Virus record (IMG/VR): IMGVR_UViG_3300010400_000036
Coordinates: 1-35,311 of that record
Source of the DNA: a virus
Length of the DNA: 35,311 bases
Reading direction: 5' to 3' (one strand)
The position numbers and the translations under genes were made by a program. Under the pieces are notes generated by a model. It searched no databases. It was given only the letters and a program-made list of their open reading frames with translations, and had not been told where the DNA came from. Positions 1 to 35,311 of this stretch are shown piece after piece; the first letter of the stretch is position 1; each line of letters starts with the position of its first letter.

Positions 1-1
1 C

Positions 2-337
2 CGAGCGCAACACGAATCGGCGGCGCCCGCGCGTCAGCCCTACGCTCCGGCCCCGGCTGCCTGGCCGCCGTCGTACTTGCCTCCTGTCGTCATAGACCGC
101 GGCGGCAACGACTTCGCCACTGGTCTGGTCCTTGGGCAAGCGATCTCACAGCCCCGCGTGATCGAGCGCGAGATCATCCGCGAAACACCGCACCCCCGGA
201 CGCCCGATCCGGAACCGTCCACGTCCTCGTGGGGCAGCAGCGACAACGGCAGTTCGTCGTTCAGCGACAGTTTCTCTGGCGGCGGGTCGTCCGACTTCGG
301 CGACAGTGGCGGCGGCGGCGGATCGTCCGACTGGTGA
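2..337 (+). CDS. C-terminal part of a Gly/Ser-rich protein (5' end outside window)
   Basis: The reading frame is open from the first bases of the window and ends at TGA 335-337, so only the C-terminal part is present. An internal TTG at 77 could act as a start, but the open frame upstream makes a truncated view more likely. The visible part has an Ala/Pro-rich stretch, a short hydrophilic segment (VIERE) and a low-complexity tail of Gly, Ser, Asp and Phe ending in SSDW. Such tails are usually flexible and occur in surface or membrane-associated proteins. No domain can be named from this fragment. It lies just upstream of the coupled small genes that follow, with a 6-nt gap. The function is unknown. 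Confidence 0.5.
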   Translation, partial: RAQHESAAPARQPYAPAPAAWPPSYLPPVVIDRGGNDFATGLVLGQAISQPRVIEREIIRETPHPRTPDPEPSTSSWGSSDNGSSSFSDSFSGGGSSDFGDSGGGGGSSDW

Positions 338-343
338 AGACCG

Positions 344-502
344 ATGACCATCCGCCTTCGCCTCTGGCTCCTCGCCATGGACCCGGCCAACGCCCTTCGC
401 CTTCCCCGCCCGATCTACTTGTGGTGCGTCGGCAAGGCCAGAGATGCGACCGACTGGGGACCGGCGCTGGACGAGATCGAGGACGCGAGGGAGCCATTTT
501 GA
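344..502 (+). CDS. Small hypothetical protein, 52 aa
   Basis: ATG at 344 follows the previous stop by 6 nt and the frame ends at TGA 500-502, where it overlaps the next gene by the four bases TTGA. The product starts with a hydrophobic/basic segment (MTIRLRLWLLAMDPA) and ends with an acidic helix-like stretch (ALDEIEDAREPF). The segment IYLWCVGKARD is well placed to be folded. I do not recognise the family. The case for a real gene is the tight coupling on both sides and the high G+C at third codon positions. It could be a small early or accessory phage protein. Confidence 0.5.
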   Translation: MTIRLRLWLLAMDPANALRLPRPIYLWCVGKARDATDWGPALDEIEDAREPF

Positions 503-687
503 CCGCCCGCCAATCCAAGAAAGTTCTCCGCGCCCACCTCTACGACGGTCGGCCCCCGTACCGAATGACCACCTGGGACAAGGCATGGGCGACACGGAAC
601 CACGCAACGCACCCTGCGAGGCCAGGGAAGTGGCGATGGGGGCGATGGGATCCGACGTACCCGCTGTCGGAGTCCACTCGGCGATGA
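499..687 (+). CDS. Small basic hypothetical protein, 62 aa
   Basis: The start is TTG 499, overlapping the upstream stop in the arrangement TTGA. The end is TGA 685-687, which overlaps the next ATG. The product is strongly basic and rich in Trp, Arg and Pro (AHLYDGRPPYRMTTWDKAWA, then WRWGRWDP). An in-frame ATG lies at residue 23, but it would leave a gap to the upstream gene, so the coupled TTG is preferred. The same TTGA coupling recurs at 5803 and 8072, which supports this start. Nucleic-acid binding is possible from the charge but is not shown. No family is recognised. Confidence 0.5.
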   Translation: MTARQSKKVLRAHLYDGRPPYRMTTWDKAWATRNHATHPARPGKWRWGRWDPTYPLSESTRR

Positions 688-884
688 CCACCGTTCTACG
701 AATCGACGGACCTCCCGTGTTCTTAGCAACGAACGTGGTCATCGCCCACGCCTGTCCGTGTCACTGCACCCGGTGCAATCGCTGCATCGACCCGGCGGAC
801 GCTGTCAACCACGACCACGATCAGCGGAGACAGCGATGGGAGTCCTTGCTTCGGGCGGCCCGGCTGAGGGTGGCGGCACGGTGA
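684..884 (+). CDS. Small Cys/His-rich protein, possible zinc knuckle, 66 aa
   Basis: ATG 684 overlaps the previous TGA (ATGA), and the stop 882-884 overlaps the GTG of the next gene. The core is a dense cysteine/histidine cluster, HACPCHCTRCNRC (Cys 24, 26, 28, 31 and 34, His 22 and 27), followed by a His/Asp stretch and a basic C-terminal helix (QRRQRWESLLRAARLRVAAR). The cluster could bind one zinc ion and the basic helix could contact nucleic acid. It lies directly before the sigma-like regulator, to which it is translationally coupled, so a role in transcription control is a reasonable guess. No exact family is recognised. Confidence 0.55.
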   Translation: MTTVLRIDGPPVFLATNVVIAHACPCHCTRCNRCIDPADAVNHDHDQRRQRWESLLRAARLRVAAR

Positions 885-1657
885 CCATGGCCTCCCCGCA
901 GCACACGCCCGAGCCCGCCCTTCGTCTGGTCCAGGACGAAGACCCGCGAACCAATGCGCGCTTCGAGCAACTCCCGCTGCCCGGGCAGCGGCTCTTCCTG
1001 GTGGCGCCGATCTCCTTTCCCGGCCGCGCGGTGCTGCCGGTCCTGGTGGTCCTGTTCGGCGGAGAGGTGCAGCGCCGACGCCGCAAGTGCGCCGCTCGTG
1101 GGCCCTGGGCGTGTTGTCTCCGACACCGACGCGAGCACCGAGGCGCGCACGGCTGCCGCGACTGCCGGGCGGATTTGCTCTCGTGGAGGCCGCGGGCCGC
1201 GGAGGCGCCAGGGTCTCGGCCCGAGGAGTATGCCGAACGACCTCGGACATGGGGCGACTGCCAACGCATGGGATTGGGGCTGCCCGACAACCCTTGCCCG
1301 TTCGTGAGCTGCCGCAAGCACCTAGCTCTGACGCCGGGAGACAAGATCTACCGGCTGCCCGACGGTCGACGTTGGCAGAGCATCAAGATCCACTTCCGGG
1401 ACAAGGACGGCGGCGTAGACATCGACCGAATGAAGCACACGTGCGCACAGCGGTTCGCGGATCAGGAGATGAGGCAGGCCGAGAGTCCGCCGCCTGGGAA
1501 CCAGGAGATCGCGACAGGCAGCGGCCATTCCGTAGAGGAGATCGCGGAGGCGTGGAATATGAGCGAGGAGTGGGTGCGGCAGACATTGCGGAAGGCGATC
1601 GCGTCCCTGAAGATGGAGCTCGTCCTGTCGCACGACGCGCCGGTTACTTCCCTTTAG
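881..1657 (+). CDS. Sigma-70 region 4-like helix-turn-helix regulator, 258 aa
   Basis: The start is GTG 881, overlapping the upstream stop; an in-frame ATG at 887 is the alternative. The protein has a Cys-rich N-terminal half (cysteines near residues 70, 78, 79, 92 and 95, zinc-ribbon-like). Next comes the motif NPCPFVSCRKHLALT at about 137-151. At 217-245 there is a C-terminal HTH (SVEEIAEAWNMSEEWVRQTL) typical of sigma region 4, the part that contacts the -35 element. The CPFVSCRxHL motif followed by region 4 is known to me from sigma-factor-like HTH proteins of deltaproteobacteria and their phages. Regions 2 and 3 are absent, so it cannot be a complete sigma factor. It may redirect host polymerase to late phage promoters or act as a simple DNA-binding regulator. 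The N-terminal half is less certain than the C-terminal half. Confidence 0.75.
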   Translation: MTMASPQHTPEPALRLVQDEDPRTNARFEQLPLPGQRLFLVAPISFPGRAVLPVLVVLFGGEVQRRRRKCAARGPWACCLRHRREHRGAHGCRDCRADLLSWRPRAAEAPGSRPEEYAERPRTWGDCQRMGLGLPDNPCPFVSCRKHLALTPGDKIYRLPDGRRWQSIKIHFRDKDGGVDIDRMKHTCAQRFADQEMRQAESPPPGNQEIATGSGHSVEEIAEAWNMSEEWVRQTLRKAIASLKMELVLSHDAPVTSL

Positions 1658-1680
1658 GCCGCTGGTCTGATGGCCCAGTG

Positions 1681-1712
1681 TTCCCCGATCGGCATAGCCG
1701 AAAATGGGGGAA
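1681..1712. other. Nested inverted repeat between regulator and structural genes
   Basis: TTCCCC (1681-1686) pairs with GGGGAA (1707-1712). Inside it TCGGC (1689-1693) pairs with GCCGA (1697-1701) around the loop ATA. The element starts 23 nt after the sigma-like gene stops and ends 53 nt before the next gene. There is no T-tract, so it is not a classical intrinsic terminator. It may be an operator, a transcript processing site or a weak terminator. Confidence 0.35.
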
Positions 1713-1765
1713 TCGCGGAACTGGCGTGAGGATGGAAGCTCCAACCCACCAGGAGCTAGCCGCCC

Positions 1766-2266
1766 ATGCGCAAATACACCGTGTCGTCCGCCGGGATCAC
1801 CGTGGCCAACCAGGCCGTGACCCTCGTGTTCATCAACCCGGCTGCGGGCCCGGCGCCGGCATTGGAGATGTACCACTGCTGGATCGCGCAGAGCGCCAAC
1901 GCCACCAGCGCTCAGCAACGCGTGCAGCTCGTCACCCAAGTGACCGCGTTCCCGACCCTCACGTCGGCCACCCCGAAGACCCTCGAGGTCGGTGACGGCG
2001 CCTCGGTCATCGTCGGTGGCACCGCCGGCGCGGCGGGGACCGCGGGGATCAATGCCTCGGCGGAAGGCGGGGGCACCAAGACCATCCGCTACGAGGATGC
2101 CTTCAACGTGCTCAACGGGTGGCAGTGGGGACCGTTCCCGCCCGGATCGGGGGACTCGATCATCCTGCAGGCGGGGTCCACGTTCGGCTTCGGTCTCCAC
2201 CTGCCAGTCGCGCCCGCGACGCTCACCAACTGGGCATTCGGGGTCGCCTACCGCGAGATCGGGTAA
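1766..2266 (+). CDS. Predicted virion structural protein, beta-sandwich type, 166 aa
   Basis: ATG 1766 has an AGGAG ribosome binding site about 10 nt upstream, after a 108-nt gap from the regulator. The 166-residue product alternates short hydrophobic beta-strand-like segments with Gly/Ala/Thr loops. It contains an aromatic stretch (FNVLNGWQWGPFPPGSGDSI) and ends with LTNWAFGVAYREIG. This pattern resembles small jelly-roll decoration or fibre-tip proteins of phages, where a late 'xxFNVLNGWxW' segment precedes the final strands. It has no signal peptide or membrane segment. The next three genes run in the same direction and also look structural. The assignment rests on fold-like composition only. 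Confidence 0.6.
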   Translation: MRKYTVSSAGITVANQAVTLVFINPAAGPAPALEMYHCWIAQSANATSAQQRVQLVTQVTAFPTLTSATPKTLEVGDGASVIVGGTAGAAGTAGINASAEGGGTKTIRYEDAFNVLNGWQWGPFPPGSGDSIILQAGSTFGFGLHLPVAPATLTNWAFGVAYREIG

Positions 2267-2317
2267 GCGCGGGCGCTGCCGTAACAGCCACCGTCTTTCG
2301 TCGAAAGGATCATCACC

Positions 2318-2596
2318 ATGCGCGCAAAGTACAGGGTCGAGAAGGTCTACAACAACGGCAAGAACGTCGTGCTGGCCCCGATCGTCGGCACTCCTGCGGA
2401 CACCATGGTCAACCCGAAGACTGGGGCGACGGTGGTACTGACGCCGGAGGTCCCGACGCCGGCCGAGAACCTGGCGTTCTTCGACGCTGATGCGAGCCCA
2501 GGCGGTGACATTCGGCTGCCAATGCTGAGCGCGGCGAACGCCGGCGAGTTCACGGAGGGGCGCGAGATCTTCGTCGACTTCACGCCGGCCTCGTAA
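2318..2596 (+). CDS. Hypothetical phage protein, 92 aa
   Basis: ATG 2318 is preceded by a clear AAGGA ribosome binding site (sequence CGAAAGGATCATCACC). The product begins MRAKYRVEKVYNNGKNVVLA, contains two Pro/Thr segments and ends with GREIFVDFTPAS. It looks like a small single-domain beta protein with no Cys, no signal and no membrane segment. It is the middle gene of three small ones that lead into the large repeat protein, so a virion or assembly role is plausible. I do not recognise the family. Confidence 0.6.
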   Translation: MRAKYRVEKVYNNGKNVVLAPIVGTPADTMVNPKTGATVVLTPEVPTPAENLAFFDADASPGGDIRLPMLSAANAGEFTEGREIFVDFTPAS

Positions 2597-2640
2597 GAGT
2601 CGCCGGCCCGGGCGCCGGCTAGCACATCTGGGAGGCCATC

Positions 2641-2961
2641 TTGGCGACGCCGTTCCGCAACCCGATCCCATTGATCGCGCGCGACCTGGTCAAGCACGCG
2701 ATCACCGTCGCCCCGGGGAACCTGCGGTTCTCCGACTTGTTCCCGACGAACTTACCGCCCAATCCGCCGCCGGCCGAGATCCAGTCCGCGTGCGACATGA
2801 TCGCGTTGGCCAATGCCCAGGCGCCGACCATGGGCGTCGTGTTCACGGGACCTCCGGGAGCGCGCACCGGAATGACGGTCGCTCTGGGGCTGGTGATTGC
2901 GACGGCCCACGACGCATTCAAGGTGGTCCTGCAGCAGAACAGCGTTCCGCCGGGGTCATAA
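2641..2961 (+). CDS. Hypothetical phage protein, 106 aa (TTG start)
   Basis: The start is TTG 2641, with GGGAGG ending about 6 nt upstream. No earlier ATG or GTG fits, and the Shine-Dalgarno decides this start. The stop TAA 2959-2961 is directly followed by the next ATG. The product (MATPFRNPIPLIARDLVKHA) has an amphipathic N-terminal helix, a Pro-rich middle (NLPPNPPPAEIQ) and a C-terminal hydrophobic helix (MTVALGLVIATAHDAFKVVL) that could pack in a helical bundle. There is no recognised domain. It may be a partner or chaperone of the large repeat protein immediately downstream, an inference from position alone. Confidence 0.55.
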   Translation: MATPFRNPIPLIARDLVKHAITVAPGNLRFSDLFPTNLPPNPPPAEIQSACDMIALANAQAPTMGVVFTGPPGARTGMTVALGLVIATAHDAFKVVLQQNSVPPGS

Positions 2962-5196
2962 ATGGCTCAGCTAGTGGTGTCCGTCGACAACACGACGACC
3001 ACCAGGCACCTGACCACCCTGGGTCCAACAGACTGGGAGCACTATAAAGCGGACCAGTCGCGCGTCAGAATGACGGGGACCCCGAACCTGCTTTCCGACT
3101 GGTCCCCGGTCGGGTCCGTGTTCGTGATCGGTTTCAACGGCGCGCCGCGCGGAGTGGACGCGTCGAACCCGTCGGTCAACGACGCCGATGGGATCCTATT
3201 CGGCGACAACGGCACAGGAGGATTCAACGCCGGGACCGGTGCCTCGTGGACCTGCCCGGCCGACGCCGGACCGGCGAAGACACTGACCCTGCTGGTGGGT
3301 TGCTACTACTGCGACGCCACGCTCACGGCCACGCTCAGCGACGGCAGCGTGTCGACGCAGACGGACGTGCAGTCGAACGGCGGCGATCGGATGGTGAACT
3401 ACACCATCACGTTTCAGTCGAACGGCCCCGCCACGCTGACCCTTACCTGGGCCATGACGGCCAACAACACGTTCACGTATTCCAACGTGTCCGTGGTCGC
3501 GTTGGCGCTCGACGCACCGGCCGCGGCGACTTTCGTTCCGCCGAGGCGCCAATGGTTTGCGTTCCAGGATCCCGATCTGTTCTCGAGGTCGGGAGGCAAG
3601 GTGGCCGCCATTTTGGCCCCCGCCCCGGTCGTGAACTCCCCTGTCGGATCTCCTAGGCGGCCCCTGGTCATTGCGCCCGACGATTGGACGGCGCCTGGGC
3701 GCTCGGGCCCCGCGACGATCGCTGCTCCCTACGTCGGCGCGCCCGCTGGGCCGACCAGGCAAGCGTCCCAGGACTGGTCGACCGGACCTGCCGCCCCTCC
3801 GCGAACAACCGGCATTCCACTACTGCCACCAACGGCTCCGATCGCGCAGCCTCCGATCGCTCGGAGATCGGTAGATTGGTCCGAACCAGAGACAGCGCGC
3901 GCGCGCTCGCAGCCCGCAGCCATATCGGCTCCCGCCGCGGTGGTCCCAAGCGGTCCCTCCCGCATGGCCGCACAGGACTGGACCACTGGGCCACTGCCGC
4001 CGCCTCGCGTAACCGGTGTCCCTGTCTTACCTGCAAGCGCTCCTCTCTCTCAGCCGCCGGTAACACACAAGGCCACCGACTGGCCCGACGACACCACCAC
4101 GACGGCTCGGTCGCAATCGGCCGCTGTCATGGCCCCCTACGTCGGCGCTCCGGCTGGCCCAGTGAAACAACCATGGCAGGACTGGGGATCCCAAACGCCC
4201 ACGTCATCGCTGACGGTTGGAGCACCTCTGCTGCCGGCCACGGCACCCATCTCTCAACCGCCGATCGCGCGCAGGCCGCTAGACTGGGAACAAGAGAGCC
4301 CACCGCCGGATCGGACGCAGATCGTAGCAGTCGTTTTCGTTGCAACGACCGTCGTCCAGCCCCCACAATCCCCGCGGCAGTTGCCGCAGTTCATCGACGA
4401 TCCGGCGAGGCTGCCCAGTCGCGGGTCGGTCGCTGCCATCACGGCTACGCCCCCAGTGGTCAACAATCCGCCGGCGCAGACGCGCCGCTCAGCGACCGAA
4501 TGGGACGCGCCCCCGACGCAACCACCGCCGCGCCCGACTGTGTCCGCGGTCACCGCGACACCGCCCGTCGTCAATGCGCCCCCTGTCAAGCGCCTGGTAG
4601 CTCCGACCGACTGGTCTCAGGCCGACCCAGGACCGGCACGATCCGGCTTGGTCGCGGCCATCACTGCCCTGGTTGCCCCGCTGTTCGCGCGGCGACAAGC
4701 TCCCGCGTTGACGGATACCGAGGCCGCGACGCCCGCGCGACCCGGCGTAGCGGCACAAATCGCCGATACGCGAGTCGCGGATCCGATCCCGCCAGCGCGC
4801 CGCCCGCCACCGCTTACCGAGGAGCCATGGGCGCCAACGATCCGCCAGGCGTTCAGCGCGACTCAGCAGCCGTCTGCCAACGCGTCGGCGCCTCACGGCG
4901 CCCGTTCAACGTCGTGGCTCGCGGAGGCCGCGGAAACGCTGACCGCGGTACGCCACAGGGTGGCCGCGATCGTTGCTCCGCCGCCTCCACCGCCAGACGC
5001 ACCGCCCCCGAGGTCGGCCGGGGTTTTCTCCGCCATGACGGAGCAGGTCGCGTACTCGGTAACATCCTGGAGATCGAAGATAGCCGCGATTCTTCGTGGC
5101 TCGACAGGAGAGACGCCGATTGCACGAGTCGGCAAGGGTGGCCCACGCGCCAAGCCGACGAACACCGGCTCAACCCGTGCCCGTTCTAGGGGCTGA
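2962..5196 (+). CDS. Large Pro-rich 'DW'-repeat virion surface protein, 744 aa
   Basis: ATG 2962 directly abuts the previous stop. Residues 1 to about 190 look like a beta-sandwich domain (segments such as VFVIGFNGAPRGVD, TLLVGCYYCDATLTATL and TYSNVSVVALAL), as in carbohydrate-binding or fibre modules. From about residue 194 to 720 the chain is built of degenerate units of roughly 30-35 residues. Each has an Arg-rich entry, a conserved DW or EW, then an Ala/Ile/Pro segment such as AAISAP or AAITATPPVVN. The C-terminal tail is basic (PRAKPTNTGSTRARSRG). Long PP-rich repeat proteins of this style occur in other tailed phages and are presumed virion-associated. It could be a fibre, a head decoration or a host-surface adhesin. 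There is no signal peptide. Another long frame in the same strand (3684-5189) is rejected as a shadow. Confidence 0.7.
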   Translation: MAQLVVSVDNTTTTRHLTTLGPTDWEHYKADQSRVRMTGTPNLLSDWSPVGSVFVIGFNGAPRGVDASNPSVNDADGILFGDNGTGGFNAGTGASWTCPADAGPAKTLTLLVGCYYCDATLTATLSDGSVSTQTDVQSNGGDRMVNYTITFQSNGPATLTLTWAMTANNTFTYSNVSVVALALDAPAAATFVPPRRQWFAFQDPDLFSRSGGKVAAILAPAPVVNSPVGSPRRPLVIAPDDWTAPGRSGPATIAAPYVGAPAGPTRQASQDWSTGPAAPPRTTGIPLLPPTAPIAQPPIARRSVDWSEPETARARSQPAAISAPAAVVPSGPSRMAAQDWTTGPLPPPRVTGVPVLPASAPLSQPPVTHKATDWPDDTTTTARSQSAAVMAPYVGAPAGPVKQPWQDWGSQTPTSSLTVGAPLLPATAPISQPPIARRPLDWEQESPPPDRTQIVAVVFVATTVVQPPQSPRQLPQFIDDPARLPSRGSVAAITATPPVVNNPPAQTRRSATEWDAPPTQPPPRPTVSAVTATPPVVNAPPVKRLVAPTDWSQADPGPARSGLVAAITALVAPLFARRQAPALTDTEAATPARPGVAAQIADTRVADPIPPARRPPPLTEEPWAPTIRQAFSATQQPSANASAPHGARSTSWLAEAAETLTAVRHRVAAIVAPPPPPPDAPPPRSAGVFSAMTEQVAYSVTSWRSKIAAILRGSTGETPIARVGKGGPRAKPTNTGSTRARSRG
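3541..5100 (+). repeat. Degenerate tandem protein-coding repeats (about 30-35 codons each)
   Basis: Within the 744-residue protein, repeated DW/EW/QW anchor points recur (for example DDWTAPGRSG, QDWSTGPAAPP, VDWSEPETAR, QDWTTGPLPPP, TDWPDDTTTT, QDWGSQTPTS, LDWEQESPPP, TEWDAPPTQP and TDWSQADPGP). They alternate with Ala/Pro/Ile segments such as APYVGAPAGP and ISQPPIARR. Some units are near-copies (APYVGAPAGP occurs twice, SQPPIARR-like segments several times), which points to expansion by duplication. Confidence 0.7.
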
Positions 5197-5222
5197 TCGG
5201 CTTCCAAGGCGAGAATCAACAC

Positions 5223-5612
5223 ATGAGCAGCCCGCACATACGCCTCGCCGCCGGCGACACTGCTCCGATGACCGAGGACCAGCTCATCGGCCCGGAGACA
5301 GACGAGAAGCCGGACGGAGCGCCCATCGACCTGACCGGGGCGACCGTGGTCTTGCGCTTCCAAAACCGGGACGGGCTCAGCGCAGCGGTCTCCCGGGCGG
5401 CGACCGTGGTATCACCGGCGACATCAGGTCTCGTGCGCCTGGACTGGCTGGCGACGGGCGGTGCTGTGGCGCCGGGCGAGTACGACGCCCGGTGGATCAT
5501 CACCTTCGGCGACGGCCACGTGATGAGCATCCCCGATGGCGACGACGCGGGCGATGACGCAGACAGCTTCTTGTGGATGCACGTGGCTCGAGACTTCGTG
5601 ACCGTCCCATGA
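5223..5612 (+). CDS. BppU-like N-terminal domain protein, baseplate/fibre adaptor, 129 aa
   Basis: ATG 5223; the stop 5610-5612 overlaps the next ATG. The core (residues about 35-125) reads IDLTGATVVLRFQNRDG, then a valine-rich strand set, then GEYDARWIITFGDGHVMSIPD and a final strand DSFLWMHVARDFV. This is the typical arrangement of the small Ig-like domain found in phage BppU-type baseplate upper proteins and related small tail proteins. There, 'G-ATV-F-' and 'G-Y-A-W-v-F-DG' are the hallmark strands. In Lactococcus phages this domain docks fibre proteins onto the baseplate. Here it follows the 744-residue repeat protein, consistent with a surface adaptor. Confidence 0.7.
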   Translation: MSSPHIRLAAGDTAPMTEDQLIGPETDEKPDGAPIDLTGATVVLRFQNRDGLSAAVSRAATVVSPATSGLVRLDWLATGGAVAPGEYDARWIITFGDGHVMSIPDGDDAGDDADSFLWMHVARDFVTVP

Positions 5613-5806
5613 CCACCCCGCAGAAAGCCGTGTGCCAGGGCGTCTGCAGGGTGACAAATGAGCGGGCGGTGTTCGCTTCAGGCGCGTTCTCGGTCTGTCT
5701 CTCGTGCCTCACGAGCCCGGCCTGGGCCGCGGAGCGCCGGCGACGGGAGGCGGCAAAGCTCGAGGAGAGGCCCGCGATGCTGCACGTGCCCCTGGTGCGC
5801 GGTTGA
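5609..5806 (+). CDS. Small Cys-containing hypothetical protein, 65 aa
   Basis: ATG 5609 overlaps the upstream stop (ATGA), and its own stop overlaps the TTG of the following gene (TTGA 5803-5806). The protein has CQGVC near the N-terminus and CLSC about 20 residues later. Such paired cysteines could form a zinc ribbon. A basic helix (AERRRREAAKLEERPAM) follows. An upstream in-frame ATG at 5573 exists, but the coupled start fits the local pattern better. No family is recognised. It opens the glycosyltransferase/HNH cassette. Confidence 0.5.
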   Translation: MTTPQKAVCQGVCRVTNERAVFASGAFSVCLSCLTSPAWAAERRRREAAKLEERPAMLHVPLVRG

Positions 5807-6555
5807 ATCTGCCGCAGAACTACGTCCAGACGCCGCCCGACCGCCTCGTGGTGGCGATCCAGTTCTACGATGGCGACCAAGCGGCAGCCCTGCGCCTCGC
5901 TCGCCTCCTGTCTGACATCGAGCTCCGCCGCCGCGACGACGTGATCCTGGCCTTCGCCCGCCGCTTCGACTGCCCGCCATCGGACGAGCTGCAGCGGACG
6001 CTTCTATACTGCGGCCGCAAGTTCCCGGTCATGGACCTGCCTTCAAAGCGCGAAGGCGTTGGCCACCCGAACGGCTGCAACGAATTGTGGTCGAGCACGG
6101 TGGAGCAGCTATCCGATGCATGGCAGGCCGGCAGCCTCAACGTGTGCTCGGTCTTCACGGTGGAGCCCGACGGCTGCCCGCTCTCGGTGGACTGGATCGA
6201 TCGGTTGCACGTGGAACACCAGCGCGCGTTGCGGGCGGGCAAACGAGTAAGCGGATGCCTGATTGAGTCGCCAATACCGCATGTTAACGGAACGCTGATT
6301 GCTCACCTGTCCATGTGGCACGACCGCCTGTCACTGCACCGGACGCCACCGGCCCAAGCGTTCGATCTTTTCCATGCCGCCGTATTGACGCAGGAATGCC
6401 AGCCAACCACGCTCATAAAGAACCTATACGGAGCTACGGGGTATAGCGTCGGCGCTCTGGGCGCCCTTGCGAAAGAGACGGCGTGGATAACGTCAACGAA
6501 AGATGACAGCGCCGTTAAATGGGCCGAAGAAACATTGGTACAATCTTCGAAATGA
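5803..6555 (+). CDS. Glycosyltransferase-like phage protein, 250 aa
   Basis: The start is TTG 5803, overlapping the previous stop; the frame is open further upstream, but the homology-like part begins here (MNLPQNYVQTPPDRLVVAIQ). The N-terminal AIQFYDGDQAAALRLARLLS, RRRDDVILAFARRFDCPPS and the later GHPNGCNELW match a recurrent phage protein pattern of GT-A (Rossmann-like) glycosyltransferase type, in which a strand-loop-helix binds the sugar nucleotide. I do not see a clean second DxD motif, so activity is uncertain. The last 100 codons have visibly lower GC than the neighbours, and a GTTAAC-containing half-palindrome lies at 6280-6291. Its product may modify DNA, virion proteins or host surface sugars. 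Confidence 0.6.
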   Translation: MNLPQNYVQTPPDRLVVAIQFYDGDQAAALRLARLLSDIELRRRDDVILAFARRFDCPPSDELQRTLLYCGRKFPVMDLPSKREGVGHPNGCNELWSSTVEQLSDAWQAGSLNVCSVFTVEPDGCPLSVDWIDRLHVEHQRALRAGKRVSGCLIESPIPHVNGTLIAHLSMWHDRLSLHRTPPAQAFDLFHAAVLTQECQPTTLIKNLYGATGYSVGALGALAKETAWITSTKDDSAVKWAEETLVQSSK

Positions 6556-7199
6556 CAGTCAGCCCAGGGGGCGCCAGGGTTACATGTGCATTCGATGGAT
6601 GCGGGCGCGAATCCAGGTGTGCTGGACTCTGCGCGGGCCACTACACTCAACTGAGTCGAGGCCAGGCGCTGATGACGCTCCGACCGCGACGCCAGGGTCT
6701 CATTAGAGATCGGAGGTCATTCCCCGACCGCTTCTGGTCGAAGGTCGATAAGGAGAACGGACCGTTCCATCCAGTGCACGGTAAGTGCTGGATCTGGCTA
6801 GGCGCGACCACCCACAACGGATACGGGAACTTTCAGTGCCTGTCGTGGAGGCATGAGGCGGCCAGCACCCGCGCGCACCGGATCGCGTGGGAATTGGAGC
6901 ACGGCGCTCCTCCCGCAGAAGTGCTGGTCCTGCACCACTGCGACAACCGCAAGTGCGCCAGGCCGTCCCATCTGTTTCTTGGTACGGCATCTGACAATTC
7001 AACCGACATGGCCATAAAGGGAAGAACGACATCGCCGCTTAATGACGAAAGCGTGCTCGCCATCCTGGCCTCGCCGGAACGATCCGACGTACTCGCGGAG
7101 CGCTTCGGCGTCGGTGATGGCACGATCCAGAATATCCGCGCTGGCCGCACATGGGGTCATCTCCGGGCGGTTCGCCATCTCGACGATAGCCCTGGGTAG
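6552..7199 (+). CDS. HNH homing endonuclease with zinc-binding N-terminus and C-terminal HTH, 215 aa
   Basis: ATG 6552 overlaps the upstream stop. Residues 12-30 hold a Cys4/His cluster (CAFDGC, then CxxxC and H30) seen in many phage HNH proteins. The HNH_3-type core follows: CWIWLGATTHNGYGNF (79-94), AHRIAWELEHG (108-118) and VLHHCDNRKCARPSHLFLGT (126-145), with metal/catalytic histidines at 109, 128-129 and 140. Residues 163-205 form an HTH (DESVLAILASPERSDVLAERFG...TIQNIRAGRTW) like those that aid target recognition in homing endonucleases. It sits between virion genes and the terminases, a common place for free-standing homing endonucleases, which cut intron-free alleles of nearby genes. 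Base composition is more AT-rich than its surroundings, which suggests recent transfer. Confidence 0.9.
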   Translation: MTVSPGGARVTCAFDGCGRESRCAGLCAGHYTQLSRGQALMTLRPRRQGLIRDRRSFPDRFWSKVDKENGPFHPVHGKCWIWLGATTHNGYGNFQCLSWRHEAASTRAHRIAWELEHGAPPAEVLVLHHCDNRKCARPSHLFLGTASDNSTDMAIKGRTTSPLNDESVLAILASPERSDVLAERFGVGDGTIQNIRAGRTWGHLRAVRHLDDSPG

Positions 7200-7214
7200 T
7201 CGGACCGCCCGCTG

Positions 7215-7226
7215 TCCGTTAACGGA
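7215..7226. promoter_or_regulatory. Perfect 12-bp palindrome TCCGTTAACGGA (copy 1)
   Basis: The site lies in the 38-nt gap between the HNH gene and the next ORF. Its right half merges with the Shine-Dalgarno GGAAGGA of the gene starting at 7238, so protein binding here would affect translation or transcription start. Identical copies are at 7446-7457 and 8913-8924. Confidence 0.7.
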
Positions 7227-7237
7227 AGGATCGGACC

Positions 7238-7435
7238 ATGAACACAGCTAAGCCGACCCAGCCCGAACCCGCCAAGCCCGACCAAGCCCCCGAAGAGCTG
7301 CGGGCGTACCTGCATGAACGGACTGCCCTGCTCCAGGCCGAGATCGAAGACACCAGGGCCGCGCTCGCTCGGCTCGACGAGAAGGAGCCCGCGCCCGCTG
7401 GCGGAGTCCACCGCGTGCCGTACGTTCGCGGATGA
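7238..7435 (+). CDS. Small charged coiled-coil-like protein, 65 aa
   Basis: ATG 7238 has a strong GGAAGG site 7-8 nt upstream, part of the palindrome TCCGTTAACGGA. The product has a Pro/Lys-rich head (TAKPTQPEPAKPDQAPEE), then a single long charged helix (ELRAYLHERTALLQAEIEDT), then a short Pro/Gly tail. This looks like a dimeric coiled coil. The stop overlaps the next ATG (ATGA 7432-7435). No family is recognised. Confidence 0.65.
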   Translation: MNTAKPTQPEPAKPDQAPEELRAYLHERTALLQAEIEDTRAALARLDEKEPAPAGGVHRVPYVRG

Positions 7436-7797
7436 CCGCGGCCAATCCGTTAACGGATGGTAGAATCAGTGCCATGGACGACGATCAGAGCAGGGGAAAT
7501 AGCCGAGAGATCCTGGAGGCGAAGGCCCATGCGTGGGATGAACTCCGGTATCGCACACGGAGGATTATTCTCGATGACAATGGCAGCGCCTTCGAGCATC
7601 GAGAAGCGCTCAGAATCATGCATGATCTTCTTAGAAACGACGATCTGCCCGCTCCCAAGCCCCCGCGCGAGATCGCCGAGGAGATCGTTACCGCGCTTGA
7701 CGGATCCGACATCGCGGGAGAAGACGAGGAACAAGATCCGCGAGTGGTAGACCGTATCGCCGAGATCATCCGCAAGGCGCTGGAAGGCGCTCCGTGA
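7432..7797 (+). CDS. Hypothetical acidic helical protein, 121 aa
   Basis: The preferred start is ATG 7432 (ATGA overlap with the previous stop); ATG 7474 is an alternative. If 7474 is used, the palindrome 7446-7457 and the TAGAAT at 7461-7466 would be untranslated. The main part is helical and acidic (EILEAKAHAWDELRYRTRRI, then FEHREALRIMHDLLRNDD and a C-terminal VVDRIAEIIRKALEGAP). It has no Cys and no membrane segment. The domain is unknown. It is coupled by GTGA to the next gene. Codon usage is slightly AT-richer than in the head genes. Confidence 0.65.
   Translation: MTAANPLTDGRISAMDDDQSRGNSREILEAKAHAWDELRYRTRRIILDDNGSAFEHREALRIMHDLLRNDDLPAPKPPREIAEEIVTALDGSDIAGEDEEQDPRVVDRIAEIIRKALEGAP
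7446..7457. promoter_or_regulatory. Perfect 12-bp palindrome TCCGTTAACGGA (copy 2)
   Basis: It is identical to the copies at 7215 and 8913. It sits at the start of the 121-aa ORF (inside it if ATG 7432 is used, upstream of it if ATG 7474 is used). TAGAAT (7461-7466), a -10-like hexamer, follows 3 bp later, so the palindrome would cover the spacer of a promoter here. No convincing -35 is visible. Confidence 0.65.
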
Positions 7798-8075
7798 GCA
7801 AGCGCACCCGACCCAAGATCGTACCGCCGGCCTGGGCCTGGCTGAACGACCATGACGATCTGGTTGCCATCGCCGCCGCCGAGGTGGACGCCATGTTCCC
7901 AGATACGCCTCAGATCGCGGCCCCGCCGGGCGCGTTTCGCTTTCTTGGGCTGCTGATGAAGCCGTGGCCAGAGCCGCCGCCACCGACCAACGAAACCGTC
8001 ACCGAAGGTTGGCGCATCATCCGGGGCCTGCCGCCGCGCCCGGAGCCCAGGCCGGTCAGAACGGTCCGCGATTGA
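7794..8075 (+). CDS. Hypothetical protein, 93 aa
   Basis: GTG 7794 overlaps the previous stop (GTGA), and its own stop overlaps TTG 8072 (TTGA). The product has a basic N-terminus (MSKRTRPKIV), a central predicted helix (DDLVAIAAAEVDAMF), a hydrophobic segment (GAFRFLGLLM) and a Pro/Arg-rich tail. I recognise no domain. It is translationally locked between the acidic helical protein and a glycosyltransferase, which suggests co-expression with the modification genes. Confidence 0.6.
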   Translation: MSKRTRPKIVPPAWAWLNDHDDLVAIAAAEVDAMFPDTPQIAAPPGAFRFLGLLMKPWPEPPPPTNETVTEGWRIIRGLPPRPEPRPVRTVRD

Positions 8076-8920
8076 CCCGCCACTACGTCACCGCCTGCAA
8101 GGCCGACCAACTCCAGGTGCTCCTGGCCTCGATGGAGCGCCACTGCCAGCCCTTCCTGCTGCACGTGCTCGCCTGGGACTGGCCATGGCCGAGCTACCAC
8201 CCCGCACACACGCACATCGTCAGCCGCCACGCCTTCCTAGCGCGCAACCCCAGCTTCGCCCCCGAGCGCCTGCCCCCGCCGCCCCGCACCCGCATCAACG
8301 AGGTCTGCACGGCCCGCTGGCGCTTCCTGGCGGACCTGCTGGCGGACACCGGGCAGCCGGCCACCCTGGTCGATGGCGACCTGTGGTTCATGAGCGACCC
8401 CGCGCCCGTGTTCGAGGAGATCGGATCGGCCCCCATGGCGGTCACGCCTCACGGTTTCGCGCCCGCCGCGGCTGGCCTGCCAGGGGTGACGCTGGAGAGC
8501 CACGGGAAATACGGCGCCTACAATTCCGCCTTCACCTACCTGGCCAGCCTGCCAGCAGCGGAGCGCCTCGCTGCCCTCAACTGGGAGTGGTCGCACACGG
8601 AGCTTGGCACGCTTCCTGACGGGCGCGTGGTCTTCGGCGATCAGGGCTGGCTTGAACAGGTGGCTGGCGAGGTCGGCGCGCACGTCATCGCCGCGCCTGT
8701 GAACATCGGCCCATGGAACGTACACACCCAGGTCCTCCGCCAGGCCCACGACGGGACGATGTTCTTCGGTGGCCGCCCTCTCATCGCCTACCACTTTTCG
8801 TCATTCCGGCCCGGGCCCGGCGGGCAACTCGCTGATGCTCCCTACGCAGTCACTGCAGAGCAGGGGCGGATCCTGTACGAGCCGTACTGGGCGGCGCTCG
8901 CCGCGGTCGGCATCCGTTAA
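8072..8920 (+). CDS. Nucleotide-diphospho-sugar (GT-A type) glycosyltransferase, 282 aa
   Basis: The start is TTG 8072 in a TTGA overlap; the frame is open upstream, but the conserved part starts MTRHYVTACKADQLQVLLAS. Features of GT-A glycosyltransferases: the N-terminal 'TACKADQL..LLASMERHC' strand-helix, and DGD at 101-103 in ATLVDGDLWFMSDPAPVFEE, the DxD motif that binds the metal and UDP/GDP-sugar. Later come the segments DQGWLEQV and NIGPWNV and a conserved AYHFSSFR near the C-terminus. The family (GT8/GT24-like, nucleotide-diphospho-sugar transferase) is frequent in phages that glycosylate virion proteins or modified DNA. The stop codon TAA lies inside the palindrome at 8913-8924. The target substrate cannot be read from sequence. 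Confidence 0.8.
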   Translation: MTRHYVTACKADQLQVLLASMERHCQPFLLHVLAWDWPWPSYHPAHTHIVSRHAFLARNPSFAPERLPPPPRTRINEVCTARWRFLADLLADTGQPATLVDGDLWFMSDPAPVFEEIGSAPMAVTPHGFAPAAAGLPGVTLESHGKYGAYNSAFTYLASLPAAERLAALNWEWSHTELGTLPDGRVVFGDQGWLEQVAGEVGAHVIAAPVNIGPWNVHTQVLRQAHDGTMFFGGRPLIAYHFSSFRPGPGGQLADAPYAVTAEQGRILYEPYWAALAAVGIR

Positions 8921-8924
8921 CGGA
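8913..8924. promoter_or_regulatory. Perfect 12-bp palindrome TCCGTTAACGGA (copy 3)
   Basis: It overlaps the stop codon of the glycosyltransferase (TAA 8918-8920) and precedes the RHH-like gene. It is one of a set with 7215 and 7446; a degenerate copy follows at 8945-8956. Confidence 0.7.
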
Positions 8925-8944
8925 AGTGTGGGCGACGGCAGAAT

Positions 8945-8956
8945 GCCGTTAACATT
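8945..8956. promoter_or_regulatory. Degenerate copy of the GTTAAC palindrome (GCCGTTAACATT)
   Basis: It keeps the central CCGTTAAC and loses the right arm. It starts 32 bp after copy 3 and ends 2 bp before the GTG start of the RHH-like gene, so it would cover its ribosome binding region. Confidence 0.5.
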
Positions 8957-8958
8957 AA

Positions 8959-9186
8959 GTGGTGCCCCGGAAGAGCAAGCTCGGTCGCGTCGACGGCGTC
9001 CCCATGGTGGCGTGGCGGCCGTCCGCGGCAGAGCGCGAGGCCATGCTCGCCGCAGCGGGGGCGATTTCTGTTAACGAATTCAGCCGGCGGCGCACGCTGG
9101 CGGGACTGCCGATACGCGAGGACGATAAGCCTCAGGGCCGCGAGGAATCAGGGGTTCGCGTGGTCTACGACGAGGACGGTCCCTGA
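8959..9186 (+). CDS. Ribbon-helix-helix-like small DNA-binding protein, 75 aa
   Basis: The start is GTG 8959 (a second GTG follows at 8962) without a good Shine-Dalgarno; the stop overlaps the ATG of the small terminase gene (TGATG). Residues 17-50 read MVAWRPSAAEREAMLAAAGA then ISVNEFSRRRTLAGLP. This is the usual pattern of a MobC/CopG-like RHH domain: strand, helix with 'EREAM--AA', turn, then 'S-NEF-RR--L' helix. RHH proteins bind palindromic operators as dimers of dimers. It lies between copies of the GTTAAC palindrome and could be the factor that binds them, an inference. It may alternatively assist terminase at a packaging site. Confidence 0.6.
   Translation: MVPRKSKLGRVDGVPMVAWRPSAAEREAMLAAAGAISVNEFSRRRTLAGLPIREDDKPQGREESGVRVVYDEDGP
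9067..9078. promoter_or_regulatory. Degenerate copy of the GTTAAC palindrome (TCTGTTAACGAA)
   Basis: It matches TCCGTTAACGGA at 10 of 12 positions and stays symmetrical around GTTAAC. It lies inside the RHH-like gene. Confidence 0.5.
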
Positions 9187-9797
9187 TGGCGAGCAAGGGC
9201 GACGATTCCGTTAGCAGAAAAGGAACTGGTCCGTTAACGGCCAGGCAGGCTCAATTCGTCGCCGAGTACATCATCGACCTCAACCAGGCCCAGGCAGCGA
9301 TCCGGGCGGGATTCAGCCCTCGATCGGCACGATCATGCGCCGCACGGATGATGACGTTTGCAAACGTTGCAGCGGCGATATCAGAGGCCAAGAGGTCCCG
9401 GGCCAAGGCCACTGGAATCACCCAGGATCGCGTCCTGGAGGAACTGGGCTTGCTGGCGTTCTCGGACGTCGGGCACTACGAACTCGACCCGGAAACTGGA
9501 AAGTTCAAGGCTGCCGCTGACGCCCCCGCCGGCGCCCGGCGCGCAATCTCGTCGATCAAGTACCGGCGGATCGTCGACAGCGAAGGGACAGTGACGTACG
9601 AGGCCGAGGTCAAACTGTGGGACAAGCCCGGACCGCTGAAGCTCGCCGGTCGCCATGTGGGATTGTTCCCCGATCGTGTCGAGGTCTCCGGGCCAAACGG
9701 CGGCCCACTTGAGATCCGTTCCGCCAAGGATCTGTCGTCGGGCGAGCGCCGCAAGCGGATCGCCGAGTTGGCGTCCAAGCGCGCGCCCAGGGGCTGA
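9186..9797 (+). CDS. terS: Terminase small subunit, 203 aa
   Basis: ATG 9186 overlaps the previous stop. After an 18-residue Ser/Lys-rich head, residues 19-60 carry the terminase_2-type N-terminal HTH region (LTARQAQFVAEYIIDLNQAQ, AAIRAGFSPRSARSCAARMM), the DNA-recognition element. The central part has the conserved helix GITQDRVLEELGLLAFSDVG, then a beta region (ISSIKYRRIVDSEGTVTYEA) that in this family contributes to oligomerisation and portal/large-subunit contact. The end is basic (GERRKRIAELASKRAPRG). It recognises the packaging site and stimulates the large subunit. Two GTTAAC-like sites lie within its first codons (9207-9241). The gap to the large subunit gene is only 7 nt. Confidence 0.93.
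   Translation: MASKGDDSVSRKGTGPLTARQAQFVAEYIIDLNQAQAAIRAGFSPRSARSCAARMMTFANVAAAISEAKRSRAKATGITQDRVLEELGLLAFSDVGHYELDPETGKFKAAADAPAGARRAISSIKYRRIVDSEGTVTYEAEVKLWDKPGPLKLAGRHVGLFPDRVEVSGPNGGPLEIRSAKDLSSGERRKRIAELASKRAPRG
9207..9241. promoter_or_regulatory. Two further GTTAAC-type half/near palindromes inside terS
   Basis: TCCGTTAGCAGA (9207-9218, 10 of 12 matches) and TCCGTTAACGGC (9230-9241, 11 of 12) start 23 bp apart, about two helical turns. They are in the 5' end of the small terminase gene, where pac or cos recognition sites are often found in other phages. Confidence 0.55.
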
Positions 9798-9804
9798 CCA
9801 TTCG

Positions 9805-11190
9805 ATGTCGGCCGCGCCGGCAGCGGGCCTGACCGAGGCCGAGGAGATCGAGCTTCTCGAGCTTCTTGAAGCCGAAGACCGAGCTCCTAGCCTTGACGCG
9901 TTCATCCGACGAATCAGCCCGCACCATCCGCCGCCGCGCCACCTGGCGCCGGTGATCGAAGCATTGGAGCGCGCCAGGTCCGCGCCGCAGCAGGTCTGCA
10001 TCTCGATGCCCCCCGGGCACGCGAAGACCACGCTGGTTGCCCACGCAATCGCCTGGTGGCTCTCGATGTACCCGGCCGACACCAACGGCTACGTCTCCTA
10101 CAATGCCACGCAGGCGATGAGCAAGAGCGTCATCGCACGCCAGCTCGCGCAGGCGGCTGGGATCCAAATCTCGGACGAGACCAACAATAAAGGCGAGTGG
10201 AGGACCAAAGAGGGCGGCGGCCTGCTGGCGTGCGGGATCGGAGGCGGGCTCACGGGACAGCGGATCAAGGGCCTGCTGTTCGTCGATGACCCGTTCAAGG
10301 ACCCGAGCGACGCCTATTCCACGGCGCGCCGGGATGCGGTTGAGGACTGGTTTCAGACCGTCGCCATGACCCGCCTCGAGGACGCGTCGGTCTTCGTGAT
10401 CCACACGCGGTGGCACGAGGACGACCTGATCGGCCGCCTGGCGAAGAAAGAGGGCTGGACGATCATAAACCTCCCCGCCCTCGCCGAGGAAAACGATCCG
10501 CTCGGTAGAGAGCCCGGCGAGGCGCTGTGGCCAGAGATGTTCCCGGCCGAGAAGCTGGAGACGATCCGCACCGACCGCGGCGTTTACGTCTTCGCCGCCC
10601 TCTACCAGGGCGCGCCGCGTCCGCGAGGGGGGACGATCTTCGGAGAGCCACACTACTATGACCCGGCGTCAACCTCGTTCGAGGGCTGCATCATCATCAT
10701 CGCCGCCGACCCGGCCGCATCGGAAAAGACGTCAGCGGATTGGAGTGCGGCTGTGGTCCTGTCGGTTCGCGGGAGCGGGCACAAGGCCCTAGGTTACGTC
10801 AGGCACGTATACCGCAAGCAGGTCACCATCCCGGACTTCGTCGATGCGCTCATGTCGCTGCAACAGACATGGGGCAACGCCGGTATCAAGGTCGAGTCGG
10901 TAGGCGGATTCAAGGCGGTCCCGCAGATGCTACGAAGGCTCGGGCTCGAAAGGGTCGAGGACATCATCCCAGAGGGCGACAAGTTCACGCGTGCCCAGCG
11001 AGCCGCGGCGGCGTGGAACTCGGGCCGCCTCCTGGTACCAAGCGACGCGCCGCCGTGGCTGGGCCCGTTTCTGGATGAGGTCCAGAAGTTCACGGGCGTG
11101 AAGGACAAGCAAGACGATCAGGTCGATGTGATCGCGCACGCATGGAACAGTCTCGACGAGCAGCGCCCGAGTTGGGAGAGCGTACTCTAG
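9805..11190 (+). CDS. terL: Terminase large subunit (ATPase and nuclease), 461 aa
   Basis: ATG 9805 with a GGGG-type upstream site; the open frame extends back to 9655 but overlaps terS. The ATPase domain shows Walker A SMPPGHAKTT (67-76), Walker B LLFVDD (157-162) and the downstream FVIHTRWHEDDL (197-208), all typical of phage packaging ATPases. The nuclease domain starts at about 298 with IIAADPAASEKTSADWSA (Asp302 as the likely metal ligand) and ends with DDQVDVIAHAW (437-447). The two domains cut and translocate DNA into the prohead. Length is normal for the family. The stop at 11188-11190 overlaps the stop of the convergent portal gene through the palindrome CTAG. Confidence 0.95.
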   Translation: MSAAPAAGLTEAEEIELLELLEAEDRAPSLDAFIRRISPHHPPPRHLAPVIEALERARSAPQQVCISMPPGHAKTTLVAHAIAWWLSMYPADTNGYVSYNATQAMSKSVIARQLAQAAGIQISDETNNKGEWRTKEGGGLLACGIGGGLTGQRIKGLLFVDDPFKDPSDAYSTARRDAVEDWFQTVAMTRLEDASVFVIHTRWHEDDLIGRLAKKEGWTIINLPALAEENDPLGREPGEALWPEMFPAEKLETIRTDRGVYVFAALYQGAPRPRGGTIFGEPHYYDPASTSFEGCIIIIAADPAASEKTSADWSAAVVLSVRGSGHKALGYVRHVYRKQVTIPDFVDALMSLQQTWGNAGIKVESVGGFKAVPQMLRRLGLERVEDIIPEGDKFTRAQRAAAAWNSGRLLVPSDAPPWLGPFLDEVQKFTGVKDKQDDQVDVIAHAWNSLDEQRPSWESVL

Positions 11191-12704
11191 GCGGCGGGCG
11201 CCGGTTCCTGGTTGCCCGGCGCGCCCGGGCTAGGCGCCGGCGGCGGGTTATCCCGCAACTCCTGCGCCATCTCTTCGATCAGTTTCAGATCGGCGTCTTC
11301 CTGCGTCTTGTACGTGCCGCGCGCCTTGTTCTCGCGGGCCACGCCCGCCGCCGTGATGGCGCCCATGTCGTAATAGATCTTGTCCGTCTGCGCCCAGAGA
11401 TTCGCGATCTCGGCGGCCTGCTTGGGATCCATCTGGCGCAGTGGGCAGAAGGCGCGGACGTAGTTCGCCGGCATCCTTCCGAGCACCGAACGAATCAGGA
11501 TCTCGTCGATGCGGTCGAGTCGCGGGGCGAGGTACGTGTCCCGCATCGCATCGACGGCGTCGTCCCAGTTCTGCTGGCTGTGCTCACCGGTTGATTGCAG
11601 GCCGCCAGGCGACTCTCCGAACAGAGTCGTGATCGGCATGCCGGCCGAGACCGCCACCGTGAGCGCGAGCCGGTCCATGACCTTCTCGACGCCCGAGAAC
11701 GTCATCTCTCGGCGCTCCCACTTGTCGCCGCCGACGCCGTCCTTGCCGCCGTCGAGCACGAGCGTCTTCCAGACGCCCTTACTTTGCTGCGCGACCATCA
11801 GCCGCTTCTCGATCAGGGCTTCGCCGTTCGGCTTGGCGAGCTCCTCGCGGAGCCGGTCCATGTAGTGGACGTCCACGGTGGCCTCATAGACCATCGTCGC
11901 AGCGGCCGCCTCGGCGGCGTCGAAACCCTTCACGGTCTCGATCACGCGCTGAAGGATGCTGTCGTCCCAGCCGTTGTTCATGCTGTGGTTCTTCACGAAG
12001 TAGGGCGTGAGGCGTCCGCCGAAGACCACGACGCGCGACCAGTGGACCTCTACCGCCGACTCGGCGATCCGGTAAGTGAGCGGCTTTCCGAAGTTCGGGC
12101 TGCTTAGATCCTTGTCGATCTTGCCACTTGGGTCGATGCGCCAACGATCGATGACCTGGAGGTTCAACAGCGACCCTTTGCGGATGGTGTTGAGGTCGAG
12201 CGGCGTCAACATGGCCTGCGGGCTGGTCTGTCCCTTTATGACCATCAGGATCACGGAGCCGCCGTATAGTCGACCCCAGGTCGCTGCCTCCGTCACTTTC
12301 TCTTTGACGCCGAAGTTCTTCTCGGCGGTCTCGACGGCCTTGACGCTGTTCTGGTCGTCGTCTACGCCGTCCCACGTGCGCGTCCAGCCGGTGCGCATCA
12401 TGTCGCCGACCGGGAGGTCTACGATGCGTCCGGCGAGGCCGGACGCCGAGTAGGTTTCGTCCAAGTCGAAACGGTTCAACTGCGTGCGGCAATAGTGGGA
12501 GCCGGTCCGCTTGTCGCGCCGAGTGCCTAGGCCGGCGATCACGTTGATGAGGCCGTCCATTCCCTGGGCCCGGCCAGCCAGGCGATCGAGGCGTTCCAGG
12601 GGCGTCATTTCCTGGGGCGCTGGGCCGGCGTCGCCCAGCGGTATGACCGTATGGGAGAGGGCCTCGGCGGCGGTCTTGGCGTTGCGTGGCCTCGGCTTCT
12701 TCAC
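11187..12704 (-). CDS. Phage portal protein, DUF1073 (Acb1-like family name) type, 505 aa
   Basis: It is encoded on the minus strand, unlike the head and tail genes around it. The start is GTG (12704-12702) with GAAAGG 7 nt upstream. Recognition segments are AGLAGRIVDLPVGDMMRTGW, AATWGRLYGGSVILMVIKG, MPITTLFGESPGGLQSTGEH and ENKARGTYKTQEDADLK, all characteristic of DUF1073-family portals. The length (about 500) is also typical. The portal forms the dodecameric ring at one capsid vertex through which DNA enters and to which the neck binds. The C-terminal Pro/Ala tail is low-complexity. Its stop overlaps the terL stop by 4 nt, and it follows a small HTH gene by 12 nt, so it forms a separate operon. 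Confidence 0.92.
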   Translation of the reverse strand: MKKPRPRNAKTAAEALSHTVIPLGDAGPAPQEMTPLERLDRLAGRAQGMDGLINVIAGLGTRRDKRTGSHYCRTQLNRFDLDETYSASGLAGRIVDLPVGDMMRTGWTRTWDGVDDDQNSVKAVETAEKNFGVKEKVTEAATWGRLYGGSVILMVIKGQTSPQAMLTPLDLNTIRKGSLLNLQVIDRWRIDPSGKIDKDLSSPNFGKPLTYRIAESAVEVHWSRVVVFGGRLTPYFVKNHSMNNGWDDSILQRVIETVKGFDAAEAAAATMVYEATVDVHYMDRLREELAKPNGEALIEKRLMVAQQSKGVWKTLVLDGGKDGVGGDKWERREMTFSGVEKVMDRLALTVAVSAGMPITTLFGESPGGLQSTGEHSQQNWDDAVDAMRDTYLAPRLDRIDEILIRSVLGRMPANYVRAFCPLRQMDPKQAAEIANLWAQTDKIYYDMGAITAAGVARENKARGTYKTQEDADLKLIEEMAQELRDNPPPAPSPGAPGNQEPAPAA

Positions 12705-12716
12705 GGGTGCCTTTCG

Positions 12717-12887
12717 TCAGCGCCAGCCGCGCCGCTTTATCTCGTTCTCGAGCGCGTGGCCGGCCGCGCCGCGAACAGGCTTGCCGTCGAGCGCCTTGGC
12801 GACCGTCTTGCGGTCGGCGCGGGTGATGCGGGCCAGCGTGCCGATCCGGTTCCTGCGGGCGTCGTCATCACGCTTCGTCGGGTTCAT
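12717..12887 (-). CDS. Small helix-turn-helix regulator upstream of portal, 56 aa
   Basis: The frame is open to 13187, but the conserved-looking part begins at ATG 12887 (MNPTKRDDDARRN) because the longer version would run far into the minor head gene. Residues 15-40 (IGTLARITRADRKTVAKALD then GKPVRG) resemble the HTH of LacI-like or phage replication/repressor proteins, where 'A-x(3)-R-x-T-V-xxAL-G' is the recognition motif. The protein ends 12 nt before the portal start, so both are co-transcribed. It could control its own and portal expression through the palindromes in the divergent region. Confidence 0.6.
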   Translation of the reverse strand: MNPTKRDDDARRNRIGTLARITRADRKTVAKALDGKPVRGAAGHALENEIKRRGWR

Positions 12888-13001
12888 CTTGTCCAATGAG
12901 TCTATCAACGCCTCGGCAAACCCCCAGAATCGAGGGATTGATCCCAGGAAATCCGCGGCGGGTTTCGTTGAGTTTCCCGCGGCCGTGTCAGCGTTATTGC
13001 A
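12888..13001. promoter_or_regulatory. Divergent regulatory region between HTH/portal and minor head genes
   Basis: These 114 bp separate oppositely oriented genes and hold two inverted repeats. GGGAT-TG-ATCCC is at 12934-12945. CCGCGGCGGG (12953-12962) faces CCCGCGG (12976-12982). TTGAGT (12969-12974) with GTTATT (12992-12997) 17 bp later could be a plus-strand promoter; a transcript from it would begin near 13004 and favour ATG 13023 as the start of the minor head gene. The promoter assignment is weak; the inverted repeats are plain. Confidence 0.45.
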
Positions 13002-13925
13002 GTGGCGTTTTCCCTCATCGCGATGCTCGTCGGCCAGCTGCCGGAGCCGGCACGCCTGAAGTCCAAGCGTGCGCGCCCGGTCCGGCCGAGCCACCGAGCC
13101 GAGCTGAACTACCTGGCCGATTTGCTTGTCGTGGTCGAAGCATGCCGCCGAGCCGGTGACGAGGTTGCCGCAGGCCTGGCGGTCCATTGGGACGAGACCA
13201 CGCCGGCCGTCGACGCGCGCCGCACCGCAGGCGATGCGCCGCCCCCGCCGTCTGGCGCTCCGCTGCCATCCGTGCCCAGCCTGGATGTGCTCCTCGAGCA
13301 GGCCGCGCGCCGATTCGGGAACATCGAGGCCGTGGCCGATCGGCTGGCCAATCTGGCCGCGCGGCGCACGCTAGGCGCGGTCGACGATGAGCTGACCAAA
13401 AACATCGCGAGCGCGGTCGGCGTCGATATCAGCAGTTACCTCGGCACCGACACCGAGATCGGCGCCGCCATGGCCGAGGCCGTCGAGGCGAACGTCGCGC
13501 TGATCAAGTCCATCCCGACGCAGTACCTGGGCGGCGTGCGCGAGACGGTCGGCAAGGCGTTCGCCGCAGGGGAGCGGTTCGAGTCCGTCGCCAAGAGAAT
13601 CGAGCACATCGGCGATGTGACCGAGTCGCGCGCGAAGCTGATCGCGAGGGACCAGATCAGCAAGATGAACGCGGCCTTCAACGAGGTTCGACAGGTCAGC
13701 GTCGGCATCACTCACTACACGTGGTCGACGTCGCATGACGAGCGCGTCCGCAAGTCGCACGCCGATCTGAATGGGCACGACTTCGCGTGGAAGAACCCAC
13801 CCGAGGTCGACGGCGAGCGCGCGAACCCGGGCGAGCCCGTGAATTGCCGCTGCGTCGCGATACCGGTGATCTCACTGGCCGAAGAGCCGGCGCCCGGCGA
13901 GACCGAGGAAAGGCAGGCCGCGTAG
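13002..13925 (+). CDS. Minor head protein, Mu gpF / SPP1 gp7-like, 307 aa
   Basis: The frame opens at GTG 13002; ATG 13023 (MLVGQLPEPARLKSKRARPV) is an equally likely start. Neither has a good Shine-Dalgarno. The C-terminal third carries the Mu F-like domain: ARDQISKMNAAFNEVRQVSV, then HYTWSTSHDERVRKSHADLN, GHDFAWKNPP and PGEPVNCRCVAIPVI with the conserved final 'NCRC'. The N-terminal half is helical. Proteins of this family attach to the portal/DNA end inside the capsid and are needed for infectious heads. It restarts the plus-strand morphogenesis run after the inverted portal operon. Its stop adjoins the next ATG. Confidence 0.88.
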   Translation: MAFSLIAMLVGQLPEPARLKSKRARPVRPSHRAELNYLADLLVVVEACRRAGDEVAAGLAVHWDETTPAVDARRTAGDAPPPPSGAPLPSVPSLDVLLEQAARRFGNIEAVADRLANLAARRTLGAVDDELTKNIASAVGVDISSYLGTDTEIGAAMAEAVEANVALIKSIPTQYLGGVRETVGKAFAAGERFESVAKRIEHIGDVTESRAKLIARDQISKMNAAFNEVRQVSVGITHYTWSTSHDERVRKSHADLNGHDFAWKNPPEVDGERANPGEPVNCRCVAIPVISLAEEPAPGETEERQAA

Positions 13926-15200
13926 ATGGCCAACCTTCTCAAGGTCATCGCGCGCGACGCCGCTGGCCGCGCGACGCGCTGCCAGGTCGCGCGTGACGAG
14001 GGCATCAAGGTCGGCGACATCACGATCACGGGGCTCGGATACATGATCGCCGAGAACGTCCCGGTCGCGCGCACCGGCGTTCAGGAATACTCGGCGCTCG
14101 AGCTTGGCGTGGACGCCAGCATGAAGACGATCCGGCTGTACCGCCCGCCGGAGGAAGTCTTCTCGGCGGCGTCGCTGGCATCTCTCGATCGCAAACCGAT
14201 CACCTTCTACCACCCCGAGTACGGTGTCGATTCGTCGAACTGGACGCGCGAGGCCAAGGGCCGCGTCGAGACGCCCGCACAGGACGGCGACTTCCTCGAC
14301 GTCGGCCGCTTCGAGGTGAACGACAAGAGCACCGTGGAGGCCGTCGCGTTCGGCGCGAAGGAGGTCAGCTGCGGCTACTCGTTCACGCTCGACATGACCT
14401 CAGGCGTCGCGCCATCGGGCGAGGCCTACGACGGTGTGCAGCGGAACATCGAGCACAACCACGTCGCGATCGTTTACGCGGGCCGGTGCGGCGCGGGCTG
14501 CGCGATCGGCGATTGCGCCTGCAGCGGCAGCCCGAGACCGAACAACGACAACCATACGGAGAACACCATGAAGATCGACATCGGCGGAGTCAGCATCGAG
14601 CTCGACGACAAGGTCGCGCAGACCGTCAAGTCCGCGCATGACACCGCGGTCAAGGGCTTGACCGCATCGGCGGACGCCGCGACGAAGCGCGCCACGGACG
14701 CCGAGGCGGCCCTCAAGGATCAGGGCGAGGCGATGAAGAAACTCGCCGCCGACCACAAGGTCGCGCTCGACGCCGAGAGGGCGAAGGTGCTGACGCCCGA
14801 GCAACAGGCGACCCTCGTGGGCGAGTTGGCCGCCGTCGCGTCCGACGCCAAGGCGGTCCTGCCGGAGTTCGACGCGAAGGGCAAGACCGCCGCCGCGATC
14901 CGCGTCGATGTGCTGACGTCGATACTGGCCGAGGACGGCGCGCTCAAGGGCACGGTCTCGAAGATCCTGGGCGGCGTCGAGCCGGCGAAGGCCAGCGACG
15001 TTCGCGTCCTGGCGGCGTTCGACACGGTCGTCGCGACCGCCGGCGACCGGGACGATGGCGCCGAGCACGAGCGCGAGCTCAGGGACGCGCTGGCCGGCGA
15101 CAAGAAGAACAGCGGCGGCAAGCCGCAGAAGCTCTCGGGCCGCGCCCTCATGGTCGCGCGCTCGCGCGGGCAGGTCGACCGCAACACCGCGCGGCAGTAG
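13926..15200 (+). CDS. DUF2213-type prohead protease/scaffold precursor, 424 aa
   Basis: ATG 13926 directly follows the stop of the minor head gene. The N-terminal domain (about 1-200) has the DUF2213 pattern: NVPVARTGVQEYSALELGV, SLASLDRKPITFYHPEYGVD, EVSCGYSFTLDMTSGVAPSG and HNHVAIVYAGRCG, which is thought to represent a herpesvirus-assemblin-like prohead protease. A short Cys/Gly linker (CGAGCAIGDCACSG) is followed by a long Ala/Lys/Glu-rich helical region (about 215-400), typical of an internal scaffold, and a basic C-terminus. The fusion of protease and scaffold, with a second in-frame start at 14568, is the lambda C/Nu3-like logic. It lies directly before cement and capsid genes, as expected. 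Confidence 0.85.
   Translation: MANLLKVIARDAAGRATRCQVARDEGIKVGDITITGLGYMIAENVPVARTGVQEYSALELGVDASMKTIRLYRPPEEVFSAASLASLDRKPITFYHPEYGVDSSNWTREAKGRVETPAQDGDFLDVGRFEVNDKSTVEAVAFGAKEVSCGYSFTLDMTSGVAPSGEAYDGVQRNIEHNHVAIVYAGRCGAGCAIGDCACSGSPRPNNDNHTENTMKIDIGGVSIELDDKVAQTVKSAHDTAVKGLTASADAATKRATDAEAALKDQGEAMKKLAADHKVALDAERAKVLTPEQQATLVGELAAVASDAKAVLPEFDAKGKTAAAIRVDVLTSILAEDGALKGTVSKILGGVEPAKASDVRVLAAFDTVVATAGDRDDGAEHERELRDALAGDKKNSGGKPQKLSGRALMVARSRGQVDRNTARQ
14557..14561 (+). promoter_or_regulatory. Internal ribosome binding site CGGAG within the protease gene
   Basis: CGGAG ends 6 nt before an in-frame ATG (14568) at the exact boundary of the protease and scaffold halves, a context suited to internal initiation. 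Confidence 0.6.
14568..15200 (+). CDS. Nested in-frame scaffolding protein, 210 aa
   Basis: This is the same reading frame as the protease precursor, starting at ATG 14568 with CGGAG upstream. The product starts MKIDIGGVSIELDDKVAQTV, followed by a long helical, charged region (DAATKRATDAEAALKDQGEA, KKLAADHKVALDAERAKV) and a basic tail (KLSGRALMVARSRG). This matches the composition of capsid scaffolds, whose basic C-terminus binds the capsid protein. The linker before it is Asn/His-rich (RPNNDNHTEN) and non-conserved in look. Separate production of scaffold from an internal start is known for lambda Nu3. Direct evidence here is limited to the start context. Confidence 0.6.
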   Translation: MKIDIGGVSIELDDKVAQTVKSAHDTAVKGLTASADAATKRATDAEAALKDQGEAMKKLAADHKVALDAERAKVLTPEQQATLVGELAAVASDAKAVLPEFDAKGKTAAAIRVDVLTSILAEDGALKGTVSKILGGVEPAKASDVRVLAAFDTVVATAGDRDDGAEHERELRDALAGDKKNSGGKPQKLSGRALMVARSRGQVDRNTARQ

Positions 15201-15231
15201 CCCAACCACCGATCAACAGGAGAACTGAACC

Positions 15232-15795
15232 ATGGCCACCACCCCATCTCTCGCGGCGACGAAGACCATCCAGGACCTCGGCTATCCCGGCGACCAGGCC
15301 GACTCCACCCCGTCCGTCAGGGACACGGTCACGAACGAGTCGGCGACGGCGATCGACTTCGCCGTGCCGGTCTGCCCCGGGACCCTCGCGGGCACCGTGA
15401 AGCCGATCGCGAATGACACCGACGCCGGGCTCTCGTGCGGCATCTCGATGCGCGACCCCACGAAGATGAACGCGGACCCCTCAACCAACGTGGCGAACTA
15501 CGCCCGCTACAAGGACCTCGCCGTCATGCGCGAGGGCCGCATCTACGCCATCGCGGCCGAGAACGTCACCGATGGTGACCAGGTACTGATTATCACCGGA
15601 TCGTCCGCGGCGCAGGCGCAGGCCACGTGCTTTGGCTCGAGCCACGGCGCTGGCGGGGCGGCCGGGTCCGGCCGCGTCGCAATGCTCGGCGCCGTGTGGC
15701 GTGCGCGCCCGATCGGCGGGTCGAGGTCGATCGCGGCTGGCGACGTCGCGATCATCGAGCTCAGCATCCAGCGTCTCGGCGTGACCACCACGTAG
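15232..15795 (+). CDS. Capsid decoration/cement protein, DUF2190-like, 187 aa
   Basis: ATG 15232 has AGGAG 9-10 nt upstream. The 187-residue protein begins with a Thr/Ser-rich arm (MATTPSLAATKTIQDLGYPG), followed by beta segments (AIDFAVPVCPGTLAGTVKPI, DLAVMREGRIYAIAAENVTD, GDQVLIITGSS) and a C-terminal strand (DVAIIELSIQRLG). This arrangement matches structural cement proteins encoded just before the DUF2184 major capsid protein in Pam3-like myophages. They sit on the capsid surface and stabilise it. The position between scaffold and major capsid genes supports the call. Trimer formation is inferred. Confidence 0.7.
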   Translation: MATTPSLAATKTIQDLGYPGDQADSTPSVRDTVTNESATAIDFAVPVCPGTLAGTVKPIANDTDAGLSCGISMRDPTKMNADPSTNVANYARYKDLAVMREGRIYAIAAENVTDGDQVLIITGSSAAQAQATCFGSSHGAGGAAGSGRVAMLGAVWRARPIGGSRSIAAGDVAIIELSIQRLGVTTT

Positions 15796-15836
15796 CTCGG
15801 CGCCCAATCTCGCAACCACAAGCAAGGACGACGAAC

Positions 15837-16910
15837 ATGCGAATCCAAGTCACCGATCAGAACCGCCGCCCCATCTACGAGGACGGCATCCAGGGCGTCG
15901 AGCTCGACGACGAGATGACCGAGCGCTATCACGAGCTCGCCGACTTCGTGAGGGACAACTGCCGCGTGCTCACGGGCAAGCGGTACGGCGCGAAGGACGC
16001 GACCGATCCGGTTGCCTTCCTGATTGGGCAGCTGACCTACCTCGAGAAGAAGGCCTACGAGGTGGAGTATACGCAGCTCCGCTCGGAGGCCCTGCTCGGT
16101 CCGGTCACGACGAGCGAGGCGGGCGAAGACGCGGTCACCGTCGCGTACGAGACGGTCGACTACACCGGCAAGGGCCAACGTCACGCTGCCCAGGCGAACG
16201 ACATGCCCCTCGCGGGCGCGGCCAGCGCGCTCACGCAGAAGGACGTGGCGCCTGGCTGGGTCGGGTACAAGTACACGACCAGGGAGCTTCGCCTGGCGTC
16301 GTCCAAGGGCATCGCGCTGCCCGCCCGCAAGCAGGAGGCGGCGATCCGAGCGGCTCGTCGTCACCTCGACGACGTCGCGCTCAAGGGAGAGGCGGCCTCG
16401 AACTTCGTCGGTCTCTACAACAACACGTCGGTGACTGCGACGACCCGCGCGTCGGGCGCGGTGTGGGACGCAGCGACGCCGCTGACCATCCTGAACGACA
16501 TCAACACGATCCTCAACCTGATGAACGCCGACACCGACGGGATGCACATCGCCAGCACGCTGGCCCTGCCCGCGGGTCCGATGGGCCGTCTGATGCAGCC
16601 GGATCCGGCCTTCCCGAACCGCACGGTCCTGGACTGGATCAAGGCCAACAACATGTACACGCAGTTGACCGGGCAGCCGTTCAACATCGTGGCGGGCGGC
16701 GAGTTCCTGGCGACGGCGGGCGGCAGCTCGTCCAAGCGCGGCGTCTTCTTCAGCCCGGACACGGAATGCGTGCTGCTCCACCAGCCGTTGCCCCCGCGGT
16801 TCGCGACGCCGGTGCAGGGAATCCTTGAGGTCATCGTCCCGATGGAGTACGGGTACGGCGGCACCGACATCCGCCGGATCAAGTCGGCGCGCTACATCGA
16901 CGGCCTGTAG
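15837..16910 (+). CDS. Major capsid protein (DUF2184-type), 357 aa
   Basis: ATG 15837 with AAGGA upstream; the frame is open back to 15627, but that part overlaps the cement gene. The protein shows the HK97-fold layout: an N-terminal arm (MRIQVTDQNRRPIYEDGIQG), a spine helix region (FLIGQLTYLEKKAYEVEYTQ), then an A-domain with PAGPMGRLMQPDPAFPNRTV. The C-terminal segment LPPRFATPVQGILEVIVPME and GYGGTDIRRIKSARYIDGL is typical of DUF2184 capsid proteins. It would be the most abundant virion protein. The length of 357 is normal and no protease delta-domain is evident, in line with the separate scaffold. The small gene downstream follows with a 28-nt gap. Confidence 0.88.
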   Translation: MRIQVTDQNRRPIYEDGIQGVELDDEMTERYHELADFVRDNCRVLTGKRYGAKDATDPVAFLIGQLTYLEKKAYEVEYTQLRSEALLGPVTTSEAGEDAVTVAYETVDYTGKGQRHAAQANDMPLAGAASALTQKDVAPGWVGYKYTTRELRLASSKGIALPARKQEAAIRAARRHLDDVALKGEAASNFVGLYNNTSVTATTRASGAVWDAATPLTILNDINTILNLMNADTDGMHIASTLALPAGPMGRLMQPDPAFPNRTVLDWIKANNMYTQLTGQPFNIVAGGEFLATAGGSSSKRGVFFSPDTECVLLHQPLPPRFATPVQGILEVIVPMEYGYGGTDIRRIKSARYIDGL

Positions 16911-16938
16911 GCCGACACGAGAACAAGGAGACACGATC

Positions 16939-17166
16939 ATGGCCAAGTTCAAGAACACCGCCCCGGGCGGCCGGGGCATCGGAGTCGGCGGCAAGTCCTA
17001 CGAGTGCGACGCGGGTGGAGTCATCGACATCCCCGACGCGGTCGTCAAGGCGGCGCAGGAGGATCCGGCGAACGCCGCAATGTTCGGCGAGGGCGGATTC
17101 GTTCCGGTCGGCGCGGAGGCCAAGGCGCCCGCGAAGGCCGAGCCAGAAGGCAAGCCCGGGAAGTAG
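16939..17166 (+). CDS. Small Gly/Ala/Lys protein in head-neck region, 75 aa
   Basis: ATG 16939 has AAGGAG 7-10 nt upstream, a strong site. The product reads MAKFKNTAPGGRGIGVGGKS, then a beta-like middle (YECDAGGVIDIPDAVVKAAQ) and a low-complexity basic tail (AKAPAKAEPEGKPGK). Small proteins of this kind often sit directly after the capsid gene and may be head-connector accessory or decoration factors. The family is not recognised. Confidence 0.65.
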   Translation: MAKFKNTAPGGRGIGVGGKSYECDAGGVIDIPDAVVKAAQEDPANAAMFGEGGFVPVGAEAKAPAKAEPEGKPGK

Positions 17167-17172
17167 TCGCAC

Positions 17173-17550
17173 GTGACCCGCTCCGAGTTTCAGGCTCTGT
17201 TCCCTGAGTTCGGGGCGACCACGTACAACGATCGGATCGATGCTTTGCTGTCCGTGCTCACACCGCTCGACGAGTCAAAGGCCGGCGTCAGGTTGAACCT
17301 GGCGTACGGCCTGGAGCTCGCCGATCTGTTGGCCTCGCAGGACATCACCATCGCGTTCGGGGCCGCCGCAGCCTCGGCGTCCAGTTCGTCTACGACCGAG
17401 AAGCGCGTTGGCGACGTGTCGATCAAGCGGTCCATCTCGTCGTCCGCTGGAAGCAGCAGCGGTAGCGGCAGCCGTCCGGGTCAAACGACCTACCGCGCGC
17501 GATACGAGTTGCTGTTGCACTCGTTCGGCTTCGGAGCGAAGGCGGTTTAG
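17173..17550 (+). CDS. Head-tail connector, DUF4054-like, 125 aa
   Basis: GTG 17173 begins 6 nt after the previous stop. The N-terminal SEFQALFPEFGATTYNDRID fits the 'FRARFPEFad...d--I--aL' start of DUF4054 proteins. It is followed by a helix with AYGLELADLLAS and a Ser/Gly-rich loop (SISSSAGSSSGSGSR). The end TTYRARYELLLHSFG matches the family's 'T-YG--YL-L' finish. DUF4054 proteins are neck adaptors that bind the portal. Here the gene lies between capsid and neck genes. Confidence 0.75.
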   Translation: MTRSEFQALFPEFGATTYNDRIDALLSVLTPLDESKAGVRLNLAYGLELADLLASQDITIAFGAAAASASSSSTTEKRVGDVSIKRSISSSAGSSSGSGSRPGQTTYRARYELLLHSFGFGAKAV

Positions 17551-18042
17551 ATGGGAGCCACCTTTCGAGTCATCCGGGACACCAAGGGCGCCGGCCTGGA
17601 GGCGTTGGCCAATCGCCTGCGTTCTCTCAACGACACCGTGCTTGTCGGGGTTCCGTCCGGCAAGACCGAGAAGGACGGGACGCCAACGGCAATGATCGCC
17701 GCCGTCCACGAGTTCGGGTCACCGTCCCGGGGAATACCGGAGAGGTCGTTCCTGCGCTCCGGGATACGCCGCGCAAGGCCGATCTTCACGCGCCTGAACT
17801 ACTACAGCCTGAAACGCATGGTCATGGGCAAGATGACCGAGGCGACAGCGCTCGGGAGGCTCGGCCTCGCTGCGGTTGCCGCCGTTCAGAACGAAATCGT
17901 GAACGGCACCTTCGCTCCGCTCAAGCCGAAGACCATCGCGCGCAAGGGATCGATGAAGCCGCTGATCGACACGGGGTCTCTGCGGAAGGCCATCACCTAC
18001 GTCATCGACAGCGGGCAGCGCGGCCCGGGGGTTGTCCGGTGA
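17551..18042 (+). CDS. HK97 gp10-like / virion morphogenesis neck protein, 163 aa
   Basis: ATG 17551 directly follows the preceding stop. Typical segments are NDTVLVGVPSGKTEKDGTPT, AMIAAVHEFGSPSRGIPERS and FLRSGIRRA, near the N-terminal middle, as in gp10-like neck or Mu gpG-like morphogenesis proteins ('VG-p-----y---vA--hEfG----iPaRpFl'). The end KPLIDTGSLRKAITYVI is the usual 'PLidTG-L--SI' motif of these proteins. It likely completes the head or tail end and aids joining. The stop overlaps the GTG of the next gene (GTGA). Confidence 0.85.
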   Translation: MGATFRVIRDTKGAGLEALANRLRSLNDTVLVGVPSGKTEKDGTPTAMIAAVHEFGSPSRGIPERSFLRSGIRRARPIFTRLNYYSLKRMVMGKMTEATALGRLGLAAVAAVQNEIVNGTFAPLKPKTIARKGSMKPLIDTGSLRKAITYVIDSGQRGPGVVR

Positions 18043-18398
18043 GCCTCGTCAACGTCGGAGAACTTATGACCGACCTCGAATTCGCGCGTCGGATCACCCT
18101 GCGGCGACCGCGCGTCTCGTTCGAAAACGAGGGCGAGGCGAAGACGGTCTACGACCTCGACACGATCCTGGCCGTGGTCGAAATGCCGACGCCGGGCCAG
18201 GTCCAGACGTTGCCCGAGGGCACGCGCTTCGATGACCTGATCTCTGTCTGGAGCGCAAGCGAGCTTCGCGCGGCCGACGGGAAGCGCATCGAGTCTGACG
18301 TGCTCATCGTCGACGGAAACCACTACAAAGTGACGCAGGTCGAGGACCGTTCTGCGAACGGATACTTCAAGGCGATCGCCACGGGGTTCATGCCTTGA
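18039..18398 (+). CDS. Neck/head closure protein, 119 aa
   Basis: GTG 18039 overlaps the previous stop; TTGA at 18395-18398 couples it to the next gene. The product has the look of a small beta-barrel (ARRITLRRPRVSFENEGEAK, TILAVVEMPTPGQVQTLPEG, SDVLIVDGNHYKVTQVEDR, GYFKAIATGF). In phages with this gene order the short protein between gp10-like and terminator genes is a head-tail stopper/closure protein; 'IVDG--YkVt-v-dr' is a usual strand pair. The exact family is not certain. Confidence 0.65.
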   Translation: MSLVNVGELMTDLEFARRITLRRPRVSFENEGEAKTVYDLDTILAVVEMPTPGQVQTLPEGTRFDDLISVWSASELRAADGKRIESDVLIVDGNHYKVTQVEDRSANGYFKAIATGFMP

Positions 18399-19003
18399 TC
18401 GACGACCTCAACAGGCTCGTGCGTCAGCTCGTGCGGACCGTCATGGGCATGCCGGCGAACAGCGTTCGGCCGTCTGACCAGCTTGCTCCTGCCGGCGGGC
18501 AGGTCGACGAGATCGCATCGGTGAAGATCATCGACTGCCAGGATTCCGGCTGGTCGGTCCCGGCATACGAAGCGGACGAAGACGACTCCGACGTCGTGAA
18601 CGAGATCCTGGACACGCCGAAGGTGTTCACGGCGAGCGTCCAGTTCTTCCGCCGGCCTGCGACGAACGCGGACGCATCGTCGGGCAAGACGGCAGTCGGG
18701 GCCGCGAAGTATAGCAACGCCGCCTTCGACCGCGCGGCCCGGCTCGGCGTACTGCTCCAGCGCTCGGCGAGCACTGTCGTCATGCAGTCCATCGGCCTCT
18801 GCCTGCTGACAGTCGGCCAGGCCCGCAACCTGACGGCGATCGCTGACGCCACCTGGGAGAGCCGAGGGCAGATCGACCTGACGTTCAACGTCGTCGACCG
18901 GATCTCGGCCCCCGTTGACACGGTCGCCACCATCCCGATCGGGGTCACGATCCAGACGCCCGACGATGTCCTGCACACCATCACCGAAGAGGTTACCCCA
19001 TGA
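18395..19003 (+). CDS. Neck terminator protein, gp12-like (LIC_12616-type), 202 aa
   Basis: TTG 18395 overlaps the previous stop. The sequence starts MIDDLNRLVRQLVRTVMGMP and has DQLAPAGGQVDEIASVKIID. The segment TASVQFFRRPATNADASSGK and the late GQIDLTFNVVDRISAPVDTV correspond to the alpha/beta neck terminator family that caps tail tubes in LIC_12616/gp12-like systems. It would stop sheath and tube growth and contact the neck. Its position just before the sheath gene fits. The stop overlaps ATG 19000 (ATGA). Confidence 0.75.
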   Translation: MIDDLNRLVRQLVRTVMGMPANSVRPSDQLAPAGGQVDEIASVKIIDCQDSGWSVPAYEADEDDSDVVNEILDTPKVFTASVQFFRRPATNADASSGKTAVGAAKYSNAAFDRAARLGVLLQRSASTVVMQSIGLCLLTVGQARNLTAIADATWESRGQIDLTFNVVDRISAPVDTVATIPIGVTIQTPDDVLHTITEEVTP

Positions 19004-20493
19004 CGCTGCCACTCACGGATGTCGCCGCAGTCACAATGCTCGTGTCTCCGTCGGCGCCGACCGCGCGGGGGTTCGGAACCAACTTCCTGCTGGGCTCGAA
19101 CAGCCTTCCGCTGGAGGAGCGCATGCGTTTTTACGCCAGCCTGTCCGACGTGGCCGTCGATCACCTGACCAGCAGCGAGGAATACAAGGGGGCGACCGCG
19201 CACTTCGCCCAGATCCCGGCTCCACCTCCAATTCTGATCGGAAACCGGTTCACCACTGCCCAGGCGGGCAGGCTGCGGGGCGGGACGGTGTCGTCCACGC
19301 TGTCGGCGTACACGGGGATCACGAACGGCGGGTTCGACATCGTCATCAACGGCACGAACCGGCAGATCTTCGCGCTCGACTTCAGCGGTGCAGCGTCTCT
19401 CGCGGCCGTGGCCACCCTCATCCAAACCAAACTGAACGCCGCTCTTTCCGGCACGACCTGTACGTGGAGCGCGACTCTCAACCGCTTCACGATCACATCG
19501 CCGACCACGGGCACATCGTCGACCGTCGGCTACGCGGTGGCGCCCACCGGCGGGTCGAGTCCGACGGACGTCTCCGCGACGCTCGGATTCACATTCGCCA
19601 CGGGCGCTCTGTCGGTGAACGGGATCGCGATCGAGTCGATGACCGACTCCCTCAATGCCTCTCAGATCTTCAACGGAACGTTCTACTCGGTGCAGCTCAC
19701 CGGGACTGCGTCCACCCAGGACGTCAAAGACGCGATGGCGTGGGCCGAGGGCGCGAAGGTGCTCTTCTGGTACAGCACAGCTGACACGAACGCGCCGATC
19801 TCCTCGGCGACGTCCGACCTCGGGTACTACGCCAGCAACCTCGGCTACAACCGCACGGTCAGCATGTCCGACCTCGCCAACTCGACGCTATACCTGTCGC
19901 TATCCGGAGCGGCGCGCCTCGCCTCGGTGGACTACGACCAGCCGAACTCGATCACCACGCTCAAGTTCAAGCAGGCCCCGGGCTTCGCTCCCGCGCCCCT
20001 GACGAGCACCCAGGCCGCGAACCTCAAGGCCAAGCACTACAACTACTATGTCTCGCGGGGGGACATCGGTGGCACTCCGTTCTCCATGTTCGAGGAGGGG
20101 GTGGTGGCGAACGGGCGATTCATCGACGAGGTAATCGGCCTCGACTGGTTGCAGGCCACGCTGCGGACGGCTCTCTTCGCCGCCCTGGCGACGAGTCCGA
20201 CGGGCATCCCGAACACCGACGCGGGCGCGGGCATGCTCGTGCAGGCGGCCACCGGGGCCCTCAACAAGGCGGTCACCAACGGCCTCCTGGCCCCCGGGAA
20301 TTGGCGCGGCCCGAACGTCGGCGAGGTGAAGACCGGGCAGTTCCTCCCGGCCGGGTTCTATATCTTCGCCGGCCGCGTTGCCGACCAGTCGACCACCGAC
20401 CGAGACCTGCGCAAGTCGCCTCCGCTCACCGCGATCGGCATCGGCGCAGGCGCGATTCACAGCGTGGCCCTGACGTTCACCTTCCAGCGATAG
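19000..20493 (+). CDS. Tail sheath protein, DUF3383 type, 497 aa
   Basis: ATG 19000 overlaps the upstream stop. N-terminal VAAVTMLVSPSAPTARGFGT and FYASLSDVAVDHLTSSEEYK, then APPPILIGNR, match DUF3383 sheath proteins of small myophages. A central inserted beta-rich region (about 105-250) lies between conserved parts. The C-terminus has HYNYYVSRGDIGGTPFSMFE, FIDEVIGLDWLQATLRTALF and the closing RKSPPLTAIGIGAGAIHSVA, as usual for sheaths whose ends swap with neighbours. This shows the phage has a contractile tail. Length fits the family. The tube gene follows 10 nt later. Confidence 0.9.
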   Translation: MTLPLTDVAAVTMLVSPSAPTARGFGTNFLLGSNSLPLEERMRFYASLSDVAVDHLTSSEEYKGATAHFAQIPAPPPILIGNRFTTAQAGRLRGGTVSSTLSAYTGITNGGFDIVINGTNRQIFALDFSGAASLAAVATLIQTKLNAALSGTTCTWSATLNRFTITSPTTGTSSTVGYAVAPTGGSSPTDVSATLGFTFATGALSVNGIAIESMTDSLNASQIFNGTFYSVQLTGTASTQDVKDAMAWAEGAKVLFWYSTADTNAPISSATSDLGYYASNLGYNRTVSMSDLANSTLYLSLSGAARLASVDYDQPNSITTLKFKQAPGFAPAPLTSTQAANLKAKHYNYYVSRGDIGGTPFSMFEEGVVANGRFIDEVIGLDWLQATLRTALFAALATSPTGIPNTDAGAGMLVQAATGALNKAVTNGLLAPGNWRGPNVGEVKTGQFLPAGFYIFAGRVADQSTTDRDLRKSPPLTAIGIGAGAIHSVALTFTFQR

Positions 20494-20503
20494 GAGCTAC
20501 CCG

Positions 20504-20986
20504 ATGAAGGCCCATTCGTTTCTCAACTGGCACTTCTTCCTGAGTGCTCCTCCAGTACTACCGACCACCGAGCTCACGCACGTCATCCAGGGAGACGACG
20601 CGGTCACGGTAAAGTACCGCACCGATCGCGGTATGGACAAGGTCGGGGCCGACGGCAAGATGGCGATGGCCATCAGCGCCGACCGATCGTGCGAGGTCTC
20701 GATCAAGCTCCAGCAGACGAGCCCATCGAACAAGGTGCTGAACGATCTGCTGGGAGTGCAGAACAGCGGCGCCGCCGGCTTCGCCCCGCTTCAGATGCTG
20801 GCCCAGGACAACTACCGCCGCGACCAGTGGACCGGGATCAACGGCTACATCAAGACGGCGCCGGACATCGCACGCGGAGCCGGACTCAACGATCAGGAGT
20901 GGGTCCTGGTGTTCGAGAAGCTGGACCTTCGCCTCGAGAACTCGCAGTTCGTCGGGTTCGCGACGGCCCAGGCAGAGGCGACCTAG
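20504..20986 (+). CDS. Tail tube protein, DUF3277 (KPP10 ORF10-like), 160 aa
   Basis: ATG 20504 with AGGAG upstream. Recognisable parts are the start 'SFLNWHFFL', GDDAVTVKYRTDRGMDKVGA, DGKMAMAISADRSCEVSIKL and VLVFEKLDLRLENSQFVGF, all at the expected places in DUF3277 tube proteins. Those form the inner tube hexamers of Pam3/KPP10-type tails. Length is typical (about 150). It follows the sheath gene directly, and the assembly chaperone follows it, the conserved myophage order. Confidence 0.9.
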   Translation: MKAHSFLNWHFFLSAPPVLPTTELTHVIQGDDAVTVKYRTDRGMDKVGADGKMAMAISADRSCEVSIKLQQTSPSNKVLNDLLGVQNSGAAGFAPLQMLAQDNYRRDQWTGINGYIKTAPDIARGAGLNDQEWVLVFEKLDLRLENSQFVGFATAQAEAT

Positions 20987-20989
20987 CCC

Positions 20990-21427
20990 GTGGCATCAGC
21001 GCCCACGAAGCGCTTCGGATCCGTCGCCAGCGATCAGAGAACGTTCTCCTTCGGAACGATGGACGCGATCTCTGCCCTGCGGGTGGAGGTCGCGATCGCC
21101 AGAGTCATCGGAGAGCCGCTCTTTCGCGCGTTCATGGACCGGCAAAAGACCGGCGCGACCGAAGAAGAGCAGGGCCAGTCTGCCGCGTCAGCCATAGGTC
21201 TGCTCGCGTCCAAGATGGACGCCGACGAACTGCTCAAGACGATGCAGACGGTCTTCGAGTCGGTGTCGTGCGAGGGGCAGCCGACAACCATGGCCACCTT
21301 CAATGGACGCAATAAGGAGTTGTGGCTCGTGTTCATGGAGGCCCTGAAGGTGAACTTCAGCGATTTTTTACCCGTCGGCCTCTTCACTTCACTCGCCGAC
21401 AAGATCCCAAAGCCCCCGACCCAATAG
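20990..21427 (+). CDS. Tail assembly chaperone, 0-frame product, 145 aa
   Basis: GTG 20990 with GAGG upstream, in the slot between tube and tape measure. The helical protein (MASAPTKRFGSVASDQRTFS, ISALRVEVAIARVIGEPLFR, SAIGLLASKMDADELLKTMQ, ELWLVFMEALKVNFSDFLPV) corresponds to gpG-type chaperones, which coat the tape measure before tube polymerisation. Near its end lies a -1 slippery heptamer, TTTTTTA (21364-21370), read as TTT TTA. Ribosomes that do not shift end at TAG 21425-21427. Those that shift make a longer protein (entry at 21370). Confidence 0.85.
   Translation: MASAPTKRFGSVASDQRTFSFGTMDAISALRVEVAIARVIGEPLFRAFMDRQKTGATEEEQGQSAASAIGLLASKMDADELLKTMQTVFESVSCEGQPTTMATFNGRNKELWLVFMEALKVNFSDFLPVGLFTSLADKIPKPPTQ
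21364..21370 (+). promoter_or_regulatory. Programmed -1 ribosomal frameshift site TTTTTTA with downstream stem
   Basis: The heptamer T TTT TTA is in the exact phase X XXY YYZ of the chaperone frame (codons GAT TTT TTA CCC). GTCGGC (21374-21379) is complementary to GCCGAC (21395-21400) with a 15-nt loop, a stem 3 nt after the heptamer. CCGAC at 21416-21420 could pair with GTCGG as an alternative. The -1 frame is open across the site and continues to 21603. Confidence 0.85.
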
Positions 21428-21603
21428 AGTCCGCCAACATCGACTGGTACGTCTGGAGGCCGATCATGAATGAGCCTCAACTCTGCACGCTTTGCGAGCT
21501 GATGGACGGGACCTATTCGATCAATCACCTCGCCGACATGCATGAGGCGATGGACGAGCGAGCCGAGTACATGCGGCGTCTGCAGCCTCCGGAGCCGAAG
21601 TAG
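21370..21603 (+). CDS. -1 frame extension of tail assembly chaperone (gpT-like), 77 aa; fusion about 204 aa
   Basis: After slippage, translation continues from ACC 21370 as TRRPLHFTRRQDPKAPDPIE, then SANIDWYVWRPIMNEPQLCT and a helical end (YSINHLADMHEAMDERAEYM) to TAG 21601-21603. The fusion has 127 residues of the upstream protein plus 77 of this one. This is the gpG/gpGT arrangement of many tail assembly chaperones, where the longer form binds the tape measure. A second possibility is independent initiation at ATG 21466 (GGAGG ends 6 nt upstream), which would give a 45-residue protein. Both may occur. Confidence 0.8.
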   Translation, partial: TRRPLHFTRRQDPKAPDPIESANIDWYVWRPIMNEPQLCTLCELMDGTYSINHLADMHEAMDERAEYMRRLQPPEPK

Positions 21604-21606
21604 GCC

Positions 21607-23289
21607 ATGGGCGTCAACATCATCGACAGCTTCTTCGTTGCCCTCGGCTACAAGGTTGACAGCAAGGGGCTCGACGAGTTCCAGCGCAAGGCCGGCGGTG
21701 TCCGAGATTCCATCCTGTCGATGGGGACCGCGATCACGGCGGCTGTCGGCGCCATTGCCGCGAAGACGATCGCCGACATCGGAAACCAGTTCGAGCAGAA
21801 CAAGATTCAGATCGCCGGCTTCCTGTCGGCGCTCGGCGTGTCGTCAGACTTCAACTCCGGCCTGGAGGACGCGGCGAAGATCATCAACCAGATCACGCTT
21901 GATGCCGCGAAGCTCCCTGGCTCGGCCGAGGAGTACGTCGACGTTTTCAAGGCCGGTCTTCCGTTCTTGGTCAAGGCTCTGCCTGGCGGATCGCAGCGCG
22001 ACATGGCCGACTTCACGAACAAGTTCACGGCCATCGGTAAGACCCTCGGCGTGGACGCCGACCAGATCGGCCGCGATCTCAACCTGATGATCGGTCCGAC
22101 CGGCCGCGCCGGGCAGCACGTCAAGACATTCCAGCAGATGGTGCCGTTCATGCGCCAGGTGAAGGGCCAGGCGAACCTTACCGCGCAGAGCTTCAACGCG
22201 ATGACAGCAACGAAGCGCGTGGAGTTGCTCAAGGCGGCGTTCGTGCCCCTGCAGCCAATGCTGGAAGCGTCCGCTAACAGCTTTGACGCCATGTGGGGCG
22301 CGTTCAAGTCAGGGCTAAAGCAGGTCACGCGCCTGGCCTCGTCTGGGATCTTCGAGGGGATGAAGAGAGGCCTCGATAAGCTGAACGCGATGTTCGTCGA
22401 CTCGCAAGGGAACTTGACCGAGTTCGGCAAGAGGGTCGTCGACACGGGAAAGACGATCGGTCGCGCGATCGTACAACTCGTGCAGGACGGAGCCGTCCTC
22501 GTCGGATGGCTGGTCGATCTGTACCACCATGGTCCGCTTGCCAAGGCGGCCCTGGCCGGCGTGGCCATCGCGATCCTGGGGATCAAGAATGCGCTGGCCG
22601 GCGGTGTGCTGGGGGTCGTGCTCTTGCTCGTCGATGATCTGATCCAACTGCAGACCGGTGGCACGTCAGTGATCGGCATGCTCCTCGATAAGTTCCCAGT
22701 GGCCACTCGGGTCGCCGGATTCGCTCTCGCCGCCCTCGGCGGCGCGATGGTCGCGTTCAAGCTGCGCGCAGTCGCGTCCATGGTCGCAGTGGCCGCGGCC
22801 AACGTCGCCGCCTTCGCTCCGTTCTACGCAGCAGGGGCTGCCATCGCCCTCGTCGCTCTGGCGATCTACGAGGTGTACCAGAACTGGGACCAACTCATGG
22901 GAGCTATACGCAGCGGGCCGCACGACCTCGCGGTGGCGCTCGGGTTCGGTTCGGCATCGGACACGGCAGCTCGGTCAGCGCAGCAGGCAGCGTTCGGCCG
23001 CGGGGCCAGCGCCTCGGGCGCGGACGTGATCTGGAGGAACCCCAAGACGGGCCTGGAGGAGACACATCCGCCGGGCTGGATCCCGCCCACGCCGACGATG
23101 ACGGGTGCCCAGGCCGCGGTTGGCGGGGCGACCACCACCACGCAGACAAACGTCACGAATGTCACCGGCAACACCTTCCAGATCGACGGCAGCAAGGACC
23201 CGAAGGCCACGGCCGACGCGATCATTAAGAAACTCGCCGAGACGGCCCAGCAGGTTACCCGCAACGGACAGACCGGGATCCACCTCTGA
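21607..23289 (+). CDS. Tape measure protein, 560 aa
   Basis: ATG 21607 follows the chaperone extension by 3 nt. The N-terminus (VNIIDSFFVALGYKVDSKGL, DEFQRKAGGV) has the form of tape measure starts of small myophages. A long Gly/Ala-rich helical region follows, with several hydrophobic stretches (AKAALAGVAIAILGIKNALA, GVLGVVLLLV, AAIALVALAIYEVY) at about 310-440 that could enter the host membrane. The C-terminal 100 residues are Thr/Ala-rich (GGATTTTQTNVTNVTGNTF). At 560 residues the ruler relation of about 0.15 nm per residue predicts a tail of 80-85 nm. The chaperone/frameshift gene directly before it is the classical neighbour. Confidence 0.88.
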   Translation: MGVNIIDSFFVALGYKVDSKGLDEFQRKAGGVRDSILSMGTAITAAVGAIAAKTIADIGNQFEQNKIQIAGFLSALGVSSDFNSGLEDAAKIINQITLDAAKLPGSAEEYVDVFKAGLPFLVKALPGGSQRDMADFTNKFTAIGKTLGVDADQIGRDLNLMIGPTGRAGQHVKTFQQMVPFMRQVKGQANLTAQSFNAMTATKRVELLKAAFVPLQPMLEASANSFDAMWGAFKSGLKQVTRLASSGIFEGMKRGLDKLNAMFVDSQGNLTEFGKRVVDTGKTIGRAIVQLVQDGAVLVGWLVDLYHHGPLAKAALAGVAIAILGIKNALAGGVLGVVLLLVDDLIQLQTGGTSVIGMLLDKFPVATRVAGFALAALGGAMVAFKLRAVASMVAVAAANVAAFAPFYAAGAAIALVALAIYEVYQNWDQLMGAIRSGPHDLAVALGFGSASDTAARSAQQAAFGRGASASGADVIWRNPKTGLEETHPPGWIPPTPTMTGAQAAVGGATTTTQTNVTNVTGNTFQIDGSKDPKATADAIIKKLAETAQQVTRNGQTGIHL

Positions 23290-23942
23290 TGGCACTCGCC
23301 TGGATCATCAACGACACCACGGCGCTCGAATTCGACGCGACGGTGCGCGAGTCGCACACCTCCGAGGCGACGGTGACGGAGAACCCAATCGAGAGCGGAG
23401 TCTCCGTCGCCGACCACGCATACATGAACCCGCTGCGCTTGGACATCGAGGGCGCCGTGTCTGATCTGCCGTTGAACACGGCGATCACTGATGACCTGTT
23501 CGGGAGCGCCTCGGCCGCTGGGGAGCTTACACGTTCAGCACAGGCGCTCAAGGTACTCCAGGACCTGCAGTCGTCGTTCACTGTGTTCTCCATTCAGACG
23601 GGACTGCGTCTCTACCAGAATATGATCCTCGTCTCGCTGGCGGCCGACCAGGACGCCTCGACGGCGCGCATCCTCGTGTTTCGCGCCTCGCTGCGAGAGG
23701 TGATCCGGGTGAGCACCCGCACGGTCACCTACCCTCCGCGTGCGCCCGGCAAGACCACGCGCCAGGCGTCGAAGCCGGTCAAGGCAGGAGAGGTACAGGG
23801 CAAGGCGCCTGAGGACACGCCGACGCGCAAGTCGATCCTGTCGGAGATGCTCGGGGTCGATACCACCGAAGGCCAGGCGATCGGGGATGCCAATCCCGAT
23901 GCAAGCCCAGAGCTTCATCGGCTGCTGGGTCCGGGATCCTGA
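23289..23942 (+). CDS. Dit-like baseplate protein (N-terminal domain type), 217 aa
   Basis: ATG 23289 overlaps the tape measure stop (TGATG). The first 150 residues carry the Dit-like pattern: FDATVRESHTSEATVTENPI then ESGVSVADHAYMNPLRLDIE, strands around QTGLRLYQNMILVSLAADQD and the ending FRASLREVIRVSTRTVTYP. This is the hub-forming N-terminal domain that connects tube and baseplate in Pam3-like tails. The C-terminal 60 residues are a hydrophilic, Lys/Thr-rich extension (KTTRQASKPVKAGEVQGKAP), probably flexible. It is coupled by TGATG to the next gene. Confidence 0.8.
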   Translation: MALAWIINDTTALEFDATVRESHTSEATVTENPIESGVSVADHAYMNPLRLDIEGAVSDLPLNTAITDDLFGSASAAGELTRSAQALKVLQDLQSSFTVFSIQTGLRLYQNMILVSLAADQDASTARILVFRASLREVIRVSTRTVTYPPRAPGKTTRQASKPVKAGEVQGKAPEDTPTRKSILSEMLGVDTTEGQAIGDANPDASPELHRLLGPGS

Positions 23943-24796
23943 TGCTCACCATACCGATCACGTCAGAGCCCGCGCAGTCCCTGAGCGTTCAACTCGAGGA
24001 CGGCAACAAGTACACCATCGACATGCGATGGAACGAGCGGTCGTCGTCATGGACGCTGGACATGACCCGAGACTCCGACCAGTTCCTGTTCCTGGCCGGC
24101 GTGCCCATGCTACTGGGCCAGGACATTCTCGCCCCGTACCACTTCGGGATCGGCGGCCTGACGCTTACCGACCTGTCGAAGGGAAGCGTCGACGCGAGTT
24201 TCGATGATCTCGGAGACCGCGTGATCCTAACGTCGCTCAGCGACCAGGACCTTTCCGACCTTGGAGCAATCGCCGGGATCGTTCGCTCTGGCGGGTCTCT
24301 TGATGGCTCAGGGTCCTCGGGACCAGGCGGCGGAGGCGGAGGCCCATCGTTGCCTCCGTCGGGACCTCCAGTAGGAGGTGGTGGCGGCGGCGTTGGTGGT
24401 GGAACGACGATCATCAACAACACTTTCGTAAACTACGCCACGGCCCTGGTAGACACGGAGGAGCACGCCGATCCCAGCGGCACGGAGGTGGTCATCAGCG
24501 AGTTCGCCGTCAACATGGACGTGAACCCTGGCGCCACGGTCACGCTCGATCTCAGCTTTCGTGCAGCCTCAGCGAGCGGAACGGCGACCTACCGGGCTTA
24601 CGTCGGTGGGGCTTTCGGTGCTTTGGACGGCGTGCTCGTCAACACGAGAACGCGTAGTGCTTCCACGTTTGCCAACGTGAACATGAACGGGTCGATCGCG
24701 AAGCCGTCCGGCATCGTGCCCGTAAAGGTCACCGTGCAGTCGAGCGGCGCAGGTGTCGACGCCTTCATCCGCGACCTCACTGGGAGCATCGGGTGA
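23942..24796 (+). CDS. Baseplate plug protein, Pam3 gp18-like (DUF6983), with extra C-terminal domain, 284 aa
   Basis: ATG 23942 in a TGATG overlap. Residues 1-100 fit the cyanophage Pam3 plug family: TIPITSEPAQSLSVQLEDGN, KYTIDMRWNERSSSWTLDM, LLGQDILAPYHFGIGGLT. These proteins of about 100 residues sit at the centre of the baseplate. Here a Gly/Pro/Ser linker (about 117-154, runs of Gly) leads into an added 130-residue beta-rich domain (TTIINNTFVNYATALVDTEE, VTLDLSFRAASASGTATYRA, VPVKVTVQSSGAGVDAFIRD). The extension resembles fibre-like domains and is not normal for this family. A similar Gly linker occurs in the fibre protein at 29947. The stop overlaps GTG 24793. Confidence 0.75.
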   Translation: MLTIPITSEPAQSLSVQLEDGNKYTIDMRWNERSSSWTLDMTRDSDQFLFLAGVPMLLGQDILAPYHFGIGGLTLTDLSKGSVDASFDDLGDRVILTSLSDQDLSDLGAIAGIVRSGGSLDGSGSSGPGGGGGGPSLPPSGPPVGGGGGGVGGGTTIINNTFVNYATALVDTEEHADPSGTEVVISEFAVNMDVNPGATVTLDLSFRAASASGTATYRAYVGGAFGALDGVLVNTRTRSASTFANVNMNGSIAKPSGIVPVKVTVQSSGAGVDAFIRDLTGSIG

Positions 24797-25737
24797 GCGC
24801 AGACGTCCTCCAGTGGATGAGGGAATGCGAGGTGGTCATCGGCGTGGCCTCCGCGGGCTCGGGCCTATCCGTGCGTGACCTTCGCATCCAGTTCGAGATC
24901 ACGAAGACGATCGGACGCGTTCCGAACACGTGCGAGATCAAGATCTACAACCTGTCGCCAGACAACGAGGCGAAGATCAAGGGCGAGTTCGACGAGGTAC
25001 TCGTCAACGCGGGCTACAAGGGCCACGCGCTGTTGATCTTCCGCGGTAACATCCGCCGGACCTTCCGGTACCGAGACGGCAACGACTACATCATGCAGAT
25101 CGACGCGGCCGACGGGGACAAGGACTTCAGGAAGTCCATCGTGAACACTACCCTTGCGGCGGGCAGCAGTTCCGCCCAGCTCCTGGACCACGTTGTGGGG
25201 ACCTTCTCCTCGACCAAGCGCGGTCACGCCGTCATCAAGGATCGGGCGCGCCTTCGTGGAAGGGTCATATCCTCGCCTTCGAGGGACGTGCTCGACGACA
25301 TCGCCGCGGAGAGCGACGCGCACTGGTCGATCCAGGATGGTGTGCTCGAGATCGTGCCGGTCGATTCCACGCTGCCCACGGAGGCGATCGTCCTTCGCTC
25401 CGACACCGGGCTGCTCGGCGCGCCCGAGGTTGACGACAAGGGCATCAAGGCCAAGTGCCTGCTCAACCCGGCGATCCGGGTGAACGGCAAGGTCCAGCTG
25501 GACAACAACGACCTGCGCGCGAAGATCAAGATCGAGCACGAGAAGAAGGCCAGCACCGTCACCCACCGCGTGACGTCGGCGAAGACGAAGAAGGAACTCG
25601 CGCGCCTCGATCCTGACGGCATATACAAGGTAGTCAAGCTGGTCCACAAGGGCGACAATCGAGGCTCTGACTGGACCACTGAGGTTCACTGCACGGCCCT
25701 CGCGAAGACGATACCGGCCGGAAAGCGAGCCGCCTGA
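24793..25737 (+). CDS. Baseplate hub protein (gp27-like), 314 aa
   Basis: GTG 24793 overlaps the stop of the plug gene (GTGA). The N-terminal part (LSVRDLRIQFEITKTIGRVP, NTCEIKIYNLSPDNEAKIKG) is typical of baseplate hub proteins of small myophages, where a tube-like domain includes 'N-c-I-IYNLS---'. The middle includes ALLIFRGNIRRTFRYRDGND and ADGDKDFRKSIVNTTLAAGS, and the end WTTEVHCTALAKTIPAGKRA. The order plug-hub-spike-gp25 fits Pam3. It connects tube and spike. The function is inferred from these motifs and order. The stop overlaps ATG 25737 (TGATG). Confidence 0.75.
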   Translation: MSADVLQWMRECEVVIGVASAGSGLSVRDLRIQFEITKTIGRVPNTCEIKIYNLSPDNEAKIKGEFDEVLVNAGYKGHALLIFRGNIRRTFRYRDGNDYIMQIDAADGDKDFRKSIVNTTLAAGSSSAQLLDHVVGTFSSTKRGHAVIKDRARLRGRVISSPSRDVLDDIAAESDAHWSIQDGVLEIVPVDSTLPTEAIVLRSDTGLLGAPEVDDKGIKAKCLLNPAIRVNGKVQLDNNDLRAKIKIEHEKKASTVTHRVTSAKTKKELARLDPDGIYKVVKLVHKGDNRGSDWTTEVHCTALAKTIPAGKRAA

Positions 25738-26519
25738 TGGCCGATTCGAACGCCACCATCGCGCAACAGGACGACCAGATCGCAGCCACCCCGGAGAGCG
25801 CGGCGGAGGCCTACGCCGACTCTCTCTTCAAGTCGATCAACCACTGCAAGCCAGGGATCGTCAAGAGCTACGACGCCGCCACGCAGACGGCATCCGTGCA
25901 GCCGGCGATTCGCCGCGTCTGGACCGATCGGGGTGCGATGGACCTGCCTGTTTGCGTGGACGTTCCGGTGGTGGTGCTCGGTGGCGGCGACCTCTTCCTG
26001 ACATTCCCGATCGCGGAGGGCGACGAGTGCTTGCTGCTATTCGGCGACCGCGCGATCGACTTCTGGTTTGACCGCGGCGGTGTCCAGGACCCGGCCGAGT
26101 ATCGCCTTCACGATCTCTCGGACGCCTTCGCGCTGGTGGGCGTGGCTTCGCGGCCGAGGATGCTGGCCGGTGTGTCAACGGACGCGGCCGAGCTGCGCAC
26201 GCGCGACGGGGCGACGATAGTGCGGGTGAAGGGCGGCCAGATCGATCACGTGGCGGACACGGTCAACGTGGGGGCCGATGCGGGGACACAGGCCACGGTG
26301 ATGGGGGAGACGTACCGGAGCGCCGAGGACACGTTGTTCAACGCTCTGAGCACGTTCGCATCGGTGCTGGCCGGGGCCTGCACGGGCGTCACGGATCTGC
26401 CCCATGAGCTGATCGCGATCAATGCGATCGGACCGGCAGCCTCGCCGCTCGTCACCGCGATCGGCACGTTCCAGGCCGCCGCCTCCACCTACCTTACGAC
26501 CAAGGCAAAGGTGCTGTAG
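25737..26519 (+). CDS. Membrane-puncturing spike protein, Gp138-like, 260 aa
   Basis: ATG 25737 overlaps the hub stop. Residues 35-135 show the Gp138 N-terminal OB-like domain: KPGIVKSYDAATQTASVQPA, DLPVCVDVPVVVLGGGDLFL, FPIAEGDECLLLFGDRAIDF. The part about 150-190 (AELRTRDGATIVRVKGGQID, VADTVNVGADAGT) is a beta-helix-like shaft as in spike tips. The C-terminus is helical (DTLFNALSTFASVLAGACTG). Gp138-type spikes form the trimeric needle that punctures the outer membrane when the tail contracts. Length is normal. The gp25-like gene starts directly after its stop. Confidence 0.85.
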   Translation: MADSNATIAQQDDQIAATPESAAEAYADSLFKSINHCKPGIVKSYDAATQTASVQPAIRRVWTDRGAMDLPVCVDVPVVVLGGGDLFLTFPIAEGDECLLLFGDRAIDFWFDRGGVQDPAEYRLHDLSDAFALVGVASRPRMLAGVSTDAAELRTRDGATIVRVKGGQIDHVADTVNVGADAGTQATVMGETYRSAEDTLFNALSTFASVLAGACTGVTDLPHELIAINAIGPAASPLVTAIGTFQAAASTYLTTKAKVL

Positions 26520-26909
26520 ATGGCCACCCAGCGCGTCCGCCGTCTCGATTCATCGCACGACAAGACTTTTGGACGCGGCGCCGCCAACTTCGCCAGCGGG
26601 TCCGAGTCGGCCGCTCAGCGCCTACGCTGCCGGCTCAAGCTGATACGCGGCGAGTTCCGCCTGGACCAGGACGCCGGCGTGCCCTGGTGGCAGCTCGCCG
26701 ACTCGGCTGTGCGCCCCATCATGGGCGTGCCGCGCGATCCGTCCTACGTCGAGGCGACCATCAAGGCCACGATCCTGGGGACGGACGGGATCGAGAGCAT
26801 CGTGTCGTTCACTATGTCGTTCAACGGATCGACCAGGCGTCAGTCGATCTCTTTCGTGGTCCGCGACGTCGATGGCAACCTGGTCTCAATTCAGGACGTG
26901 GGCCCGTAG
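26520..26909 (+). CDS. Baseplate wedge protein, gp25/W-like, 129 aa
   Basis: ATG 26520 follows the spike stop without gap. The middle LKLIRGEFRLDQDAGVPWWQ, GVPRDPSYVEATIKATILGT and the ending ISFVVRDVDGNLVSI correspond to gp25-like wedge proteins, whose 'L-t--GEw-ld---G-pw' start is well known and which initiate sheath polymerisation. The baseplate J gene follows after 30 nt. This pair is conserved in contractile tails. Confidence 0.85.
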   Translation: MATQRVRRLDSSHDKTFGRGAANFASGSESAAQRLRCRLKLIRGEFRLDQDAGVPWWQLADSAVRPIMGVPRDPSYVEATIKATILGTDGIESIVSFTMSFNGSTRRQSISFVVRDVDGNLVSIQDVGP

Positions 26910-26939
26910 GCAGATGCTGATGAGGCGCCGCAGAATGGA

Positions 26940-28091
26940 GTGTCCGTGACGACAATCGACGATATAGGATTCCACAGGACGCGCCTCGACCAGCGCCTGG
27001 CCGACCTCAAGTCCGCCTACCTGGCCGTCTACGGCAGCGACTGCGACCTCTCGCCCGAGAGCCCTGACGGCCAGATTATCGCGGCCTGGGCGGAAGTCAT
27101 CGCCGACCACGACGAGCTTCTTGAGGCCGTCTACAACGGCCGCAGCGCCGCGGGGGCTCGTGGGGCCGCCCTCTCGCGCCTGGCACAGCTCAATGGAGTC
27201 ACGAGGCACGCGGCGTCGTTCTCAATCGTCGACATCACGCTGACCGGCACGAACGGCACCCTGGTCCCGGCCGGATCGCTCATCTCGACGACGGAAACCC
27301 CCGCGGCCACGTTCGCGACCGTGGCCGATGTGACGATCGGAGCGAGCCCGACGGCCGGCCAGGCGCGGGCGACGGCCTCGGGTCCCGTCCATGCGCCAGC
27401 TGGCACGCTGACCAACCGCCTCACCGTCATCGCGGGCTGGACGGGGGTTACCAACGCAGCGGATGCGTCGATCGGATCCTTCGAGGAGACCGACGCCGAG
27501 CTCCGGGCCAGGCGCCTCGCCTCGGTGGCACTTCCCAGCCAGGGTATTCTCGACGGCCTGTTCGCTGCGCTGGCGCAAGTAGACGACGTATCCCACGTGG
27601 CCGTCTATGAGAACCCCAGCGATTCAGTGGACTCCGACGGGCTGCCTCCGCACTCGGTGAACGCCGTGGTGGACGGAGGATCGGCTGCAGATATCGCCCT
27701 GGCGATGTGGACGCACAAGAGCCTCGGGGTGACGCTGGTCGGAGCACAGACACAGGACGTCCCCGACACGCAGGGGATAGCGCACGCGATGCGGTGGGAT
27801 GTTCCTGCTCCGACCCTCATCTACGTGACCGTCCAACTCGCGAGTACGGTAGGCTCATCAACTAAGTCCGCCATCCGCGATGCCGTCGCGGCCTATGGTG
27901 ATGCCAACTCCCAGATCGGCGGCGACGTCATCTGGTCACAACTATTCATTCCGGTGAACAGCGTCCCTGGGCTGAACGTGCTGGCCATCTTCGTTGGCAC
28001 TGCGCCGAGCCCGGCTACCCAGGCCAATGTCGTGATCGCCTTCAACGCGATCGCGCGCTGGGACATTTCTCGCATCGACGTGACGCCGTAG
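26940..28091 (+). CDS. Baseplate J-like (gp47 family) protein, 383 aa
   Basis: The start is GTG 26940 or GTG 26946 (no clear Shine-Dalgarno; MSVTTIDDIGFHRTRLDQRL). Typical parts are YGSDCDLSPESPDGQIIAAW, ARGAALSRLAQLNGVTRHAA, LTGTNGTLVPAGSLISTTET, then EETDAELRARRLASVALPSQ and EVALAM-like HSVNAVVDGGSAADIALAMW. The end (LNVLAIFVGTAPSPATQANV, FNAIARWDISRIDV) is the usual C-terminal domain of the family. It forms the baseplate ring wedge with gp25 and the DUF2612-like protein. The latter should follow directly, but two minus-strand cargo genes interrupt the order here. Confidence 0.9.
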   Translation: MSVTTIDDIGFHRTRLDQRLADLKSAYLAVYGSDCDLSPESPDGQIIAAWAEVIADHDELLEAVYNGRSAAGARGAALSRLAQLNGVTRHAASFSIVDITLTGTNGTLVPAGSLISTTETPAATFATVADVTIGASPTAGQARATASGPVHAPAGTLTNRLTVIAGWTGVTNAADASIGSFEETDAELRARRLASVALPSQGILDGLFAALAQVDDVSHVAVYENPSDSVDSDGLPPHSVNAVVDGGSAADIALAMWTHKSLGVTLVGAQTQDVPDTQGIAHAMRWDVPAPTLIYVTVQLASTVGSSTKSAIRDAVAAYGDANSQIGGDVIWSQLFIPVNSVPGLNVLAIFVGTAPSPATQANVVIAFNAIARWDISRIDVTP

Positions 28092-28098
28092 TGACCGC

Positions 28099-28116
28099 CG
28101 CCAGATCCTACTGGTG
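28099..28116. terminator. Weak hairpin at convergent gene ends
   Basis: CGCCAG (28099-28104) can pair with CTGGTG (28111-28116; one G-U pair) around a 6-nt loop, between the baseplate J stop and the lipoprotein stop. No T-tract is present on either strand. It is only a possible bidirectional terminator. Confidence 0.25.
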
Positions 28117-28635
28117 ACAGCTCTCGCAGCTACTCACGCACAGAGAACTGCCCCAGCACGGAAGCACCGACAGATCGTAGGCCGGAGGGTAGTTACCGTA
28201 GTTGCAGATCGCGGCACGAATACCGCAGAGAGTCGAAGCCGCGCAGCGCTGTTCATGCGGAACCGCGCCCGTGGCAGGGCACAGAGGCACCTGGGCGCAT
28301 GGCTGGTTCGGCAAGCACACTTCCATGGTACCGCCCGCTCCTCCAACCGTCGGCATGCCGCCGATGCCAGGCGAAGCCGCCCCACCTGTTCCATGGCCTC
28401 CGCCGGTGCCCGCCACGACCGCGGCGCCTCCTGTGCCCGGAACCGCCAGGCCGCCGGTCCCAGCAACCGTGGCACCGCCTGCGCCACTAGCGTCTAGTTG
28501 GGCCAGCACGCGTCCTCCGGTGCCAGGAGAACCGGCATCGGGAGCCTCGGCCGAAGTGATCTCGCCGCATCCGGCCGCCAGAGCGCCCAGCAGCAAGATC
28601 CTCGTCCCGCATCGCCGCATCGCCGTGGTATTCAT
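28108..28635 (-). CDS. Phage-encoded lipoprotein with GTGG-rich linker, 175 aa
   Basis: Minus strand; ATG 28635 has AAAGG 7 nt upstream. A signal peptide with RILLLGALAAGC ends in a lipobox (LAAGC, lipid-attached Cys 23). A Gly/Thr/Ala-rich linker follows (about 35-105), built of GTGG-, GAGG- and GIGG-type units. A Cys-rich C-terminal domain (CLPNQPCAQVPLCP, CAASTLCGIRAAICNYGNYP, CWGSSLCVSSCESC) has about a dozen cysteines. The style is typical of myxobacterial secreted lipoproteins, so the gene was probably acquired from such a host. Phage lipoproteins often block receptors against superinfection. An outer-membrane spanin is a less likely alternative. It is a moron between baseplate genes. 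Confidence 0.75.
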   Translation of the reverse strand: MNTTAMRRCGTRILLLGALAAGCGEITSAEAPDAGSPGTGGRVLAQLDASGAGGATVAGTGGLAVPGTGGAAVVAGTGGGHGTGGAASPGIGGMPTVGGAGGTMEVCLPNQPCAQVPLCPATGAVPHEQRCAASTLCGIRAAICNYGNYPPAYDLSVLPCWGSSLCVSSCESCHQ

Positions 28636-28776
28636 CGTGGAGCCTTTCTGGCGGTGTATGCCGCCCAGGGGTCAGGCGCCGTCTCGGGGTACCAGCCCGG
28701 GGCGGCGTCGTCTATTGGGCCAAGGATGAGGCCATGTCGGTCCCGGTGTCAAAGACGGGACGGGCGTTCAGGTAGG
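28636..28776 (-). promoter_or_regulatory. Leader region of lipoprotein gene with a -35-like TTGACA
   Basis: These 141 bases lie between the two minus-strand genes. On the minus strand TTGACA occurs at 28752-28747. The matching -10 area (28729-28724, TCATCC) is poor, so a strong promoter is not shown. The distance suggests the lipoprotein has its own leader rather than simple coupling to the zinc-ribbon gene. Confidence 0.35.
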
Positions 28777-29235
28777 CTAGGGCTCACCAGGCATGCCCGC
28801 CCTCGCGCAGTCCGCGCGCTCGATCTTCTTCCATTCGCGCAGGACTTCCTCCTGCTTGGCCTGTATCAGAGCAGCCGACACGAGTCCGGCCTGGACGCAG
28901 GCGTCCATCTTAGATCCCGCCTTTTTTGCGACCACCCACTGCTGGACTGCGTCCTTCGCTACCTGGCGCGCTATGTCATCTATCTCTCGCTGCACAACTT
29001 GCCCGGCGAGGGACTCGACCACGTCAGGTGCACGCAGGATCGGGTCCTCTGACCGCGGGCTGGATGACGATCCGAAGACCACCCACGCGAAGAATAGACA
29101 GGCGGCGACCAGGACCACGCCCGCGACACGATTGATCCGCTTCGCGTCCCCCATCCCGCGGACCGGGGCGCCGCAGTTCTGGCATTCACTCGCCTCGGTC
29201 GCGAGATCCAGACCACATCTTACGCAAGCAGCCAT
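28777..29235 (-). CDS. Zinc-ribbon plus single-membrane-segment protein, 152 aa
   Basis: Minus strand; the frame opens at 29271 (TTG), but ATG 29235 is preferred because it begins directly at the zinc ribbon (MAACVRCGLDLATEASECQN, CGAPV; cysteines 4, 7, 18 and 21). ATG 29247 is also possible. A hydrophobic segment (VAGVVLVAACLFFAWVVFG, about 37-55) follows, then a Ser/Pro linker and a long helical domain (VESLAGQVVQREIDDIARQV, AKDAVQQWVV) with two more cysteines. Bacterial zinc-ribbon membrane proteins of this design place the ribbon in the cytoplasm. It lacks a recognised family and sits beside the lipoprotein, possibly as a functional pair. A role in exclusion or lysis is speculation. Confidence 0.6.
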   Translation of the reverse strand: MAACVRCGLDLATEASECQNCGAPVRGMGDAKRINRVAGVVLVAACLFFAWVVFGSSSSPRSEDPILRAPDVVESLAGQVVQREIDDIARQVAKDAVQQWVVAKKAGSKMDACVQAGLVSAALIQAKQEEVLREWKKIERADCARAGMPGEP

Positions 29236-29350
29236 GGCGGTCAGCATCGTCGTGCAATAAGGGTCCGTCAATCTGCGCCCCCGTTCAGGTCGCCGTTAAC
29301 CCGCGGAAATGGGGGGCCATCTCGCCTAGGCGTAAAATGGGCTTCGGCAG
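29236..29350 (+). promoter_or_regulatory. Divergent intergenic region with TAAAAT and palindrome
   Basis: These 115 bp lie between the minus-strand zinc-ribbon gene and the plus-strand DUF2612-like gene. They contain a GTTAAC (29294-29299), the perfect palindrome CGCCTAGGCG (29323-29332) and directly after it TAAAAT (29333-29338), 12 bp before ATG 29351. A TAAAAT this close to the start would give a near-leaderless transcript. No -35 match is seen. Part of it is coding if the TTG at 29271 is used. It may restart expression after the moron insertion. Confidence 0.35.
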
Positions 29351-29947
29351 ATGGCCGATCCCGAGGACACGCCGGCCGACTACATCGCCCAGGCGCGTAG
29401 CCGGATCGCTCAGCAGTACCAGCAGAGCACCCGCTTGCTTGCCGAGCTAGACGCGCTCACCGGGCCGATGCAGGAACTCGAGGACGCCACGGTAACCATT
29501 CCGTCCCTCGACGACATCGATGTGGCCGGCGGCGTCAACCTGGACGTCACCGGTGACATCGTCGGGCAGTCGCGGATCCTCGTCAACGGCGACATCGTCA
29601 CCGACGCCCAGTACCGCCTGCTGATCCGAGCTCGGATCGCGCGCAACGGGTCGCATTCTACTGGACCCGACTTCATTGCGTCCATCGGGATCATCTTCCC
29701 TGGCGCCCCGGTCCGGCTCTTCGACTTCGAGGGAATGGCGATCGGATTCCTTATCGGCGTCTCGCTCACGGCCGACGACATATCCGTCCTGAGCGGCGAC
29801 ATCCTGCCAAGGCCCATGGGCGTGCGGATCAATCCGCGCGGATTCTACGACCCGAACGCCTATTTTGGTTTCGCCGACGACCCCAACGCCAAGGGGTTCT
29901 CAGATGACACGATCCGCGGGCCTGGCAAGCTCGCCGAGGGGTTCTGA
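29351..29947 (+). CDS. Baseplate protein, DUF2612-like, 198 aa
   Basis: ATG 29351 with no strong Shine-Dalgarno. After a helical N-terminus (DYIAQARSRIAQQYQQSTRL), the core shows NLDVTGDIVGQSRILVNGDI then TDAQYRLLIRARIARNGSHS and GPDFIASIGIIFPGAPVRLF. The 'GdivGq-R------d--YR-li-A-i--N-s-gt---i' pattern is the mark of DUF2612/tail protein I-like baseplate wedge components that link the J protein to fibres. The C-terminus carries the flexible IRGPGKLAEGF. The stop overlaps ATG 29947 (TGATG). In related phages it follows J immediately. Confidence 0.75.
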   Translation: MADPEDTPADYIAQARSRIAQQYQQSTRLLAELDALTGPMQELEDATVTIPSLDDIDVAGGVNLDVTGDIVGQSRILVNGDIVTDAQYRLLIRARIARNGSHSTGPDFIASIGIIFPGAPVRLFDFEGMAIGFLIGVSLTADDISVLSGDILPRPMGVRINPRGFYDPNAYFGFADDPNAKGFSDDTIRGPGKLAEGF

Positions 29948-31065
29948 TGCCGATCACCAAGCCTTCCGTGCAGCGCCCGTGGGCCGACTCCGGCACCAAG
30001 ACCCCGCCGAGCGACGGGAGGCGTAACACCGGCTATGTCCTGAACGACATCCCGACGCGCGCCGAGCTGAACGCACTTCTGTTTGAGGTGACCGAAGCCT
30101 ACAGATACCTCATGAAGGTCGGCGTGGCGCTGTGGGATGCCAATGAGACGTACGGGCTGAACGACCGGGTAGTCGATCCCGCGGACGCCAGAGTCTATCA
30201 GTTGACGAACCTGACCGGCCTGGTGTCGTCGACAATCCCGAGCAACGCGCCTGATAATTGGTCGCAGTTCGGCATGAGGCTGAAAGCAGATCGGGGGGAC
30301 TACGCCAATCCGCTGTCCGTCTTCCGCGACGCGGGCAATCGACCGCGGCTGGTGCTCGATCATTATGGCCTTCTCACCGGAGGACGTATCAGGCAGTGGC
30401 ATGAGGTCTGGGACCGTGACGGCGCCGGTCTGTTCGGATCGACGCAGAAGTGGAGCCAGACGCTCAACGGCGGAACGATCGTCAACCAAGGTCCGACCGG
30501 AGGTGGCGGCGGCAGCACCATCGGCGGGCAGCATTACCGGACGATGGTGGTGACGCCGCTGCTTTCGGCAACGAACAGCACGTTGGCTGAGGAGACGTTC
30601 CCCAACCTCGTCACCGGCCCGGACACCATGGTCGTTTTGGAGACGACCATGGCACTGGATACGGTAGGAACAGCCAAGTCGCTGTTCAAATTTGGCGTTG
30701 CGACTTCATTCGGCGGCGGCAACGAGGTGTCTCTGTTCAAGGGATCCGGCGATCTGAACTGGCGGTTCGGAGTGCCGGGGGTATCCGCAATCGACACCGG
30801 CATCGCGGTAGCAGCGGACACTCAGTACAGGGTTCGAATCGAACTGATCGGCGCAAACATCGTTGACACCGGTTCGACGCCACGGGCGAACCTGTTTATC
30901 AATGACACGCCATTCCACATCGACAATCCGATCGCAGATGCCTCGTTCGCGAAGGTGCTGTTCGGTGGCACGCGCCAGGTTTCCGGTGGCGCCGACGAGC
31001 GGATGGCGGTTGGCCCCATCGCCTGCACCGAGGTGATGTTCCCGAATTCATCGGTGCTCTACTAG
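29947..31065 (+). CDS. Tail fibre protein, 372 aa
   Basis: ATG 29947 overlaps the previous stop. N-terminal TGYVLNDIPTRAELNALLFE and YRYLMKVGVALWDANETYGL form a baseplate-attachment region that includes a chitin-binding-like YxxNDRV...VYQLTN...GxxPSNAP...W segment (about 65-105). After a Gly linker (GPTGGGGGSTIGGQ, about 183-196) comes a beta-rich C-terminal domain (RTMVVTPLLSATNSTLAEET; TQYRVRIELIGANIVDTG), likely the sugar- or receptor-facing part. A similar Gly linker is present in the plug protein. The exact receptor is unknown. It is the first of three large surface genes. Confidence 0.7.
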   Translation: MPITKPSVQRPWADSGTKTPPSDGRRNTGYVLNDIPTRAELNALLFEVTEAYRYLMKVGVALWDANETYGLNDRVVDPADARVYQLTNLTGLVSSTIPSNAPDNWSQFGMRLKADRGDYANPLSVFRDAGNRPRLVLDHYGLLTGGRIRQWHEVWDRDGAGLFGSTQKWSQTLNGGTIVNQGPTGGGGGSTIGGQHYRTMVVTPLLSATNSTLAEETFPNLVTGPDTMVVLETTMALDTVGTAKSLFKFGVATSFGGGNEVSLFKGSGDLNWRFGVPGVSAIDTGIAVAADTQYRVRIELIGANIVDTGSTPRANLFINDTPFHIDNPIADASFAKVLFGGTRQVSGGADERMAVGPIACTEVMFPNSSVLY

Positions 31066-31077
31066 GATCTGATCATC

Positions 31078-32337
31078 ATGGCCAGGGACATCGCCAAACG
31101 CGACCACGACTTTTCTGGGCACATCGCAATCAACATCGCCGATGCGGTGACGGCCCAGGGAGTCCCGGCGTTTCATCAGATCGATGACGGGGTGACCGCC
31201 CGCACCGGAACGATCACGTGGGAGAGGATAGGTCCAAACGCATTCCAGCTTCCGCTGATACAGGGGGGAGAGGTCGTCACGGCGATCATAAAGACGAACT
31301 CTCTCATCGGCGGGGTGAATCCATCGACGGAGCTCTACCAACTGCAGGTGCTGGCGCCGGCGTTTGACCTGACGGGCACGGACGTCGTGGACGGCGACAC
31401 AGGGGTTGGGAAATCAGGCGTGGGGCTGCTCCTGGGTCAGCAGTCCGACTCGGTCACGCCAATCAAGATCATGACCGGCGACCACGTTTTCGTGGAGTTT
31501 GGCCTATTCCAGAAGGGTATCCCGATGGTTACCGAGACCCACGGGATCGAGTTCGACACCAGCCACAACGTGGTCCCGACATCGCGCGTATGCGGCATTG
31601 TTCACCCGCACCACTTCATTGCGTCTTCGACGTCGACGCCGTTCCACGTGGGGTATTTCGCTCACGACTACTGGGACGGCGCGTTCGACCTCAACGCCGC
31701 CGGCCTTGTCGTGGATCGCTACGAGGGGGATGGGAACTACGTCCTCTACTGCGACGGCAAATTCTCCGACTTCGGCGCTGGCATCCTGTGGGGCCAGGCG
31801 CACGCCGGTTCGCTCGACTGCTACATGGACGTTGCTTTCGGCAGCGCCGCGAATCTGGCGGCGGCGGGGCACATCCGCCTCGCGTTCGACGAGACCGCCG
31901 GCCATCGATACTGGACCACGTCCGTTCATGGCGGAACTTACCGTCCGCTCACGGCGACGCTCAGCATGGCCTCGGACATCGACCCGACCGCACAGGTGTA
32001 TCCGCCGGGGGAGACAATCATCCGCCACGTCACCCCGGACGACTCGGGCTACTTCGGGTTCTCGTCCATGTCGCCGCGCCGCTGGTGGCTCCCGCCGCAG
32101 CTCACGATTCCCGGCGGTCACCTGACAGCAGGCATACGGTTCAACCAAAATCAAGGGTCAAACACGACCTTGATGAACAACACCACGGACGAGGTGAAGG
32201 TGCCGAGAGACACGGTCGATCTCAACGTTGTGGCGGCGTGGATCACGTCGATTGACTTCATCCTCGTGAACGACGCCGTGTCGTCGTCTCCGTCCACTAA
32301 CGTCGGGCGCTACCGCGTCGAGTACGAGCAAACCTGA
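31078..32337 (+). CDS. Putative receptor-binding or tail surface protein, 419 aa
   Basis: ATG 31078 with AGGAT upstream, 12 nt after the fibre gene. The protein is rich in beta strands (SGHIAINIADAVTAQGVPAF, TELYQLQVLAPAFDLTGTDV, SLDCYMDVAFGSAANLAAAG) and aromatic/His pairs (GIVHPHHFIASSTSTPFHVG, HDYWDGAFDLN), with a C-terminal YRVEYEQT. It has no signal peptide. A P-loop-like GDTGVGKS at about 108-115 lies in a poorly structured loop and is judged coincidental. I recognise no family. The location between two fibre genes suggests a virion surface or receptor-binding role. Confidence 0.6.
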   Translation: MARDIAKRDHDFSGHIAINIADAVTAQGVPAFHQIDDGVTARTGTITWERIGPNAFQLPLIQGGEVVTAIIKTNSLIGGVNPSTELYQLQVLAPAFDLTGTDVVDGDTGVGKSGVGLLLGQQSDSVTPIKIMTGDHVFVEFGLFQKGIPMVTETHGIEFDTSHNVVPTSRVCGIVHPHHFIASSTSTPFHVGYFAHDYWDGAFDLNAAGLVVDRYEGDGNYVLYCDGKFSDFGAGILWGQAHAGSLDCYMDVAFGSAANLAAAGHIRLAFDETAGHRYWTTSVHGGTYRPLTATLSMASDIDPTAQVYPPGETIIRHVTPDDSGYFGFSSMSPRRWWLPPQLTIPGGHLTAGIRFNQNQGSNTTLMNNTTDEVKVPRDTVDLNVVAAWITSIDFILVNDAVSSSPSTNVGRYRVEYEQT

Positions 32338-34559
32338 TGGCCACGGTAATCAAGCTCGGAGACGGTTCGGACCCGCTGGAGATGTCCGGCCAGGGGATAC
32401 TGCACTTGGCCTCGGCGGGGGCGGTGTCAAGCAGCGCCGCTAACTACGGTGACGTCACGGCGGCGATAGCTGCCATACCGCCCGTAACTCCAGCCGACGT
32501 CGGGCTGCCGTTCTTCGTCGACGGCAACGTGCCTTTCGGCGACGTGTCGACGGGTCTGCTCACGCAAGACTCGGCGTTCAAGTTCAATCCGTCCCATCGC
32601 AGCGTCGATGTAATGAATGGCGGCGTCAGTGCGATATCCATTCGGATCGGCTTTGACGACAGCGTCAACTGGACGTTCGGTCGCAACCTAGGCAACGGAC
32701 AGCTAGAGATCAACGGCACTCAGTCCGGCGCAAACGCACTGGCGGTTGGCGGGGCCGGGGGGGTGAGGTTCCGGATCGAGTCCGACGACAGCGTGCTGAT
32801 ACGGAGCTTGTCGGCGACCGGCATCGTCACCGCGATTGCCAGCTCGTCGCCGAATACTGGGTTCGGGCAACTGGCGATCGCGGCGAACTCGGCAGCCCTT
32901 CAGTCCGTCACCGGGACCAATACAGGCGACCAGACGATCACGCTTACGGGAGATGTGACCGGCTCTGGCACCGGAACCTTTGGAGCCACGATCGCCAACG
33001 ACGTGGTCACGTTCTCGAAGATGCAGAACGTGGCCACCGACGTCCTGCTCGGACGCGATACGGCAGGCACCGGAGACGTAGAGACCATAGCCGTAGGTGG
33101 CGGCGTCGAGTTCACTGGGGGCGGCGCCATTCAGAGGAGCGCGCTGACGGGCGACGTGACCGCCAGCGCAGGCAGCGGAACGACAGCGATCGCCGCGGGA
33201 GTAGTGACACTCGCCAAGATGGCTAACCTCTCCGCCCAGCGCCTGCTCGGAAACGACACGGGGACCGGCGCGCCGACTGCGCTGACAGTCGGGCCGGGAA
33301 TCAGCTTCAGCGGCTCCGGTGGCATCGTCGGCGACTACATAACTGGCGTCAGCGGCAGCGCGACATGGAAGGGGAGCACGACCAGCGGGAACAGCCTGAC
33401 CATCGACGCGAGCTTCGGATCCGACGGCGGGCCGTTGCTGATGCGTGCGTCGCGCTGGTCGTTTGACGTCGTGTCTCCGATCGCAGCGCTGACCGCATCC
33501 ACGGAGCAGGTCGCTTGGGATCACAAGGCCAGGTCGGTCACGTTCGGCACAGGCGCGTTGACCACGCAGCGAGAGACGGTCTTTCGGGCGCCTACCTATG
33601 CGTTCTCTGGCGCATCGACGATGACCAAGGCCACGACCGTGTCCATCACGGGAGCTCCTGCGGCCGGCGCGAACGCGACGATCACGACGCCTCTGGCCCT
33701 CGATGTAGAGGCCGGCAACGTCAGGATGGCCGGCAAGGCCGCCGTAGGAACGACGCCCGGTAGCTTCGCGTTCGAGGTCATTGGGATGACGAGACTCGGC
33801 GGGCGAACCGGCGTCAATCAGGATCCCAACAACACGTCTGGTGTCTATTTCGAGACCCAGATCACCGGGAGCACGGACCGGGTGATCTGGAACATCGGCG
33901 GCAGCGCGACGGCATTGCCGAATGGCACCGGGGCGACGGTCTACGTCGACTGGACGACAAACACGACGAGCATCGCCACCGGCGCCACGGTGGCCGGTCT
34001 CTTCACTCATCGGTTCAAGCGGCAGACCTTCGACGCCTCCTCAGCGACGATCACGGACGAAGCTCCGGCCACGGTGACGATCGAGGGACCGCCGCATTTC
34101 ACCGGCGGGATGACCGTACCGGCCAGCCGGCGCGCACTCCGCGTGGAGTTGGGCGACGTCGCCCTGGACGCTGGTGACCTGTTCGTTAACGGCAATATCG
34201 CATCGGTGGGGTCTGTGAACTGCGGCAGCACCGGTGGGTCCGCCGGCACGGGTCAGATCTTCTGCGGAGACTTGGCGCTGAGCGACAAGGGCGGAAGCGC
34301 CGTGGGCGTGATCCAGAAGGACGGAGGTTTTCTGAGAATCATTGCAGACCCGTCGTTCGGGGCATCGTTCCGATCGAACGTTACCGAGATGATCGGCTAC
34401 AACGCTACCCAGGTCGGTATCTTCGGATCGAAGACCACTCAGTTTACCTACGGCACGGCGACGGCGGGGGGAACCTACGGTGCCGTCGAGCAGACGATGC
34501 TGCAGCGCCTGTGGGACATGCTGAGAGCTGGCACCGGCGGCTTCGGCCTCAACACTTAG
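32337..34559 (+). CDS. Long tail fibre with tandem repeats, 740 aa
   Basis: ATG 32337 overlaps the previous stop (TGATGG). Residues 1-190 form a head domain (IKLGDGSDPLEMSGQGILHL; LGNGQLEINGTQSGANALAV), and residues about 203-335 contain two tandem units of 66-67 residues starting LTGDVTGSGTG and LTGDVTASAGS. Each has the classical fibre segment 'F(S/A)KM-N----LLG-DT-GTG'. The remaining part is beta-rich. The end GYNATQVGIFGSKTTQFTYG then QTMLQRLWDMLRAGTGGFGL resembles the C-terminal assembly segment of fibres (the 'gfFG-tpv-q' ending). It is probably the trimeric adsorption fibre. There is no signal peptide. Confidence 0.82.
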   Translation: MATVIKLGDGSDPLEMSGQGILHLASAGAVSSSAANYGDVTAAIAAIPPVTPADVGLPFFVDGNVPFGDVSTGLLTQDSAFKFNPSHRSVDVMNGGVSAISIRIGFDDSVNWTFGRNLGNGQLEINGTQSGANALAVGGAGGVRFRIESDDSVLIRSLSATGIVTAIASSSPNTGFGQLAIAANSAALQSVTGTNTGDQTITLTGDVTGSGTGTFGATIANDVVTFSKMQNVATDVLLGRDTAGTGDVETIAVGGGVEFTGGGAIQRSALTGDVTASAGSGTTAIAAGVVTLAKMANLSAQRLLGNDTGTGAPTALTVGPGISFSGSGGIVGDYITGVSGSATWKGSTTSGNSLTIDASFGSDGGPLLMRASRWSFDVVSPIAALTASTEQVAWDHKARSVTFGTGALTTQRETVFRAPTYAFSGASTMTKATTVSITGAPAAGANATITTPLALDVEAGNVRMAGKAAVGTTPGSFAFEVIGMTRLGGRTGVNQDPNNTSGVYFETQITGSTDRVIWNIGGSATALPNGTGATVYVDWTTNTTSIATGATVAGLFTHRFKRQTFDASSATITDEAPATVTIEGPPHFTGGMTVPASRRALRVELGDVALDAGDLFVNGNIASVGSVNCGSTGGSAGTGQIFCGDLALSDKGGSAVGVIQKDGGFLRIIADPSFGASFRSNVTEMIGYNATQVGIFGSKTTQFTYGTATAGGTYGAVEQTMLQRLWDMLRAGTGGFGLNT
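32943..33341 (+). repeat. Two tandem fibre repeats (about 66-67 codons each)
   Basis: Unit 1 starts at 32943 (LTGDVTGS) and unit 2 at 33144 (LTGDVTAS). Both keep the order LTGDVT, A-G/N-VVT, KM-N, LLG-DT and then a Gly-rich end. This is a common tail-fibre repeat. Confidence 0.75.
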
Positions 34560-34567
34560 GAGAAATC

Positions 34568-34813
34568 GTGAAACGACCCAAGACATACACGTTCACCATC
34601 GACTTGTCCGTCGTGACGTCCCTGGACGTCCTCGACTCGGTGGCCGCGCAAATTGCGAAGGGTGTCAAGGAGCGCATCTTTGCTGATCTGCTGGCCCCGG
34701 ATGTACCGCCGAACGGCAAGGACATGCCTGCGGACGGGACTGCCGATGCCCTTGCGCGCGCGAAGGCCCACGATGACGTGGTCAGCCAAGGCCCGAGGCC
34801 GCCCGCGCCGTGA
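34568..34813 (+). CDS. Small hypothetical protein after the fibre, 81 aa
   Basis: GTG 34568 has AGGAG 5-6 nt upstream (TTAGGAGAAATC), a strong site that decides this start over the longer open frame from 34511. The product (MKRPKTYTFTIDLSVVTSLD) has a beta-like start, then a helix (VLDSVAAQIAKGVKERIFAD) and an Asp/Ala-rich tail. Small proteins behind fibre genes can be chaperones or hypothetical spacers. No family is recognised. The stop overlaps the next GTG (GTGA). Confidence 0.7.
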   Translation: MKRPKTYTFTIDLSVVTSLDVLDSVAAQIAKGVKERIFADLLAPDVPPNGKDMPADGTADALARAKAHDDVVSQGPRPPAP

Positions 34814-35169
34814 TAGTCCCTCGGCGCAATGCCATGGTCGAATCCGCTCGCGCTGTCCTGATCCGATCGGGGGCAACCGGGCGCGTGCAGGCTGTGCGCG
34901 AGGCGCTGCGGTCGTCGGAATTCGCGGGCAGGTTCGATGCCGAGCGGAAGATCCGAGAGGCCACTACGCCGATGCGTTCTCTTGGCGATGTCCGTGCCAC
35001 GGTTATCGCGGTCCTCCTCTTCCTCGGCGCCGATCTCCGTGACGTTCTGATCACGCTGTCATGGGCGCCCGCGGAGGCAGCCCGGCCAGGACGGCTAACC
35101 ATTGACGCTTGCGAGAGCATAGAAGCAGCCGCGGCGGCCGTCGAGTCAGCGCGCGTGGTGGCGGCGTGA
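34810..35169 (+). CDS. Hypothetical protein, 119 aa
   Basis: GTG 34810 overlaps the previous stop. The protein is basic at its N-terminus (MIVPRRNAMVESARAVLIRS), is predicted helical (VREALRSSEFAGRFDAERKI) and has one moderately hydrophobic segment (ATVIAVLLFLGADLRDVLIT) that could be a membrane helix, as in holin-like proteins, though charged residues follow closely. The end is Ala/Glu-rich (SIEAAAAAVESARVVAA). No family is recognised. It may belong to the lysis or accessory region expected after the fibres. Confidence 0.6.
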   Translation: MIVPRRNAMVESARAVLIRSGATGRVQAVREALRSSEFAGRFDAERKIREATTPMRSLGDVRATVIAVLLFLGADLRDVLITLSWAPAEAARPGRLTIDACESIEAAAAAVESARVVAA

Positions 35170-35196
35170 CACTCAACCGAAAGCGACGGGAGGCCC

Positions 35197-35311
35197 ATGA
35201 ATGGCTCGCCTGAAAACACGCCCACCGAAAGCGGCGACCCAATCAGCTACATCCTCGACAACTGGATCGCGCGAGCTTCCGGACTTGTCAGTGATGTTAG
35301 AAAGCTTCGAC
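35197..35311 (+). CDS. Start of an unknown gene, cut by window end
   Basis: ATG 35197 with GGGAGG just upstream (short spacing); the frame stays open to the window end (MNGSPENTPTESGDPISYIL then DNWIARASGLVSD). A second ATG at 35201 in another frame has better spacing and is also open, so the frame is not certain. Third-position G+C favours 35197. A 15-codon ORF at 35166-35213 (GTG, coupled to the previous stop) overlaps it. No function can be given. Confidence 0.4.
   Translation, partial: MNGSPENTPTESGDPISYILDNWIARASGLVSDVRKLR

Follow-up and report, generated by a model that had tools for sequence, protein, structure and literature searches.

Comparison across viral contigs indicates that a portal gene inverted relative to its packaging and head-gene neighbors is a real, clade-wide and settled arrangement, which would represent a new form of separately transcribed portal with a putative regulator of its own. 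The window, by which we mean the whole stretch of DNA that was analyzed, is a linear IMG/VR record of 35,311 bp from a phage with a contractile tail, as judged from tail sheath and baseplate matches. The plus strand carries its terL, MuF, protease, cement and major capsid genes, and the minus strand the portal gene and a 56-residue helix-turn-helix (HTH) open reading frame. The original prediction had described this layout, together with a CTAG stop overlap and a 114-bp divergent region, and both the gene matches and the coordinates bear it out:

9808-11190, plus strand: terL, large terminase subunit (phrog_38, E 2e-90; PF17289/PF03237)
11187-12704, minus strand: portal (DUF1073 / Phage_portal_3), 505 aa, GTG start (PF06381, E 3e-84; phrog_146, E 2e-107)
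12717-12887, minus strand: 56-aa solitary LacI-headpiece-like HTH gene (family HMM, alignment, profile match, three-helix model)
12888-13001, no strand: divergent region between HTH and MuF, 114 bp, putative control region
12934-12945, no strand: near-palindrome GGGATTGATCCC, 12 bp, candidate operator (common to the window and L003)
13002-13925, plus strand: MuF-type minor head gene, GTG start, first gene of the plus-strand head operon (phrog_324, E 4e-67; PF04233)
13926-15200, plus strand: head maturation protease (DUF2213), second gene of the head operon (phrog_530, E 2e-73)

The stops of terL and the portal gene share four nucleotides, CTAG, at 11187-11190, and a full terS gene lies beside terL. 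Elsewhere in the window there is an HNH endonuclease gene upstream of the small terminase gene (6519-7199; phrog_3593, E 3e-28) and, in an open frame at the contig's left end, a 36-bp unit present twice in tandem (260-332; 81% matches).

The inverted gene encodes a DUF1073 / Phage_portal_3 protein, scoring 283 bits against PF06381 where the Pfam gathering cut-off is 33.8, with residues 82-442 matching model positions 4-356 of 357. It is oriented opposite to both flanking plus-strand genes, terL and MuF, and its dN/dS of 0.13 against the homolog in L003 shows purifying selection. The window record holds one portal copy, as does each of 11 out of 11 contigs of 31-85 kb, and a hidden second copy elsewhere is thereby ruled out. 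Two inverted portals of other phages are longer, at about 690-710 aa, owing to a C-terminal extension (L020:11947-14088 and L104:5330-7393); a P-loop-like motif, GGPKHGKTT, occurs in the extension of L020. Neither locus yielded a MuF gene, and an ATPase-like or kinase-like tail on a portal would be unusual.

Public viral contigs were scanned with the portal, terL and derived alignments, followed by six-frame HMM mapping. The portal was found opposite to terL and/or MuF in 15 distinct phages, namely the window and 14 others (L003, L004, L011, L016, L017, L019, L020, L021, L084, L097, L101, L104, L175 and L176); L002, the same phage as L003, is not counted separately. Where computed, identity to the window portal among the inverted phages is 31-87%, and the portals of L021 and L173 are identical. 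At about 95 other DUF1073-portal loci, sister phages included, the portal is on the strand of terL or MuF; this figure covers loci with a readable neighbor, some of which belong to the same phage. In four annotated phages that were spot-checked (phiPLPE, CP-T1, Ssp-JY39 and CASP1), the portal and the gene preceding it share a strand, and that preceding gene is annotated as terL in three of them. Relatives were not found in bacterial genome contigs, and an integrase is not a common trait, occurring in only 2 of 12 records. The stop overlap between terL and portal recurs in most inverted phages: as CTAG in the window, L003, L004, L011, L019 and L084, as TTAG in L017, and as a 4-nt overlap by a crude gene map in L175 and L176. 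The two stops are a few nucleotides apart without overlap in L016 and L021, and the portal of L020 sits 2.6 kb further on.

All inverted phages found are metagenome contigs, with no isolate among them, as might be expected if the arrangement had been produced by assembly or binning. Such an origin is extremely improbable given the number of distinct phages that share the arrangement, the conservation of the CTAG overlap, and the identity over 4,099 nt of the separate assemblies L002 and L003; assembly error as such is refuted by independent contigs with repeated junctions. The prediction of a settled arrangement is upheld by these junctions, and the original refuting condition, an inversion confined to this assembly, is contradicted by gene order in the DUF1073 relatives.

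In the portal tree, a clade of the inverted portals alone is rejected (AU p 1e-57), whereas the set enlarged by L075, L095 and L098 is a single clade (AU p 0.71). These three phages have plus-strand portals nested beside the inverted L019 and L097. The portal DNA of L093 (plus strand; same phage as L075) matches in reverse both L019 at 5820-7208 (77%) and L097 at 8028-9409 of the reverse-complemented locus (74%), whereas terL, MuF and protease align forward, leaving the flanks collinear. One inversion followed by one reversion would be the simplest account and fits best; two inversions are a possible alternative history. The occurrence of both orientations among such close relatives (L019/L097 versus L093) could also be read as a programmed invertible segment, in which the portal flips within the population as a switch. 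We consider this very unlikely, since no inverted repeats flanking the portal gene rise above shuffle level at 16 loci, orientation follows the portal tree, and repeated assemblies of one phage share the same portal orientation. The window and L003 are 87% identical in the portal and 56% in terL, and L018 pairs a closely related terL with a plus-strand phrog_113 portal. Because the histories of terL and portal differ, their junction is a recombination point.

The 56-aa open reading frame is shown to be a real gene by its homologs in 11 other phages of the clade, found with an HMM built from four members, and by its dN/dS of 0.29 against L003. It lies directly upstream of the inverted portal in eight phages (the window, L003, L021, L175, L176, L020, L104 and L101). 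Its stop is 12 nt from the portal start, with GAAAGG, a likely ribosome-binding site, between them in the window and also in L003; given this spacing, the two genes are likely carried on one mRNA. In L097 the HTH gene is beyond MuF, so that MuF intervenes between it and the portal, and in L075, L095 and L098, with plus-strand portals, it is still a minus-strand gene, located between MuF and protease. The gene is missing from 5 of the 15 inverted phages (L004, L011, L016, L017 and L084), and L019, whose contig ends, counts neither way. All eight long contigs having the gene carry one clear copy at the divergent-gap site, one of them with an extra weak partial match. The family was not found near non-inverted portals outside the clade or in 50,697 annotated phage records; weak LacI-like matches occur at L087 and L090, two other loci whose terL is related but where there is no DUF1073 portal. 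The constant feature of the HTH gene is that it diverges from whichever gene, MuF or protease, comes first in the plus-strand head operon, with or without the portal attached. Since five inverted phages do without it, MuF intervenes in L097, and the plus-portal sisters retain it on the minus strand, its constant partner is the divergent promoter region and not the portal. L016 has, in place of the HTH gene, a short plus-strand open reading frame in its divergent gap (about 11120-11280). The encoded product is similar to an Arc-like ribbon-helix-helix repressor (phrog_582, E 0.075) and is possibly another regulator at the same position.

The HTH proteins are 53-69 aa long and end after the headpiece, and the C-terminal ligand-binding/dimerization domain of LacI is not present in the family. 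The family profile, compared with PDB sequences, matches CcpA over the headpiece (E 1e-4); single members match LacI weakly, with a best Pfam LacI E of 0.004. An AlphaFold model has three helices (mean pLDDT 84), and its best fold matches are LacI-family proteins, individually non-significant (E > 0.7). Two members also weakly match DUF1441 and phrog_141, with HTH domains of the small terminase subunit type (E 0.1-0.2), as would befit a DNA-binding accessory for packaging and not a transcription regulator. This role is improbable: the family profile and the fold matches prefer LacI headpieces, and the window already has its full terS.

A sigma70 consensus scan of the window alone returned no site. 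Just before the HTH start, the minus strand has a weak promoter-like site that would give a short leader (TTCTGG-N19-TAGACT, p 0.13). Across the clade, sigma70-like sites before the minus-strand unit are enriched over shuffles (Fisher p about 1e-6, with one phage per lineage and the -10 element located 6-11 nt from the start of the unit), a combined p that is optimistic because the 6-11 nt range was chosen with some of the sequences already in view. Under the same test, control starts gave 0.41-0.89 for terL, cement and capsid and 0.085 for the first plus-strand gene; L097, L095 and L098 give the strongest individual signals. A portal in a separate minus-strand transcription unit is the best supported of our conclusions on mechanism. 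The original prediction of separate portal control by a local HTH protein holds, on this clade-wide promoter signal, as far as the transcription unit is concerned, but the constant partner of that protein lies elsewhere, as described above.

The original prediction also noted inverted repeats in the divergent region. GGGATTGATCCC in the window has the counterpart GGGATTAATCCC in L003, and GGGATYRATCCC is common to both; this near-palindrome is absent from L004 and L011, neither of which has the HTH gene. The best imperfect palindrome in the window gap is, however, no better than shuffles (p 0.21), nor is the test across all lineages significant (p 0.22), and the window repeats were rejected as proof of an operator. 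L176 has a perfect 18-bp palindrome (p 0.01), with related imperfect palindromes at the corresponding position of L021 and L175; candidate operators are convincing in one subgroup only.

Taken together, we propose that the portal gene alone flipped in the ancestor of this clade of uncultured phages with DUF1073-type portals. It would thereby have joined a minus-strand unit transcribed from a sigma70-like promoter of its own, located in the divergent gap before the head operon. Most lineages would have this unit as a two-gene operon that encodes first a solitary LacI-headpiece protein of 53-64 aa and then the portal. We consider it most likely that the LacI-like protein recognizes operators in this gap, where it would regulate its own promoter and perhaps also the facing head-operon promoter, and portal synthesis would thereby be uncoupled from that of terL and capsid in time or amount. 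We give this account as a whole a probability of roughly one half. In its favor are the 15 inverted phages, the recurrent stop overlap, the single portal copy, the HTH gene directly upstream of the portal in eight phages and its confinement to the clade, the LacI headpiece match, the palindromes of L176, L021 and L175, and the promoter signal; against it are the inverted phages without the gene, its staying with the gap in L097, L075, L095 and L098, the non-significant palindromes across lineages, and the non-significant promoter of the window.

The arrangement might instead be a neutral relic: an accidental inversion, fixed once and tolerated because the minus-strand HTH gene already possessed a promoter whose transcription extends by chance into the portal. 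The HTH protein would then serve itself or the facing head operon and not portal dosage, and the arrangement would lack a special function. The tie of the HTH gene to the divergent gap, the five inverted phages that do without it, and a reversion to plus that proved possible make this a serious contender, if short of even odds. The inversion nevertheless persisted as portal identity fell to about 31-45% and as recombination swapped terL, and only one reverted group was found. Within our preferred account of a separately controlled portal, regulation of the divergent gap by the LacI-like protein is likely, and the persistence of the HTH gene at the gap in L097 and in the reverted lineage is a reason to count the head-operon side among its targets as well. 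Control of portal dosage by the HTH protein is a further, inferred step. It is a tentative suggestion that a solitary LacI-headpiece regulator encoded with the portal tunes the supply of portal, and so its incorporation per capsid, independently of late head-gene transcription. Antisense portal RNA from plus-strand transcription, also foreseen in the original prediction, is plausible because nothing separates the overlapping terL and portal stops.

A phage makes a dozen portal subunits for several hundred of the capsid protein, and how and when it does so has usually been examined within one late operon. The arrangement described here may allow the phage separate control of portal production, and it shows that the terminase-portal-head gene order is breakable at one gene and that the break can be kept for a long time. 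Because the clade supplies natural variants (inverted with HTH, inverted without HTH, and reverted to plus), the role of separate portal transcription is directly testable.

Known systems share individual elements of this arrangement. The nearest annotated portal relative, MW202455 (Caudoviricetes sp., Manatee Spring), has a portal 39% identical over 94% of its length and the order terminase, portal, minor capsid, head genes, but all of these are on the plus strand, there is no HTH gene, and TerL is from a distant branch. The HTH protein resembles the LacI family (CcpA, PurR, FruR) in its profile match to the CcpA headpiece and its three-helix fold, and differs in having no ligand-binding or dimerization domain and in being encoded beside a phage portal gene. 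The phiPLPE / CP-T1 group comprises dwarf myoviruses with a DUF1073 portal (PMC3391216), here related at 32-33% identity, and has a divergently starting minus-strand block precisely at the border of portal and head genes, which is where the portal-HTH unit lies in the inverted clade:

L177:3993-5549, minus strand: minus-strand block of phiPLPE
L178:3984-5680, minus strand: minus-strand block of CP-T1

In that group, however, the portal is on the plus strand with terL, the minus-strand block consists of 5-7 small genes whose function is not known, and the HTH family was not found in the blocks of phiPLPE and CP-T1; such a block may have been the origin of the divergent promoter. No description of a singly inverted portal gene was found in the open-access texts searched. 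The late promoters of P2 are divergent and Ogr-activated, this distant activator controlling all late units. In P2-like phages, terminase P and portal Q are on the strand opposite to O-N-M-L (gene tables, PMC3091744). The likeness lies in a portal read from the other strand than the capsid genes, in a late unit of its own in P2. The P2 portal nevertheless travels with the terminase ATPase gene, whereas here the portal alone has flipped away from terL, which is convergent with it across the 4-nt stop overlap rather than co-transcribed; and in place of a distant Ogr there is a local HTH gene attached to the portal. With these differences, we regard the divergent terminase-portal operon of P2 as the nearest precedent.
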